Source of the DNA: Mycobacterium sp. Root265
GTDB lineage: Bacteria; Actinomycetota; Actinomycetes; Mycobacteriales; Mycobacteriaceae
Assembly: GCF_001428895.1 (NCBI RefSeq)
Contig: NZ_LMJA01000012.1
Location: forward strand, 249,313-313,312
Length of the DNA stretch: 64,000 bases
Reading direction: 5' to 3'
Shown here piece by piece: positions 1-64,000 of the stretch. Both the position numbers and the translations under genes were made by a program. The notes below the pieces were generated by a model, which saw only the letters and a program-made list of their open reading frames with translations, was not told where the DNA came from and searched no databases. Numbering within the stretch: the first letter of the stretch is position 1; each line of letters begins with the position of its first letter.

Positions 1-3000
1 ATCGGCGGTGCACCGGACCCGGCGGCCAGCGGGGTGCTCTTGCAGGCCCACATGGTGGTCTCGGTCGGGCCGTAGACGTTGACCATGACGCGCCCGGGCG
101 CCCATCGGTCCACGAGTTCCGGCGCGCAGGCCTCCGCGCCGATCACCAGTGCCGCATCCACGCCCTCGGTGGGCAGTACCGCTGCCGCCGAGGGGGTCTG
201 GGTCAGCACGGTGACCTGCTCGCTGATCAGCAGGGCGTGGAAGTCCGGCGCGGAACGGGCAATGTCGTCGGGCACCACGACCAGGCGTCCGCCGTGCAGC
301 AGCGCCGCCCAGATCTCCCACACCGAGAAATCGAAGGCATAGGAGTGGAACTGGGTCCAGACCTGTCCCGGTGAGAGTTCGATACCGATGTCGAGTCCGT
401 CGAACAGCTGGACCACATTGCCGTGGTTGACGGCAACACCTTTGGGAACGCCGGTGGTGCCGGAGGTGTAGATGATGTGCGCGATGTCCTCGGGGGTGGG
501 TCCGTCGGGCACGGGGGTCGCCGTCACGGCGCGGGTGGGGTCGGCGCAGTCGTCGCATTCGATGACCTGGACTCCGGCAACCCGGCCGGCCAGCGCCGCG
601 GTGGTCATGACGGCGACCGGGCCAGCGTCGTCGAGCATGAAATCGATGCGGGCCGGCGGCAGGGCGGGATCCATCGGCAGGTAGGCCGCACCGGATTTGA
701 GCACCGCCAGGATCGCCACGATCGCCTCGGCGGACTTCGGGAACAACAGCGCCACACACCGTCCCGGACCCGCGCGCCGGGCGATGAGCAGTTGTGCCAG
801 GCGGTTGGCGGCCTGGTCCAGATCGGTGTAGGTCAGCGATCGTCCACCGTGCACCACCGCGACGGCATCCGGTGTGCGGGCGACCTGCGCGCTGAATCTG
901 GCCGGTACGGTCGACCCGGCGTAGGGCACGCCCAGGACCGTGCGGTTGCCCCACTGATCGAGCCGGGCCCGTTCGCCGTCGTCGAGCAGATCCATCGAGG
1001 ACAGCCGGCGCCGCGGGTCGGTGGTGAGTGCCGAGAGCAGCCGCTCCAACCGGCCGACCAGGGCGTGCACGCCTGCGGCATCGAAGATGTCGGTGCGGTA
1101 TTCGACAGTGACGTCCAGACCGTCGGGGTCGCCGTCGGTGGTCCAGCGCTCGCCCAGCGAGAACGCCAGGTCCATGCGGGCGGTCTCGGTATCCACCTGC
1201 AGCGGGGTCACCTGAAGGTCCCCGAGCGCCAGTCCGGCGGCATCGCCGGGCTGCCAGGCGAAGTTCTGCCAGCCCAGCAGCACCTGGACCAGCGGGTGCC
1301 GGGTCAGGCTGCGCGCCGGGTTCAGCCGCTCGACGAGCACTTCGAAGGGCACATCCTGATGCTCATAGGCGGCCAGGCTGCGCCCGCGCACCTGTGCCAG
1401 CAGGTCGGCGAAGGTGGGGTCGCCCGCCACGTCGACGCGCAGCACCAGCGTATTGACGAAGAAGCCGACCAATTCGTCGAGCGCGGTATCGCGCCGCCCG
1501 GCGATCGGAAAGCCCACCGCCACATCGGTTGTCGCGCTGATCTCGGCCAGCAGCGCGGCGAACGCCGCCTGGATGACCATGAAGCTGGTGGCGTTGTGTT
1601 CGCGGGCCACCCGGCGCACCTGTTGCTGCAGGTCGACCGGCCACTGCAGGGCCACCCGGGCACCGTGATGATCGGCCACCGGCGGGTACGGGCGGTCGGT
1701 GGGAAGCTGCAGCTGCTCGGGCATCCCGGCCAGGGCGGTCTCCCAGTAGGCCAGCTGCGCGGCGATCGGGCTCTGATCGTCGTCGAACTCGCCCAGTTGG
1801 GTGCGCTGCCAGAGCGTGTAGTCGACGTACTGGACGGGCAGCGGTGCCCATCCCGGTGCCTGGCCCACATATCTGCTGGCGTAGGCCAATCCGAGATCGC
1901 GCACCAGCGGAGTGACCGACCAGCCGTCGGCGGCGATGTGGTGTACGACGGCCACCAGGATGTGTTCGCCGTCGCTGAGGCGGAAGAGTGAGGCATGGAA
2001 CGGGATGTCGGTGGCCAGATCGAAGGTGTGCCGCGCCGCGGCGTCCACCGCGTCGTCGAGCTGACCGGCCGGCCACCGACCGGCATCGACGGTGTCCCAG
2101 CCGATGTCGGCGTCCTCGGCGGGGATGACGACCTGCTGGGCCGTTCCCTGCGGTGCCACGAACCGGGTGCGCAGTGATTCGTGACGGGCCACCACATCGT
2201 TGAGCGCGAGCCGCAGCGCGTCGGCGTCCAGGTGCCCGCGCAGCCGCAGGGCCACCGCGAGGTTGTAGATCGGTGACGGTCCCTGTAGTTGGTCGAAGAA
2301 CCACAACCTGTTCTGCGCGAAGGACAACGGGATGACGTCGGGCCGGTCGGCGGCCACCAGTGGCTCCAGCCGTCCGGCGTCGCCGCCGATGCGCGGCGCC
2401 AGCTCCGCGACGGTCGGCGCCTCGAAGATGGTGCGCACCGACAGGTCGGCGTCCAGGCTGGTGTTGATGGCGCCGATGAGGCGCATCGCCGACAGCGAAT
2501 CGCCACCGTGGTCGAAGAACGAGTCGTCGACACCGACCCGCTGCAGGCCCAGCACCTGGGCGTAGATGTCGGTGAGGATCTCCTCGACCGCACCCGAGGG
2601 GGCCCGGTATCCGTCGCCGTCGCCGTATTCGGGCGCCGGCAGAGCTTTTCGGTCGAGTTTGCCCGAGGAGGTCAGGGGCATCTCGTCGAGCACCAGGATG
2701 TGCGGCGGCACCATGTAGTCGGGCAGCCAGGCGCTCAGCCGTCGGCGGACCGCGCTGATCTTGGTGGCGCTGTGCGGTTCGTTGGCGTGCACCGCGTGCG
2801 GTGTCGGCAGGTACACGTCGGTGAGCGCGGGTGCCGCGGTGCCGGTGGGGGCGACAAAGACGGCGTCCATGGTGCCCGGTGCCGCGCCCCAGGTGACGGC
2901 GACGTGGTAGCCGGTATCCTCACCGAGGCGGTACAGCGCTTCGGGTGTGAAGCCGGCCGTCTGCGGGGGCTCGGTGCTGACCTGTCCGTCCGCCAGTGAC

Positions 3001-6000
3001 TGTTCGAGCAGGACATCGGAGATCACCCCGGTGCGCGGGATACCGCTGACCCGAACGGCATCGGGGCGGTGCTCCGCCAGCCGTGCGTGCAGCTCGGCGA
3101 GACTGGCACATCCCGCGACCCATCCGTGGGTGGGGACGCCGGCCAGGGAGCGCACCGGGCCGGGCCCCTTGTGGATGGTGACGTCGTAGCGGTAGCGGCT
3201 CAGTTCGTTGTCGGCGGTGCCACGCTTGACCTGAATGTCGACGCCCGCGGCCGCCGCATGATTGTCGGCCCAGCTGGTGAAGAACTCCGGGGCCAGCAAC
3301 AGCTCCGGCTCACCCAGTACTGCATGCTGCACGCGCTGGCGGATGACGGCGGCATCCAGACCCGCCGAGGCGTGCCGGGCCAGCGCGATCCCGGTCTGGA
3401 AGGCGTTCTGCAGACTGTGGTTTCGGACGTCACCGACGAACAGGGTGCCGCCGGGGGCGAGCAGCTCCATGGCGTTGTCGATGACCTCGGTGAGATACCC
3501 CGCATTCGGGAAGTACTGGATGACGGAGTTCACCACGATGGTGTCGAAGTGCCCGCGCGGCAGCCCGTCGGTGACATGGGCGGGCCGCGCGAGCAACTGC
3601 ACCCGGTCACGCCAGGGAATCTGGTTGTCCTGCAGAGATTGTGCGATCGCATCGACGACGACCGCGGAGATGTCGGTCGCGACGTACTGCTCGCAGTCCC
3701 CGGCGACCTGGGACAGCAGCAGACCCGACCCCACACCGATCTCCAGTACCCGCCGCGGCTGCAGCGCCAGGATGCGGTCGACAGTGCCGGCCCGCCACTC
3801 CCGCATCTCGGCGAGCGGGATCTCCGCTCCGGTGTAGCTGCTGTTCCAGCCCCGGAAGTCCTCACCGAACCCGGGCGCCTCGATGTCGGCGGCGTAGAGC
3901 TCGTCGTAGATGCTCTGCCATTCCTCCACGATCTCGGTGTCGTGCCCGGTGTCGCGGTTGGTGTCGGTGGCGTGCTCGAAGGTGATGTAGGCGACCAACT
4001 GCGAGCCCGCGGTGCCGTCATGCACGGTGGCGGCGGCCTGGCTCACCTGCGGGCAGGCCAGCAGCGCGCTCTCGATCTCCCCGAGTTCGATGCGCTGTCC
4101 GCGAAGTTTGATCTGGGTGTCGACCCTCCCCTGATAGTCCAGGGTGCCGTCACTGTTCCAGCGGGCCAGATCACCGGTGCGGTAGAGCCGTTCGCCCGCA
4201 GCGCCGTGGGGATCGGCGACGAACCGCTCTGCCGTCAGCCGCGCCCGCCCCACATACCCGTGCGCGAGCGCCGGCCCGGCCAGGTACAGTTCGCCCACCA
4301 CACCGGCGGGCACCGCGCGCAGCTGGGCATCGAGCACCAGTGTCCGCATACCGGGGATCGGGGATCCGATGTTGACCGGCCGGTCGGGTGACAGCGGGGT
4401 GCCGGTGGCCCAGATGGTGGCCTCGCTGGGGCCGTAGGCGTTGAACATCCGCCGGCCCGGTGTCCAGGCCTGCACCAGTTCGTCGGGGCAGGCCTCACCG
4501 CCGGTGATCAATGTGGTCAGGTGCGGCAGGCGGGCCCGGTCCAGGGAGGCCGCCACCGTCGGGGTCAGCAGGGTTGCGCTGACCTGCTGCCGGTGCGCCA
4601 GCTCGGTCAGCGCCTCCCCGGCGTACACGTCCTTGGGCGCGACCACCAGGGCGGCACCGGCACCGGTGGCCATCAGGATCTCGAACAGCGACGCATCGAA
4701 GGTGGGGGCGGCGACCAGCAGCACCCGGGATTGTGCGGCGAGCCCGTACATATCCCGTTGGGCGGCAGCGAATCCCAGCAGGCCGGCATGGCTGACCGCC
4801 ACACCCTTGGGTTCACCGGTGGAACCCGAGGTGAAGATGACGTAGGCGGTGCCGTCGGTGTCCAGCGGCGCCAGTCGGTCGTCGTCGGTGATCTCGTCGA
4901 CGCGTTGCCCGGACAGGTCCAATTCGTCGATGCGCAGCACCGGGCGCGCCCCGGAGCCGGCGACGGTGTCGGTGCCACACGTCAGCACGCAGACGGCGTC
5001 CACCGAATCCAGCACGGTGACAATGCGTTCCACCGGGTGGGTGCGGTCGATGGGCACGTAGGTGCCGCCGGCCTTGAGCACGGCCCACCAGGCCGCGACG
5101 AGCTCGGCGGTCCGGTCGACCGCCACCCCGACGGCGCGCTCCGGTCCGACACCGGCCCCGATCAGGGTGCGCGCCAGCCGGGTCGACCATTCGTCCAATT
5201 CGCGGTAGGTCAGGTTGCGGTCACCGTCGATGACCGCGGGCGCGTCCGGCTCGGCGGCGACCGCCGCGGCGAGCAGCTGTGTCGCGAGGCCGACGGGTGC
5301 CTCCGCGCCCGCGCCGGACCACTGGGCCAGCCGTCGCTGCTCGGCCTCATCAAGGGTGTTGATGGACAACACCTTCCGGGTCGGATCGGCGGCCATCTCT
5401 GCCAGCAGCCTGCGCATCCGCCCGATCAGCGTCTCGATGCCCTGCGCGGTGAACACCTCGGTGTCGTATTCGACGTGCAGGTTCAGCTCGGTGCCCGGGA
5501 TGGCTTCGACGGTCAGCGGGTAGTGGTTGAACTCGCGGTTGGTGAACCCCTCGATGGCCAGGTCATCGGCGCCCAGCGGCACCCCGGTGTCGACCGGGTA
5601 GTTCTCATAGACGAACAGGCTGTCGAACAGCTGCTCGTGTCCGGTGGCGCGGTGGATCTCACTGAGCGCCAGGTGCTGATGGGACAGGGTGTCGTTGTGC
5701 GCGGTGTGCAACTGCTCAAGCAGATCCGCGGTGCTGGTGCTCGCGGTGATGTTGGCGCGCACCGGCACGGTGTTGATCAGCAGGCCCACCATCGACTCGG
5801 CATCGGCCATCTCGATCTGGCCGAGCCGGGATCGGGCGGTGCCGAAGGCGACATCGTGCCTGCCGGTCAGCGATGTCAGCAGCACGCCCCAGGCGCCCTG
5901 CAGCACGGTGCTGACGGTGGTGCGGCAGGACCGGGCCAGCTCGCCGAGAGCCTGTGTGGTCGCGGCGGGTACCTGGAAGGACGCAAAACCGCGCCGCCCG

Positions 6001-9000
6001 AGGCCCAGTCGGTCCTGGCGCCGGTCCGGTGAGCCCAGCAGCGTGGGGGTGTCGAACCCGGCGAGCGCCTGCTGCCAGGCCGAGCGGGCGGCGTCGAGGT
6101 CTCGGTCGGCCAGCCAGGTGAGGAAGCCCCGGTAGGACGCCGCGGCGGGCAGGCGCTGCCCGGCGTAGCCGGCGAAGATCTCGCGCAGCAGGATGGGCAT
6201 CGACCAACCGTCGAGCAGGATGTGATGGTTGGTGAGGATGAACCGGTGCCGTTTCTCACCGATGCGGATCAGCACGGCACGGAAGGCCGCCTGGTTCGCG
6301 AGATCACCGACGGCGACACGTTCCTCCGCGCACAGCCGCTCGATGGTGTCCTCACCGGCCAGGCCGGTGAGATCGAGGAACTTCCAGGCGATCTCCGGAT
6401 CCTCGAGCAGGATCTGCACCGGCTCGTCATAGCCCTGGATGAATTGCGCCGCGAGGTGCGGATGCCGGGCGACCACGGCGCGGACCGCCTCGCGCATCCG
6501 GTCCGGGTCGAGCGTGCCGGTCAAGGTGAAATCGAGTTGCACCGAGTACATCTCGGCCGACATCTCGGAGTGCGCGCTGCCCGTGTGGAACAGCAGTCCC
6601 TGCTGCAGCGGTGTCAACGGCAGGATGTCGGCGATCCGGTACCGGCCCTGCAGCTCATCGATCTGCGGTTGGCTCAGCTTCGCGGGAGCGATGTCGGACG
6701 GGGTGAGCCCTCCCCCGCCGCTGCGCACATGCGCGCAGATGCCGGCCAGCGCCTCGAACCACAGGCCGCTCAACCGGGTGATCTGCTCCTGGTCGAGCAC
6801 CGAGGCGGCGAAGGTCCAGTCGGCCAGCAGCTGGGGCCCGTCCGCGGTCTCCAAGGTGGCGGCGTTGAGTTCGACGGTGTGCACCAGCGGCATCGGCACC
6901 GCGGCGGCCGCGCCGGTGAGCGACAGCGCCTCCGGGCCGATGCGCCACACATCGTCGCCGCCGTGGACGGCCGAGTTACCAAGGCGGCCCAGATAGTTGA
7001 ACCCGATCGACGGATCGGGCCCGTCGAGGTCGATCTCGTCGTTGAGGTAACGCAGCAGGCCGTAGGTCAACGGGTGCGGGAGGGCGCGCAGTTGTTCCTT
7101 GGCGTTCTTGATGACTGCGCCGAGCGGTGACGCACCGGCGCACACCTGGGACCAGGGCAGCCCGTCGGCGGACAGGGCCACCGGGTACTTGGTGGTGAAC
7201 CAGCCGACGGTCCGGGACAGGTCGACGTCCTCGCCGAGTTCTTCGTGCCGGCCGTGACCTTCGACGTCGATGCCGACGGGGGCGCCGGTTCCCAGGAACT
7301 CCGAGATCGCCAGCGCGAATCCGATCAGCAGGATGTCCTGCACGCCGGCATGAAACGCGGCGGGCGCGGCGCCGAGCAGGATGCGGGTGTTCTCCGCATC
7401 CAGCGTCGCCGACAGCCGTCCGGCGCTGGTGAAGGTGTCGGTCTCGGGTTGCGCGGCGGGCAGCGCGGACGGAACCGCGAGTTGCCGCCAGGTGTCGGCG
7501 GCCTCGATGACCGCGGGCTGCTGGGCATGCTCGGCGAGCACCGTGGCCCACCGCTGAAATGACGTGCCACCGGCCACCAGCTCGAGGGGCTGCCCGGCGC
7601 GCCGCTGGGCCCACGCGATATTGAGGTCTTCCAACAGGATTCGCCAGGAGACGCCATCGACGGCCAGGTGGTGGACGATCAGCACCAGCTGGCTGATCGT
7701 GGGTATCCACAGCGCGCTGAGCATGGCACCGGCGGCCGGATTCAGGTGGGCGCGCGCAGCCCGGACCGCCTCGTCGGTGAGCGCGTCCACGGTGTGCAGG
7801 CAGCTCTGCGCATCCGCCGCGCCGGGCTCGGGGATCGCCAAGGTGCCGTCGGCGCCGACGCGCAGCCGCAGCGTGGCGTGCCGGTCGAGCAAGGCCTGCA
7901 GCAGGTCCCGCGCATCGTCGGCGGTGGCACCGGACGGGGCCTGCACCACCATGGTCTGGTTGAACTCGTCGGCCCAGTCGCCGGCGCCGCCGAGGTCGGC
8001 CAGCCACCGGATGATCGGCGTCGCGGGCACCGGGCCGATGCCCTCGTCGACCGGGCCGGCGTCATCACGGCCCGCGACCACACGGGCCAGCCGCGCCACG
8101 GTTTCCTCGACGAAGATGTCGCGCGGCCGACAGGTCAGCCCGGCGGCCCGGGCCTTCGCGGCAACCTGCATCGACATGATGCTGTCGCCGCCCAATTCGA
8201 AGAACGAATCGTCGACACCGACCCCGTCCAAACCGATTACCTCGGCATAGATTCCGGCGAGCAGTTCCTCGGTCGCGGTCTCGGGTGCCCGGTGCAGCCC
8301 GCCCGTGTACTCCGGTGCGGGCAGGGCCCGGACGTCCAGCTTGCCGCTGGAGGTCAACGGCAGTTCCGCCAGCACGACCACCGCGGTCGGCACCAGGTAG
8401 CCGGGCAGCCGGGCGGCCAGCGTCGCGCGGGCCTGCGCCGGGTCCACGGTGCCGGTGACGTAACCGACGAGTCGTTTGTCGCCGGGGCGGTCCTCCCTGG
8501 CGATCACCACCGCCTGCTCGACCCCGTCGACCTCCGCCAAAGCCGTTCGGACCTCGCCGAGTTCGATCCGGTAGCCGCGGATCTTCACCTGGTCGTCGGC
8601 GCGCCCGACGTAACGCAGCTGACCGTCGGCGCCCCAGTACACGAGGTCGCCGGTCCGGTACATGCGTTGGCCGGCGCCCGCGAACGGGCAAGCCACGAAC
8701 CGCGATCCGGTGAGCTCGGAGCGACCCAGATACCCCAGACCCACACCGGCGCCCGCGACGTACAGTTCGCCGACCACACCGGGTGCCACCGGCTGCAACC
8801 AACCATCGAGCACGAACACTGCCGATCCGGCCACCGTGGAGCCGATCGGGGCCGCGCCGCCGCCGGCATTCAGCGGCGCGCTCACGGCCACGTAGATCGT
8901 CGTCTCGGTCGGCCCGTAGGCGTTGATCATCACCCGGCCCGGCGCCCACCGGTCGACCACGTCGGCGGGGCACGCCTCGCCACCCATGACCAGGGCTGTC

Positions 9001-11117
9001 GACTCCAGCCCCGCGGAGGGCAACATGCCGATGGCGGAGGGTGTTTGGGTGAGGACGTTGACACGCTGGTGGACGAGGTAACGGTTCAACTCGTCGGGTT
9101 CGCCGACGACCGATTCGGGCACCACGACCAGCCGGCCGCCGCGCAGCAGCGCGGAGAAGATCTCCCAAACCGAGAAGTCGAAGGAGTAGGAATGCCAGTG
9201 CGACCAGGCCTGTTCGGATGGGAGGCCGCCATCCTGGGAGGCGATCAACTGGGTCAGGTTGCGGTGCGTGATGGCTACACCCTTGGGGGTTCCGGTCGTG
9301 CCGGAGGTGTAGATGACGTAGGCGATGTCGTCGGGTACGACCGCGGACGTGACCGGCCCCGCTTCGGCGCTGGTTTCGCCGATATCGATGATCTGGCCGT
9401 CGAATTCGCCGAGCAGGCCGGCAAGGGCCGCGGTGGTGATGGCGGCCGATGGTGCGGCGTCGGTCAGCATGAATGCGATACGCGCCGCGGGCAGCGACGG
9501 GTCGATCGGCAGGTAGGCGGCACCGGTCTTGAGGATCGCCATGATTGCCGTGACGGCTTCGGCCGTCCGCGGCAGCAGCATGGCCACCCGCTGTCCCGGT
9601 CCGACGCCGCTGCCGAACAGTCGGTGCGCCAGCTGATCCGACGCCTCGTCGAGTTCAGCGTAGGTCAGCGAGGACTGTACGGCGCTGACGGCGACAGCCT
9701 GCGGGCGGTCGGCGACCTGAGCGGCGAACATCGCCGGGATCGAGGTGGTGTCGGCACCGGCCCCGTCGAGAGCCGACCAGTTACCCAGCGCGGCCAGCGC
9801 CGCGCGATCGGGTTCGGCAAGCGGGTCGACCGACGACAGTGGGCGCCCCGGGTTCGCGGCCATGCTCGCCAGGACCCGTTCCAGGTGCTCCACGAAATCG
9901 GCGACGGGAGTCGTCGAGAACGGTTGGGCGGCGCCGAATGTGCTGAGCAGCAGTTCGTCGCCGGCCCCGGTGAACATGAATCCGGAACCGCGCCCGAGAC
10001 TGGATGTCAGGGATGCCGTCGCGGTCGCTCCACCGAAGGGCACGGTGAACGCGGACGGGAGGAAATCGAGCACCGGGCGGTCGGCGACCTCTCCCGGAGC
10101 GCGTTTGTTGATTTCGCGTTCCAGGGCCTCCACCGGAAATCTCTGGTGTTGCAGGGCTTCCTGAATGCGCGTGTCGACATGCGCGCAGAATTCGGACACC
10201 GGCATGGTCGGAGATACCTGAAGCACCAGCGGAACCACCCCGGCCACCATGCCGGGCAGAGTTTTCGATTCGGGTTCGACGCGACGACTGACCGGGAAAT
10301 CGAAGACGACCTCATCCCCGTCGGCACACCAACCGCGCAGCATCAGTGCGCAGGCGGCGGTGATCACCGATGACCGTGCCATATGCCACTTCTGGCTCAG
10401 TTTCTCGACGCCGGCCAGAATTCCCGGGTCCAGCGGGATTCGTTCCAATGTCTGACCGTGATCGCCGTCATTCGCACTGCGCGAAGGGCCGTGATCAAAA
10501 CCGCTGCCGTTCGGCAGGTGGCCTTGCCAATATTGCTGATCGTCGGTGTAGGAATCCGAACTCTCATAATTGCTTTCGCATTCAAGGAGTTCGTTCAGGG
10601 AACCGAAGACCGTGGGAGTAATGGGAGCGCCCGAGACGGCGGCGGAATATATCGAAGCCATCCGCTGACAGACCAGCACCATGCCCACTCCGTCGATGAC
10701 GATGTGGTGGCAGCAGACGAATAGATAATTCTTTGTCGCGCCGGCCCGGAATAACACGAATTTGAACAGCTTGTCATCGAGCGGCATGGGGGTGCGTTGT
10801 ATCGCCACGGCCATCCCGAGCGCTTCCTGCGCGGGATTGTCGGATTTGCGCACATCGATGACCGTCAGTTCGGCTGGGGCGTCGTCGATACGTTGCTGAA
10901 ACACCTCGCCGTCGGCTTCGAAGAAGCCGACCCGAAGCGGTTCGGACTCCTCGATCGCCCGGCGGATCGCCCACTTCAGGGCCCTGCGATCGAGCATCCC
11001 GTCGATCTCGACGAAGAGACCGAGCTGCCACTCAGCGGCGGACTGCCCCGTCTCCTGCGCCAGCCAGATGTCCAGCTGTGCGCGCGTGATCGGTAACGCT
11101 GATTCCCCGAGTTCCAT
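1..11117 (-). CDS. Giant nonribosomal peptide synthetase, N-terminal 3705 residues (3' end outside window)
   Basis: One frame is open from ATG 11117 down to base 1. Domains in order with approximate residues: C1 (7-440, HHIVIDG at 136), A1 (455-940), PCP1 (LGGDS, Ser979), epimerase ([10 protein letters not shown] at 1149), C2 ([10 protein letters not shown], His1631), A2 (1960-2840) interrupted between its A8 and A10 motifs by a SAM methyltransferase (LEIGVGSG near 2456), PCP2 (HGGDS, Ser2874), C3 (HHIAADGW at 3059) and A3, cut by the edge after YGPTETT. C2 begins [11 protein letters not shown], typical of condensation after an epimerase. The expected product contains a D-residue, then an N-methylated residue, then at least one more. 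The start sits behind GAGGGTGGGG, 30 bp after an MbtH-like gene. The N-terminal C domain could accept an acyl starter or an upstream peptide. The N-MT and the single epimerase argue against glycopeptidolipid Mps1. The product is unknown. Confidence 0.95.
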
Positions 11118-11147
11118 CCCCACCCTCGAATCGCGACGTTCTGGTCA

Positions 11148-11372
11148 TCAGCCTGGTTGTTTGGCGGCCAACCGGTCGCGCAGACTCTTCGGCCGGATGT
11201 CGGTCCATTCCCGTTCGATGTACTCCAGACACGCCGCTCGATCGTCCTCGCCGAACACCACTCGCCACCCGTCCGGGACGTCAGCGAACGTCGGCCACAG
11301 GCTGTGTTGCTCCTCGTCGTTGACCAACACGACGAAGCGACCCTTCTCGTCATCGAACGGGTTCGTGCTCAC
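11148..11372 (-). CDS. MbtH-like NRPS accessory protein
   Basis: This 74-residue protein has the MbtH hallmarks: an N-terminal NPFDDE, then [16 protein letters not shown], a WRVVFGED segment and EREWTDIRP near the C-terminus. MbtH proteins bind adenylation domains and help them fold and form aminoacyl-AMP. The GTG start (11370-11372) is chosen because GGAGGG lies four bases upstream and because NPFDDE normally sits about three residues from the N-terminus; longer in-frame extensions have no family similarity. The gene lies 30 bp upstream of the NRPS on the same strand, so the two very likely form one transcript with this gene first. A TTATAT hexamer about 25 bp upstream could be its -10 element. 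Confidence 0.93.
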
Positions 11373-11396
11373 ACTGCCCTCCAAAGGAATTGACGG

Positions 11397-11402
11397 ATAT
11401 AA
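11397..11402 (-). promoter_or_regulatory. Possible -10 element of the mbtH-like/NRPS operon
   Basis: On the minus strand the hexamer TTATAT lies 24 bp upstream of the GTG start of the MbtH-like gene, leaving room for a short leader that contains the GGAGGG ribosome site. No convincing -35 element is visible, so this is a weak prediction. Confidence 0.3.
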
Positions 11403-11913
11403 CAATTCGCCGGCATTGATCTTGTGGCCGCCACGGCGCCGGCAATCGCCGCGTCGGCCGAATAATTCCCTGGACCCGCCATCGCGTACCGGATCGGCAG
11501 CACACTGCCACTTTTCGGGAGCCAGTTCACGTTGCCAGACCTGGCCGTAGCGGAGCGGCTCCTCGGAGATTCCATGAGGAGTGGGGCAGTCAGACCCGCA
11601 TTGGTCAAAGCAACAACTACTTTCTCCGTCACACAGAGCAACAAACACCGGGCGGTCGCCGGAGCGGATTCCGCTGCCGTGAAATTCGGTTCCACTGTCG
11701 CTGTGGCAACCATCCCGATTCGAGCCTACACAATCTCACATTGCCGTCGAACGCAGTCAATGCACAAACCGCACGCCGCAAGATCGTCGCGAACTGGAAT
11801 TTACCTGTGCGAAAATTACTGTGCCGCAGCAGAATGCGTGCACGCTCAGAGAAGAGCGCAATCCCTCTGCCGACGGTGTTTACGATTCGTTCGAATAAAA
11901 CGCCGCAGGGGCC

Positions 11914-11919
11914 TATCCT
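11914..11919 (+). promoter_or_regulatory. -10 element for a probably leaderless DUF3887 gene
   Basis: TATCCT ends seven bases before the ATG of the DUF3887 gene and no Shine-Dalgarno sequence precedes that ATG. This spacing puts the transcription start at or next to the A of the ATG, the arrangement common in mycobacterial leaderless genes. Confidence 0.4.
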
Positions 11920-11926
11920 GACCCCC

Positions 11927-12370
11927 ATGCGCCCAGCAAAGACGCACCAACCTCGACGACCAGGCACCACGCGACCGCTGGCCGGCATCTCGGCGATCCT
12001 CCTCGGAGCGTGCGCCCTCGCACTGGGCACGCCGACGGCCGCGGCGGAGGTGCTGCCGGACCAGGTTGCGCTCGCCACCCTCGACGAGATCGTGCGCGGC
12101 GACTACCCAGCCGCCGCAGCCGACTTCAATCCGACAATGCAGTCACTGTTGCCCACACAGGCGTTGCAGCAGTCGTGGGATCTGTATCAGCAGGTGTTCG
12201 GCGCCTACCAGTCGCACGGCGTACCCGAGAACATCCAGCGCGGCGACGTGACGGTGGTCAACGTGCCGCTTCAGATGACACGTCGGCCCGGCCAATTCCG
12301 GCTGTCGGTTCAGCCGGACGGGACGGTGGCGAGTCTGACGTTCCTCAAGGAAGGCGTTCCGGTCCCCTAG
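11927..12370 (+). CDS. Secreted DUF3887-family protein
   Basis: This 147-residue protein has a signal peptide: an Arg/Pro-rich n-region (residues 1-16), a hydrophobic core around 18-34, and a likely cleavage after the Ala-rich TAAAE segment near residue 40. The mature part matches DUF3887 in pattern: a helix with RGDYPAAAADF, then LPTQALQQSWD, then a beta-rich C-terminus with DVTVVNVPLQM and a closing TVASLTFL strand. The family's function is unknown; it is presumably exported or cell-wall associated. The ATG is preferred over upstream in-frame starts because the signal peptide begins here and a -10-like TATCCT sits seven bases upstream. It stands alone, between the NRPS operon and a catabolic operon, with a hairpin directly after its stop codon. 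Confidence 0.8.
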   Translation: MRPAKTHQPRRPGTTRPLAGISAILLGACALALGTPTAAAEVLPDQVALATLDEIVRGDYPAAAADFNPTMQSLLPTQALQQSWDLYQQVFGAYQSHGVPENIQRGDVTVVNVPLQMTRRPGQFRLSVQPDGTVASLTFLKEGVPVP

Positions 12371-12414
12371 ATCGGCCCGAGCGTGGGCCTTATGTACGTA
12401 ACTCGGGCCCGATC
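12370..12414 (+). terminator. Stem-loop after the DUF3887 gene
   Basis: GATCGGCCCGAG (12370-12381) and CTCGGGCCCGATC (12402-12414) form a near-perfect GC-rich stem with one bulged base, beginning at the stop codon. There is no T-run, as is usual for mycobacterial intrinsic terminators. It may equally be a general RNA-stabilising hairpin. Confidence 0.4.
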
Positions 12415-12466
12415 GGTACACAGGACCCACGGTCGACTCCATGGCGGCCGGTTTTCGGCTCTTGCA

Positions 12467-12522
12467 CCTCGGCAGAACAAAAAGTAAAGTCACTTTCAGT
12501 TTTGCTCACAGATCTGCCGAGG
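12467..12522 (+). promoter_or_regulatory. Nested inverted repeats upstream of the dioxygenase operon
   Basis: CCTCGGCAGA (12467-12476) and TCTGCCGAGG (12513-12522) are a perfect 10-bp inverted repeat. Between them, centred on 12491, lies a 27-bp imperfect palindrome (12478-12504) with core AAAGT-C-ACTTT and outer arms CAAAA/TTTTG; 10 of 13 base pairs match. The right outer arm abuts the start codon region and overlaps the GAGGAG ribosome site. This looks like a repressor operator, possibly for the operon's own TetR, or a leader hairpin that can hide the ribosome site. Confidence 0.5.
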
Positions 12523-12528
12523 AGCGCC

Positions 12529-13632
12529 ATGGAATCCTTCGTTCACCTGCGAAAAGGCAAGACGCCGAGACGCGTGCACGCCGACCTCGACGGCCTCAAG
12601 GACGACGAGTTGGGTCGCGGCGGCTTCGTCGGCCGGACCGCGAACATGTACCGGCGCAACGACCCCACCGCCTACCGCACCGTCGGCCCCCTGCGCCCCA
12701 CCGACGTGCTGTCTTCAGAACTGAAACCCAGCGATGCCACCGATGCGCACGGCGGCCCGCTGCTGATGTTCTCCAACGACGACTGCCTGGTCCTGCTGTC
12801 GCGGCGGACCGAGGAGATGCCGTTCTTCGTCCGCTACGTCGACGGCGACCTGCTGATTTTTGTGCACAAGGGCGCCGGGCTGCTGGAGACCGAGTTCGGC
12901 CCGGTGCGTTACCGGGAGGGCGACTGGGTCTACATCCCGAAGGCGTGCACGTTCCGTCAGGTGCCCGACTCGGAGAGCACCTGGCTGATGATCCAGGCCA
13001 CCGATGACTTCCGGGTCCCGCCGGCGGGCATCCTGGGCCGGCACTTCCCGTTCGACCCCGCGCAGGTGACCATCCCGGAACCGGCGCCCAGCGAATCCGG
13101 CGTTGGCCCGCAAAAAGACGGAGAGTACGAGGTGCGCCTCATTCATGAAGGTGGGCCCACTTCGCTCTTCTATCAACACAATCCGCTCGATGTCGAGGGC
13201 TGGCGCGGGGACAACTTCCCGTTCACCTTCAACATCGAGGACTACACGGTCATCACCTCCGAGAGCGTGCACCTTCCGCCGACGGTGCACCTGTTCATGC
13301 AGGCCACCGGCGTCTACGTGATGAACTTCCTGCCCAAGCCCGCCGAAAGCGTCCCGGGTACCGAGCGCACCCCGTGGTATCACCGCAACGTCGACTACGA
13401 CGAGATCGCCTTCTTCCACTCCGGTTCGCTCTATGGCATCCCGATGCCACCCGGACTGGTTTCGCATGCGCCGCAAGGGGTTCACCACGGCGCGCCGGAG
13501 AAGGCCCGGGAGCGGGCCCGCCGCAAGTTCGATGACTATGACCGGGTGGACTGGTCGGTGATCGCCATCGACACTCGTCGCCGGCTCATCCCGTCCGCCG
13601 AAATCCTCGCCAACGATCTGGGGCAACACTAG
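12529..13632 (+). CDS. Homogentisate 1,2-dioxygenase-like cupin dioxygenase
   Basis: This 367-residue protein is a member of the homogentisate 1,2-dioxygenase family, non-haem iron enzymes that open the ring of 2,5-dihydroxyphenylacetate. It is clearly shorter than the roughly 430-residue classical enzymes. The iron-binding region is recognisable: WYHRN with His285, acidic Asp291/Glu292, and SHAPQGVHH with His313, His319 and His320. An N-terminal cupin half is visible around GDLLIFVHKGAG and GDWVYIPKACTF. The ATG follows GAGGAG with five-base spacing. It heads an operon that lacks 4-hydroxyphenylpyruvate dioxygenase, maleylacetoacetate isomerase and fumarylacetoacetase, so the natural substrate may be another gentisate- or homogentisate-like compound. 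Confidence 0.82.
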   Translation: MESFVHLRKGKTPRRVHADLDGLKDDELGRGGFVGRTANMYRRNDPTAYRTVGPLRPTDVLSSELKPSDATDAHGGPLLMFSNDDCLVLLSRRTEEMPFFVRYVDGDLLIFVHKGAGLLETEFGPVRYREGDWVYIPKACTFRQVPDSESTWLMIQATDDFRVPPAGILGRHFPFDPAQVTIPEPAPSESGVGPQKDGEYEVRLIHEGGPTSLFYQHNPLDVEGWRGDNFPFTFNIEDYTVITSESVHLPPTVHLFMQATGVYVMNFLPKPAESVPGTERTPWYHRNVDYDEIAFFHSGSLYGIPMPPGLVSHAPQGVHHGAPEKARERARRKFDDYDRVDWSVIAIDTRRRLIPSAEILANDLGQH

Positions 13633-13634
13633 AA

Positions 13635-14834
13635 ATGACTGCTGTCGAGACTCCCGTGAAGTTCGAGTACGAGCGCATCCCGTATCTCGTCGCCTACCAG
13701 AACACCTCCACCGTCCGCGACGTGTACGGCGGCGTCGCCGAACTCGTGGTGCTGGAGAGCTATCTGCTCAAGCCGAAAGAGAAGCCGAGCGACACCGTCC
13801 TGGTGTTCATGCACCCGATCGGCGGCGGCGCCTACCTGCCGATGATCAACGCGCTGGCCCGGGCCGGCCATCACGTCATCTACTGCAACAGCCGGTTCCG
13901 CGGCACCGACTCCGCACTGCTCATGGAAAAGGTCGTCGAGGACCTCGGCGAGTGCATCAAGGACGCCAAGAACCGCCTGGGTTACTCCCAGGTGGTGCTG
14001 GCCGGCTGGAGCGGCGGCGGGTCGCTGTCGGTCTTCTACCAGCAACAGGCCCAGCACCCGACGGTGACCTCAAGCCCCTCCGGCGACGGCCCCGACCTCA
14101 CCACGCTCGGTCTCATCCCGGCCGACGGCATCATGCTGCTGGCCGCCCACATCAGCCGCCACGGCACCATGACCGAGTGGATGGACGCCTCCATCCTCGA
14201 CGAGAACGACCCGTCCAAGCGGGATCCCGAGCTCGATCTGTACAACCCGGACAACCCGAATCAGCCGCCGTACACACCGGAATTCCTGGACCGCTACCAC
14301 CAGGCGCAGATCGCCCGGAACCGGCGAATCACCGCGTGGGTCAAGGAAAAGCTCGCCGAGATAAGAGCCAGTGGACGCCCCGGCGCGGATGTTGAAGAGT
14401 ACGCGTTCGTGGTGCACGGCACCATGGCCGATCCGCGCTGGCTGGATCCGACGGTCGACCCGAACGAACGCACCCCGGGCACGTGCTATCTGGGCGATCC
14501 TCAGGTGGTGAACAATTCCCCCGTCGGGCTGGCCCGGTTCTGCACCCTGCGCAGCTGGCTGTCGCAGTGGAGCTACGACGACGCCAACGGCGACGCCGTG
14601 AAGGCCGGCCCCGATATCGCGGTGCCCGCGCTGGTGATCGGCAACCTCGCCGACGACGCCTGCACACCGAGTCATACCCGCCGGCTGTTCGAGGCGATCG
14701 GGCACCCCGACAAGGAGATGCACGAGATCACCGGCGCCAACCACTACTACTCGGGACCCGACCAGCGCGGCACCCTGCGCCAGGCCGTCGGAGTGTGCAC
14801 GGACTGGCTGCACCGGCACGGATTCTCGCTATGA
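13635..14834 (+). CDS. Alpha/beta-hydrolase, dioxygenase-linked
   Basis: This 399-residue alpha/beta-hydrolase fold protein begins two bases after the dioxygenase stop codon. Visible elements are an oxyanion-type HPIGGG near residue 57, a nucleophile elbow GWSGGG with Ser126, and a late His in the GANHYYSGPDQ segment; a candidate Asp lies in NLADDACTP. Position and spacing suggest that it acts on the product of the dioxygenase, or hydrolyses an ester or thioester in the same pathway. It is longer than simple esterases, with a roughly 120-residue lid insertion between the elbow and the acidic residue. The substrate is unknown. Its stop overlaps the next gene's start as ATGA. Confidence 0.8.
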   Translation: MTAVETPVKFEYERIPYLVAYQNTSTVRDVYGGVAELVVLESYLLKPKEKPSDTVLVFMHPIGGGAYLPMINALARAGHHVIYCNSRFRGTDSALLMEKVVEDLGECIKDAKNRLGYSQVVLAGWSGGGSLSVFYQQQAQHPTVTSSPSGDGPDLTTLGLIPADGIMLLAAHISRHGTMTEWMDASILDENDPSKRDPELDLYNPDNPNQPPYTPEFLDRYHQAQIARNRRITAWVKEKLAEIRASGRPGADVEEYAFVVHGTMADPRWLDPTVDPNERTPGTCYLGDPQVVNNSPVGLARFCTLRSWLSQWSYDDANGDAVKAGPDIAVPALVIGNLADDACTPSHTRRLFEAIGHPDKEMHEITGANHYYSGPDQRGTLRQAVGVCTDWLHRHGFSL

Positions 14835-16135
14835 CGGCTCCCACCGGCGGGCTGGGGGCACCTCCCGCTTGCGGGGGAGAGCGGAGCGACCCGGGGATTG
14901 TGACCGGCGGGCAGGAGCGGAGCGACCCGGGGATTGTGACCGGCGCGCTGGACGGCATCCGGGTCCTCGAACTGGGCACCCTGATCTCGGGCCCGTTCGC
15001 CGGGAGGCTGCTCGGCGACATGGGCGCCGAGGTCATCAAGATCGAGCTGCCCGGGACGCCGGATCCGCTGCGCACCTGGGGGCAGGCCGAACTCGACGGG
15101 CACCATTTCTTCTGGACGGTGCACGCCCGCAACAAGAAAGCCGCCACGCTCGATCTGCGCACCGCCCGCGGCCGCGAGCTGTTCCTGGAACTGGTGGACC
15201 GCTCCGACATCATCGTGGAGAACTTCCGGCCCGGCACCCTGGAGAAATGGAACCTGGGCTACGACGTGCTGCGGGCCCGCAACAAGGGCATCATCCTGGT
15301 GCGGGTGTCCGGGTACGGCCAGACCGGACCGGATGCCGGTAAGGCCGGTTACGCCTCGGTCGCCGAGGCCGCCAGCGGGTTGCGCCACATGAACGGATTC
15401 CCCGGCGGCCCGCCACCGCGGCTGGCCTTGTCACTGGGTGACAGCCTGGCCGGGATGTTCGCCGCGCAGGGCGCGCTGGCTGCGCTCTACCGCCGCAGCG
15501 TCACCGGCGAGGGCCAGATCGTGGACACCGCGTTGACCGAAAGCTGCTTGGCCATCCAGGAATCCACCATCCCCGACTACGACGTCGGCGGCGTGGTCCG
15601 CGGACCGTCGGGTACCCGGCTGGAGGGCATCGCCCCGTCGAACATCTATCAGAGCGCCAATGGCAGCTGGGTGGTGATCGCGGCCAACCAGGACACGGTG
15701 TTCCGCCGGCTGTGCGCCGCGATGGGTAAGCCCGAACTGGCCACCGATGACCGGTTCGTCAACCACGTGGCCCGCGGCCGCAACCAGGACGAGATCGACA
15801 AGATCATCGGGGACTGGGCGGCCGAACGTGAACCGGCCGACATCATCGCCACGCTGTCGGAGGCCGGCGTGATCAGCGGCCCGATCAACACCGTGGCCGA
15901 GGTGGTCAACGACCCGCAGCTACAGGCCCGCGGGATGATCGCCGATCACTGGGATGAACGCATCGAGCGTAATGTCAAGGGACCGGGCGTGATCCCGGTC
16001 CTCTCGGTGACGCCGGGCAGCGTGCGCAACGGCGGTTCCGCGCGGCCCGGGCAGCACAATGACGAGGTGTACTCGGACCTGCTCGGTCTGAGCGCCGAGG
16101 AACTGACGACGCTGCGAGAGCAGGGGGTTTTGTGA
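14831..16135 (+). CDS. CaiB/BaiF (family III) CoA-transferase
   Basis: Family III CoA-transferases move CoA between carboxylic acids through an aspartyl intermediate. The conserved domain begins at LDGIRVLELGTLISGPFAG and shows GDMGAEVIKIE, NKKAATLDL, VENFRPGTLEKWNLGYD and VDTALTES (candidate catalytic Asp). From ATG 14831 the protein has 434 residues, but the first 36 are encoded by a repeat: a GC hairpin followed by two copies of a 36-bp unit that reads ERSDPGIVTG twice. Each copy contains an in-frame GTG (14900, 14936), and the second would begin VTGALDG, exactly where family similarity starts. The true start may therefore be 14936. The ATG at 14831 overlaps the upstream stop as ATGA. Confidence 0.9.
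   Translation: MTAPTGGLGAPPACGGERSDPGIVTGGQERSDPGIVTGALDGIRVLELGTLISGPFAGRLLGDMGAEVIKIELPGTPDPLRTWGQAELDGHHFFWTVHARNKKAATLDLRTARGRELFLELVDRSDIIVENFRPGTLEKWNLGYDVLRARNKGIILVRVSGYGQTGPDAGKAGYASVAEAASGLRHMNGFPGGPPPRLALSLGDSLAGMFAAQGALAALYRRSVTGEGQIVDTALTESCLAIQESTIPDYDVGGVVRGPSGTRLEGIAPSNIYQSANGSWVVIAANQDTVFRRLCAAMGKPELATDDRFVNHVARGRNQDEIDKIIGDWAAEREPADIIATLSEAGVISGPINTVAEVVNDPQLQARGMIADHWDERIERNVKGPGVIPVLSVTPGSVRNGGSARPGQHNDEVYSDLLGLSAEELTTLREQGVL
14853..14878 (+). repeat. 26-bp GC-hairpin repeat, copy 1
   Basis: The 26 bases from 14853 to 14878, containing CCTCCCGCTTGCGGGGG, are identical to those at 27591-27616 between nuoF and nuoG. The core CCCGC-TT-GCGGG can form a hairpin. Here the element lies inside the predicted N-terminal coding part of the CoA-transferase gene. 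Confidence 0.75.
14879..14945 (+). repeat. Tandem 36-bp direct repeat with in-frame GTG codons
   Basis: Bases 14879-14909 recur exactly at 14915-14945, a 36-bp period (12 codons). Each unit ends in GATTGTGACCGGCG, so each supplies a GTGA that is in frame with the CoA-transferase. The repeat directly follows the 26-bp hairpin element. Confidence 0.8.
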
Positions 16136-17034
16136 GTTTCCCGACGAAGGTCGATATCCGCGAGGTATGCCTGCGCGACGGTCTGCAGATCGAGGCGCCC
16201 ATCCCGCTGGCCGCCAAGATCGAGATCCTGGAGGCCATCGTGGCCACCGGGGTGCGCGAGGTGGAGGCCACCGCCTTCGTCTCGCCGTCGAAGGTGCCCG
16301 CCCTGGCCGATGCCGCCGAACTCGCCGCCGAGCTGTACCGCTTCCCCGACGTGGAGTTCTCGGCGCTGGTGGCCAGCCCCAACGGAGCCAAGCGGGCCAT
16401 CGCGGCCGGCCTGAACTCGATCGAGTACGTGGTGTCGGCATCCGACGCGCACAGCCGGGCCAACGTCGGCCGCGGGACAACGGAAGCGACGGCGGCCATC
16501 GCCGACGTGACCCGGATCGCCCATGACCACGGCGCAGGCGTCGAGGTCATCATCGCCACCGCCTGGGACTGCCCGTTCGACGGCCCCACCGCTGCCCACC
16601 GGGTGATCGAGATCGCCTCGGCGGCAGCCGAACTCGGTGTCGACCGGATTGCCATCGCCGACACCATCGGGACCACCACCCCGCGCCGGGTCACCACCTT
16701 GATCGAGCAGGTCCGCCCGGTGATCGGCGAGCTGCCGCTGGGCGCACACTTCCACAACACCCGCGGCGCGGGACTGGCCAGCGCGTACGCGGCGGTGGAA
16801 TCCGGGGTCACCCGGCTGGATGCCTCCGTCGGCGGTTTGGGTGGCTGCCCGTTCGCCCCGGGCGCCAGCGGCAACATCGCCACCGAGGATCTGGTGTACC
16901 TGTTGCGCGACAGTGGTATCGAGGTGGACGTCGACCTCGACGCGGCCATCGCCGCGGCCCGGGTCGCCCAGGATGCCGTCGGGCACGAGTTGCCCAGCGC
17001 GCTGCTGCGCGCCGGTGATCGCATACTGGCCTGA
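16132..17034 (+). CDS. Hydroxymethylglutaryl-CoA lyase-family enzyme
   Basis: This 300-residue DRE-TIM-type barrel splits 3-hydroxy-3-methylglutaryl-CoA, or a related tertiary hydroxyacyl-CoA, into acetyl-CoA and a keto acid. The active-site set is present: EVCLRDGLQ with Arg15/Asp16, metal ligands in GAHFHN (His206, His208), and the mobile-loop Cys239 in GGLGGCPFAPG. Its length matches bacterial HMG-CoA lyases. The GTG start overlaps the upstream CoA-transferase stop (GTGA). In leucine degradation this enzyme sits with methylcrotonyl-CoA carboxylase and isovaleryl-CoA dehydrogenase genes. None of those carboxylase genes is here, so it more likely serves the dioxygenase/CoA-transferase pathway around it. 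Confidence 0.88.
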   Translation: MSFPTKVDIREVCLRDGLQIEAPIPLAAKIEILEAIVATGVREVEATAFVSPSKVPALADAAELAAELYRFPDVEFSALVASPNGAKRAIAAGLNSIEYVVSASDAHSRANVGRGTTEATAAIADVTRIAHDHGAGVEVIIATAWDCPFDGPTAAHRVIEIASAAAELGVDRIAIADTIGTTTPRRVTTLIEQVRPVIGELPLGAHFHNTRGAGLASAYAAVESGVTRLDASVGGLGGCPFAPGASGNIATEDLVYLLRDSGIEVDVDLDAAIAAARVAQDAVGHELPSALLRAGDRILA

Positions 17035-17035
17035 T

Positions 17036-17650
17036 ATGACGCCCGCCGCATCGCTGACCGCCAAGGGCCGCCAGACCCGGGAAGCCATCGAGCTGGCCGC
17101 CCGGAAATTGTTCGCCGAACGCGGCTTTCACGGCACCACCCTGGCCGACATCACCTCGGCGGCCGGGAAGTCCTCGGCGGTGTTCTACCGGTACTTCGAT
17201 GACAAGGAAGATCTGCTGGCCTCACTGGCCGAATCGTTCCTGCACGATATCGTCGAGCCGTCCGGAACCCGGGTACCGCTGCCGGAGTCGCCGCAGGACA
17301 GCGAGTACTTCACCACGGTGGTGACCGGGTACTGGAACCTGTTCCGGCAGAACATCGGCATCATGATCGCCGTCGCCCAGCTCGGGGCCACCCAGCCGCG
17401 TTTCGCGCAGGTGCAGCACGAGTTCCGGCGTTTCGGTATGGACATGGTTGCCGGGTCGGTACGCCGGGCCCGCGAGCAGGGCTACGCGCAGGACCTAGAC
17501 CCGGAACACATCGCCGCCGCGATCGCGTTGCTGTTCGAGAACTTCACCGTCGTCGTGGTGGGCAACCCCGGCTCCGAGCTGCAGATCAGCGATGCCGACG
17601 CCATCAAGACGCTGTCGACGATCTGGAAGAAGACGCTGTACGGCCGCTGA
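17036..17650 (+). CDS. TetR-family transcriptional regulator of the catabolic operon
   Basis: This 204-residue regulator has an N-terminal TetR helix-turn-helix (about residues 10-58: RQTREAIELAARKLFAERGF, then TTLADITSAAGKSSAVFYRYF) and an all-helical ligand-binding domain. The ATG lies one base after the HMG-CoA-lyase stop codon, so it is embedded in the operon it probably represses. TetR proteins in such operons usually bind a CoA thioester or acid intermediate. A natural candidate operator is the nested palindrome at 12467-12522 upstream of the first gene. Longer upstream reading in this frame runs through the previous gene and is not credible. Confidence 0.88.
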   Translation: MTPAASLTAKGRQTREAIELAARKLFAERGFHGTTLADITSAAGKSSAVFYRYFDDKEDLLASLAESFLHDIVEPSGTRVPLPESPQDSEYFTTVVTGYWNLFRQNIGIMIAVAQLGATQPRFAQVQHEFRRFGMDMVAGSVRRAREQGYAQDLDPEHIAAAIALLFENFTVVVVGNPGSELQISDADAIKTLSTIWKKTLYGR

Positions 17651-17686
17651 GCCAGACCCAAGCCGATCAACAAACAGGAGATCACC

Positions 17687-18925
17687 GTGGATTTCGCCTT
17701 ACCCGAGCATCTTCCGGGCCTGCTGGCCGAGATGGACGCCTTCATCGAGGCCGAGATCAAGCCGCTGGAACGCGAGAACATGCAGTACTTCGACCGGCGC
17801 CGCGAGTTCGCCCGGACCGACCTGGACAACGGCGGCGTCCCGACCCGCGCCTGGGAGGACCTGCTCGACGAGATGCGGCGGCGCGCGGATGCCGCCGGGT
17901 GGCTGCGCTACGGGTTGCCCGAGGAGTTCGGCGGTCGCGGCGGAACGAACCTGGACATGGCCGTCATCAGGGAGCATTTGGCGCACAAGGGACTCGGGCT
18001 GCACAACGATCTGCAGGACGAGTCCTCGATCGTCGGGAACTTCCCGCAGGTCATCATGATGAGCCGGTTCGGCACCGAGGCCCAGAAGAAGGACTGGGTG
18101 GAGGCGATGCTGACCGGTGAGCGGTCGATGGCGTTCGGGCTCACCGAACCCAATCACGGCAGCGACGCCACCTGGATGGAGACCACCGCCGTGCGCGACG
18201 GTGACGACTGGGTGATCAACGGCGCCAAGCGCTGGAACACCGGTGTGCACCGGGCCACCCACGACCTGGTGTTCGCCCGCACCTCGGGCCAGGACGGCGC
18301 CGCGGTGGGGATCACCGCATTCCTGGTGCCCACCGATACCCCGGGTTTCACCGTGCCGTACTACTGGTGGACCTTCAACATGCCCAGCGACCACGGTGAG
18401 GTGGAGCTCAAGGATGTCCGGGTGCCCGCCGACGCGGTGCTCGGCGAGGTCGACCACGGCCTGGAGGTCGGCCAGACCTTTCTGCACGAGAACAGGATTC
18501 GGCAGGCGGCCAGCAGCCTGGGGGCGGCGCAGTACTGCATCGACCGGGCCGCCCAGTATGCCGGGGACCGGATCGTGTTCGGCAAGCCGCTGTCGGTGAA
18601 CCAGGCCGTGCAGTGGCCGCTGGCCGAGTTGCAGACCGAGGCCCAGATGGTGCGACTGCTGGTGTACTACGCCGCCTGGCATCTGGATCGCGATCACCAC
18701 ATGGAGGTCTCGGACAAGGTGTCGATGGCCAACTACCGGGCCAACCGGCTGGTGTGCGAGGCCGCGGACCGGGCGATGCAGATCCACGGCGGTGTCGGCT
18801 ACAGCCGTCATGAACCGTTCGAGCACATCTACCGGCACCACCGCCGGTACCGGATCACCGAGGGCGCCGAAGAGATTCAGATCCGCCGGGTCGCGCAGCG
18901 CATGCTGAAGTTCGGCCGCAAGTGA
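17687..18925 (+). CDS. Acyl-CoA dehydrogenase, LvaC/ACAD10-11-like
   Basis: This 412-residue FAD enzyme shows the acyl-CoA dehydrogenase fold: an N-terminal helical domain with EFGGRGGTNLDM, the flavin-contact segment GLTEPNHGSDATW near residues 150-165, and a C-terminal helical domain ending in QIHGGVGYSRHEPFEHIYR and RITEGAEEIQIRRVAQRML. The GTG start has CAGGAG upstream. Its stop overlaps the start of a kinase-fold gene, which in turn overlaps a DUF6285 gene. This dehydrogenase/kinase/DUF6285 set matches LvaC-LvaA-LvaB of levulinate catabolism and, as a split form, animal ACAD10/11, in which a 4-hydroxyacyl-CoA is phosphorylated and the phosphate eliminated. By that analogy the enzyme would convert a 4-phosphoacyl-CoA to an enoyl-CoA. 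Simple dehydrogenation is the alternative. Confidence 0.87.
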   Translation: MDFALPEHLPGLLAEMDAFIEAEIKPLERENMQYFDRRREFARTDLDNGGVPTRAWEDLLDEMRRRADAAGWLRYGLPEEFGGRGGTNLDMAVIREHLAHKGLGLHNDLQDESSIVGNFPQVIMMSRFGTEAQKKDWVEAMLTGERSMAFGLTEPNHGSDATWMETTAVRDGDDWVINGAKRWNTGVHRATHDLVFARTSGQDGAAVGITAFLVPTDTPGFTVPYYWWTFNMPSDHGEVELKDVRVPADAVLGEVDHGLEVGQTFLHENRIRQAASSLGAAQYCIDRAAQYAGDRIVFGKPLSVNQAVQWPLAELQTEAQMVRLLVYYAAWHLDRDHHMEVSDKVSMANYRANRLVCEAADRAMQIHGGVGYSRHEPFEHIYRHHRRYRITEGAEEIQIRRVAQRMLKFGRK

Positions 18926-19878
18926 CCGATCCCGCCGCGCTCGCTGCTGTGTTGGCGCCCGCGCTGGGCGAGGTCACGGTGACCGATCTGCGGGTGCTCA
19001 CCGGCGGGGCCAGCCGCGCCACCTGGGCCTTCGATGCGCAGACGGCATCCGGCGCGCGCGCCCTGATCCTGCGTACCGGTCCACCCGATGACGTGCACGC
19101 CAGCATGGAGTTGGAGGCAGCCGCCCTGCGCCGCGCCGCCACCACCGGGGCCCCGGTGCCGGAGATCATTGCCGCCGACAATTCGCCTGCCGCGCTGGGC
19201 AATCCGTACCTGATCTGCGATTTCATCGGTGGTGAGACCATCGTCCGCAAGATCCAGCGCACCCTCGACGACACGTCTCGGGCGCGCCTGCTGCGTCAAT
19301 GCGCGCAGGCGCTGGCCGCGATCCATCGGGCCGACCCCGACGGCATCGGGCTACCGGCCTCCGACCCGCTGCAGGAATGGCGTCACCAGCTCGACGAGAT
19401 GGGCGACACCACAGCCACATTCGAGTGGGCCTTCCGGTGGCTGGAATTGCATCGCCCTCAGGCCACCCCGCCGGTGCTGGTGCACGGAGACTTCCGGATG
19501 GGCAACCTGATCGTCGACGATGACGGGCTGGCGGCGGTGCTGGACTGGGAACTGACCCATATCGGCGAGGCCCTCGATGACCTGGCCTGGTTCTGCATCC
19601 GCGCCTGGCGTTTCGGCGCGCCCGGATCGCTCGGCGCGGGCGGACTCGGCAGCATCGAAGATTTCGTGGCCGCCTACGAGGAGGCGGGCGGGTCCGCGGT
19701 GGATCGCACCGCCCTGCGCTGGTGGCTGGTCGCGGCCACCCTGCGCTGGGGGGTCATCTGCCGCTACCAGTACGAGCGGCACCGCTCCGGGCTGGCCCGC
19801 TCGGTCGAGTTGGCCGCCATCGGGCGACGGGTGTGCGAGACGGAGTACGACCTGCTCAACCTCTTGGAGACCACGTGA
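18922..19878 (+). CDS. LvaA-like acyl-CoA kinase (phosphotransferase/APH fold)
   Basis: This 318-residue APH/ChoK-fold kinase has the catalytic loop HGDFRMGN (His188, Asp190) and the metal-binding DWE (Asp208). An N-terminal lobe shows LTGGASRATW and a Lys-less LRTG strand, with a conserved Glu in MELEAAALRR. Proteins of this family beside an acyl-CoA dehydrogenase and a DUF6285 gene include LvaA, which phosphorylates the 4-hydroxyl of 4-hydroxyvaleryl-CoA with the help of LvaB. The GTG start overlaps the dehydrogenase stop by four bases, and the stop overlaps the DUF6285 start by four bases, so translation of the three is probably coupled. It is unlikely to be an antibiotic kinase. Confidence 0.82.
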   Translation: MTDPAALAAVLAPALGEVTVTDLRVLTGGASRATWAFDAQTASGARALILRTGPPDDVHASMELEAAALRRAATTGAPVPEIIAADNSPAALGNPYLICDFIGGETIVRKIQRTLDDTSRARLLRQCAQALAAIHRADPDGIGLPASDPLQEWRHQLDEMGDTTATFEWAFRWLELHRPQATPPVLVHGDFRMGNLIVDDDGLAAVLDWELTHIGEALDDLAWFCIRAWRFGAPGSLGAGGLGSIEDFVAAYEEAGGSAVDRTALRWWLVAATLRWGVICRYQYERHRSGLARSVELAAIGRRVCETEYDLLNLLETT

Positions 19879-20213
19879 GCGACCTGCACTACAAGCCGAC
19901 CGCCGCCGAACTCGTCGCCGCCGTCGCGGAGTTCCTGGAGGGCGAAGTCCGCGACGAGACATCGGGGGCGGTGAATTTTCACGCCCGCGTCGCCGCGAAC
20001 GTGTTACGCATCGTGGAACGCGAACTGCTCGACGACACCGTCGACGAGCCCCGGGCCGCGCTGTCCTCGCTCGGTTTCGACGACGAATCCGCGCTGGCGG
20101 CCGCCATCCGGGCCGGGGACTTCGACGGGCGCGGCGATGCGGTGTTGCCGACGTTGCGTGCGCTGGTGGCACACCGGCTCCGGGTCGCGCACCCCGGCTA
20201 CGAGGAGGCGTGA
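19875..20213 (+). CDS. DUF6285 / LvaB-like small partner protein
   Basis: This 112-residue, mostly helical protein has the DUF6285 pattern: YKPTAAELVAAVAEFLEGEV near the N-terminus, FHARVAANVLRIVEREL in the middle and ALVAHRLRVAHPGY at the end. In Pseudomonas the corresponding small protein LvaB is needed by the kinase LvaA; its biochemical role is not well defined. The GTG at 19875 is chosen because it overlaps the kinase stop (GTGA) and starts just before the conserved region. It is the last gene of the plus-strand operon; the next gene is on the other strand. Confidence 0.8.
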   Translation: MSDLHYKPTAAELVAAVAEFLEGEVRDETSGAVNFHARVAANVLRIVERELLDDTVDEPRAALSSLGFDDESALAAAIRAGDFDGRGDAVLPTLRALVAHRLRVAHPGYEEA

Positions 20214-20230
20214 GTCAGCCGCACGCACGC

Positions 20231-20851
20231 TCAGATCCGGCGCACCCGCGCCAGCCAGGCCGGCTCGTCGACCACCGTGCCGGCCGGCAACCCGAGCAGG
20301 TCGGCGTGCGCCTCCCCCACCACCCCCCGGTAGGTCGTCGTCTCCAGCGCCTCCAGGTCCCAGCCCTCGGCGAACGCCGACCGGATCGCCTGCTCGCTGA
20401 CCTGCGGACCGAAGCCGCGGCCCGCGTCGGACAGGGCCAGCAGGTGCAGGTATCCCCCGGGTCGGGTCCCGCGGCGCAGGCTCTCGACGTACCGCGCCCG
20501 GTCGGCGTCGTCGAAGATGTGGAACAGCGCGCTGTCCAGAATCGTCTCGTACGGCGTCGCAGCGTCAAGATCGAAAGCGTCGCCGACCTCGAAGTGCGCG
20601 TCCACCCCGCGGGCGGCCGCGGTCGCGCGGGCCTGCTGCACCGCGTGCGGCGCGAAGTCGACGCCGAGCACCTGATAGCCGAGCCGGGTCAACAGGATGC
20701 TGTGCTCCCCCAGGCCGCATCCGATGTCGAGGATCGGACTACGCAGCACACCCGTTCTCTCCAGCGCGACCACCGTAGGTTGCGGTTCACCGATCACCCA
20801 AGGCGCCGTGTGTGTTTCATAGGCGGTATCGAAACGTTCTTTCATGTCCAT
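20231..20851 (-). CDS. Class I SAM-dependent methyltransferase
   Basis: This 206-residue protein has a Rossmann-type SAM fold: motif I LDIGCGLGEHSILL at residues 41-54, an acidic VLGVDFAPHAV for ribose contact, motif FEVGDAFDL, and a post-motif LDSALFHIFDDADR. The N-terminal MKERFDTAYE and PWVIGEPQP resemble small tellurite-resistance/thiopurine-type or UbiE-like methyltransferases. The substrate cannot be read from the sequence. ATG 20851 is chosen because family similarity starts six residues later; a longer form reaches into the repeat upstream of the next gene. The gene is convergent with the preceding operon. Confidence 0.8.
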   Translation of the reverse strand: MDMKERFDTAYETHTAPWVIGEPQPTVVALERTGVLRSPILDIGCGLGEHSILLTRLGYQVLGVDFAPHAVQQARATAAARGVDAHFEVGDAFDLDAATPYETILDSALFHIFDDADRARYVESLRRGTRPGGYLHLLALSDAGRGFGPQVSEQAIRSAFAEGWDLEALETTTYRGVVGEAHADLLGLPAGTVVDEPAWLARVRRI

Positions 20852-20895
20852 CAGTGTCCGACCTGAACTCTGGTTGAGGTCAACCCCCGTCCTGG

Positions 20896-20916
20896 GCGAG
20901 CGAAGCGACGGGAAAC
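20896..20916 (+). repeat. 21-bp dispersed repeat, copy 1
   Basis: The segment containing GAGCGAAGCGACGGGAAAC differs at one base from 35097-35117 inside nuoM. Here it lies in the short gap upstream of the SnoaL-like gene, close to that gene's GAAGGAG ribosome site. Confidence 0.65.
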
Positions 20917-20931
20917 GATGAAGGAGAAGCA

Positions 20932-21303
20932 ATGACCCTCGACGTGGCGAACCGGTTGTTCGACGCCATCGAACGCGGCGACTACGCCGATATCGAAGCC
21001 CTGTGGGCCGATGACGTCGCGGTGTGGCACAGCGGCGACCCGGCCGACAACGACCGCGTCCTGGCCCTGAAGGTGATCCGCTGGTTCCTGCGGATCACCG
21101 CGACACGCCGGTACGAGATCCTCGATCGACAGTTCTTCGACGGCGGGTTCGTCCAGCAGCATGTGCTGCACGCCGACGCCACCCATGGTGCTTCCATCCA
21201 ATTGCGGGTATGCATCGTGATCAAGGTCGGAGCCGACGGCCGCATCACCCGGATCGATGAGTACTTCGACCCGGCCGATATGGCTCCGCTGCTGACGAAC
21301 TGA
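20932..21303 (+). CDS. SnoaL/NTF2-like protein
   Basis: This 123-residue protein has the NTF2-like cone fold pattern: an N-terminal helix with ANRLFDAIERGDYADIEALW, a DDVAVWHSG strand, a central FLRITATRRYEI helix/strand and C-terminal strands with VIKVGADGRITRIDEYFDP. These proteins are small enzymes (cyclases, isomerases, epoxide hydrolases) or ligand-binding domains; mycobacteria hold many of them in sterol and lipid gene sets. The ATG is preceded by GAAGGAG at good spacing. A YceI gene follows nine bases later, so the two are probably co-transcribed. No specific substrate can be assigned. Confidence 0.8.
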   Translation: MTLDVANRLFDAIERGDYADIEALWADDVAVWHSGDPADNDRVLALKVIRWFLRITATRRYEILDRQFFDGGFVQQHVLHADATHGASIQLRVCIVIKVGADGRITRIDEYFDPADMAPLLTN

Positions 21304-21312
21304 GGAGACACC

Positions 21313-21825
21313 ATGGACCCGCTGGACTGGATCGGTACCTGGCGGCTGGATCCCACCCGCACCGAGCTGGCCTTCCACAGCCCCACCTTCTGGGGTTTTG
21401 CGCACGTCAAAGGCGTGTTCACCGATATCGAAGGTTCGGCCGAGGCGGTGGCGGACAGCAATGTCACGGGCCGTCTGGCCATCGCCGCGGCCTCGGTGAA
21501 CACCGGTATCAGCCGCCGCGACAAGCACCTGCGGTCCGCGGACTTCTTCGATGTCGAGCGGTTTCCGCTCATCGAGGTGAACGTGGAATCCGCGGAGGTC
21601 ACCGGGGCTTCCTGGGTCACCCTGAGCATCGTGGTGCGGGTCAAGGGGCGCGAACAGGAACTCGACCTTCCCGTCCACGTCCGCGACGCCGCCGGCGGCG
21701 AGGTGCAACTGCAGACCACCACGACGCTCAATCGCCAGACTTTCGGGGTCGACGGCAACCTGCTCGGGATGATGGGCGACGCGGTCACCATCGAAGCCGC
21801 CGCGGTTTTCGTCAAGCAGTCGTAG
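21313..21825 (+). CDS. YceI-family lipocalin-like protein
   Basis: This 170-residue beta-barrel protein matches the YceI family: it opens with WRLDPTRTELAFHSPTFWGFAHVKGVF, continues with VNTGISRRDKHLRSADFFDVERFP, a highly conserved family region, and ends with a TFGVDGN strand. YceI proteins bind long isoprenoids or fatty amides within the barrel. There is no signal peptide, so unlike many Gram-negative homologues it should be cytoplasmic. GAGGAG lies upstream of the ATG. It follows the SnoaL-like gene closely and precedes the receiver-like gene by ten bases. Confidence 0.88.
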   Translation: MDPLDWIGTWRLDPTRTELAFHSPTFWGFAHVKGVFTDIEGSAEAVADSNVTGRLAIAAASVNTGISRRDKHLRSADFFDVERFPLIEVNVESAEVTGASWVTLSIVVRVKGREQELDLPVHVRDAAGGEVQLQTTTTLNRQTFGVDGNLLGMMGDAVTIEAAAVFVKQS

Positions 21826-21835
21826 CATCGGCCCT

Positions 21836-22234
21836 GTGGCCGACACCGACGCCCAGCTCCGGATCCTGGTCTACAGCTCCAACAACCGCACCCGCGATCA
21901 GGTGCGCTCGGCGCTCGGCCGGCGCATCCACCCCGATCTGCCCGAACTGAGCTATCTGGACGTCGCGACCGCTCCGGTCGTCGTCGAACAGGTCGCGGCG
22001 GGCGGGTTCGATCTGCTGATCCTCGACGGCGAAGCGGCCCCGGCCGGCGGGATGGGGCTGGCCAAACAGCTCAAGGACGAGATCGAGGTCTGCCCGCCGA
22101 TCCTGGTGCTCACAGGCAGGCCCGACGATGCCTGGCTGGCATCCTGGTCGCGCGCCGAAGCAGCCGTCTCACATCCGATCGACCCGATCCGCCTGGGTGA
22201 GGCCGTCGCGCATCTGCTGCGCAACCCTGTGTGA
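21836..22234 (+). CDS. Degenerate response-regulator receiver protein (Rv3143-like)
   Basis: This 132-residue stand-alone receiver domain, with no output domain, corresponds by position and pattern to Rv3143 of M. tuberculosis, which also lies just upstream of nuo. The phospho-acceptor-like Asp64 (FDLLILDGEA) and Thr93 (VLTGR) remain. The N-terminal acidic pair is replaced by Ser14-Ser15 (LVYSSNN) and the usual Lys before the cis-Pro is His113 (VSHPID). It may therefore act as a non-phosphorylated binding partner. The GTG start is chosen because it is the first before the alpha/beta fold. M. tuberculosis has a PPE gene between this gene and nuoA; none is present here. Confidence 0.8.
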   Translation: MADTDAQLRILVYSSNNRTRDQVRSALGRRIHPDLPELSYLDVATAPVVVEQVAAGGFDLLILDGEAAPAGGMGLAKQLKDEIEVCPPILVLTGRPDDAWLASWSRAEAAVSHPIDPIRLGEAVAHLLRNPV

Positions 22235-22274
22235 ATTTCCAGCACGAAATAGCCTGCGGCCGTTGGTTCTTCAC

Positions 22275-22294
22275 CGCCCTCTCCGATGAGGGCG
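22275..22294 (+). terminator. GC hairpin between the receiver gene and nuoA
   Basis: CGCCCTC (22275-22281) and GAGGGCG (22288-22294) form a perfect 7-bp stem with a six-base loop, about 40 bp after the receiver-gene stop. It lacks a T-run. It could end the upstream transcript before the nuo promoter. Confidence 0.4.
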
Positions 22295-22360
22295 GGCAGC
22301 CGAGCTATTGGACTCGATACTAACGAAAATGCGCCGCCTCAACCGTTAACGCGACTAAGC

Positions 22361-22376
22361 TGTGTTCTAGCTCACA
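22361..22376 (+). promoter_or_regulatory. CRP-type site upstream of nuoA
   Basis: TGTGT-TCTAGC-TCACA matches the CRP/GlxR consensus TGTGA-N6-TCACA at nine of ten arm positions. It lies 42 bp upstream of the nuoA start. Mycobacterial CRP proteins bind this consensus and control several respiratory and energy genes, so direct control of nuo is plausible. Whether it activates or represses depends on the promoter position, which I cannot fix. Confidence 0.5.
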
Positions 22377-22418
22377 TCGACAGTCCAACGAGAGAGCGGC
22401 ACAAAGGTTGACACAGGC

Positions 22419-22793
22419 ATGAACGTCTACACACCCATCCTGGTGCTCGGGGCGATCGCTGCCGTGTTCGCGATCGGCTCGGTGGGCATTGCCACCTTCA
22501 TCGGACCGCGCCGCTACAACCGGGCGAAACTCGAAGCCTACGAATGCGGGATCGAACCGCTGCTGCCCGCCGAGGACGCCAAGCTCGCCACCGGCCAGCG
22601 CTTCCCGGTCAAGTACTACCTGACCGCAATGCTGTTCATCATCTTCGATATCGAGATCGTGTTCCTCTACCCGTGGGCGGTGTCCTTCGACTCGCTGGGC
22701 CTGTTCGCGGTGGTCGAGATGCTGCTGTTCATGCTGACCGTCTTCGTGGCCTACACCTACGTCTGGCGCCGAGGAGGCCTGTCATGGGACTAG
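22419..22793 (+). CDS. nuoA: NADH-quinone oxidoreductase subunit A
   Basis: This 124-residue membrane subunit of complex I has three predicted transmembrane helices (about 5-28, 66-88 and 93-115). The conserved loop [11 protein letters not shown] contains the Cys that lies in the Q-site loop, and the second helix region reads [15 protein letters not shown]. It starts the nuoA-N operon; the ATG is preceded by a weak AAAGGT. The end overlaps nuoB by ten bases. The CRP-like site and likely promoter lie in the 184-bp gap upstream. Confidence 0.97.
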
Positions 22794-23341
22794 AGGAACA
22801 ACTGCCCGGCGGCATTCTGCTGTCCACCGTGGAGAAGGTCGCGGGCTATGTCCGGAAGGGCTCGCTGTGGCCCGCCACCTTCGGGCTGGCGTGCTGCGCC
22901 ATCGAGATGATGGCGACGGCGGGTCCGCGCTTCGACATCTCCCGGTTCGGCATGGAACGGTTCTCCGCCACCCCGCGGCAGGCCGACCTGATGATCGTCG
23001 CCGGCCGGGTCAGCCAGAAGATGGCTCCGGTGCTGCGCCAGGTCTATGACCAGATGGCGGAACCGAAATGGGTACTGGCCATGGGGGTCTGCGCATCCTC
23101 GGGCGGCATGTTCAACAACTACGCGGTGGTGCAGGGTGTCGACCACGTGGTACCGGTGGACATCTATCTGCCCGGTTGCCCGCCGCGACCCGAGATGCTG
23201 CTGAACGCAATCCTCAAGCTGCACGCCAAGATTGCCGAAATGCCGCTCGGCGTCAACCGCGCCGAGGCGGTGGCCGCCGCCGAACAGGCCGCGCTGGCGT
23301 CGCCGACCACCCTCGAACTGACCGGATTGTTGCGTTCATGA
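22784..23341 (+). CDS. nuoB: NADH-quinone oxidoreductase subunit B
   Basis: This 185-residue peripheral-arm subunit carries the terminal N2 [4Fe-4S] cluster. All four ligands are present: adjacent Cys37-Cys38 in [10 protein letters not shown], Cys103 in GVCASSGG and Cys132 in [10 protein letters not shown]. The ATG at 22784 lies inside nuoA behind GAGGAGG, giving translational coupling. Longer frames that begin inside nuoA are out of register with the family. The C-terminal tail after residue 150 is variable. Its TGA overlaps an ATG (ATGA at 23338) that opens a 22-codon frame leading to nuoC. Confidence 0.97.
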
Positions 23342-23406
23342 GCGACGCTTGCGGAGCGAATCGACAGACACCATGCGAGACCCGAGCCTGCGAGGGGATC
23401 GCATGA
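23338..23406 (+). other. 22-codon bridging frame between nuoB and nuoC
   Basis: A frame starts at the ATG that overlaps the nuoB stop (ATGA) and ends at the TGA that overlaps the nuoC ATG (ATGA). It encodes a 22-residue, Cys-rich peptide beginning MSDACG and ending CEGIA. The DNA contains CGCTTGCGGAGCGAA, which resembles the dispersed repeats elsewhere in the window. I see no peptide homology. It may only keep ribosomes moving across an inserted spacer rather than encode a functional product. Confidence 0.3.
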
Positions 23407-24065
23407 CGGATCGAGAAGTCATCGGCACCCGCCGCGGCATGTTCGGTGTCACCGGCAGCGGGGACACCTCGGGTTACGGCCGGCTCGTCCGCGAGGTCTC
23501 GCTGCCGGGCAGTTCACCGCGGCCCTACGGCGGCTACTTCGACGAGGTGGTGGATGCGCTGATCGCCGGGCTGGGAACCGACCGGTTCAGCGCCGCTGTC
23601 GAACGTGTGGTGGTGTTCCGCGACGAACTCACCCTCGAGGTCCGCCGTGAGCACCTGCCGCTGGTGGCCCAGTCGCTGCGCGACGATCCCGCGCTGAGAT
23701 TCGAGCTCTGTCTGGGTGTTTCGGGTGTGCACTATCCGCAGGAGCAGGACCGCGAGTTGCACGCGGTGTACCCGCTCATGTCGATCACGCACAACCGTAG
23801 GCTTCGGGTGGAGGTCGCCGCCCCCGATACCGATCCGCACATCCCGTCGCTGTTCCCGGTGTATCCGACCACCGACTGGCACGAGCGCGAGACCTACGAC
23901 TTCTTCGGGATCATCTTCGACGGGCACCCGTCGCTGACCCGCATCGAGATGCCCGACGACTGGGTGGGGCATCCGCAACGCAAGGACTACCCGTTGGGCG
24001 GCATCCCCGTGGAGTACCACGGGGCGCAGATACCGCCGCCCGACGAGCGGAGGTCATACAACTGA
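23403..24065 (+). CDS. nuoC: NADH-quinone oxidoreductase subunit C
   Basis: This 220-residue peripheral subunit (30-kDa type) helps form the quinone-site module with NuoD. Conserved features are [21 protein letters not shown], the central [13 protein letters not shown] and the signature [17 protein letters not shown] with [21 protein letters not shown] 23403 is preferred over an ATG 54 bases upstream because GAGGGG lies seven bases before it and it overlaps the stop of the bridging frame. M. tuberculosis NuoC has a somewhat longer N-terminus. The stop overlaps nuoD by one base. Confidence 0.95.
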
Positions 24066-25393
24066 TGTCAGGCCGTAGCACGCCTTCCACCACCCCACCC
24101 GCAAGCGAACCACCCGTCGTCATGGTCGGCGGTCAGGACTGGGATGCGGTGGTGGCCGCCGCGCGCGAACACGCCGGTGAACGCATCGTCGTCAACATGG
24201 GCCCGCAGCACCCGTCCACGCACGGCGTGCTGCGGCTGATCCTGGAGATCGAAGGCGAGACCATCACCGAGGCCCGGTGCGGAATCGGCTATCTGCACAC
24301 CGGGATCGAGAAGAATCTCGAGTACCGCAACTGGACTCAGGGCGTTACCTTCGTGACCCGGATGGACTACCTGTCCCCGTTCTTCAACGAGACCGCCTAC
24401 TGCCTCGGCGTGGAAAAGCTGCTCGGCGTCACCGACGACATCCCCGAACGCGCCGGCATCATCCGGGTGATGCTGATGGAGCTCAACCGGATCTCCAGCC
24501 ACCTGGTCGCACTGGCCACCGGCGGTATGGAACTGGGCGCAATGTCGGCCATGTTCTTCGGGTTCCGCGAGCGCGAGGCCATCCTCAGCATGTTCGAGAC
24601 CATCACCGGTCTGCGGATGAACCACGCCTTCATCCGGCCCGGCGGGCTGGCGGCAGATCTGCCCGACGAGGCCCTGCCCCAGTTGCGCGAACTGCTCCAG
24701 ACGCTGCCGGAGGGTCTGCGCGACCTGGAAAAGCTGCTGCGGGAGAACTACATCTGGAAGGCCCGCACCCAGGGCATCGGGTACCTGGATCTGACCGGGT
24801 GCATGGCGCTGGGCATCACCGGACCGGTACTGCGTTCCACGGGGCTGCCGCACGACCTGCGCCGCGCCCAACCGTACTGCGGGTATGAGACCTACGACTT
24901 CGAGGTGTGCACCGACGACGGCTGTGATGCTTACGGGCGCTATCTGATTCGCGTCGACGAGATGAAGGAGTCGCTGAAGATCGTCGAACAGTGCGTCGCC
25001 CGGTTGAAGCCCGGTCCGGTGATGCTGACCGACAAGAAGCTGGCCTGGCCGGCCGATCTCAAGATCGGCCCGGACGGTCTGGGCAACTCCCCCGAGCACA
25101 TCGCGAAGATCATGGGATCCTCGATGGAGGCCCTCATCCATCACTTCAAGCTGGTCACCGAGGGCATCCGGGTGCCGGCCGGGCAGGTATACGTCGCCGT
25201 CGAGTCACCGCGCGGCGAACTCGGCGTGCACATGGTCAGCGACGGCGGCACCCGCCCGTACCGCGTGCACTATCGCGATCCGTCATTCACCAATCTGCAG
25301 GCGGTGGCCGCCATGTGTGAGGGCGGCATGGTCGCCGACGCGATCTCCGCGGTGGCATCGATCGATCCGGTGATGGGAGGGGTGGACAGGTGA
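24065..25393 (+). CDS. nuoD: NADH-quinone oxidoreductase subunit D
   Basis: This 442-residue 49-kDa-type subunit lines the quinone cavity next to NuoB. Conserved parts include [15 protein letters not shown] (with the quinone-contact His) near residue 40, [24 protein letters not shown], the RPGG segment and, at the C-terminus, [15 protein letters not shown] and ESPRGELG. The first 35 residues are a mycobacterial-type extension, poor in structure ([13 protein letters not shown]). The ATG overlaps the nuoC TGA by one base (TGATG). Confidence 0.97.
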
Positions 25394-26231
25394 CTCTGGT
25401 CGAACTGCAGCTGGGGCAACGCCCGGACGAATCCGGGCCCCCGATCAGCGCGGGGCCGCAACGCTATTCGGACGAGGTGACCGAACGTCTCTCCGACGAC
25501 GCCCGCCGGATCATCGCGCGCTATCCGGTCGCCCGGTCGGCACTGCTGCCGCTGCTGCACCTGGTGCAGGCCCAGGACGGCTACCTGACGCCGGCCGGAA
25601 TCGGTTTCTGCGCTGCACAACTCGGCCTCACCCCCGCCGAGGTCACCGCCGTCGCCACGTTCTACTCGATGTACCGACGCACCCCCACCGGTGACTACCT
25701 CGTCGGGGTCTGCACCAACACGTTGTGCGCGGTCATGGGCGGCGACGCCATCCTGGAGGTGCTGCAGGATCACCTCGGCATCCACGCCGGGCAGAGCACC
25801 GCGGACGGTTCGGTCACGCTGGAACACATCGAATGCAACGCCGCGTGCGATTACGCCCCGGTGGTGATGGTCAACTGGGAGTTCTTCGACAACCAGACCC
25901 CGTCGTCGGCGCGCGATCTCGTCGATGATCTCCGGTCCGGCGCACCGGTCACGCCGACGCGCGGCGCGCCGATGTGCACCTTCAAGCAGACGGCCCGCAT
26001 CCTCGCCGGCTTTCCCGATCAACGACCCGGCGCGAATGACGCGCAACCCGGCGATGCCACGCTCGCGGGCCTGGCGGTCGCCCACGAGCGGGGCATGGCC
26101 GCTCCCGCGACCGGAGTAAACGGCTCCACGGCAAGCGGTCCCGATGACGAGCGGATCGCCGAGGAAACGGCGCGCAACGAACCGGCTCCCGCGCCGTCGG
26201 CCGACCTGCCGCCGAAGAACGGGGACCGACC

Positions 26232-26235
<4 letters not shown>
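25390..26235 (+). CDS. nuoE: NADH-quinone oxidoreductase subunit E
   Basis: This 281-residue subunit holds the N1a [2Fe-2S] cluster of the NADH-oxidising module. The thioredoxin-like domain has all four ligands: Cys108 and Cys113 (CTNTLC) and Cys149 and Cys153 (ECNAAC). The first 155 residues follow the family. The part after about residue 200 is a low-complexity, Pro/Ala/Asp-rich tail of about 80 residues, longer than in enteric NuoE, as seen in mycobacterial forms. The GTG start overlaps the nuoD stop by four bases and the end overlaps nuoF by four bases. Confidence 0.96.
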
Positions 26236-27524
<1,289 letters not shown>

Positions 27525-27641
27525 GGGTCACTATGTTCCGGCGAGCAGACACAAAAGGCACCAAATCGGGCCTAGTTCGGGGCCATTTGTTGGGGGCACC
27601 TCCCGCTTGCGGGGGACTGCTCGCGCGAGAAACGGGGGTAC
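27525..27641 (+). mobile_element. 117-bp insert with 8-bp flanking direct repeats (MITE-like candidate)
   Basis: GCGCATGA occurs at 27517-27524 and again at 27642-27649, flanking a 117-bp segment like a target-site duplication. Inside are an 8-bp inverted repeat (GCGAGCAG 27541-27548, CTGCTCGC 27617-27624), a CAAAT/ATTTG stem around 27572-27589, and the 26-bp hairpin repeat shared with 14853-14878. There is no room for a transposase. The other nuo junctions, apart from B/C and perhaps G/H, overlap by 1-17 bases, which supports this being extra DNA. Confidence 0.5.
27591..27616 (+). repeat. 26-bp GC-hairpin repeat, copy 2
   Basis: Identical over 26 bases to 14853-14878, with a CCCGC-TT-GCGGG stem. 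It lies within the 117-bp insert between nuoF and nuoG. Confidence 0.75.
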
Positions 27642-27645
27642 GCGC

Positions 27646-30027
27646 ATGACGATCGCCGATCCGGCCAAGGAGACCACCCCCGTCGAGATGGTGGAGTTGT
27701 CCATCGACGGGCACCAGGTCAGCGTGCCGAAAGGCACCCTGCTGATCCGCGCGGCCGAACTGATGGGCATCCAGATCCCCCGGTTCTGCGACCACCCGCT
27801 GCTCGACCCGGTCGGCGCCTGCCGACAGTGCCTCGTCGAGGTCGAGGGGCAACGCAAGCCGCTGGCGTCGTGCACCGCCGCGGTCACCCCGGACATGGTG
27901 GTGCGCACCCAGCTGACCTCCGAGATCGCCGACAAGGCCCAGCACGGTGTGATGGAACTTCTGTTGATCAACCATCCCCTGGACTGCCCGGTCTGCGACA
28001 AGGGCGGCGAATGCCCGCTGCAGAACCAGGCGATGTCCAACGGCCGCAGCGACTCCCGCTTCACCGACGTCAAGCGCACCTTCCCCAAGCCGATCAACCT
28101 GTCCGCCCAGGTGCTGCTCGACCGCGAACGCTGCGTGCTGTGCGCGCGGTGCACCCGGTTCTCCAACCAGATCGCCGGCGACCCGTTCATCGAACTGCTG
28201 GAACGTGGCGCGCTGCAACAGGTCGGCATCGCCTCCGGGGAGGCGTTCGACTCCTACTTCTCCGGCAACACCGTGCAGATCTGCCCGGTCGGTGCCCTCA
28301 CCGGGACCGCCTACCGCTTCCGGGCGCGGCCCTTCGACCTGGTGTCCTCACCGAGTGTGTGCGAACACTGCGCGTCGGGCTGCGCGCAACGCACCGACCA
28401 CCGCCGCGGAAAGGTGTTGCGGCGACTGGCCGGAGACGACCCCGAGGTCAACGAGGAATGGAACTGCGACAAGGGCCGCTGGGCCTTCACCTATGGCCGC
28501 CGAGGTGACCGCATCACGACTCCCCTGGTCCGCGACCCCGATGGCAGCCAGCGACCGGCGTCCTGGTCGGAGGCGGTGGCGATCGCGGTACGCGGCCTGA
28601 CCGCCGCGGCCGGACGGGCCGGTGTCCTGGTCGGCGGCCGCGCCACCATGGAGGACGCCTACGGTTACGCCAAGTTCGCGCGGATCATGCTGCACACCAA
28701 CGACATCGACTTCCGCAGCAGGGCCCATTCGGCGGAGGAGGCCCAGTTCCTGGCACACGCCGTCGCCGGATTGCCGCACTCGGTCAGCTACGCCGACATC
28801 GAGTCCGCGCCCGCCGTGCTGCTGGCCGGTTTCGAACCCGAAGAGGAATCACCGATCGTTTTCCTGCGGCTGCGCAAGGCCTTCCGCAAACGCGGTCTGC
28901 CGGTGCTGTCGGTGGGTCCGTTCGCGACCCGGGGGCTGGACAAGATGGGCGGCCGGCACATTCCGGCCGCGCCGGGCGGTGAGGCCGCCGCGCTGGACGG
29001 CCTGAAGGACGACCTGCCGCCCGACGCGCTCATCCTCGTCGGTGAACGCCTGGCCGGCTCCCCCGGTGCCTTCTCCGCGGCGATCCGGCTGGCCGCGGCG
29101 ACGGGAGCCAGACTGGGCTGGATACCGCGCCGGGCCGGTGAGCGCGGCGCGTTGGAAGCCGGTGCCGCACCGCATCTGCTGCCCGGCGGCCGCCCCGTCG
29201 AGGATGCCGCTGCCCGCGGTGAGGTGGCGCGCGCCTGGAACGTGGAAGAACTGCCCGCCCGGCCCGGCCGCGACGCCGGCGCGATCCTGGCCGCGGCCGC
29301 CGCCGGCGATATCCAGGCACTGCTCGTCGGTGGCGTCGAGGTCGACGATCTGCCCGACCCCGAAGCGGCCGTTGCCGCGCTGGAGGCAGCACCGTTCGTC
29401 GTCAGCCTGGAGTTACGGCACAGCGCCGTCACCGAGCGCGCCGACGTGGTGTTCCCGGTCGCGCCGGTCGCCGAGAAGGCGGGCACCTTTGTGAACTGGG
29501 AGGGCCGCCATCGTCCGTTCGGCGCCGCGCTGCCGCCGGTCGCCACCGCCGATATGCGGGTGCTGGCCGCCCTGGCCGATGAGGTCGGGGTGGATCTGCG
29601 GCTGACCGACGCGGCCACCGTGCGCGCCGATATCGAACGGCTCGGCAGCTGGCAGGGCCCGCGCCCCGCCGCGCCGACCGTGCCGACCGTGCCGGCGGCC
29701 GAGCCGCCGCAAGCCGGGCCCGGTGAGGCCGTGCTGACCGGCTGGCGGATGCTGCTCGACGACGGACGACTGCAGGACGGGGAACCGCACCTGGCCGGCA
29801 CCGCGCGTCCCGCGGTGGTCCGGCTGTCCGAGGCGACGGTCTCCGAGATCGGTTGCGCCGACGGTGCTGCGGTGCGCGTCAGCACCGACCGCGGTGAGCT
29901 GAGCCTGCCGGTGGCGGTGACCGAGATGCCCGACCGGGTGGTGTGGGTGCCGCTGAATTCCGCCGGGTCGGTGTACCGGATCCTGGGCGCAACGAGCGGC
30001 GACACGGTCCGGATCGAGCCGGTATGA
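27646..30027 (+). CDS. nuoG: NADH-quinone oxidoreductase subunit G
   Basis: This 793-residue iron-sulfur subunit relays electrons from NuoEF. N1b [2Fe-2S] ligands are Cys48, Cys59, Cys62 and Cys76. N5 is His110, Cys114, Cys117 and Cys123 ([10 protein letters not shown]). N4 begins CVLCARC (163-169) with a late Cys in ICPVG. The motif CEHCASGC, with a Cys further on, indicates the extra N7 cluster found in some bacteria. A molybdopterin-oxidoreductase-like domain fills the C-terminal two thirds, with an Ala/Pro-rich linker near residue 680. The ATG at 27646 is chosen because similarity starts there; earlier in-frame DNA is inside nuoF. Confidence 0.97.
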
Positions 30028-30056
30028 CGCAGGCGAGAAGCGAAGCGGGATCGCCC

Positions 30057-31322
30057 ATGAACATGCCGGATCTCAGCTCATTCGGCCACGACCCGTGGTG
30101 GCTGATGCTCGTCAAGTGTCTGCTGATCTTCGTGTTCCTGCTGCTCACCGTGCTGGTGGCCATCCTCGCCGAACGAAAGATCCTGGGCCGCATGCAGATG
30201 CGGTTCGGCCCCAACCGGGTCGGCCCGTTCGGGTTGTTGCAGAGCCTGGCCGACGGCGTCAAACTCGCGCTCAAAGAGGGCCTCATCCCGACCGGTGTCG
30301 ACAAACCGATCTATCTGATGGCGCCGGTGATCGCCGTCATCCCGGCGATCATGGCGTTCGCCGTCATCCCGATGGGCGGGCTGGTGTCGGTCTTCGGCCA
30401 CACCACCGCACTGCAACTCACCGACCTGCCGGTCGCCGTGCTCTACGTGCTGGCGGTCACCTCGGTCGGGGTGTACGGAATCGTGTTGGCGGGGTGGGCA
30501 TCCGGATCGACCTACCCACTGCTGGGCGGTCTGCGCTCCAGCGCCCAGGTGGTCTCCTACGAGATCGCGATGGCGCTGTCCTTCGTCGCCGTGTTCCTCT
30601 ACGCCGGCACCATGTCCACCTCCGGCATCGTCGCCGCCCAGCACAGCACCTGGTTCGTGTTCCTGCTGCTGCCCTCGTTCCTGGTGTACGTGACCTCCAT
30701 GGTCGGCGAAACCAACCGGGCACCGTTCGACCTGCCGGAGGCCGAGGGCGAACTCGTCGGCGGATTCCACACCGAATACTCCTCGCTGAAGTTCGCGATG
30801 TTCATGCTCGCCGAGTACGTCAACATGACGACGGTGTCGGCCCTGGCCACCACGATGTTCCTCGGCGGCTGGCAGGCCCCGTTCCCGTTCAACATGATCG
30901 ACGGCGCCAACTCGGGATGGTGGCCGCTGCTGTGGTTCGTCGGGAAGGTGTGGGCCTTCCTCTTCCTGTTCATGTGGCTGCGCGCCACCCTGCCCCGGCT
31001 GCGCTACGACCAGTTCATGGCGCTGGGCTGGAAGCTGCTCATCCCGGTGTCGCTCGGCTGGATCGTCGTCGTCGCCATCACCCGGACGCTGCGCGGGCAG
31101 GGCTCGCCGATCTGGGTGGCCATGGTGATCAGTCTCGGCGCCGTGGTCGCGGTGGTGCTGATCCTGATGATCCGCCGTTCGTTGCGACGCAACGCCATCC
31201 CGACCTTCAGCCTGCCCACGGATCCGGGCGCGGTCAGCGTCTACCCGATCCCGCCGATACCGAATATTCCGCGTCCGCTGCGCGAGGAACCGAAGGAGCA
31301 TCAAGATGTCCAAAACCGGTGA
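30057..31322 (+). CDS. nuoH: NADH-quinone oxidoreductase subunit H
   Basis: This 421-residue membrane subunit links the Q site to the proton channels, with eight or nine predicted helices. Conserved parts are [32 protein letters not shown], the acidic [20 protein letters not shown] loop and AEYVNMTT. The C-terminal 50 residues are a cytoplasmic Pro-rich tail. An ATG at 30024 overlaps the nuoG stop (ATGA) and is in frame, adding 11 residues. I prefer 30057 because the resulting N-terminus (about eight residues before FGHD) fits mycobacterial NuoH. The DNA between the two ATGs contains GAAGCGAAGCGGGA, another repeat-like string. Confidence 0.95.
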
Positions 31323-31842
31323 TGCGCTGGCGGGGTTCGGCGTCACGTTCAAGGCAATGTTCAAGAAGCCGATCACCGAGCAGTACCCCGAGGAGCCCGG
31401 CCCCGTCGCGGCGCGCTACCACGGCAGACATCAGCTCAACCGGTATGCCGACGGGCTGGAGAAGTGCATCGGCTGCGAGCTGTGCGCCTGGGCCTGCCCC
31501 GCGGACGCCATCTTCGTCGAAGGTGCGGACAACACCGAGCAGCAACGGTTCTCACCGGGCGAGCGCTACGGGCAGGTGTACCAGATCAACTATCTGCGCT
31601 GCATCGGCTGCGGGCTGTGCATCGAGGCCTGCCCGACCCGGGCGCTCACCATGACCAACGACTACGAGATGGCCGATGACAACCGGGCGGACCTCATCTA
31701 CGGCAAGGACAAGTTGCTCGCCCCACTGGCCGCCGACATGACCCCGCCCCCGCACGCGATGGCGCCGGGCAGCACCGATGAGGACTACTACCGCGGCAAC
31801 ATCAACGCCATCGGACTGATCCAGCAGCCGGAGACGGCCTGA
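31306..31842 (+). CDS. nuoI: NADH-quinone oxidoreductase subunit I
   Basis: This 178-residue ferredoxin-like subunit carries clusters N6a and N6b. Two classic 4Fe-4S motifs are visible: Cys54, 57, 60, 64 ([11 protein letters not shown]) and Cys99, 102, 105, 109 ([11 protein letters not shown]). The N-terminal amphipathic helix [14 protein letters not shown] probably rests on the membrane. The ATG lies 17 bases inside nuoH behind AAGGAG. The stop overlaps nuoJ by one base. Confidence 0.97.
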
Positions 31843-32606
31843 TGACCCTGGACGTGCTGGCGGCCGCGATCGACGGCGAGGTACTGACCCGCACCTCGAC
31901 CACCGAGGCGCTGCTGTTCTGGATCCTGGGCGCGGTGATCGTGGGCAGCGCCCTCGGCGTGGTCACGGCGACCAAGGCGGTCTACTCGGCGATCTTCCTG
32001 GCCATCACGATGATCAACCTGGCGGTGCTCTACATCGCCCAGGACGCGGTGTTCCTGGGTGTGGTGCAGGTCGTCGTCTACACCGGTGCGGTGATGATGC
32101 TGTTCCTGTTCGTGCTGATGCTCATCGGCGTCGACTCCTCGGAGTCACTGGTGGAAACGATCCGCGGTCAACGGATCTCGGCGATCGTGGTGGGTGTCGG
32201 GTTCGGGGTTCTGCTGATCGGCGCGATCGGCAATGCCTCGGTCACCGGATTCGCCGGCCTCGACCAGGCCAACGGAGGCGGCAACGTCGAGGGCCTGGCG
32301 GTGCTGATCTTCACCCGTTACGTGTGGGCGTTCGAGTTGACCAGCGCGCTGCTGATCACCGCGACGCTGGGCGCGATGGTGCTGGCCCACCGGGAGCGCT
32401 TCGACCGCCGCAAGACCCAGCGCGAGATGGCCGCCGAACGTTTCGCCCCCGGCGGGCATCCGACCCCGATGCCCAATCCCGGTGTGTACGCCCGGCACAA
32501 CGCGGTCGACGTGCCTGCACGGCTGCCCGACGGGACCGGCGCACGCACCTCGGTCAGCTCGGTGCTGGTGCCCCGCGGCCGCGTGAGAACCGAGGATGAC
32601 GAATGA
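31842..32606 (+). CDS. nuoJ: NADH-quinone oxidoreductase subunit J
   Basis: This 254-residue membrane subunit has five predicted helices in the first 185 residues, including the conserved [21 protein letters not shown] segment whose pi-bulge takes part in gating proton transfer. A soluble, Arg/Pro-rich C-terminal tail of about 65 residues follows, as in other mycobacterial NuoJ. The ATG overlaps the nuoI stop; the stop overlaps the nuoK start by four bases. Confidence 0.96.
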
Positions 32607-32902
32607 ACCCGGCGAACTACCTGTTCCTGTCGGCCCTGCTGTTCACCATCGGGGCGGCCGGAGTGCTGCTGCGCCGCAACGCCATCATCATGTTCATGTG
32701 CGTCGAGCTGATGCTCAACGCCGCGAACCTGGCGTTCGTGACGTTCTCCCGCATGCACGGTCACCTCGACGGCCAGGTGGTCGCCTTCTTCACCATGGTG
32801 GTGGCCGCCTGTGAGGTGGTGGTCGGGCTGGCCATCATCATGGCGATCTTCCGGGCGCGCCGGTCGGCGTCGGTGGACGGCGCCAGTCTGCTGAGGCATT
32901 AG
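32603..32902 (+). CDS. nuoK: NADH-quinone oxidoreductase subunit K
   Basis: This 99-residue subunit has three transmembrane helices. The buried carboxylates needed for proton movement are visible in [19 protein letters not shown] (Glu near residue 36) and in [18 protein letters not shown] (Glu near 72). It is related to the MrpC antiporter subunit. Both ends overlap their neighbours (four bases with nuoJ, one with nuoL). Confidence 0.97.
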
Positions 32903-34782
32903 TGGGCAACCTCAGTTGGTTACTGATCGCCCTGCCACTGGCCGGGGCGGCGCTGCTACTGCTCGGCGGCCGGGCCACCGATGCGTGGGGGCACCTGCTC
33001 GGGCTGGCCGCCGCCGCAGCGTCCTTCGTGGTCGCGGTGGTGCTGTTCACCCAGCTGCTGGGCCGCCCCGCCGAGGACCGGACGCTGCACCAGACGCTGT
33101 TCTCCTGGGTGCCTGCCGGTGAGTTGCGGGTCGACTTCGGGTTACAGGTCGACCAGCTGTCCATCTGCTTCGTGCTGCTGATCACCGGCGTCGGATCGCT
33201 GATCCACCTGTACTCGATCGGCTACATGGCCCACGACGCCGAGCGCCGACGATTCTTCGCCTACCTGAACCTGTTCCTGGCGGCCATGCTGCTGCTCGTG
33301 CTGGCCGACAATTACCTGGGCCTGTACATGGGCTGGGAGGGCGTCGGCCTGGCGTCCTATCTGCTCATCGGGTTCTGGTCGCACAAACCGAGCGCGGCCA
33401 CCGCGGCCAAGAAGGCGTTCGTGGTCAACCGGGTCGGCGATATCGGGTTGGCGGTCGCCCTGATGGTGATGTTCGCCGCCACCGGAACCGTCTCGTATAC
33501 CGGCGTATTCGCGGCCGCCCCGGAGCTGTCCGGCGGGACACTGAACGCCATCGGGTTGCTGTTGCTACTGGCCGCATGCGGTAAGTCCGCGCAGGTGCCG
33601 CTGCAGTCCTGGCTGGGCGACGCCATGGAGGGCCCGACGCCGGTCTCCGCGCTGATCCACGCGGCCACCATGGTCACCGCCGGCGTGTACCTCATCGTGC
33701 GGTCCGGGCCGCTGTTCAACCTGGCGCCCGAAGCGCAGACCGCAGTCGCCGTCGTCGGCGCCGTCACCCTGCTGTTCGGTGCGGTCATCGGCTGCGCCAA
33801 GGACGACATCAAGAAGGCCCTCGCCGCGTCGACGATGAGCCAGATCGGCTACATGGTGCTCGCCGCCGGGCTGGGACCCGCCGGGTACGCCATCGCGATC
33901 ATGCACCTGCTCACCCACGGCTTCTTCAAGGCCGGGCTGTTCCTGGGCGCCGGCTCGGTGATGCACGGGATGAACGACGAAACCGACATGCGCCGCTACG
34001 GCGGGCTGCGGTCGGTCATGCCGATCACCTTCGTGACCTTCGGCCTCGGCTATCTCGCGATCATCGGGGTGCCGCCGTTCTCCGGCTTCTTCTCCAAGGA
34101 CGCGATCATCGAAACCGCCTTCGCCGCAGGCGGAGTCAAGGGTCTGCTGTTGGGCGGTGCGACCCTGCTCGGTGCGGGGATCACCGCGTTCTACATGACG
34201 CGGGTGATGCTCTTGACGTTCTTTGGTGAGCGCCGTTGGAAACCGAACACGCACCCACACGAATCCCCCGCGGTCATGACCGCCCCGATGGTGGTGCTGG
34301 CCGTCGGATCTGTCGGGGCCGGCGCGCTGCTGGCCGTCGGTGGCACGCTGGCGCACTGGCTGGAACCGGTGGTCGGCGCCCACGAGGCCCACCACGTCGT
34401 CCCGGTCTGGGTGATGACCACCATCACCCTGTCGGTGGTCGCGATCGGCATCGGCGTCGCCTACCGCATGTACGCCACCCGGCCCGTCCCCGAGATCGCG
34501 CCGGCCGGGTCCGCGCTAACCTCGGCCGCCCGCCGCGACCTCTACGGCGACGCCTTCAACGAACGGGTGTTGATGCGTCCCGGCGCGCAGTTCACCGCGG
34601 GGTTGGTCGAACTCGACGATGACGCGGTCGAGGGCGTGACGCGGGGACTGGCCTCCGGTGTGGCGGGTGCCTCGCAGCGGATGCGGCAGTGGCAGAACGG
34701 GTTCGCCCGGTCCTATGCGTTGTCCATGCTGGCCGGCACCGTCCTGGTCATCGGCGCGATTCTGGTGGTGAGGGTCTGGTGA
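32902..34782 (+). CDS. nuoL: NADH-quinone oxidoreductase subunit L
   Basis: This 626-residue antiporter-like subunit is the distal proton pump of complex I, with about 16 helices and a C-terminal lateral helix. Typical segments are [39 protein letters not shown] with the discontinuous helix nearby, and [18 protein letters not shown]. The lateral helix and final anchoring helix are recognisable after residue 540. The GTG start overlaps the nuoK stop by one base. The end overlaps nuoM by four bases. Confidence 0.97.
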
Positions 34783-36365
34783 ACGGGATCGGCGTGCTGA
34801 CCGCGCTGTGGGTGGTGCCGATGGTCGGTGCCGTGGCGGTGATCCTGCTGCCGTCCAAAGCTCTCGCCAAATATGCGGCGCTGGGGGTCTCGCTGCTGGT
34901 TCTCGTGCTGGCCGCCGTGCTGGCCGTCCAGTTCGATCCGGCCGGGGCGCAGTTCCAGTTCGTCGAGGACTATCCGTGGATCCCGACCTTCGGCACCGGT
35001 TACATCCTGGGCCTGGACGGAATCGCGCTGGCGTTGGTGGTGCTGACGGCGGTGCTGGTGCCGCTGCTGATCGTGGCCGGCTGGAACGACGCCGAGGCGA
35101 GCGCAGCGACGGGAAACCGGTTCGGTGACAGCAGCTTCGGCAACCGGTCCACACAGAGCTACCTGGCGCTGACGCTGGCCGTCGAGGCCATGGTGCTGAT
35201 CTCACTGATGGCGCTCGACGTGCTGCTGTTCTACGTGTTCTTCGAGGCGATGCTCATCCCGATGTACTTCCTCATCGGCGGGTTCGGTGGCGCCGGACGG
35301 TCCAAGGCGGCGGTGAAGTTCCTGCTGTACAACCTGTTCGGCGGGCTCATCATGCTGGCCGCCGTCATCGGCCTCTACGTGGTGACCGCGAGCAGCGACG
35401 CCTTCGATTCGGGCACCTTCGACTTCCGGGCCATCGCCGCGGCCGTCGCCAACGGCGAACTGAACATCGACCCGGCGCTGCTGAACGCGCTGTTCCTCGG
35501 TTTCATGTTCGCGTTCGCGGTGAAGGCGCCGCTGTGGCCGTTCCACCGCTGGCTGCCCGATGCCGCGGTCGAATCCACCCCGGCGACCGCGGTGTTGATG
35601 ATGGCCGTCGTCGACAAGGTCGGCACCTTCGGGATGCTGCGCTACTGCCTGCAACTGTTTCCCGACGCCGCGAAATACTTCCAGCCGCTGATCATCACGC
35701 TGGCCGTCATCGGGATCGTCTACGGCGCGGTCGTCGCGATCGGCCAGACCGATGTGATGCGGCTGATCGCCTACACCTCGATATCGCATTTCGGTTTCAT
35801 CATCCTGGGCATCTTCGCGATGACCAGCCAGGGCCAGGCCGGCTCGACGCTGTACATGGTGAACCACGGCATCTCCACCGCCGCGCTGTTCCTGATCGCC
35901 GGATTCCTGGTGTCGCGCAGAGGTACCCGGCTCATCGCCGACTTCGGCGGCGTGCAGCGGGTCGCCCCGGTGCTGGCGGGCACCTTCCTGGTCGCCGGCC
36001 TGGCCACCCTGTCGCTGCCCGGGCTGGCGCCGTTCATCAGCGAATTCCTGGTCCTGATCGGTACGTTCACCCGGTTCCCGGTGCTCGCGGTGGTCGCGGC
36101 CAGCGCACTCGTGCTGTCGGCGATCTACATCCTGTGGGCCTATCAGCGGATGATGACCGGACCGGTCACCGCCGGCAACGAATCGGTCCGGGACCTGATA
36201 CCGCGGGAACTGATCGTGGTGGCCCCGCTGATCGCCCTGCTGCTGGTGCTCGGGGTGTATCCCAAACCGGCGCTCGATGTCATCAATCCGGCCGTCACGC
36301 ACACGCTGACCACCATCGACGTCCAGGACCCGGTACCCGCCACGGCGGAAGGACCGGCGAAATGA
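34779..36365 (+). CDS. nuoM: NADH-quinone oxidoreductase subunit M
   Basis: This 528-residue antiporter-like pump subunit has about 14 helices. Conserved parts include [18 protein letters not shown] (Glu in the proton path), [20 protein letters not shown] and [13 protein letters not shown]. The GTG overlaps the nuoL stop (GTGA). In the loop after LIVAGWND, residues of about 105-125 ([10 protein letters not shown] and following) are encoded partly by a 21-bp repeat (35097-35117) also found at 20896-20916. This suggests an in-frame repeat insertion in a solvent-exposed loop. The stop overlaps nuoN by four bases. Confidence 0.97.
35097..35117 (+). repeat. 21-bp dispersed repeat, copy 2 (within nuoM)
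   Basis: This string differs from 20896-20916 at one base (C for A at the eighth position). It is translated in frame as part of a variable loop of NuoM, so the reading frame was kept. Confidence 0.65.
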
Positions 36366-37924
36366 CCATCGAGGCACCGTCCATCGAATACGGCCAGCTC
36401 TCACCGTTTCTCATCGTGCTGGGCGTCGCCGTCCTCGGCGTGCTCGTGGAGGCGTTCCTGCCGCGCCGCGCCCGCTACGCCACCCAACTGGCACTGGCCC
36501 TGGGCGGTCAGCTGGCCGCGCTGGGCGCCGTCGTCTGGGTGCACACCGAACTCGGCGACTCGCCAGGCAATACCGCGGCGGTGGGCTCCCTCGTCGTCGA
36601 CCGGCCCGCCTTGTTCCTGCAGGGGCTGCTGCTGCTGATCGGGCTCCTCGGTGTGTTGCTGATCGCCGAGCGGCGGATCGGCGCCGGCGGTGAGGCCGGG
36701 CTGGACGCGTTCACCCCGCAGGCCGCCGCGGTGCCGGGCAGTCTGGCCGAGAAGGTGGCCGTCAAAGCCGTTGTCGCGCAGACCGAAATCTTCCCGCTGA
36801 CGATGTTCGCTCTCGGCGGCATGATGCTGTTCCCGGCCGCCGACGATCTGCTGACCATGTTCGTCGCCCTGGAGGTGCTCTCGCTGCCGCTGTACCTGAT
36901 GTGCGGTCTGGCCCGACGGCGCCGGCTGGTGTCGCAGGAAGCCGCACTCAAGTACTTCCTGCTCGGTGCGTTCTCCTCGGCGTTCTTCCTGTACGGAATA
37001 GCGATGCTGTACGGGTATTCCGGCGGCTTCGGTCTCGATGACATCGCCACCGCCGTGCAGGCCGACCGGGACAACACCACCCTGGCGCTGGTCGGGGTGG
37101 GGCTCGTCGCCGTCGGCATCCTGTTCAAAGTCGGTGCGGTGCCGTTCCATTCCTGGATCCCCGACGTCTATCAGGGCGCCCCCACCCCGGTCACCGCGTT
37201 CATGGCGGCCGCCACCAAGATCGCCGCGTTCGGCGCCATGCTGCGCATCTTCTATGTCGCGCTGCCCGGACTCGCCGATGACTGGCAGCCGATGCTGTGG
37301 GTGATCGCGATCGTCACCATGGTGGTCGGCACCATCACCGCGGTGTCCCAGAGCGATGTCAAACGGATGCTGGCCTATTCGGCGGTGGCACACACCGGGT
37401 TCATCCTCACCGGCGTCATCGCGCTGAACGGCGCCGGGGTCGCGGCGACGCTGTTCTACCTGTTCGCCTACGGCTTCAGCACCCTGGGTGCCTTCGCGCT
37501 GGCCGGTCTGGTGCGCAGCGCCGACGGCGAGGAGGAAACCACGCTGACCCGGTGGGCCGGCCTGGGCCGGCGCTATCCGGTGGTGGGCGTGGTGTTTTCG
37601 CTGTACCTGCTGGCCTTCGCCGGTATCCCGCTGACCAGTGGCTTCGTCAGCAAGTTCGCGGTGTTCAAGGCGGCCGCCGAGGGCGGAGCGGGACCGCTGG
37701 TGGTCATCGGCGTCATCGCCAGCGCGGTGGCCGCGTATTTCTATGTGCGGGTGATCGTGCTGATGTTCTTCACCGACCCGCCCGAGGATGCCCCCGTTGT
37801 CGTGGTGCCCAGCCTGCTCACCACGGGTGCGGTCACCGTCACCGCCGCCGTCACGTTCGCGCTCGGCGCGCTGCCACAACCGCTGCTGGATCTGGTGAAC
37901 CAGGCGCAAAAGTTCGTGGGTTAG
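36362..37924 (+). CDS. nuoN: NADH-quinone oxidoreductase subunit N
   Basis: This 520-residue antiporter-like pump subunit has about 14 helices. Typical segments are MFVALEVLSLPLYLMCG (Glu of the first half channel), EAALKYFLLGAFSSAFFLYG, KVGAVPFHSWIPDVYQGAPTPV and DVKRMLAYSAVAHTGF. The ATG overlaps the nuoM stop by four bases. It is the last nuo gene; an enoyl-CoA-hydratase-like gene starts nine bases later and may be read through. Confidence 0.97.
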   Translation: MTIEAPSIEYGQLSPFLIVLGVAVLGVLVEAFLPRRARYATQLALALGGQLAALGAVVWVHTELGDSPGNTAAVGSLVVDRPALFLQGLLLLIGLLGVLLIAERRIGAGGEAGLDAFTPQAAAVPGSLAEKVAVKAVVAQTEIFPLTMFALGGMMLFPAADDLLTMFVALEVLSLPLYLMCGLARRRRLVSQEAALKYFLLGAFSSAFFLYGIAMLYGYSGGFGLDDIATAVQADRDNTTLALVGVGLVAVGILFKVGAVPFHSWIPDVYQGAPTPVTAFMAAATKIAAFGAMLRIFYVALPGLADDWQPMLWVIAIVTMVVGTITAVSQSDVKRMLAYSAVAHTGFILTGVIALNGAGVAATLFYLFAYGFSTLGAFALAGLVRSADGEEETTLTRWAGLGRRYPVVGVVFSLYLLAFAGIPLTSGFVSKFAVFKAAAEGGAGPLVVIGVIASAVAAYFYVRVIVLMFFTDPPEDAPVVVVPSLLTTGAVTVTAAVTFALGALPQPLLDLVNQAQKFVG

Positions 37925-37933
37925 GTTCGGACG

Positions 37934-38698
37934 ATGAGCGATGTTCTTACCGCCGACCATGGTGCCGTGCGGGTACTGACCCTGAACCGTCCGCAAGCCC
38001 GCAACGCGCTGAGCCACGATCTGATCCGGGCGCTGTACGCGGCGTTGAAGGCGGCCGACGCCGACGAGGCGGTGCTCGCGGTCGTGCTCACCGGCACCGA
38101 TCCGGCGTTCTGCGCCGGCGTCGACCTCAAGGAAGCGGCCCGCGACGGGCTGAAGTACTTCGAGGAGTTCCGCTCCCAAAGCTGCATCACCGCGGTCCGG
38201 GAGATGCGCACCCCGATCATCGGCGCCATCAACGGCGCCACCTTCACCGGCGGGCTGGAGATCGCGCTGGGCTGCGACTTCCTGGTCGCCTCCGAACGCG
38301 CGGTGTTCGCCGACACCCACGCCCGGGTGAACATCCTGCCCGGCGGCGGGATGACCGCGCGCCTGCCTCAGGTGGTCGGCCTGGCGATGGCCCGCCGGAT
38401 GTCGATGACCGGTGAGGTCATCGACGCGGCCCGCGCCGAACGGATCGGCCTGGTCACCGAGGTCGTCGCGCACGATCGGTTACTGGAGCGCGCCCTGGAA
38501 CTGGCCGCGGCCATTGCCGAGGTGCCGGGCCCGACGATGTTGGGGCTCAAGGAGATCTACACCGAGGGCGCGGCGGCGGTCATCGACCCGGCGCTGGCGG
38601 CCGAGGCGCGTATCGCCTTCGCCCAGCACCGCGAGTTCGGGGACCTCGGTGACCGGTTCCGCGCGGTGTCCGAGCGCAACAAGAGCCAGATCACCTAG
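37934..38698 (+). CDS. Enoyl-CoA hydratase/isomerase-family protein
   Basis: This 254-residue crotonase-fold protein has both oxyanion-hole segments: FCAGVDL at residues 59-65 and INGATFTGGLEIAL at 99-112. Of the two catalytic glutamates of classical hydratases, the first is present (Glu109). The second is not: the usual acidic PE segment is replaced by DTHARVNILPGGG. It may therefore act as an isomerase, hydrolase or other crotonase rather than a hydratase. It follows nuoN by nine bases on the same strand but is functionally unrelated to complex I. A hairpin-rich gap separates it from a convergent TetR gene. Confidence 0.85.
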   Translation: MSDVLTADHGAVRVLTLNRPQARNALSHDLIRALYAALKAADADEAVLAVVLTGTDPAFCAGVDLKEAARDGLKYFEEFRSQSCITAVREMRTPIIGAINGATFTGGLEIALGCDFLVASERAVFADTHARVNILPGGGMTARLPQVVGLAMARRMSMTGEVIDAARAERIGLVTEVVAHDRLLERALELAAAIAEVPGPTMLGLKEIYTEGAAAVIDPALAAEARIAFAQHREFGDLGDRFRAVSERNKSQIT

Positions 38699-38699
38699 T

Positions 38700-38762
38700 C
38701 GCCGAAACTGTATTCCGGCAGGCCTCCACTCGCACGTTCCCTTCTGGAACGCAGCTTCGGCG
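38700..38762. terminator. Nested hairpins between convergent genes
   Basis: CGCCGAA (38700-38706) pairs with TTCGGCG (38756-38762), and within the loop GTTCC-CTTCT-GGAAC (38736-38750) forms a smaller stem. The 73-bp gap lies between the 3' ends of the crotonase and TetR genes, so a bidirectional terminator is likely. Confidence 0.4.
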
Positions 38763-38771
38763 GAAAGCGAC

Positions 38772-39368
38772 TCAGCGCACCACGCCGTGCACCAGGATCG
38801 CGGTGGTCTGGTCGACCCACTGCTCGTGCAGGTCCTGTCCGGGGGTCAGCAGCATCCGCAGCAGGGTGGCGCCACCGACCAGTTCGATGAGCCGATCCGG
38901 GTCGACCTCCGGCTTCACCTCGCCGCGCTCCACGGCGCGCTCCAGCCGTAGCCGCACCACCTCGAACAACCCGGTGAACCGGCCCATCACCCGGTCGTTG
39001 AGGTCGGGGTCGGCGGCCATGTCGGCGATCACCCCGGGCAGCGCCGCCCGCACCACCGGGCTGGTGAACACCGCACCGGCGGCCGCGATCATCTCCCGCA
39101 CATCGGTGGCGATATCGCCCTCGGGCAGGCCCAGCGCGGTGGGGGCGGTGGGAAACGCCGCCTCGTGCACCAGCTCCGCTTTGCTGGACCAGCGGCGGTA
39201 CAGCGCGGTCTTCGTGGTGCCGGCCCGCTCGGCCACCGCGGCCATGGTCAGATTCGAATATCCGATCTGCACAAGAAGATCCGATGTCGCCGCGAGGATG
39301 GCAGCATCGATGCGAGGGTCCCGGGGACGTCCGGCGCCCTTGTCAACCGGTGGTATCTCTGCTTTCAT
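38772..39368 (-). CDS. TetR-family transcriptional regulator
   Basis: This 198-residue protein has an N-terminal TetR helix-turn-helix (about residues 16-62: RIDAAILAATSDLLVQIGYS, then TMAAVAERAGTTKTALYRRW) and a C-terminal helical ligand domain of the TetR_C_16 type (AALPGVIADMAADPDLNDRV). The ATG at 39368 is chosen because the DNA-binding domain starts 15 residues later. It is divergent from the kinase-fold gene at 39412 with a 43-bp gap, so it probably controls that gene and its neighbour as well as itself. Confidence 0.88.
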   Translation of the reverse strand: MKAEIPPVDKGAGRPRDPRIDAAILAATSDLLVQIGYSNLTMAAVAERAGTTKTALYRRWSSKAELVHEAAFPTAPTALGLPEGDIATDVREMIAAAGAVFTSPVVRAALPGVIADMAADPDLNDRVMGRFTGLFEVVRLRLERAVERGEVKPEVDPDRLIELVGGATLLRMLLTPGQDLHEQWVDQTTAILVHGVVR

Positions 39369-39390
39369 AACGCTACCCACCGTATCGTAA

Positions 39391-40542
<1,152 letters not shown>

Positions 40543-41658
40543 GTGCTCGGACCGATGGATGAGTTTCCGGTACACCAGGTTCCGCAGCCCATTGCGTGGC
40601 CGGGGTCCTCGGACCGGAACTTCTATGACCGTTCCTACTTCAATGCCCACGACCGCACCGGCGACATCTTCGTCATCACCGGGCTGGGCTACTACCCCAA
40701 CCTCGGGGTGAAGGACGCCTTCCTGCTGGTACGCCGCGGAGACGTCCAGACCGCGGTGCACCTGTCCGATGCGCTCGATCAGGACCGGCTGAACCAGCAC
40801 GTCAACGGCTACCGGATCGACGTCACCGATCCACTGCACAGTCTGCGGATCACCCTGGAGGAGACCGACGGTATCGCCGCCGACCTCACCTGGAACGGCC
40901 TGTTCGACGTGGTGCAGGAGCAGCGACACCTGATGCGCCAGGGCACCCGGGTCACCTTGGACGCTCAGCGTTTCGCCCAGTTGGGTTCGTGGAGCGGGCA
41001 TCTGGAGATCGACGGGGAACGCATCGCGGTGGACCCGGCGACCTGGATCGGCTCCCGCGACCGGTCCTGGGGGATCCGCCCGATCGGCGAGGCCGAGCCG
41101 GCCGGACGTCCCGCCGATCCGCCGTTCGAGGGCATGTGGTGGCTCTACGTGCCGGTCGCCTTCGACGACTACTCGATCGTCATCATCATCCAGGAGGCCC
41201 CGGACGGGTTCCGCTCGCTCAACGACTGCACCCGGATCTTCAAGGACGGTCGCGTCGAACAGCTCGGCTGGCCGCGGGTGAAGATCCACTACCGCTCGGG
41301 AACCCGCATCCCCACCGGCGCCACCATCGACGCCACCGCGCCGGACGGCACCGCGCTGCGCTTCGACGTGGAATCCAAACTGCCGGTACCGATTCACGTC
41401 GGCGGCGGTTACGGCGGCGACTCGGACTGGATCCACGGCGTGTGGAAGGGCGAGAAGTTCACCGAGCGGCTCACCTACGACATGACCGACCCGGCAATCG
41501 TCGGCCGGTCAGGTTTCGGGGTCATCGACCATGTGGGCCGGGCGGTCTGCACCGAAGGCGACAAGGCCCCGGTCGAGGGCTGGGGTTTGTTCGAGCACGG
41601 CGCGCTGGGCCGGCACGACCCGTCCGGGTTCGCCGACTGGCTCACCGTCGCCCCCTGA
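40543..41658 (+). CDS. Conserved hypothetical beta-rich protein
   Basis: This 371-residue protein has no signal peptide or membrane segment. It is beta-rich with many Trp and aromatic residues; clear blocks are DRNFYDRSYFNAHDRTGD, FLITGLGYYPNLGVKDAF-like strands, GSRDRSWGIRPIGE and WWLYVPVAFDDYSIVII. The pattern resembles the two-barrel lipocalin-like AttH/CrtC fold, but that is only an impression. It starts with GTG directly after the kinase-fold gene, and such pairs recur in mycobacteria, which points to a shared pathway, probably lipid-related. I cannot name its reaction. Confidence 0.75.
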   Translation: MLGPMDEFPVHQVPQPIAWPGSSDRNFYDRSYFNAHDRTGDIFVITGLGYYPNLGVKDAFLLVRRGDVQTAVHLSDALDQDRLNQHVNGYRIDVTDPLHSLRITLEETDGIAADLTWNGLFDVVQEQRHLMRQGTRVTLDAQRFAQLGSWSGHLEIDGERIAVDPATWIGSRDRSWGIRPIGEAEPAGRPADPPFEGMWWLYVPVAFDDYSIVIIIQEAPDGFRSLNDCTRIFKDGRVEQLGWPRVKIHYRSGTRIPTGATIDATAPDGTALRFDVESKLPVPIHVGGGYGGDSDWIHGVWKGEKFTERLTYDMTDPAIVGRSGFGVIDHVGRAVCTEGDKAPVEGWGLFEHGALGRHDPSGFADWLTVAP

Positions 41659-41661
41659 CGT

Positions 41662-42027
41662 CTAGGCCGCCCAGAACAGCGCGCCGGCAGCCACCGCTTC
41701 CACCAGGAAGTAGAACCAGTTGGGGTAGAACGCCGTCCGGTCACCCAGCACCGCGGACGCGACGCGGCCGAACGCCATCCCGGCCAGTGCCGTACCGACG
41801 GTGATCAGTACTCCGGTGCGCAGCTCCCCCGGCGTGGCCGCCGCATACCCGAGCACCGCGGCGATGGCCAACCCGAAACCGCCATACACCGCACGCACTT
41901 CCGCGCGCTGCACATCGGAGCCCAGCGCGAACCCGAACGGGCGCAGCATCGCCCCGGGCGCGGCCAGCGCGTACAGGCCCATGCCGAGAAAGAACACCCC
42001 GACGATGACGATCACTGCTGGGACCAC
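41662..42027 (-). CDS. Small membrane protein, DUF4345-like
   Basis: This 121-residue protein has four predicted transmembrane helices (about 4-22, 45-63, 70-88 and 98-118). The arrangement VFFLGMGLYALAAPGAMLRPFG, then RAEVRAVYGGFGLA, then YPNWFYFLVEAVAAG fits DUF4345. The GTG start is chosen because GGAGG lies five bases upstream. The function is unknown. It is divergent from an AraC-type regulator with only 34 bp between starts, so it is a likely target of that regulator. Its 3' end is three bases from the end of the convergent hypothetical gene. Confidence 0.75.
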   Translation of the reverse strand: MVPAVIVIVGVFFLGMGLYALAAPGAMLRPFGFALGSDVQRAEVRAVYGGFGLAIAAVLGYAAATPGELRTGVLITVGTALAGMAFGRVASAVLGDRTAFYPNWFYFLVEAVAAGALFWAA

Positions 42028-42061
42028 GGTAACCTCCGGATCAGTTGACGAGGAGTCCAGC

Positions 42062-42817
42062 ATGTCGCCCCGAACACCCGCTCCGCTTCCGCAAACCTGC
42101 TATCCGGCGGTGTGGTTGTGGCCGGGCCAGGCCCTCTACTCCGGCCCCGGCCTGGGCCTGGAGCCGCACTCCGGTGCGGTGTGGTGTCTGGCCGTCGGGG
42201 TGGACGGTCCCCTGACGGTGCGGGTCGGCGAGCAGCACATCGAAGCCCGCACGGCGCTGATCCCGCCGCGGTTGGTGCACCATCTGACGATCACGGGATC
42301 CTTGGTGTCCTGTTACCTCGATCCGGCTTCGCAGCGATCCGCCGCCTGCCGCGCGCAGTTCGATGAGTTCCGCGTGGGCATCGGCGTCCACCACGCCGCC
42401 GAGGCCGACCTGCTCACCCCACCCACCGGTGATGTCGAGGCGCTGCACTGGCTGGATATCGCTGCACCCTCCGATGTTCGGGTGATCGACCCACGAATCG
42501 AACTGGCCGCCAAGCAGATCCGCGACGACCCGGCGGCCGCGGTATCGGCTGCCGAGCTCGCCGCGTCGGTCGGGTTGTCCGAATCCCGTTTCCTACACCT
42601 GTTCCGTCAGGAGATCGGGTCCAGCCTGCGCCGCTACCGGCTGTGGAGCCGGCTGATGCGCGCCGGCACGCAGATCGCCGCCGGACAGAATCTCACCACC
42701 GCGGCGGTGGAGGCCGGGTTCGCCAGCCCGTCGCATCTGGCCGACCGGTTCAAGACGACGTTCGGTCTGTCCGCGACGCAGCTGCTGGCGACCGGCCTGA
42801 CCATCCGGAACCCGTGA
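42062..42817 (+). CDS. AraC-family transcriptional regulator
   Basis: This 251-residue regulator has an N-terminal cupin-like sensing half (ALYSGPGLGLEPHSGAVWCL, then ARTALIPPRLVHHLTI) and a C-terminal double helix-turn-helix (residues 150-245: AAVSAAELAASVGLSESRFL, then TTAAVEAGFASPSHLADRFK, ending FGLSATQLL). The ATG follows GAGGAG. The 34-bp gap to the divergent DUF4345 gene holds both ribosome sites, so the promoters must overlap the coding ends. The ligand is unknown. Confidence 0.87.
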   Translation: MSPRTPAPLPQTCYPAVWLWPGQALYSGPGLGLEPHSGAVWCLAVGVDGPLTVRVGEQHIEARTALIPPRLVHHLTITGSLVSCYLDPASQRSAACRAQFDEFRVGIGVHHAAEADLLTPPTGDVEALHWLDIAAPSDVRVIDPRIELAAKQIRDDPAAAVSAAELAASVGLSESRFLHLFRQEIGSSLRRYRLWSRLMRAGTQIAAGQNLTTAAVEAGFASPSHLADRFKTTFGLSATQLLATGLTIRNP

Positions 42818-42820
42818 GTT

Positions 42821-44374
42821 CTAGCCCGCGACGGTGCGCAAACTCTGGCTGGCGGGCGGCGTGTCGCCCTCAGACACGCTCGCTCGCGGGGAAGCGGCGG
42901 AACCGGCCTGCACCCTGCCGAACACCATCGACTCCTCGATCCGGTCGAAGCGGTGCTCGAAGGTGTCCAGCGCATAGTTGTGCCGCACGTTCCACGGTCG
43001 CTTCGTCCCCGACTTGGGCAGTGCGTGCGGGGACCGTTTGACGTAGCCGGCATCGAGATCGAAGGCCGGTTTCTCCGGCATGACGGTCGAGCCGAGGTGC
43101 GGGTAGGCGCTGGTGTAGCCGTGGGAATCCATGTAGGCCAACAGTTTGGCCACCGCCCGCGCGGTCATGTCGGCGCGCAGCGTCCACGATGCGTTGGTGT
43201 AGCCGATACACCAGGCCATGTTGGGGACGTCCTCGAGCAGGTGCTCCTTGTAGACGAACCGCTCGGTCGGATCGACCCGCTTGCCGTCCATGGTGATCTC
43301 GATGCCGCCGAGTGACTGCAGTTGCAGGCCGGTCGCGGTGACGATGATGTCGGCGTCGATCCGGTTCCCCGATGTGAGCACGATGCCCTCGGCGTCGACG
43401 CGCTCGATGTGATCGGTCACCACCTCGGCACGCCCGGCGCTGATGTCCTCGAACAGATCGCCGTCGAGCACCAGGCACATCCGCTGGTCCCACGGGTTGT
43501 AACGCGGCTTGAAGTGGACGTCGACCGGGTAGCCCTCGGGCAGTTCGGCGATGGTGGCCCGGCGGATCACCTTGCGGCCGATGCCCGGCGCCTTGCGGAA
43601 GAACATGTACAGCAGGAAGTGGTACCAGGCGTTGCGGAACCGGACGACCTGATGGGCGATCTTGCGCGGCAGCACTTTCCGCACCGCCTGCATCGGCTTG
43701 GGCACCGCAGGCATCGACATCATGTAGGTCGGTGAGCGTTGCAGCATGGTCACGTGGGCGGCCGTCTCGGCCAACTCGGGGACCAGGCTGATCGCGGTGG
43801 CGCCACTGCCGATGACCACGATCCGCTTACCGGCGTAATCGAGGTCCTCGGGCCAGAACTGCGGATGCACGACGGTCCCGGCGAAGGACTCGATGCCGGG
43901 GAATTCCGGGGTGTGCGCCTGGTCGTAGTTGTAGTAGCCGGTGCCGAAGAACACGAACCGGGCGCGGTGGGTGATGGCCACCCCGTCCTGCTCGGCGTGC
44001 ACCGTCCAGGTGTCGGTCGCCGAATCCCAGTCCACCGAGGACACCCGGGTGTCGAACCTGATGTGCCGGTCGATGCCGTGCTTGCGGGCCGTCGTGGTCA
44101 GGTACTCGCGGATATCGGCGCCGTCGGCGACGTGCTCGCGACGGGTCCACGGCTCATAGGGGTAGCTCAGGGTGAAGATATCGCTGTCGGAACGAATCCC
44201 CGGGTAGCGGAACAGATCCCAGGTGCCACCGATGCGCGCGCGCCGCTCCAGGATGGTGTAGCTCGATCCTGGATTGCGCTCCTGGATGCGGTAGGCGGCG
44301 TTGATGCCCGAGATGCCGGCCCCGATGATGAGCACATCGGAGAACTCGGGTTCGGTCTCAGCTGCGTTGGACAC
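42821..44374 (-). CDS. FAD-containing (Baeyer-Villiger-type) monooxygenase
   Basis: This 517-residue flavoprotein monooxygenase has an FAD site GAGISG (18-23), GGTWDLFRYPG (49-59), the Baeyer-Villiger fingerprint F-x-G-x-x-x-H-x-x-x-W-P at residues 164-175, and an NADPH-binding GSGATA near 189-194. It resembles EthA/MymA-type enzymes of mycobacteria, which oxidise ketones and sulfur drugs. The GTG start lies behind AGGAGG. The last 25 residues come from repeat-like DNA with a GTGTC/GACAC hairpin (42861-42877) and are probably disordered. It is followed upstream on the same strand by an LLM oxidoreductase. Confidence 0.9.
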   Translation of the reverse strand: MSNAAETEPEFSDVLIIGAGISGINAAYRIQERNPGSSYTILERRARIGGTWDLFRYPGIRSDSDIFTLSYPYEPWTRREHVADGADIREYLTTTARKHGIDRHIRFDTRVSSVDWDSATDTWTVHAEQDGVAITHRARFVFFGTGYYNYDQAHTPEFPGIESFAGTVVHPQFWPEDLDYAGKRIVVIGSGATAISLVPELAETAAHVTMLQRSPTYMMSMPAVPKPMQAVRKVLPRKIAHQVVRFRNAWYHFLLYMFFRKAPGIGRKVIRRATIAELPEGYPVDVHFKPRYNPWDQRMCLVLDGDLFEDISAGRAEVVTDHIERVDAEGIVLTSGNRIDADIIVTATGLQLQSLGGIEITMDGKRVDPTERFVYKEHLLEDVPNMAWCIGYTNASWTLRADMTARAVAKLLAYMDSHGYTSAYPHLGSTVMPEKPAFDLDAGYVKRSPHALPKSGTKRPWNVRHNYALDTFEHRFDRIEESMVFGRVQAGSAASPRASVSEGDTPPASQSLRTVAG

Positions 44375-44422
44375 CGGACAACCTCCTTGTGGTCCTGCCC
44401 CGTACCACCCCACCTTAGGACC

Positions 44423-45403
44423 TCAGGTGCGCAGCTCGTCAACGATCTGGGCCAGCAATTCCGTTTCGATCGGCCCGGGCTGGTAGATGCAGATCCGGTC
44501 CGAGATGCCGTCGACGCGGTTCCGGATATGGGCCGCCACCTGCGCCGGGGTGCCGCACGCGGCGATGGTGTGCAGCACATCGTCGTCGATCAGCGCGCCC
44601 ATCTCCGACCAGCGGCCCTGCTTGGACAACGCGTTCAGCTCGGGCTGCAGGTCGCCCCAGCCGTGGATGTCTAGCACCGGCCGGTACGCCGGGGTGGACC
44701 CGTAGAACGCCAGCAGCTGCCGGGTGGCCGTGTGGTCCTCGCCCACCGACACGATGATCTCGGGGACGATCGCCAGGTCGGCGCGGGTGCGTCCGCCCGC
44801 GGCGAGGCCCTCGTCGACGGCGGTCATGGTGACCTCGTGCAGGAACTTCTTGTTCCCGAACGGCATCACCAGCAGACCGTCGGCGTGCTGTGCGGTGGCC
44901 TTGGTCAGTCGTGGGCCCAGCGCGCCGACGTAGATGGGCGGTGGGCCGTACGGGTTGTCGCGCGGGGTGAACGTCGGCGTCATCAGGGTGTGCCGGTAGT
45001 ACTCACCGCGGAAGTCCAGACGTTGGCCGGTGGACCAGGTGTCGAAGATGGCGCGCAGCGCCGCGACGAGTTCGGTCATCCGCACCACCGGGCGGTCGAA
45101 GTCCGCGCCGAACCGCTTCTCGATCTGGGTGCGGATCTGGGTGCCCAGCCCGAGGGTGAACCGGCCCTTCGTCAGGATCTGTAGATCGATGGCCTGGTGC
45201 GCCAGATGGATCGGATTGCGCGGGAACGCGATCGCCACATTGGTCATCAGGTCCAGTCCGCCGACGGTGGAGGCCAGCGTCAACGGCGTGAACACGTCGT
45301 GCGGGCCTTCGAAGGTGAACACCCCGCTGGCACCGGCATCACGCAACGCCTCGGTGCGTTCGATGGCTCCCACAGGACCGAACAGCGCAGTCATCACCTT
45401 CAC
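44423..45403 (-). CDS. LLM-class, F420-dependent-type oxidoreductase
   Basis: This 326-residue luciferase-like TIM barrel shows family features: [52 protein letters not shown] and [20 protein letters not shown]. Mycobacterial members mostly use coenzyme F420. The substrate cannot be told. The GTG start precedes VMTALFGP. It lies 48 bp upstream of the monooxygenase gene on the same strand and probably shares its transcript. It is divergent from the amine oxidase gene with a 71-bp gap. Confidence 0.86.
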
Positions 45404-45474
45404 AGCGCCTCACCCTAATGCGACACCGGTGCGAAAACGCACGCAATCGCCCGGGCAATGGCCACACTGGTGCT

Positions 45475-46809
45475 GTGACCGATGTGATCGTGGTGGGGGC
45501 CGGATTCGCAGGACTGTCGGCGGCACGGGAGTTGACCAAGCGCGGGCACGCGGTGGTGGTGCTCGAAGGCCGCGACCGGGTCGGGGGTCGTTCCTACACC
45601 GCGACGCTGGCCGGGGTCCCGGTCGATCTGGGCGCGACGTTCGTCGGTCCCACCCAGGACGCCGTGATTGCGCTGGCCGCCGAACTGGGTTGTGACACCG
45701 TGCCGACCTACAGCCGCGGCAAGAACCTCATCCGCTGGCACGGCAAGGTGCGCTCCTACCGCAGCACCATCCCGAAACTGTCGCTGATCGAACTGCTCGA
45801 CGTGTCCCGCATCCAGTGGCGTTTCGACCGGCTGAGCCGACTCATCCCGGTGAGCGACACCTGGGCGGCGCCGGCCGCGCACCGGCTGGACCAGAAGAGC
45901 CTGGAGGGCTGGCTGCGCGCGGTGCATGCGAGCGCCTCCACCCGCAACCTGATGGCCATCATGGCGCGGGTGACGTGGGGGTGCGAACCCGCCGACGTGT
46001 CAATGCTGCACGCGGTGCGTTACGTCAAGACCGCCGGTGGGCTGGGACGGATGCTCGACGTCAAGGGCGGTGCCCAGCAGGACCGCTTCCCCGCGGGCAC
46101 CCAGCAGATCGCCCAGCGCATCACCGCCGAACTCGGTGACCGGGTGCTCACCGGCGCCCCGGTGCAGCGCATCACCCGCACCGGTTCGGGTTTCACCGTG
46201 CAGTCCGCGCGCGGTGAGCATTCGGCGGCCGCCGTCGTGCTGGCGATCGCGCCCGCGCACCGGGCGGCGATCACCTTCGATCCGCCATTGCCCGTGGGCT
46301 ACACGCAACTCGCGACGCACTGGCCGCAGGGCAATCTCAGCAAGGTCTACGCCGCCTACGACAAACCGTTCTGGCGGACCGGCGGGTGCTCCGGCGAGGC
46401 GCTGTCCGACGAGGGCCCGATCTTCATCACCTTCGATGTCAGCCCCGGCGATGACGGCCCCGGGGTCCTGCTGGGGTTCGCCGACGCCCGCAACTTCGAC
46501 GACCTGGCACCCGAGGTGCGCCGCGAACGCGCACTCGCGTGTTTCACGACGCTGTTCGGTGATGCCGCCGCCACCCCCATCGACTACCTGGATCACTGCT
46601 GGAGCGCCGAGCCGTTCGCCCCCGGCGGGCCGACCGCGGCGGTACCGCCCGGCGCGTGGGTCGAGCACGGCAGGCACCTGCGCACACCGGTGGACGGAAT
46701 CTTCTGGGCCGGAACCGAAACCGCCGATCAGTGGACCGGGTTCCTGGACGGCGCGGTGCGCTCCGGGCACCGCGCGGCGGCCGAGGTGGGGGCCTACCTC
46801 AGGAGCTGA
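45475..46809 (+). CDS. Flavin-containing amine oxidase
   Basis: This 444-residue protein is of the monoamine oxidase type. The N-terminal FAD site is [19 protein letters not shown], with ARG-type GRDRVGGRS (ribityl/pyrophosphate contact) near residue 35 and a C-terminal FAD-contact block [18 protein letters not shown]. There is no Cys in the position used for covalent flavin in mammalian MAO. The GTG at 45475 has no ribosome site, but CACACT lies six bases upstream, so the transcript may be leaderless. Its 3' end overlaps the convergent hydrolase by 11 bases. Confidence 0.86.
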
Positions 46810-47722
46810 GCCGCTGCTGTGCAACCGATTCGGCGAGCGAGCGCAACGTGCGGTTGACCTCATCGGGGCATTCCAGAATGGCGCAGTGCCCGCCGGGCAG
46901 CTCCACGAACTCGGCGAGGTTCGGGGCGTGCTCGGCGATGTGCCGCGACGCGTTGATCGGCAACAACCGGTCCTTTGTGCTGCCGATGACCAGCGTGGGC
47001 ACGGTCAGGTTCCGCAGTGAAATATGCTGCTCGCCAAGACCGTCGACCAGCACCCGGGCCCAGCCGCCGCGGCCCGCGGGCGGGGTGGAGGCGAACAGCT
47101 GATACACCAGTTCGGCGATCGACGGATCGGCATCGCGGCCCACCGCGAGATAGGCCACGAACCGCTTGTTGGCCCGGTCGGCGAGCTTGGGTACCGGGGT
47201 GGCACCGAACGTCTTGAGCAGGGTTCCCGCGCCGCGGATGCGGGTGGCCGCCAGCGCCGTGGGCACCTGAGCCAGCTGCACATCGCGCAGTAGGTCACCG
47301 GTGGTGGTGTTGATGAGCGCGACGGCGTCGGCGCACTGCGCGACGCGGTGCGGGTAGCGCTGTGACCACGCGCTGATCGCGATACCGCCCATCGAGTGCC
47401 CGGCGATCACCGCGCGTTGTCCCGGCGCGAGCGTCGCGTCGAGCACCGCATCGAGATCGGCGGCCAGATGGTTGAGGCTGTAGGCCTTGCGGCCGCGCGG
47501 TGCCTCGCTGAGGCCGTGCCCGCGGTGGTCGTAGGCGATCACCTTGTAGTCGCGGGCCAGGTCGGCGATCTGGTGGGCCCAGACCTCGATGGCGCAGGTG
47601 ATGCCGTGCGCCAGCACGATCGGATAGCCGTCGTCGGGACCGAACACCCGGGCATGCAGCCGGGTTCCGTCGAAGGAACGCACGTGCACGGTGTTGGCCG
47701 GCGGGAGCGCGGGCAGCGTCAT
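46799..47722 (-). CDS. Alpha/beta-hydrolase
   Basis: This 307-residue alpha/beta-hydrolase has an oxyanion HGIT at residues 39-42, DHRGHGLS, a nucleophile elbow GHSMGG with Ser110, a candidate acid Asp in STKDRLLP and a late His in GGHCAIL. This is the haloperoxidase/epoxide-hydrolase-like subgroup; the substrate is unknown. ATG 47722 is chosen because GGAGC lies seven bases upstream; a GTG/ATG 27 bases earlier adds only MGPTIGATT. Its stop lies inside the amine-oxidase gene on the other strand. Confidence 0.84.
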
Positions 47723-47765
47723 CGTGGTTGCTCCAATCGTCGGCCCCATTGCCTGGGGATGGATC

Positions 47766-48857
47766 TTAACGCCCGGTGACCAGCACCGGCTTGATTGCCC
47801 GGCCGGCTTTCGCGGCGGCCCACGCCTGGTCGAAGTCGTCGAACGGGTAGCTGCTGACCAGCTTGTCGAGCGGCAGTTGACCGCGGCGGTGGTACTCGGC
47901 CAGTTGCGGGATGAACACCTGCGGGTCGCTGTCGCCCTCCACCACGCCGCGCACCGTCAGGCCCTTTGCCATGATCAGCGTCACCGGTAGCTCGGCGGTC
48001 GGCGCACCGAGACCGACCAGGGCCAGCGTGCCGCGCGAGGCCAGCACGCCCACCGCAGAGCCGATGACATCGGGGCGTGCGGTGGTGTCCACCGCGCCGG
48101 CGACTCCCCCGGTCACGCTCAGGATCTCGGCCGCGGCGTCACCCGCGGTCGGGTCGATGGTGTGGGTGGCGCCCAGCTCGGTGGCCAGCGCGCGCCGCTC
48201 GGCGATCGGGTCGACCGCGATGATGGTGGCAGCCCCGCCGATCCGCGCGCCCATGACCGCGGACAGCCCGACGGCGCCGGCGCCGAAGACCGCGAAGCTC
48301 GGGGCGGCCCCGATCACGTTGAGGACCGCGCCGACGCCGGTCTGCACGCTGCAGCCCAGCGGCGCGGCCAGTGCCGGATCGAAACCGTCGGGCAGCGGTA
48401 CCGCGTTGCGGCTGCCGGCGATGGCGTGGGTGGCGAAGCTGGACTGCCCGAAGAAGCCTCCGGTGATGGGCGCCCCGCCCAGGCGCAGGGCGCTGGTCTC
48501 GTCGCGGCGGCTGCCGCGCATATTGAGGTTGGTCGACTGGTCGCAGTAGGCGGGCCGGTCCTGCGCGCAGTTGCCGCAGGTACCGCAGCTGGCGAAGGTC
48601 AGCACGACCTGCTCGCCGACCCGGCGGGCGGCCTGCGGGCCGACGGCGACGACGGTGCCCGCGCCCTCGTGGCCGAACACCATGGGCGTCTTGCCGAAGA
48701 TCGACGCCATGGTGATGTCGGTGTGGCAGATCCCGACGGCATCGATGCGCACCAGCACCTCGTCACCCACCGGGTCGCGCAATTCGACATCACTGAGCTG
48801 CGGGTCCTGTCCGGGTTCGAGGAGCACCGCGGCACGTGCCTTGATCACTTGACGCAT
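47766..48857 (-). CDS. Zinc-dependent alcohol dehydrogenase
   Basis: This 363-residue medium-chain dehydrogenase has the catalytic zinc site Cys44-His45 with Asp47, His63-Glu64 and a later GCSVQTG Cys. The structural zinc site is complete: Cys91, 94, 97 and 105. NAD binding is in FGAGAVGLSAVMGARIGG. The pattern resembles aryl/benzyl alcohol dehydrogenases and mycothiol- or NAD-linked class III-like enzymes (GCSVQTGVGAVLN). The ATG at 48857 has no ribosome site. The start lies only 15 bp from the divergent quinone-oxidoreductase start. Confidence 0.9.
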   Translation of the reverse strand: MRQVIKARAAVLLEPGQDPQLSDVELRDPVGDEVLVRIDAVGICHTDITMASIFGKTPMVFGHEGAGTVVAVGPQAARRVGEQVVLTFASCGTCGNCAQDRPAYCDQSTNLNMRGSRRDETSALRLGGAPITGGFFGQSSFATHAIAGSRNAVPLPDGFDPALAAPLGCSVQTGVGAVLNVIGAAPSFAVFGAGAVGLSAVMGARIGGAATIIAVDPIAERRALATELGATHTIDPTAGDAAAEILSVTGGVAGAVDTTARPDVIGSAVGVLASRGTLALVGLGAPTAELPVTLIMAKGLTVRGVVEGDSDPQVFIPQLAEYHRRGQLPLDKLVSSYPFDDFDQAWAAAKAGRAIKPVLVTGR

Positions 48858-48872
48858 GTTAAATGGTGAGTC

Positions 48873-49841
48873 ATGCGTGCCATACAGATACCCCGGTTGG
48901 ACGGTCCCGACGCTGCAGAGCTGGTGGACATCGACGAACCCACCGCCGACGGGGTGGTGATCGACGTGCACGCGGCCGGGGTGGCGTTCCCGGATGCGCT
49001 GCAGACCCGCGGCCTCTACCAGTACAAGGCGCCGCTGCCCTATGTGCCGGGCGCCGAGATCGCCGGTGTGGTGCGCAGCGCCCCGGCCGGCGCCGCGGTG
49101 GCCGCCGGTGACCGGGTCGCCGGGCTGACCATGCTGACCGGCGGGATGGCCGAGGTGGTGACGCTGCCCGAGGACCGGGTCTTCGCTCTGCCCGACAACG
49201 TGTCCTTCGAGGCCGGCGCCGGGGTGTTGTTCAACGATCTGACGGTGCACTTCGCGCTGCGCACCCGCGGCCGGATCGCCGAGGGCGAGACGGTGCTGGT
49301 GCACGGCGCGGCAGGCGGTATCGGCACCTCGACGCTGCGGCTGGCCCCGGCGTTCGGCGCGGCGCGCACCATCGCGGTGGTGAGCACCGAGGAGAAGGGC
49401 GAGATCGCCCGGGCGGCAGGGGCATCCGATGTGGTGCTGGCCGACGGTTTCAAGGACGCGGTCAAGGAGCTCACCGGCGGCCGGGGCGTGGACATCGTGC
49501 TGGACCCGGTCGGTGGCGACCGCTTCACCGATTCGCTGCGCTCACTGGCTCCGGGCGGACGGCTGCTGGTGGTCGGTTTCACCGGCGGCGAGATCCCGAC
49601 GGTCAAGGTGAACCGGTTGCTGCTCAACAATGTCGACGCCATCGGTGTCGGGTGGGGCGCCTGGACCGGAACGCACCCGGGTTATCTGGCGCAGCAGTGG
49701 GCCGAACTGGCGCCGCTGCTGGCCTCCGGTGCGGTCAGCGCGCCCGAGCCCATCGTGTACCCGCTGGAGCGTGCCGGCGAGGCCATCGCGTCGCTGGAGA
49801 ACCGCAGCGCCAAGGGCAAGGTCGTCCTCAAAGTCCGCTGA
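48873..49841 (+). CDS. NADPH:quinone oxidoreductase-family protein
   Basis: This 322-residue zinc-free medium-chain reductase has a GroES-like N-terminal domain (HAAGVAFPDALQTRGLYQYK, VPGAEIAGVV) and a nucleotide fold with HGAAGGIGTSTLRLA. VDIVLDPVGGDRF and GRLLVVGFTGGEIP are typical quinone-reductase blocks. It lacks zinc ligands. The substrate could be a quinone or enoyl-thioester. It is divergent from the alcohol dehydrogenase with both genes starting ATGCGT, separated by 15 bp. Confidence 0.88.
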   Translation: MRAIQIPRLDGPDAAELVDIDEPTADGVVIDVHAAGVAFPDALQTRGLYQYKAPLPYVPGAEIAGVVRSAPAGAAVAAGDRVAGLTMLTGGMAEVVTLPEDRVFALPDNVSFEAGAGVLFNDLTVHFALRTRGRIAEGETVLVHGAAGGIGTSTLRLAPAFGAARTIAVVSTEEKGEIARAAGASDVVLADGFKDAVKELTGGRGVDIVLDPVGGDRFTDSLRSLAPGGRLLVVGFTGGEIPTVKVNRLLLNNVDAIGVGWGAWTGTHPGYLAQQWAELAPLLASGAVSAPEPIVYPLERAGEAIASLENRSAKGKVVLKVR

Positions 49842-49865
49842 CACCCCGCGATTTCCGCACCATTG

Positions 49866-49882
49866 GTAACGGTGAGCGTTAC
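49866..49882. terminator. Short hairpin between convergent genes
   Basis: GTAACG-GTGAG-CGTTAC forms a perfect 6-bp stem in the 55-bp gap between the quinone-reductase and CocE-like stops. It could terminate either transcript. There is no T-run. Confidence 0.3.
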
Positions 49883-49896
49883 TGAGTGTGCGCAAG

Positions 49897-51504
49897 TCAC
49901 TCGGGGACGGGGAGGATGAGCCGCGAGCCCGGGCCGATCTCGTGGCTGGCGCGCAGCAGCCGCGACGCCGACCACACCGGCTCACCGGTGCCGGGGTTGC
50001 GGGCGAACCGCGGATGCGACCCGCCCGCGATCGACACCCGGATGCGCGCACCGGCGGCGAAGCGGTGCGCGATCGGGTCGAGGTCCAGCCGCAGCGTGTC
50101 CTGGTCCCCCGGCGTCCGGGTGACGTAGCCGTCGCTGACATTGCGAGAGTGGCCGTCGGCGTCGACCTCGCTGATCCGCACCCACACATCGGCCCAGCCG
50201 GTATCGGTGTTGTGCGCCAACTCGATTCGCGGGACGCCGATCACCTCCAGCGCTTCGTCGAGCACCGGGCCGGTGAAGGTGACGACGTCGCCGCGGGCGG
50301 CCAGCGCGGTGTCGTCACGGTAGCCGCGCGGGGCGAACAACAATCGTCCGCCGATGGTCGGCGTCGGCTCCGCGGGATCGAACACGAACCGGGCCACGGG
50401 GTCACCGGCCGGTGCGGGTTCGGCGCCGAGTCTGGCCCGTGGCCGCAGGTGCAGCACCCGCTGCGCAGTCGGCGGTGGCCAGGCCGGCAGCTGCCGCCAT
50501 CCCCCGCCGCCGGTGACGTGCACCCGCACCCCAACGGGGCGTTCGCCGTCCAGCCAGCGCAATGAATCGCGCAGCACGTCGCCGCCTCCGTCGCCGTGGC
50601 TCCACGGCCCGATCACCAGTGCGGGCTGCACGCCGCGGTCGGCCAGTTGCCGGTACTGATCGAGGGTCTGGGTCAGGAAGACGTCCTGCCAACCGGTCAC
50701 CAGCAGCACCGGGGTGCTGACCCGCTGCAACGCATGCCCGAGCCGGCTCGGCCGCCAATACGGGTCGGACAGGTCCGGAGTGCGCAGCCAGGACTCGTGC
50801 CACGGGGCGCGGCCCTTCAGCATCTTCGCGCCGGCGTCGCTCAGCGGCACCGTGCTCAACGGACCTTTCAGCCGCCGCGGCACCGTCACCATCCGCAGCA
50901 CGGTCCGAGCCGTGCCGCCGTCCTCCTGCCGGGCCACCTGGAAACTCCAGGTCAGGAAATCTGCGAGAGCGAATGCGCCGGTGCTCCAACCGGATTCGGC
51001 GAAGTCGTGCGGGGCCATACCGATCACCGAGGTGCTGAGCTCCGCAGGCGGATCGGCCAGCAGCGCCCACTGGGTGAAGCCCAGATAGGACGATCCGACG
51101 GTGGCGAACTCGCCGTCGAACCAGGGCTGTCGGCGCATCCAGGTCACCGTGTCGGCGGCGTCCTCGGCCTCGGCGACGCCGGGCTCGAAGTGACCTTCCG
51201 AGCCGAAAGTTCCCCGCACACTTTGCATCACGACGCGGTAGCCGCGCTCGGCGTAGATCCCGGCGGTCACCGTCGCCGGAAGGTTGGTGCGCCCGTACGG
51301 GGTGCGGATCAGCACCGTGCCGCGCGGTTCGGCCACCGGGGTGTACAGGTCGGCCAGTAGCCGCACACCGTCGCGCATCGGTGCCGCCAGATCATGGGTC
51401 ACCCGGTAGTCGGTGGCCGGCCCGGGCAGGCCCAGCCGGCGGCGGGTCACGCGGGTGACCAGCCGGACGATCGGGCCGGGCCGGGTCTCAACAGTGGTCG
51501 CCAT
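49897..51504 (-). CDS. CocE/NonD-family hydrolase
   Basis: This 535-residue protein of the X-Pro dipeptidyl-peptidase S15/CocE type has an N-terminal alpha/beta-hydrolase with VLIRTPYGR, the nucleophile motif GSSYLG (Ser139) and GPWSHGDGG carrying the likely catalytic His. A C-terminal jelly-roll domain follows (DPAEPTPTIGG, then SEVDADGHSRNVSDG). These enzymes cleave esters or amides such as acyl-peptides; the mycobacterial substrates are unknown. ATG 51504 is chosen over a GTG 27 bases upstream because it directly precedes the family N-terminus. There is no signal peptide. Confidence 0.88.
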   Translation of the reverse strand: MATTVETRPGPIVRLVTRVTRRRLGLPGPATDYRVTHDLAAPMRDGVRLLADLYTPVAEPRGTVLIRTPYGRTNLPATVTAGIYAERGYRVVMQSVRGTFGSEGHFEPGVAEAEDAADTVTWMRRQPWFDGEFATVGSSYLGFTQWALLADPPAELSTSVIGMAPHDFAESGWSTGAFALADFLTWSFQVARQEDGGTARTVLRMVTVPRRLKGPLSTVPLSDAGAKMLKGRAPWHESWLRTPDLSDPYWRPSRLGHALQRVSTPVLLVTGWQDVFLTQTLDQYRQLADRGVQPALVIGPWSHGDGGGDVLRDSLRWLDGERPVGVRVHVTGGGGWRQLPAWPPPTAQRVLHLRPRARLGAEPAPAGDPVARFVFDPAEPTPTIGGRLLFAPRGYRDDTALAARGDVVTFTGPVLDEALEVIGVPRIELAHNTDTGWADVWVRISEVDADGHSRNVSDGYVTRTPGDQDTLRLDLDPIAHRFAAGARIRVSIAGGSHPRFARNPGTGEPVWSASRLLRASHEIGPGSRLILPVPE

Positions 51505-51581
51505 CGCGCTCCATTGTTGCGGATGGGCCACGAAAGCCGGAATGGGCGCTGATGAGGCTGCCGATGACCTACCTTCGTGTC

Positions 51582-51908
51582 ATGCACAGAAGTCTGTTCG
51601 GCGGCCTGGCCGTCCTTACCGTGGCGTCGGCTGCGCTACTTGTTGCGGCGCCCGCCGGAGCCGACCCGAAGACCGAACGTGCCTATCTCAACGCGTTGAC
51701 CAATGCCGGCATCATCCCCGAGTTCTACACCGCACCCGCGGCGCTGACGAGCGCGCAGAACCTGTGCCGCACCATGGACACCGGCGTCAGCCAGCTCTCG
51801 GTGGTCGACACTGTGATGGCATCCGACGCAGTGCCCGAGGATGTCGCGTCCTTCGTGGTGGGCACCGCGACGGTGGCGTTCTGCCCCTGGCACTCGATGA
51901 ACAACTAA
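51582..51908 (+). CDS. Secreted DUF732 protein
   Basis: This 108-residue protein has a clear signal peptide: MHRSLFGG, a hydrophobic stretch to about residue 22 and a likely cleavage after APAGA. The mature part fits DUF732: [13 protein letters not shown], a conserved Cys in NLCRTMDTG and a second in FCPWHS, which probably form a disulfide. Such small mycobacterial exported proteins have no known role. ATG 51582 is preferred over ATGs at 51552 and 51564 because the signal peptide starts here and TACCTT, a -10-like hexamer, lies six bases upstream, suggesting a leaderless transcript. Its stop overlaps the convergent mbtM stop by four bases. Confidence 0.8.
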
Positions 51909-53488
51909 CCGCCGGCCGCGACCTCGAGGCCCCGTTTCACTTCCAGCCTGCGCAGCTTGCCCGACGACGTCCTGGGCAGCGTGCCCGGTTTGACGAACAC
52001 CACGTCGGCGGGAACCACACCGCAGCCCGAGGCGACCTGTTGCATGAGCGCGGCACGGGCACCCGGCTCGTCGGGGCCGCGGAACTCCGCGGTGACGACG
52101 AGGCCGGGGCGGATGGAACCCTCACCGACGCCGACGGCCACCACCGCACCCTCGCGCACCCCGGGCACCAGTGCGGCGATCCGTTCGACCTCGGCCGGGA
52201 AGATGTTGCGGCCGGCGACGGTGATGATCTCCTTGGCGCGTCCGCACACCACCAGACCGCCGTCGACGAAGTAGCCCAGATCGCCTGTGCGGAACCATTC
52301 TTCGGTGGTACGGGACGCCTCGCCGAGGTAGCCGGAGAACATGGAGGTGCCGCGGATGGCGATCTCGCCGAGCTCACGGTCGGCGACCTCGGTGGCGGCG
52401 TTCTCGTAGGGTTCGATGCGGACTTCCATCCCGGGGATGGCCGCACCCAGGATGGCATGCCGGCGCGGCGCGGCGCCGCCCTCGGTCGTGAACACCGTCT
52501 CATCGATGAGCATACCGACGCCCGGCACCGGAACCGTTACCGCACAGGTGGATTCGGCCAGACCATAGGACGGTGACAGCGCGCCCGCGGAGAAGCCGAA
52601 GCGTGCCATCTCGGTGGCGAAGCGCTCGGTCAGTTCGCAGTCGACAGGTTCGCCGCCGTTGAGCGCGAAGCGCAGGGCAGACAGATCGACATCGGTGACC
52701 CGCCGCGAGTACTTGCCGATCATCCCGTAGGCCATGTTGGGCGCCGCGGTGACCGACGCTCCGCTCTCGGACAGCCAATTCAGCCAGCGGAACGGTGACG
52801 CCTGGAACGCCGAGGTGGGCGCCTGCCAGACGTCGGTGCCGGCCAGCGCCCCGGAGAGCAGGAAGCTCAGGCCCATATCGTGATAGAGCGGTAGCCAGGA
52901 GCATCCGACATCGCCGGGACGGACCCCGATCCGGTCGTTGAGGCCGCCGATATTGGCCAGCACCGCGGCGGGCGGCAGTTGCACGGTCTTGGGCGTGCCG
53001 GTGGACCCCGCGGTGCCCTGCATGATCGCGACCGGAGCGTCCAGGCACGGCAGCCGCAAGCTTGTGGACCGCCGTGGATGCGCCACCGTCGCGAGATCGA
53101 AGATGTCCGGTGATTCGCCAGCGCTGGAGAGCTTTTCGAGATAGACACCCTGGCTGCCGACGCGCCCGGCCGAGATGCCCCGGAACCGGGCCTGGGTGGC
53201 CTGCGCCCACTGCGTGGTGTCGGCACCGCGGATCGGTCCCGGCAGGATGGACACCGCCGAGCCTGCCAGGAAGGCACCGATGACCGAGGAGATCAGTTCG
53301 GCGGTCGGTTCGCCGACCAGACCCAGACGGCGAATGTCCTCGGTGAGCAGATATTCGGCGACGTTCTCCGCACGCGCGTAGATCTCCGGCCACGGGTGGC
53401 GGATCCACTGGCCGTCGGCGAGCAGCACCAGATCGCCGACGCCGGCGGTCAACGACTCGGCCAGCGCGGACGCCAGAGGGTTCACCAT
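51905..53488 (-). CDS. mbtM: Mycobactin acyl-AMP ligase MbtM (FadD33-type)
   Basis: This 527-residue fatty-acyl-AMP ligase has the P-loop [23 protein letters not shown], the A5-like [23 protein letters not shown] and a C-terminal [12 protein letters not shown]. Many blocks match M. tuberculosis MbtM/FadD33 as I remember it ([45 protein letters not shown]). MbtM activates a long-chain fatty acid and loads it on the carrier MbtL for the mycobactin lysine side chain. In M. tuberculosis it sits with mbtL, mbtN and mbtT; none of these is adjacent here. No IdeR-type box is seen upstream. A TATAGT hexamer eight bases before the ATG suggests a leaderless start. Confidence 0.85.
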
Positions 53489-53496
53489 GACTGGAA

Positions 53497-53502
53497 ACTA
53501 TA
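53497..53502 (-). promoter_or_regulatory. -10 element for a possibly leaderless mbtM
   Basis: On the minus strand TATAGT lies eight bases upstream of the mbtM ATG and no Shine-Dalgarno sequence is present. Transcription would begin at or within two bases of the ATG. Confidence 0.35.
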
Positions 53503-53617
53503 TGACGTTTGCTCGTTATGGTTTCGTCCACTGACGACGGCGACAATTTGACAACGGTTCGGTGGTTGTGCGCAAATCCATGACCTGCCGCGCATCGGGC
53601 TGGATTATTCGCCGGTC

Positions 53618-53635
53618 GCTGAGGAGTTCCTCAGC
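53618..53635. promoter_or_regulatory. 18-bp palindrome upstream of the DUF309 gene
   Basis: GCTGAGGA-GT-TCCTCAGC is an 8-bp perfect inverted repeat with a two-base centre, too tight for a stable RNA loop and so more like a dimer-binding operator. It lies 67 bp upstream of the DUF309 start, in the 214-bp divergent gap that also serves mbtM. A TTGACA string is at 53548-53553. Confidence 0.35.
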
Positions 53636-53702
53636 TACCGGTGCGAGGCCCGATCGTCGATGCGGACCGCCCGGCGCCAGCGGCTACTGCCAAGCTGTAG
53701 CG

Positions 53703-54191
53703 GTGGGTTCCGATGCCGAGCGCGACCGCGACGACACCGGACGGCCGCGCAACACCCGGCCCCGCGATGCGCTGGGTCGGCCACTGCCCTATGGCAGCAC
53801 CGGCGTGCCACGCATCCCCGACGACCTCCGGCTGTCCCCGGCGCAGACCTTGCGCTACGCCCAGGATCTGCTCGACCGCGGGCAGGCATTCGGCGCGCAC
53901 GAGGTGCTGGAGTCTGCGTGGAAGGACGGCCCCGATGAGGAACGCGCGCTGTGGCAGGGCCTGGCGCAGCTGGCGGTAGGCATCACCCACGTGCAACGCG
54001 GTAACCGCTCGGGTGCGGCCTCATTGCTGCGCCGGGCATCGGGGCGGCTGCGCCTGATCGACCTGCCCGCCCGGTACGGCATCGACGTCGCCGGGTTGAT
54101 CGGCCGCGCCGACGCACTGGCCGGTGATCTCGACGCCGGCCGCGATATCGCCCCCGACCTGCTGCGGATCCGGCTAGTCGGCGCTGACTAG
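53703..54191 (+). CDS. DUF309 domain protein
   Basis: This 162-residue protein has a DUF309 helical domain: AQDLLDRGQAFGAHEVLESAWKDGP, where the conserved Phe-x-Ala-His-Glu and Trp are seen, and WQGLAQLAVGITHVQRGN. The function is unknown; a metal- or ligand-binding role for the His-Glu motif is possible. The first 35 residues are charged and probably disordered. The GTG at 53703 has no ribosome site and may be leaderless; longer upstream frames lack family similarity. The PucR gene begins 32 bp after its stop, so they may be co-transcribed. Confidence 0.75.
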   Translation: MGSDAERDRDDTGRPRNTRPRDALGRPLPYGSTGVPRIPDDLRLSPAQTLRYAQDLLDRGQAFGAHEVLESAWKDGPDEERALWQGLAQLAVGITHVQRGNRSGAASLLRRASGRLRLIDLPARYGIDVAGLIGRADALAGDLDAGRDIAPDLLRIRLVGAD

Positions 54192-54223
54192 GCTGGATAT
54201 CCGGCACGATAGAGGAGCGGCTC

Positions 54224-55735
54224 ATGGTCACCCTGGACCGCCTGGTGAACGTCCTGGGCAGTTACGGCGTGCGCTTGTGCAACTCGGCGATACCGCGCTC
54301 GGCGGTGCTGCGCAGTGTGGTGCTGCACGAGGCGACCGCCGGGAGCGGCCCGGTCATCGGCGATGTACTACTGGCCGTCGGCGCGCAATCGGTGCCCGAG
54401 GCGCTGCAGTGGGCGCGTTCCAGCCAGTCGGTGGCCGTCCTCAGCCGCGGTGACGACACCGGCGTCGGCGAGGAATCCGGGATCGCGGTGCTGGTGGTGG
54501 ACCCGGCGGTGCCGTGGAGCGAGCTGGCCGCCATCGTCTACGGGCTGGTACTGGAGGGCCGCGAGACCGCCGCCGGCCGCGGCCCCACCGACCTGTTCGC
54601 GCTGGCCGACAGCGTGGCCGACTCGATCGGCTGCGCGGTCACCATCGAGGACGCCCATTCGGGGCTGCTCGCGTACTCGCGGCTGCAGGCGCACGCCGAT
54701 GCGGCCCGGGCCGACACCATCCTGAACCGCCAGGCACCCCCGGCTGTGCACGAGTTACTCAGCGCCCGTGGCATTTTCGCACACCTGTCGATCTCCGACG
54801 AACCGATGTTCGTCGAGGCCGATCCCGCCCACGGCCTGACCGGGCGGACGGTGGTGGCGGTGCGGGCCGGCCGCGAACTGCTCGGTTCGGTCTGGGTGAC
54901 GTGCCGGGAACCGCTGGACGACACCCGGCGCCGGGCACTGTCCGACGGTGCACGCACCGTGGCCATGCACGTCCTGCGCTCCCGCGCGAGCGCCGACCTG
55001 GAACGTCAGGTCGAGTCCGATCTGGTGGCGCGGCTGCTGGAGGGCTCCGCCGATTCCGCCACGGCGGCCAGCAGGCTCGGGCTGCGCCAGACCGCGCTGC
55101 GGGTGATCGCCGTGCACGCCGACATCGCGGGTGAACCGCATGCCGCGCTACTGCTCGCGTTCGAGCACGCCACCTCCGGATTCGGCTGGTCCCGTCCGGG
55201 CCGCAGCAGCCTTGGCCGCAACACCCTCTACACCGTGCTGCCGAGCGAGGATGTCGATCCGGCCCGGCGCTGGGTGAGCGCGATGCGCGCCGCGCTGCCG
55301 GCTCACGCCACGATCCGGGCCGGTATCAGCGCGCCGGCCGAGGCCACCGAACTGGCGGCGGCCCGGCAAGAGGCCGACGAGTGCCTGGCGCTGCACGAGG
55401 ACCCGTCGACCCCGGATGCCGTACCCGCCTACGACGAATCGTGGCACGACATCCTGCTGCAGCGGCTGCGCACCGCGGCCAGGTCCACCCGGGTGCCGGC
55501 GCGCGGACCGGTGGCCGACCTACGGCGTCACGACGCCGCGCAGTCCACCCAGTACGTGGCGACGTTGCGGGCCTGGTTGACCGCGCAGGGCGACCTCGCG
55601 CAGGCCGGCGAGGCGCTCGGTGTCCACGAGAACACCGTGCGCTACCGGCTGCGCAAGATGGCGGAGGTGACCACGCTGGACCTCGACGACCCGCACAAAC
55701 GGCTGGCGATGACGATCGAGCTCGCAGCGCACTGA
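54224..55735 (+). CDS. PucR-family transcriptional regulator
   Basis: This 503-residue regulator has an N-terminal sensing region (PucR-like, residues 20-150), a central GGDEF-like/CdaR-type part and a C-terminal PucR helix-turn-helix (AQYVATLRAWLTAQGDLAQA-type start, then GEALGVHENTVRYRLRKMAEV near residues 465-490). PucR/CdaR proteins often control purine, amino-acid or nitrogen metabolism. GAGGAG lies upstream of the ATG. Its target cannot be told; the DUF309 gene upstream and the nitrogen-scavenging operon about 3 kb downstream are possibilities. Confidence 0.86.
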   Translation: MVTLDRLVNVLGSYGVRLCNSAIPRSAVLRSVVLHEATAGSGPVIGDVLLAVGAQSVPEALQWARSSQSVAVLSRGDDTGVGEESGIAVLVVDPAVPWSELAAIVYGLVLEGRETAAGRGPTDLFALADSVADSIGCAVTIEDAHSGLLAYSRLQAHADAARADTILNRQAPPAVHELLSARGIFAHLSISDEPMFVEADPAHGLTGRTVVAVRAGRELLGSVWVTCREPLDDTRRRALSDGARTVAMHVLRSRASADLERQVESDLVARLLEGSADSATAASRLGLRQTALRVIAVHADIAGEPHAALLLAFEHATSGFGWSRPGRSSLGRNTLYTVLPSEDVDPARRWVSAMRAALPAHATIRAGISAPAEATELAAARQEADECLALHEDPSTPDAVPAYDESWHDILLQRLRTAARSTRVPARGPVADLRRHDAAQSTQYVATLRAWLTAQGDLAQAGEALGVHENTVRYRLRKMAEVTTLDLDDPHKRLAMTIELAAH

Positions 55736-55854
55736 GGCATGTCGGGAACCGACAAACACCACGGGTCCGGTTGTCCCGTCCGGGCAAGGCCCCCGGGGTG
55801 CGCCCGGGCCACCATCGAAGGGACGGCCCGATCGACGGCCGATGAGGAGAACCC

Positions 55855-56310
55855 ATGCGCCCGAATCACCAGGTGTGGATCAGCAGGCAGGCCCGCGACC
55901 GGATGGAAGCCGAGCTCGCCGACCTACTGGCGGTGAGCGCCGATGACGACACCACCGATTGGGATGTGCACCAGGCCCGCAAGGCACGGATCTGGCAGAT
56001 CCAGGATCTGCTGATGAACGCCGCCATCGACGAGATGCCGGCCGATGACGGAATCGCGGAACCCGGAATGATTCTCACCGTGCGCTTCGACGGCACCGGT
56101 GAGACGGAGACCTTCCTGCTGGGCACGCCGATCGCCGAGCTCGGGGACCTGGAGGTGTGTTCGGCGCAGTCGCCGCTGGGCGATGCGCTCTCCGGTGCCC
56201 GTCCCGGGGAACAGCGCAGCTATCGGGTGCCCAGCGGCGCACAGGTGTCGGTGACCTTGCTCGACGCGGCGCCGTACGGGGTGCGCACACCGGACCCGGC
56301 CGCCGGCTGA
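55855..56310 (+). CDS. GreA/GreB-type elongation factor-like protein
   Basis: This 151-residue protein matches the Gre family in its C-terminal half: MILTVRFDGTGETETFLLG, then SAQSPLGDALSGARPGEQRSYRVP, the FKBP-like Gre domain with the SPLG and ALxGxxxG signatures. The N-terminal part is shorter than the GreA coiled coil, and the tip has acidic residues in DDDTTDWD; whether it can stimulate RNAP cleavage is unclear. Mycobacteria carry such Gre-like proteins besides GreA. AGGAG precedes the ATG. It is convergent with the next gene with a one-base gap. Confidence 0.83.
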   Translation: MRPNHQVWISRQARDRMEAELADLLAVSADDDTTDWDVHQARKARIWQIQDLLMNAAIDEMPADDGIAEPGMILTVRFDGTGETETFLLGTPIAELGDLEVCSAQSPLGDALSGARPGEQRSYRVPSGAQVSVTLLDAAPYGVRTPDPAAG

Positions 56311-56311
56311 T

Positions 56312-56950
56312 CTACTGCGGGTTGCAGATGCCCTGCAGTTTGGCGTTCTCGTCGTCGGCATCCTTCACACGTTCCTGGTGTGCCGGGTCGTCGCTCGGGA
56401 TGTTGGCGACCGCGGCGGCCCCGACGTCCATCAACGCGTTGCCGAAGGCCCGTGCGGCCTCGGCGAGTTGCGGTTCGGTGGCGGGGTCGACCCGGTTCAG
56501 CATGTACTGACCCCCGCCGTAGAGCGCGAGCCGTGCGTTGGTGGCGATGGCGATGGCGCCGATGGCGTCACCGTCGGCGGCCTGTAGGCCGCTGCTGTTG
56601 GCCACCCCGGTGCTGACCACCAGGAACGCGTCGCACACCTTGGCCTTTGCCTCGTCGCGCTGGGCGTCGGTGAAGGTCGGCTCCGGTGCCTCGGTCGGCT
56701 GTGCGGTGGGCGCGTCGATGGGGGTCAGCGGATTGCGCCACATGTAGGCCGACGCACCGAGGGTGGCGATGGCCAGCAGCATGGCGATGACGGCGATGAC
56801 CACCGGGCTGCGTCCGGCCGGCTGCTCCGCGTCGTCGCTGGTCGTGTCTGCGGGTGCGGCCTGCTTGCTGCCGTTCACCTCGTTGGCTTCGTCTTCCGAA
56901 GCGGTGTCCTCGCGGACGGCGTCGTCCTCGGGCGTGGTTTCGTCAGGCAC
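56312..56950 (-). CDS. Membrane-anchored hypothetical protein
   Basis: This 212-residue protein has a very acidic N-terminus (residues 1-45, many Asp/Glu), one transmembrane helix (PVVIAVIAMLLAIATLGASAY, about 49-69), a Pro/Thr-rich linker and a helical extracytoplasmic domain with two Cys residues (KVCDAFLVV near 106 and LQGICNP at the end). The topology resembles Mce-associated-type membrane proteins of mycobacteria, but I cannot assign a family. The GTG start is the first in frame before the acidic region. No operon partner is evident. Confidence 0.75.
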   Translation of the reverse strand: MPDETTPEDDAVREDTASEDEANEVNGSKQAAPADTTSDDAEQPAGRSPVVIAVIAMLLAIATLGASAYMWRNPLTPIDAPTAQPTEAPEPTFTDAQRDEAKAKVCDAFLVVSTGVANSSGLQAADGDAIGAIAIATNARLALYGGGQYMLNRVDPATEPQLAEAARAFGNALMDVGAAAVANIPSDDPAHQERVKDADDENAKLQGICNPQ

Positions 56951-57013
56951 GCCGGCAATCGTAGCAACGCGGTGCCGGCGGGCAGGTCGCCCGCATCGGG
57001 TGTTTGCCCAGTT

Positions 57014-57547
57014 CTACGGGGTTGTCCGCAGCGCGCCGTCCAGGATTTCCATCAGCTGAGCGGTGCGGGTGCGGCCGGCCGGGGCGGGCGGATAGCGCCG
57101 CAGAATCTCGCGCAGCTCGGGTGTGGCGCGGGCGGCGGCCCGCGCTATCGCGCCCTGCGCGGCGGCCGGGTCGGAGCCGGCGGTGATCTCGGCGATTCGT
57201 GCGGCGTTGGCATCGGCGCGCAGGATGTGGCCCACCTGATGTGCTTTGGCGATCGGATGCAGGTAGGCGGCGGACGCCGCGTCCCCGGCGGCCTGGGCGG
57301 CCAGCCGCGCGACCTCACCGGCGGCGGACGCCGCTGCACGGTGCGCGTCCATCGAGGTGGTGCGCTGCAGTGCGGTGCGTGGCGCACCGCCGGCGAAGAG
57401 CCACGCCGCCGCGACGGCGTCGCGTGGCCGGGGATCATCGGGATGGATGTCGGTATAGAACGGAAGCAGCGCTTCGGCTGCCGTCGCCACATACCGGGCG
57501 ACGACCCGCAGGTCGTCGCCCGACAGGTCGAGGGCGGCCGGCGTCAC
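57014..57547 (-). CDS. Imm5-like putative immunity protein
   Basis: This 177-residue all-helical, Ala-rich protein has the layout of the Imm5-type putative immunity family: LSGDDLRVVARYVATAAEALLPFY, then DPRPRDAVAAAWLFAGG, then a run of short helices with AHRAAASAAGEVARLAAQAAG and HPIAKAHQVGHILRA. Similar proteins are often misnamed exonuclease SbcC. The family was predicted from polymorphic-toxin loci to neutralise toxins, but no toxin gene is nearby. The GTG overlaps the stop of the upstream gene (GTGA), so it is translated with that unknown protein. Confidence 0.6.
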   Translation of the reverse strand: MTPAALDLSGDDLRVVARYVATAAEALLPFYTDIHPDDPRPRDAVAAAWLFAGGAPRTALQRTTSMDAHRAAASAAGEVARLAAQAAGDAASAAYLHPIAKAHQVGHILRADANAARIAEITAGSDPAAAQGAIARAAARATPELREILRRYPPAPAGRTRTAQLMEILDGALRTTP

Positions 57548-58431
57548 CGGTGGTCGGGGTACAGGCCGTACGTGCCGGGCGCCAGTTCCATCCGTTCCAG
57601 GAACACCTGCATGGTGCCCAGCATCTGCCAGTGCAGGCGTTGAAGCCGTTGTGCGAGTTCGGGGCCGGGCTCGAAGACTGCCGAACCAGAGGGCGGTGGC
57701 AGCTCGCCGAGGATCCGCGCCATGTCCACCTCGATGAAGGTGTAGTCACCGTAGGGCCGTTTCGGATCGGCCGCGGCCGCCGGGTAGCGGCCGGCGTCGA
57801 GCCGGTCTCCGCATTCATATTCCGAGGGCCAGCGGATCTCGATGGCGCGCAACAGCTGTAGGTGATCCTCGGTGACGATCACCTGCCCGTCATCATCGAG
57901 GCCCGCGTCGTCATCGGACAGTTCGCCGTAGCCGCGCAAGGCGCTACGCACCTCCGCGGGTTGCAGGTTCGTCAGCGCGTAGCGGCCGGGCGCCAGGGTG
58001 CCGTGCCGCAGTGCGCGGGCCAGCAGGAAGTACATCTCGACGTGGCGGCGGCCGAGTTCGTCGGCGTCCTCGGTCCCGAAGACCTCGGCCAGTTGGGCGA
58101 GCAGGTCGGCGCGGCCGTACGGCCGGTCCGGATCCAACATCGGCGCCCCGCGTTCGGCACCGTCCCAGCCGAGCCGCGCCGTGCGCAGCAGCCGGAGGTG
58201 GTCGGCGGTGATCTCCAGGGATCCGTCGCCGAACCAGTCCCCGCCGTCCAATCCGAGTTCGTCGCCCGGGTCACTCCACATCTCGTACACCGAGTCCGGC
58301 ACGTTGACGCGGTTCGTCCTGAACATGGCGTCGGTGGCGGCCTGCAGCGCCGCCTCGTGCTCGCCGCCGTTACCGCGGGAGCGTCGGTAGGCGCCGGCGA
58401 ACCTGACCATGAACTTGGCGCGCTCGAACAC
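57544..58431 (-). CDS. Unknown protein with an internal duplication
   Basis: This 295-residue soluble protein belongs to no family I recognise. It contains two imperfect copies of a unit of about 110 residues. Copy 1 has ITADHLRLLRTARLGW, DPDRPYG, LAQLAEVFG and TLAPGRYALTNL. Copy 2 has VTEDHLQLLRAIEIRW, DPKRPYG, MARILG and ELAPGTYGLYPD. The N-terminal 75 residues are different (FERAKFMVRFAGAYRR). GTG 58431 is chosen because AGGAGA lies five bases upstream; a GTG one codon earlier is possible. It is translationally coupled to the Imm5-like gene, so the two probably act together. Confidence 0.7.
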   Translation of the reverse strand: MFERAKFMVRFAGAYRRSRGNGGEHEAALQAATDAMFRTNRVNVPDSVYEMWSDPGDELGLDGGDWFGDGSLEITADHLRLLRTARLGWDGAERGAPMLDPDRPYGRADLLAQLAEVFGTEDADELGRRHVEMYFLLARALRHGTLAPGRYALTNLQPAEVRSALRGYGELSDDDAGLDDDGQVIVTEDHLQLLRAIEIRWPSEYECGDRLDAGRYPAAAADPKRPYGDYTFIEVDMARILGELPPPSGSAVFEPGPELAQRLQRLHWQMLGTMQVFLERMELAPGTYGLYPDHR

Positions 58432-58493
58432 CACTTCTCCTTCCACCGGCTCCCTGCGATGTCGAGCTTAGGCAGCACCGGAACCGCCGATAC

Positions 58494-58507
58494 CTGTCAC
58501 TTGACAG
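58494..58507. promoter_or_regulatory. Dyad CTGTCA-CT-TGACAG, copy 1
   Basis: A perfect 6-bp inverted repeat with a two-base centre. A near copy lies at 58589-58602, 95 bp away, about nine helical turns, so both face the same side of the DNA. It overlaps a GlnR-type box. Confidence 0.5.
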
Positions 58508-58511
58508 AAAC
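58496..58511 (+). promoter_or_regulatory. GlnR box 1 (GTCAC-N6-GAAAC)
   Basis: GTCAC-TTGACA-GAAAC matches the actinobacterial GlnR consensus GTnAC-N6-GAAAC at every defined base. It lies 137 bp upstream of the first gene of the DUF1989/carboxylase operon, as expected for a nitrogen-limitation gene set. Confidence 0.6.
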
Positions 58512-58522
58512 ATTCGCAGCAC

Positions 58523-58534
58523 GCTGTTAACAGC
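58523..58534. promoter_or_regulatory. 12-bp perfect palindrome
   Basis: GCTGTTAACAGC is a perfect palindrome between the two GlnR-type boxes. It may be another protein-binding site. Confidence 0.35.
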
Positions 58535-58547
58535 ATCCGAATCATCG

Positions 58548-58563
58548 GTTACATCACGGCAAC
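58548..58563 (+). promoter_or_regulatory. GlnR box 2 (GTTAC-N6-GCAAC)
   Basis: GTTAC-ATCACG-GCAAC differs from the GlnR consensus only in C for A at the second base of the right half. It is 52 bp after box 1 (five helical turns), as for paired GlnR binding. Confidence 0.5.
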
Positions 58564-58588
58564 CACCACCGCCCGCCCGGCGCGAAAA

Positions 58589-58602
58589 CTGTCATCTGAC
58601 AG
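58589..58602. promoter_or_regulatory. Dyad CTGTCA-TC-TGACAG, copy 2
   Basis: Perfect 6-bp inverted repeat, the same arms as 58494-58507. Read as GTCAT-N6-GAAAG it is also an imperfect third GlnR-type site. Confidence 0.45.
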
Positions 58603-58605
58603 AAA

Positions 58606-58624
58606 GCCCGCCTTCCCGGCGGGC
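58606..58624 (+). other. Leader hairpin before the DUF1989 operon
   Basis: GCCCGCC-TTCCC-GGCGGGC forms a perfect 7-bp GC stem ending 23 bases before the first start codon. If transcribed it would lie in the 5' leader, just upstream of the GAGGGTGG ribosome site. I do not recognise it as a guanidine riboswitch; an attenuator role is possible. Confidence 0.35.
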
Positions 58625-58647
58625 TCCCGACTTCTCGAGGGTGGTCA

Positions 58648-59511
58648 GTGAGCAGCACCGACACGGCGTCCGAAACCGCCACCACGGCAGGGGCCCGCGC
58701 GCATGCCCGCGCCCAGCACGGACGCACCGCAGAGTTCATGCGCCACATTCCGGCGTCGTCGTCCCCGACGGCACCTGCGGCGGTGCCCGCCGAATCCCTG
58801 GTGTGGTCCGAAACCGTGGCACCGGGCGGCTATTCGAGCGCCACACTGGCCCGCGGCACCAGGATCCGGCTCACCGACACCGTCGGTGACGCCTGCGCAC
58901 ACCTGCTGCTGCACCGCGCCGACGCACCCCATGAGCGCCTCAATGTCGCCGACACCGTGAAGGTGCCGTGGCAGGCCTACCTCGGCAACGGCCATCCGCT
59001 GCTCAGCGGATTCGGCCGGGCGTTGGCCACCATCATCTCCGACACCTCCGGATCCCACGACGCACTGACCGGAACCTCCACGCGTGCAGGCAATCTGGAG
59101 CGTTACGGTGCGGCCGCACCGGAGTCCCCCTCCCCCGCCGGCCGCGAACTGTTCACCCTCGCCGCGCTGAAACACGGCCTGGACCGCCGCGATCTGCCAC
59201 CCTCGGTGTCCTTTTTCCAGGGGGTCCGCGTGCAGGCCGACGGCACCTTCGACTGGCTCGGTTCAGCGGGTGCCAACACCTCGGTGGAGCTGTTGCTGCA
59301 TGTCGATGCCATTGTGCTGGTGGCCAATACGGCTCATCCGTTGGATCCCCGGGCAGAGTTCACCTGCTCGCCGCTGCTGATCCACGCCTGGCCCGCACCC
59401 GCCGACCTGGGCCGGCTCACCGACGGCGACCTGGTGGGGCCGCTGGGACCCGAACACCGCCAAGCCATCGCCAACACCGATGCCGACCTCACCGCAAGGG
59501 GACAGCTGTGA
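58648..59511 (+). CDS. DUF1989 protein (urea amidolyase-associated / carboxyguanidine deiminase-type subunit 1)
   Basis: This 287-residue DUF1989 protein was formerly called urea amidolyase-associated protein 1. Such proteins, in pairs, were shown in Pseudomonas to be carboxyguanidine deiminase (CgdAB), turning carboxyguanidine into allophanate and ammonia. The core motif in this copy reads SHDALTGTSTRAGNLERYG; the Cys seen in the partner (Cys108) is Thr here, so this may be a non-catalytic or differently functioning subunit. The first 45 residues are Ala/Thr/Ser-rich. The GTG follows GAGGGTGG. It is first in an operon with its partner, a carboxylase and allophanate hydrolase. Confidence 0.85.
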   Translation: MSSTDTASETATTAGARAHARAQHGRTAEFMRHIPASSSPTAPAAVPAESLVWSETVAPGGYSSATLARGTRIRLTDTVGDACAHLLLHRADAPHERLNVADTVKVPWQAYLGNGHPLLSGFGRALATIISDTSGSHDALTGTSTRAGNLERYGAAAPESPSPAGRELFTLAALKHGLDRRDLPPSVSFFQGVRVQADGTFDWLGSAGANTSVELLLHVDAIVLVANTAHPLDPRAEFTCSPLLIHAWPAPADLGRLTDGDLVGPLGPEHRQAIANTDADLTARGQL

Positions 59512-60188
59512 CCACCACTGCCATCGTGCCCGCCCTGATCGAAGGAACGGTCGTGCTCGACGAGTACGTCGCGGCGCGCGCCGCCTGGTCGGCGGTCGTG
59601 GCCGCCGGCGACGTCCTCACCATCGTCGACCTCGCCGGCAATCAGGCCGTCGACTGCCTGCTCTACGCCGCCGCGGACACCGGCGTGCGGTATTCGGCAC
59701 AGGAGACGATCCGTCGCCAGGGCCGGATCACGCTGACCACCGGATCGGTGCTGCGCGCGGACACCGGAGACGCGTTGATGACCGTCGTCGCCGACGAAGT
59801 GGGCGTGCACGACACCCTGGGCGGCGCCTGCTCCAAGGAATCCAACACGTTGCGGTACGGCCAGCACACCCGCGCCCAGCACGGCTGCCTGGAGAACTTC
59901 CTGCTGGAGGGGTCCCGGCACGGGCTGGGCGCACGGGATCTCGCCAGCAACATCAACTGGTTCATGAACGTGCCGGTGGACCCCGACGGTGCGCTCGGCA
60001 TCGTCGACGGGTTGTCCGGACCTGGTAAGCGGGTTGCCCTGCGCGCCGATATCGACACCCTGGTCCTGGTGTCGAACTGCCCGCAGATCAACAACCCCTG
60101 CAATGCATTCGACCCGACACCGGTCCGGATGATCGTCACCCGACCTGCCGGGGCGGGCGCAGCAACCGGACATGGGGAGGCAGTGTGA
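59508..60188 (+). CDS. DUF1989 protein (carboxyguanidine deiminase-type subunit 2)
   Basis: This 226-residue DUF1989 partner protein has the full motif GVHDTLGGACSKESNTLRYG with His101, Asp102 and Cys108, then His120, His125 and Cys127. These are likely metal or catalytic residues. With the upstream DUF1989 protein it should form the carboxyguanidine deiminase. The GTG overlaps the upstream stop by four bases, and longer frames lie within that gene. The stop overlaps the carboxylase start by four bases. Confidence 0.85.
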   Translation: MTTTAIVPALIEGTVVLDEYVAARAAWSAVVAAGDVLTIVDLAGNQAVDCLLYAAADTGVRYSAQETIRRQGRITLTTGSVLRADTGDALMTVVADEVGVHDTLGGACSKESNTLRYGQHTRAQHGCLENFLLEGSRHGLGARDLASNINWFMNVPVDPDGALGIVDGLSGPGKRVALRADIDTLVLVSNCPQINNPCNAFDPTPVRMIVTRPAGAGAATGHGEAV

Positions 60189-63100
60189 GCACGCACAACG
60201 TTCTGATCGCCAACCGCGGCGAGATCGCGGTGCGGCTCATCCGCGCCGCCCAGGGCCTCGGCATGCGCACCGTCGCGGTGTTCTCCGACGCCGACCGCGG
60301 CGCCCCGCATGTCGCGCTGGCCGATGACGCGGTACGGGTCGGACCCGCCGCGCCCCGGGACAGCTACCTGTGTACCGAGGCCATCCTCGCCGCGGCGGCA
60401 TCCTCCGGTGCCACCATCCTGCATCCCGGATACGGATTTCTTTCCGAGGACGCCGATTTCGCCGCCGCCGTGGAGGCCGCCGGCATCGCGTTCGCCGGGC
60501 CCACCCCGCATCAGCTGCGTGAGTTCGGGACCAAACACACCGCGCGGGCCGCAGCCCGGGCTGCCGGTGTGCCGATCTTCGCGGGTTCCGATCTGCTCGA
60601 CGATCCGGACGCCGCGGTGGCCGCCGCCGAGGTGATCGGCTATCCGGTGATGCTCAAGGCCACCGGCGGTGGCGGCGGTATCGGCATGCAGGTGTGCCGC
60701 ACCGCCGACGATCTGCGCTCGGCGTATCAGCGGGTGGTGTCCCAGGCCGAGCGCAGCTTCGGCTCGGCCGGTGTGTTCGTCGAGCGGTACGTGGAGAACG
60801 CCCGCCATGTCGAGGTGCAGATCTTCGGCGACGGCGCCGGACGGGTGCTGTCCCTGGGCGATCGGGACTGCTCGCTGCAGCGCCGGCACCAGAAGGTGAT
60901 CGAGGAGGCACCCGCGCCGGCGCTTCCCGATGCGATCCGTGAGCAACTGCACGCCACCTCGCGCGCGCTGGCCGCGTCGGTGAGCTACCGGTCGGCGGGC
61001 ACCGTCGAATTCGTCTACGACGCGGCACGCCAAGAGGCCTCGTTCCTCGAGGTCAACGCCCGCCTGCAGGTCGAACATCCCGTCACCGAGGCCGTCACCG
61101 GAGTGGACCTGGCCGCCTGGATGATGCGGCTGGCGGTCGGCGACGCGCGCATGCTCGACGAATACCCCTCCGGCACAGTGCCGGTGACCGGCCATTCGGT
61201 GGAGGCGCGTATCTACGCCGAGGACCCGACCCGCGACTACCGACCCAGCGTCGGCACCATCACCGCGGTCCGCTTTCCCGACCCCGAAGCCTTTCCCGAT
61301 GTCCGGGTGGACGGCTGGGTGCAGGACGGTACCGAGATCACCGCGTCCTACGATCCGCTGCTGGCCAAGGTCATCACCCGGGCCGAGGACCGCGACACCG
61401 CACTGACCCGGCTGGGCCAGGCGCTGGCCGGCACCGAGCTGCACGGCATCGAGGTCAACATCGGAATGCTCTGCGCGGCCATCGATCACGACGATGTGCG
61501 CGCGGCCCGGCACAGCACCGCCACCCTCGCCGGGGTCACCGACCCGCGGCCCCGCATCACCGTCGACCGGCCCGGCCTGCTGACCACCGTGCAGGATGTG
61601 CCCGGACGGATCGGGCTGTGGCAGGTCGGCGTGCCCCCCAGCGGCCCGATGGACGACCTGTCGTTCCGGCTCGGCAACCGCGCCCTGGGCAACCCGGAGA
61701 ACGCCGCCGGACTGGAGTGCACCGCGTCAGGTCCTGCGCTGCGGTTCACCCACCCGACCACGGTCTGCGTCACGGGCGCCGAATGCCTGGTGACCGTCGA
61801 CGGTGTGCCGGTCCCGATGTGGGAACCCGTGCAGATCCCCGCGGACGGTGTGCTCGATGTGGGCGCGGCCGAGACGATGGGCCTGCGCACCTATGTGCTG
61901 CTGGCCGGAGGTCTCGACGTGCCGGCCTACCTGGGCAGCGCCTCCACCTTCACCCTGGGCCGGTTCGGCGGGCACGGCGGTCGCGAGCTGCATGCCGGAG
62001 ATGTGTTGCGCACCCACCCGGCAACGGTCGAGTCCGATGGTCCCGTACCGCATGACGAGCGCCCCGCCTTCAGCACCGAATGGGAACTGGCCGTCACCGA
62101 AGGCCCGCACGGCGCACCGGAGTTCTTCACCCGCGGCGATATCGACACCCTGTTCGAGGCCGCCTACCGCGTGCACTTCAACTCCGCACGCACCGGTGTC
62201 CGGCTGGAAGGACCCAAACCGCAGTGGGCCCGCCCCGACGGCGGCGAGGCCGGCCTGCACCCGTCCAACATCCACGACAACGCCTACTCCGTCGGCGCCC
62301 TGGATTTCACCGGCGACACCCCGATCCTGCTCGGCCCCGACGGTCCCAGCCTCGGCGGATTCGTCTGCCCGGTCACCGTGGTGTCGGCGCAGCGCTGGAA
62401 ACTGGGGCAGCTACGCCCCGGTGACACGGTGCGATTCGTGCCGGTGCGCGCGGCCCAGGCACCGTCACGGGCCGCACTCGGAGTCCACCGGGTGGCCGGG
62501 CTACCCCGTGGCGGAGACGGCGATGACGGGGTGCTGGCCCGCCGGGCCGGTGTCGACGGCGCTCCGGCGGTCACCTACCGGCGCAGCGGCGATGACAACG
62601 TGCTCATCGAATACGGCGACATCGTCCTGGATCTCGCATTGCGGGCCCGGGTGCATGCCCTGCACACGCGGCTGGTGGGCAGCGCCACCGGGATTCTCGA
62701 CCTGACCCCGGGCATCCGTTCGCTGCAGGTGCACGTCGACCCGGACGTGCTGCCTATCCCCCGGCTGCTCGGCCTGTTGTCCGAGATCGAGGACGACCTG
62801 CCGGCCTCCTCGGAGCTGGTGGTCCCCAGCCGTCAGGTCCGGCTTCCGCTGAGCTGGGATGACCCGGCCACCCGCGAGGCGATCGCCCGGTACACCTCCG
62901 GGGTCCGCGATGACGCGCCGTGGTGTCCGTCCAACATCGAATTCATCCGGCGCATCAACGGTTTGGCCGGTCAGGCCGATGTCTACGACACGGTGTTCGC
63001 CGCGGAGTACCTGACCCTGGGTCTCGGCGACGTCTACCTGGGTGCGCCGGTGGCCACTCCGCTGGATCCCCGGCACCGGCTGGTCACCACCAAGTACAAC

Positions 63101-63793
63101 CCGGCCCGCACCTGGACCGCCGAGAACTCGGTCGGCATCGGCGGCGCCTACCTGTGCATCTACGGTATGGAGGGTCCGGGCGGCTATCAGTTCGTCGGCC
63201 GCACCACCCAGGTGTGGAGCCGGTACCGGCACACCGCACCGTTCGAGCCCGGCAGCCCCTGGCTGCTGCGATTCTTCGACCGGATCTCCTGGTACCCGGT
63301 GTCGGCCGAGGAACTGCTGGAGCTGCGCGCCGACATGGCCGCGGGCCGGGGTTCCGTCGACATCACCGACGGAACCTTCTCGTTGGCCGAGCACGACCGG
63401 TTCCTGGCCGACAACGCCGACGATATCGCCGCGTTCCGCGTCCAGCAGGCCACCGCCTTCGGCGCCGAACGGGCCGCCTGGGAGCGGGCCGGCGAATTCG
63501 ACCGGGCCGAGCGCGCCGCCACCAATGCCATTGTGCCGCAGAAGGACCTGGTGCTCGGTGACGGGGACCAACGCGTCGACGCACCGTTCTCGTCGAGCGT
63601 GTGGAAGGTCGATGTGGCCATCGGTGAACAGGTCGTCACCGGTCAACCGCTGCTGGCACTGGAGGCGATGAAGATGGAGACCGTCCTGCGCGCACCGTCC
63701 GACGGTGTGGTCACCCAGATCCTGGTCTCGGCGGGGCACCTGGTCGATCCCGGCACACCGCTGGTCGTCGTCGGCACCGGCGGTCGAGCATGA
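60185..63793 (+). CDS. Biotin-dependent urea/guanidine carboxylase
   Basis: This 1202-residue multidomain enzyme has a biotin carboxylase at about residues 3-450 (NRGEIAVRLIRAA, ATP-grasp loop MLKATGGGGGIGM, EVNARLQVEHPVTE). It is followed by a KipA/AHS2-type domain (about 460-775, starting ITVDRPGLLTTVQDVPG), a KipI/AHS1-type domain (about 795-1000), and a biotinyl domain at the end with EAMKMETV, Lys1163. It carboxylates urea to allophanate or guanidine to carboxyguanidine, using ATP and bicarbonate. The presence of both DUF1989 proteins favours guanidine. The GTG overlaps the upstream gene. All domains are complete. Confidence 0.93.
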   Translation: MSTHNVLIANRGEIAVRLIRAAQGLGMRTVAVFSDADRGAPHVALADDAVRVGPAAPRDSYLCTEAILAAAASSGATILHPGYGFLSEDADFAAAVEAAGIAFAGPTPHQLREFGTKHTARAAARAAGVPIFAGSDLLDDPDAAVAAAEVIGYPVMLKATGGGGGIGMQVCRTADDLRSAYQRVVSQAERSFGSAGVFVERYVENARHVEVQIFGDGAGRVLSLGDRDCSLQRRHQKVIEEAPAPALPDAIREQLHATSRALAASVSYRSAGTVEFVYDAARQEASFLEVNARLQVEHPVTEAVTGVDLAAWMMRLAVGDARMLDEYPSGTVPVTGHSVEARIYAEDPTRDYRPSVGTITAVRFPDPEAFPDVRVDGWVQDGTEITASYDPLLAKVITRAEDRDTALTRLGQALAGTELHGIEVNIGMLCAAIDHDDVRAARHSTATLAGVTDPRPRITVDRPGLLTTVQDVPGRIGLWQVGVPPSGPMDDLSFRLGNRALGNPENAAGLECTASGPALRFTHPTTVCVTGAECLVTVDGVPVPMWEPVQIPADGVLDVGAAETMGLRTYVLLAGGLDVPAYLGSASTFTLGRFGGHGGRELHAGDVLRTHPATVESDGPVPHDERPAFSTEWELAVTEGPHGAPEFFTRGDIDTLFEAAYRVHFNSARTGVRLEGPKPQWARPDGGEAGLHPSNIHDNAYSVGALDFTGDTPILLGPDGPSLGGFVCPVTVVSAQRWKLGQLRPGDTVRFVPVRAAQAPSRAALGVHRVAGLPRGGDGDDGVLARRAGVDGAPAVTYRRSGDDNVLIEYGDIVLDLALRARVHALHTRLVGSATGILDLTPGIRSLQVHVDPDVLPIPRLLGLLSEIEDDLPASSELVVPSRQVRLPLSWDDPATREAIARYTSGVRDDAPWCPSNIEFIRRINGLAGQADVYDTVFAAEYLTLGLGDVYLGAPVATPLDPRHRLVTTKYNPARTWTAENSVGIGGAYLCIYGMEGPGGYQFVGRTTQVWSRYRHTAPFEPGSPWLLRFFDRISWYPVSAEELLELRADMAAGRGSVDITDGTFSLAEHDRFLADNADDIAAFRVQQATAFGAERAAWERAGEFDRAERAATNAIVPQKDLVLGDGDQRVDAPFSSSVWKVDVAIGEQVVTGQPLLALEAMKMETVLRAPSDGVVTQILVSAGHLVDPGTPLVVVGTGGRA

Positions 63794-64000
63794 GCGCCGT
63801 GGCGCGGGTCCGCGCCGCCTACGCCGCCATCGAGGCCGCCGCCCGCCCGGAGATCTGGATCACCTTGCGGCCGTTGGCCGATGCGCTGGCCGATGCCGAA
63901 CAGGTCGACGCCCGGGATCAGCCGTCGCCGCTGGCAGGTCTGGTCGCCGCGGTGAAGAACAACATCGACATCGCCGGTATCGCGACCACCGCCGCGTGCC
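63790..64000 (+). CDS. Allophanate hydrolase (AtzF-type), N-terminal fragment
   Basis: Seventy codons are visible before the window ends. They read as the start of an amidase-signature enzyme: a helical N-terminus (RVRAAYAAIEAAARPEIWITL), PLAGLVAAVKNNIDIAGIATTAAC. The Lys in VKNNIDIAG is the catalytic Lys of amidase-signature enzymes. Allophanate hydrolase releases ammonia and carbon dioxide from allophanate, the last step after the carboxylase and DUF1989 proteins. The ATG overlaps the carboxylase stop (ATGA). Confidence 0.88.
   Translation, partial: MSAVARVRAAYAAIEAAARPEIWITLRPLADALADAEQVDARDQPSPLAGLVAAVKNNIDIAGIATTAAC

Follow-up and report, generated by a model that had tools for sequence, protein, structure and literature searches.

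How can repeat DNA settle in an operon whose genes overlap by a few bases, and what becomes of the coupling between those genes? The nuo operon of Mycobacterium sp. Root265 raises this question at two junctions. We analyzed a window of 64,000 nucleotides (contig NZ_LMJA01000012.1, positions 249,313 to 313,312 of the forward strand), in which the nuo operon lies on the + strand and encodes a NuoB identical to that of Mycolicibacterium frederiksbergense LB 501T, the nearest named record. As the original prediction had stated, overlaps of 1–17 bases join nuoA/B (10 bases), C/D (1), D/E (4), E/F (4), H/I (17), I/J (1), J/K (4), and K/L (1). Spacers separate nuoB from nuoC and nuoF from nuoG, and each is crossed by a mini-ORF that begins in the upstream stop codon and ends in the downstream start codon; the coordinates, frames, and codon counts predicted for both were correct (Table 1). 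The ATGA-to-ATGA distances, 65 at B/C and 125 at F/G, are both 2 mod 3 and do permit bridging, as was argued. A third unit, at nuoG/H, is possibly an 11-residue N-terminal extension of NuoH.

Table 1. Window coordinates of the nuo genes and junction inserts under study
Feature	Position	Strand	Remark
nuoB	22784..23341	+	TGA 23339-23341 overlapped by mini-ORF ATG 23338
B/C spacer: R65 unit with terminal ATGAs and 22-codon bridging mini-ORF	23338..23406	+	
nuoC	23403..24065	+	ATG 23403 overlaps mini-ORF TGA 23404-23406
nuoF	26232..27524	+	TGA 27522-27524 overlapped by mini-ORF ATG 27521
F/G composite insert with 42-codon bridging mini-ORF	27521..27649	+	
Palindrome GCGAGCAGAC...CTGCTCGC, dispersed ~60-bp hairpin family	27541..27624	+	interrupted by a second repeat
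Nested GGGGGCACCTCCCGCTTGCGGGGGA repeat	27592..27616	+	interrupts the right arm of the palindrome
nuoG	27646..30027	+	ATG 27646 overlaps mini-ORF TGA 27647-27649
Third unit, nuoG/H, ATGA-to-ATGA 33 bp	30024..30060	+	in frame with nuoH

The geometry is not rare. A mechanical scan for DTGA – mini-ORF – DTGA chains flanked by open frames of 100 codons or more returned 18 in the window, B/C and F/G included, some of them clearly intragenic (for example, 25691-25867 in nuoE). Geometry alone is therefore weak evidence, and the weight of the case rests on comparative data. A search of Rfam gave no match up to E = 1 in 22300-31400. Our best reading, drawn from sequence comparison, is that inserts at coupled junctions would persist mainly if ribosomes translate through them or if they fuse in frame to the next gene. 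At the two nuo junctions, it is probable that repeats were inserted into ATGA coupling sites, with each frame handing ribosomes on to the next gene. The observations that bear on this reading are the identity of the repeats, the empty sites in relatives, the conservation of frame, and a paired stem.

One complete copy of a dispersed 65-bp repeat, here named R65, makes up the B/C spacer. With the 69 bases of the spacer as the query, the source genome contains six full-length places at 77–100% identity, and 105 of 397 genomes of the genus, the source included, have a match at E ≤ 0.001, some covering the first ~30 bases only. Tandem copies that step by 65 bp with one ATGA in common occur in G187, G317, G096, G200, G034, and other genomes. 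We surveyed 41 units in 35 loci, five from the source genome and the 30 best loci of the genus, the window's own among these. All 41 units have an ATGA at both ends and an intact 22-codon frame, a conservation of the ends that is partly a selection effect because the loci were picked by similarity. A script count found open frames of 60 codons or more on both sides of 28 of the 41 units; when tandem units were merged and counted manually, 31 of the 35 loci were flanked in this way (the exceptions being L004, L103, L115, and L118), compared with 10.9% of 1431 control DTGA sites. The three codon positions vary to the same degree (entropy 0.37, 0.395, and 0.399), so R65 is conserved as DNA and not as peptide, and a selected peptide in R65 was rejected on this ground. 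With its fixed length and built-in frame, R65 passes the frame on as part of the element; selection on the frame is seen directly only at F/G.

The B/C site is found without the repeat, as a plain ATGA, in five close relatives (L126, L129, L134, L137, and L142). Bridging was seen at 6 of 128 mycobacterial B/C junctions; another 121 fall in the class of direct DTGA overlaps, under which in-frame N-terminal extensions were also counted. One locus, L143, has three tandem R65 units between nuoB and nuoC; this 195-bp array is a candidate variable-number locus. Two others, L133 and L141, contain 33-bp tandem units that resemble the left end of R65 and extend NuoC in frame without bridging, which makes in-frame fusion a second tolerated outcome.

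The F/G insert is a different element and does not belong to the MIRUs. Its matches are to two dispersed repeats, a palindrome and the GGGGGCACCTCCCGCTTGCGGGGGA element nested within it. The window's spacer exceeds the L142 spacer in length by 24 bp, and the close relatives L129 and L130 have a plain ATGA at this site. Insertion into an original ATGA overlap, as first proposed, is supported by the plain sites at both junctions and by the dispersed nature of the B/C insert. The palindrome pattern GCGAGCAGAC...GTCTGCTCGC occurs at 14 places in the source genome, versus 3 for the reversed pattern. One of the 14 is chance-like by eye; at 9 of the remaining 13, by our own reading, a long neighboring frame (one of the two longest listed) ends within ~20 nt. 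Elsewhere in the window, at 14831-14960, a further ATGA junction contains a GC-rich repeat in which the GGGGGCACCTCCCGCTTGCGGGGGA element is combined with a tandem unit coding for ERSDPGIVTG; this repeat is in frame with a 434-codon frame and forms its N-terminus.

Across the genus, the stem of the F/G palindrome is kept while the arms and flanks change. Of 31 F/G copies, 26 have a hairpin core of exactly 60 nt. In these 26 copies, 504 of 572 positions are paired versus a mean of 447 after partners are re-dealt, and the inner stem is paired at 256 of 312 versus 201, a control that takes no account of relatedness. Sliding the partners by 1–2 positions lowers the paired share from 0.84 to 0.30–0.46.

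To follow the frame across Mycobacterium, we assembled 128 loci: the window, 7 named loci, and 120 picked, best matches first, from ~150 places listed. The places were drawn from 394 genomes with a match; the sample is not random and contains no duplicates by nuoB sequence. The strict bridging test accepted a start one base before the stop only, and the relaxed test also accepted +2 and +3. The chain counts leave out A/B, with its 10-base overlap, and one E/F row that was too far. Changes were counted on a quick midpoint-rooted tree of four nuo genes, so that these counts are rough.

Of 126 mycobacterial F/G junctions, 56 are direct (48 DTGA overlaps and 8 other), 60 are bridged, and 10 are unbridged. 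In 45 of the 60, bridging is by a strict DTGA chain; in the other 15, the link is TGATG or the start codon immediately follows the stop. Two outcomes had been named as contrary to the original prediction. The first, the same spacer conserved in all mycobacteria, is rejected: the spacers differ across the genus and are not uniform over the 126 junctions. The second, related spacers with a broken frame, is found in part: where a non-direct junction starts at ATGA, GTGA, or TTGA, 54 of 57 are bridged, but L189, L218, and L232 are not. Seven further junctions, in which no start overlaps the upstream stop, do not pass the bridging test. L206 and L214 begin with a TGATG and then continue out of frame; L018, L163, L196, and L217 have a MIRU-like core and an upstream stop without an overlapping start; and in L216, a stop that likewise lacks one is followed by a short gap. 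The bridging rule at F/G is strong, not absolute.

Of the hairpin-bearing junctions, 29 of 31 are bridged; parsimony requires at least 18 changes of length among them and one loss of the bridge. By our own arithmetic on the rough tree, at most one loss in 18 changes has a p near 1e-7 if each change keeps the frame one time in three. In the direct junctions, the nuoG match starts at most 53 nt past the nuoF stop, leaving no room for the 60-nt hairpin. When all non-direct F/G spacers of at least 20 nt are considered, 49 of 58 are bridged (37 strictly); the same set is bridged in 15.6% and 18.0% after one and two random inserted bases, respectively. A +1 shift turns 60% of them into in-frame fusions and hence need not break coupling. 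On these sequences, the proposal that inserts are kept where coupling survives is largely supported, the F/G frame being retained far above the shifted controls.

Three other explanations were weighed against this reading. The first holds that the frame is kept merely because the inserts are fixed-length units of 2 mod 3, a product of the insertion mechanism without selective filtering. Units of constant size are indeed common, namely R65 at 65 bp, the units at D/E and G/H at 32 bp, the MIRU at 53 bp, and the recurrent 60-nt core at F/G, but the F/G spacers with a hairpin measure anywhere from 82 to 124 nt between stop and start and still keep their bridging, partly by a switch to TGATG or TAGATG links, and we regard this explanation as unlikely. 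The second, less likely still, views the F/G spacer as an ordinary intergenic region with a terminator-like hairpin and a ribosome-binding site, from which nuoG is started independently, the open frame being a coincidence of GC-rich DNA. An AG-rich stretch precedes nuoG in many hairpin-bearing spacers (by eye), and in the window GAGAAACGGGGG upstream of nuoG could be a putative ribosome-binding site; unbridged F/G spacers exist; and GC-rich DNA has many open frames, shuffled interiors of the hairpin spacers staying open in 37%. Coincidence does not account for bridging that survives at least 18 length changes or exceeds the shift controls to this extent, and it was rejected for the F/G frame on both counts. 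The third, that the mini-ORFs encode functional small proteins, is very improbable: R65 peptides are alike between copies, but R65 varies equally at all codon positions, the F/G frame accompanies a hairpin that varies freely in its arms, and the insert is absent from many genomes.

We return to the reading in which ribosomes pass through the inserts. Translational coupling is best at short distances, structure just past the upstream stop lowers it, and Rho loads onto untranslated RNA, as summarized in the review PMC12548453. We infer translation of the mini-ORFs, hand-over of ribosomes, and relief of termination, as follows. A ribosome ending nuoB (or nuoF) would restart at the first ATGA, translate 22 (or 42) codons across the insert, and restart a second time at nuoC (or nuoG) via the downstream ATGA. 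At B/C, the MIRU-like R65 would supply its own ATGA ends and frame. At F/G, the insert combines a terminator-like palindrome with a nested repeat; translation through the spacer would melt the hairpin and leave no bare RNA for Rho, such that nuoG and the later genes would still be expressed. A hairpin inside the operon would be hazardous if left untranslated, and this would account for the conservation of the F/G frame.

The count was extended to other junctions of the genus. Long non-direct spacers are bridged in 6 of 6 cases at B/C (33% and 26% after one- and two-base shifts), 27 of 27 at D/E (14% and 19%), and 10 of 10 at G/H (15% and 35%); the figures are 2 of 3 at C/D and 0 of 1 at E/F. 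The 32-bp repeat units lie at D/E and at G/H, where L126 has a 32-bp bridging version versus the window's 33-bp in-frame unit. Outside Mycobacterium, the pattern is mixed: apart from A/B, the set sorted as non-Mycobacterium has 27 bridged junctions, two of which belong to L014 (M. frederiksbergense, a Mycolicibacterium), and 12 DTGA-start junctions that are broken or overrun. In L084 (Pseudonocardia), nuoF/G contains a palindromic-looking insert with a 39-codon bridging frame. A broader proposal, which we put forward tentatively as a serious possibility, is that coupled junctions across Mycobacterium act as a sieve: unrelated repeat families, with units of 32, 53, and 65 bp and a hairpin of 60 bp, would settle there, and nearly all that persist would bridge or fuse in frame. 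A terminator-like palindrome would thereby be tamed and may make expression of nuoG-N depend on nuoF translation. The junctions show how repeat DNA can enter tightly packed operons without breaking them, and they offer natural replicates of frame-preserving insertions for the study of ribosome restart after a stop.

How do the two inserts compare with known systems? MIRUs insert at start codons, and the ORF inside them is coupled to the gene through a 4-nt overlap (Supply 1997, as cited in the review PMC12548453); their size is about 46–101 bp (PMC3914561). R65 is like a MIRU in being a short dispersed mycobacterial repeat of a size within this range, in its position at start codons with a coupled inner ORF of 4-nt overlap (41 of 41 units), and in forming tandem copies. 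It is unlike a MIRU in its 65-bp length with a sequence of its own. The idea of translational bridging is not new: R65 behaves as the same account of PMC12548453 describes for MIRUs, so the principle was already known. The classical MIRU core pattern is present in 160 of 397 genomes of the genus and has 0 places in this one at up to 1 mismatch. In L173, nuoF/G contains a close relative of the MIRU292 core, in the form of two 53-bp units with bridging frames that closely match the 53-bp unit of MIRU292 of M. avium subsp. paratuberculosis printed in Table 1 of PMC7977185; R65 shares with the L173 unit only a local similarity of ~23 bp, a score reached by 3 of 500 shuffles.

The F/G insert differs from MIRUs in being palindromic and of variable length. 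MIRUs are not known to have palindromic symmetry; the F/G spacer has a strong hairpin, and the classical MIRU core is absent from the genome. Repetitive extragenic palindromes and terminator-like hairpins form its comparison class. Like the former, the F/G palindrome is a dispersed intergenic palindrome, often located just past a gene end; unlike these palindromes and terminators, it is located within an operon and is crossed by a frame, and its GC-rich hairpin lacks the T-run that follows the hairpin of an intrinsic terminator (none is present in 27625-27645). Searches with the sequences of R65, of the D/E unit, of the nested repeat, and of the hairpin gave no paper, in a literature of partial coverage that makes this weak evidence of novelty. 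Among the matches listed for the palindrome ends, none is about this palindrome by title, and the main text of PMC9094748 contains no word beginning with "coupl" or "MIRU". R65 is MIRU-like, a likely member or variant of that class; its repeat family and the hairpin version, which stays in frame in many species, look new, and they extend the MIRU principle to other sequence families, a hairpin included.
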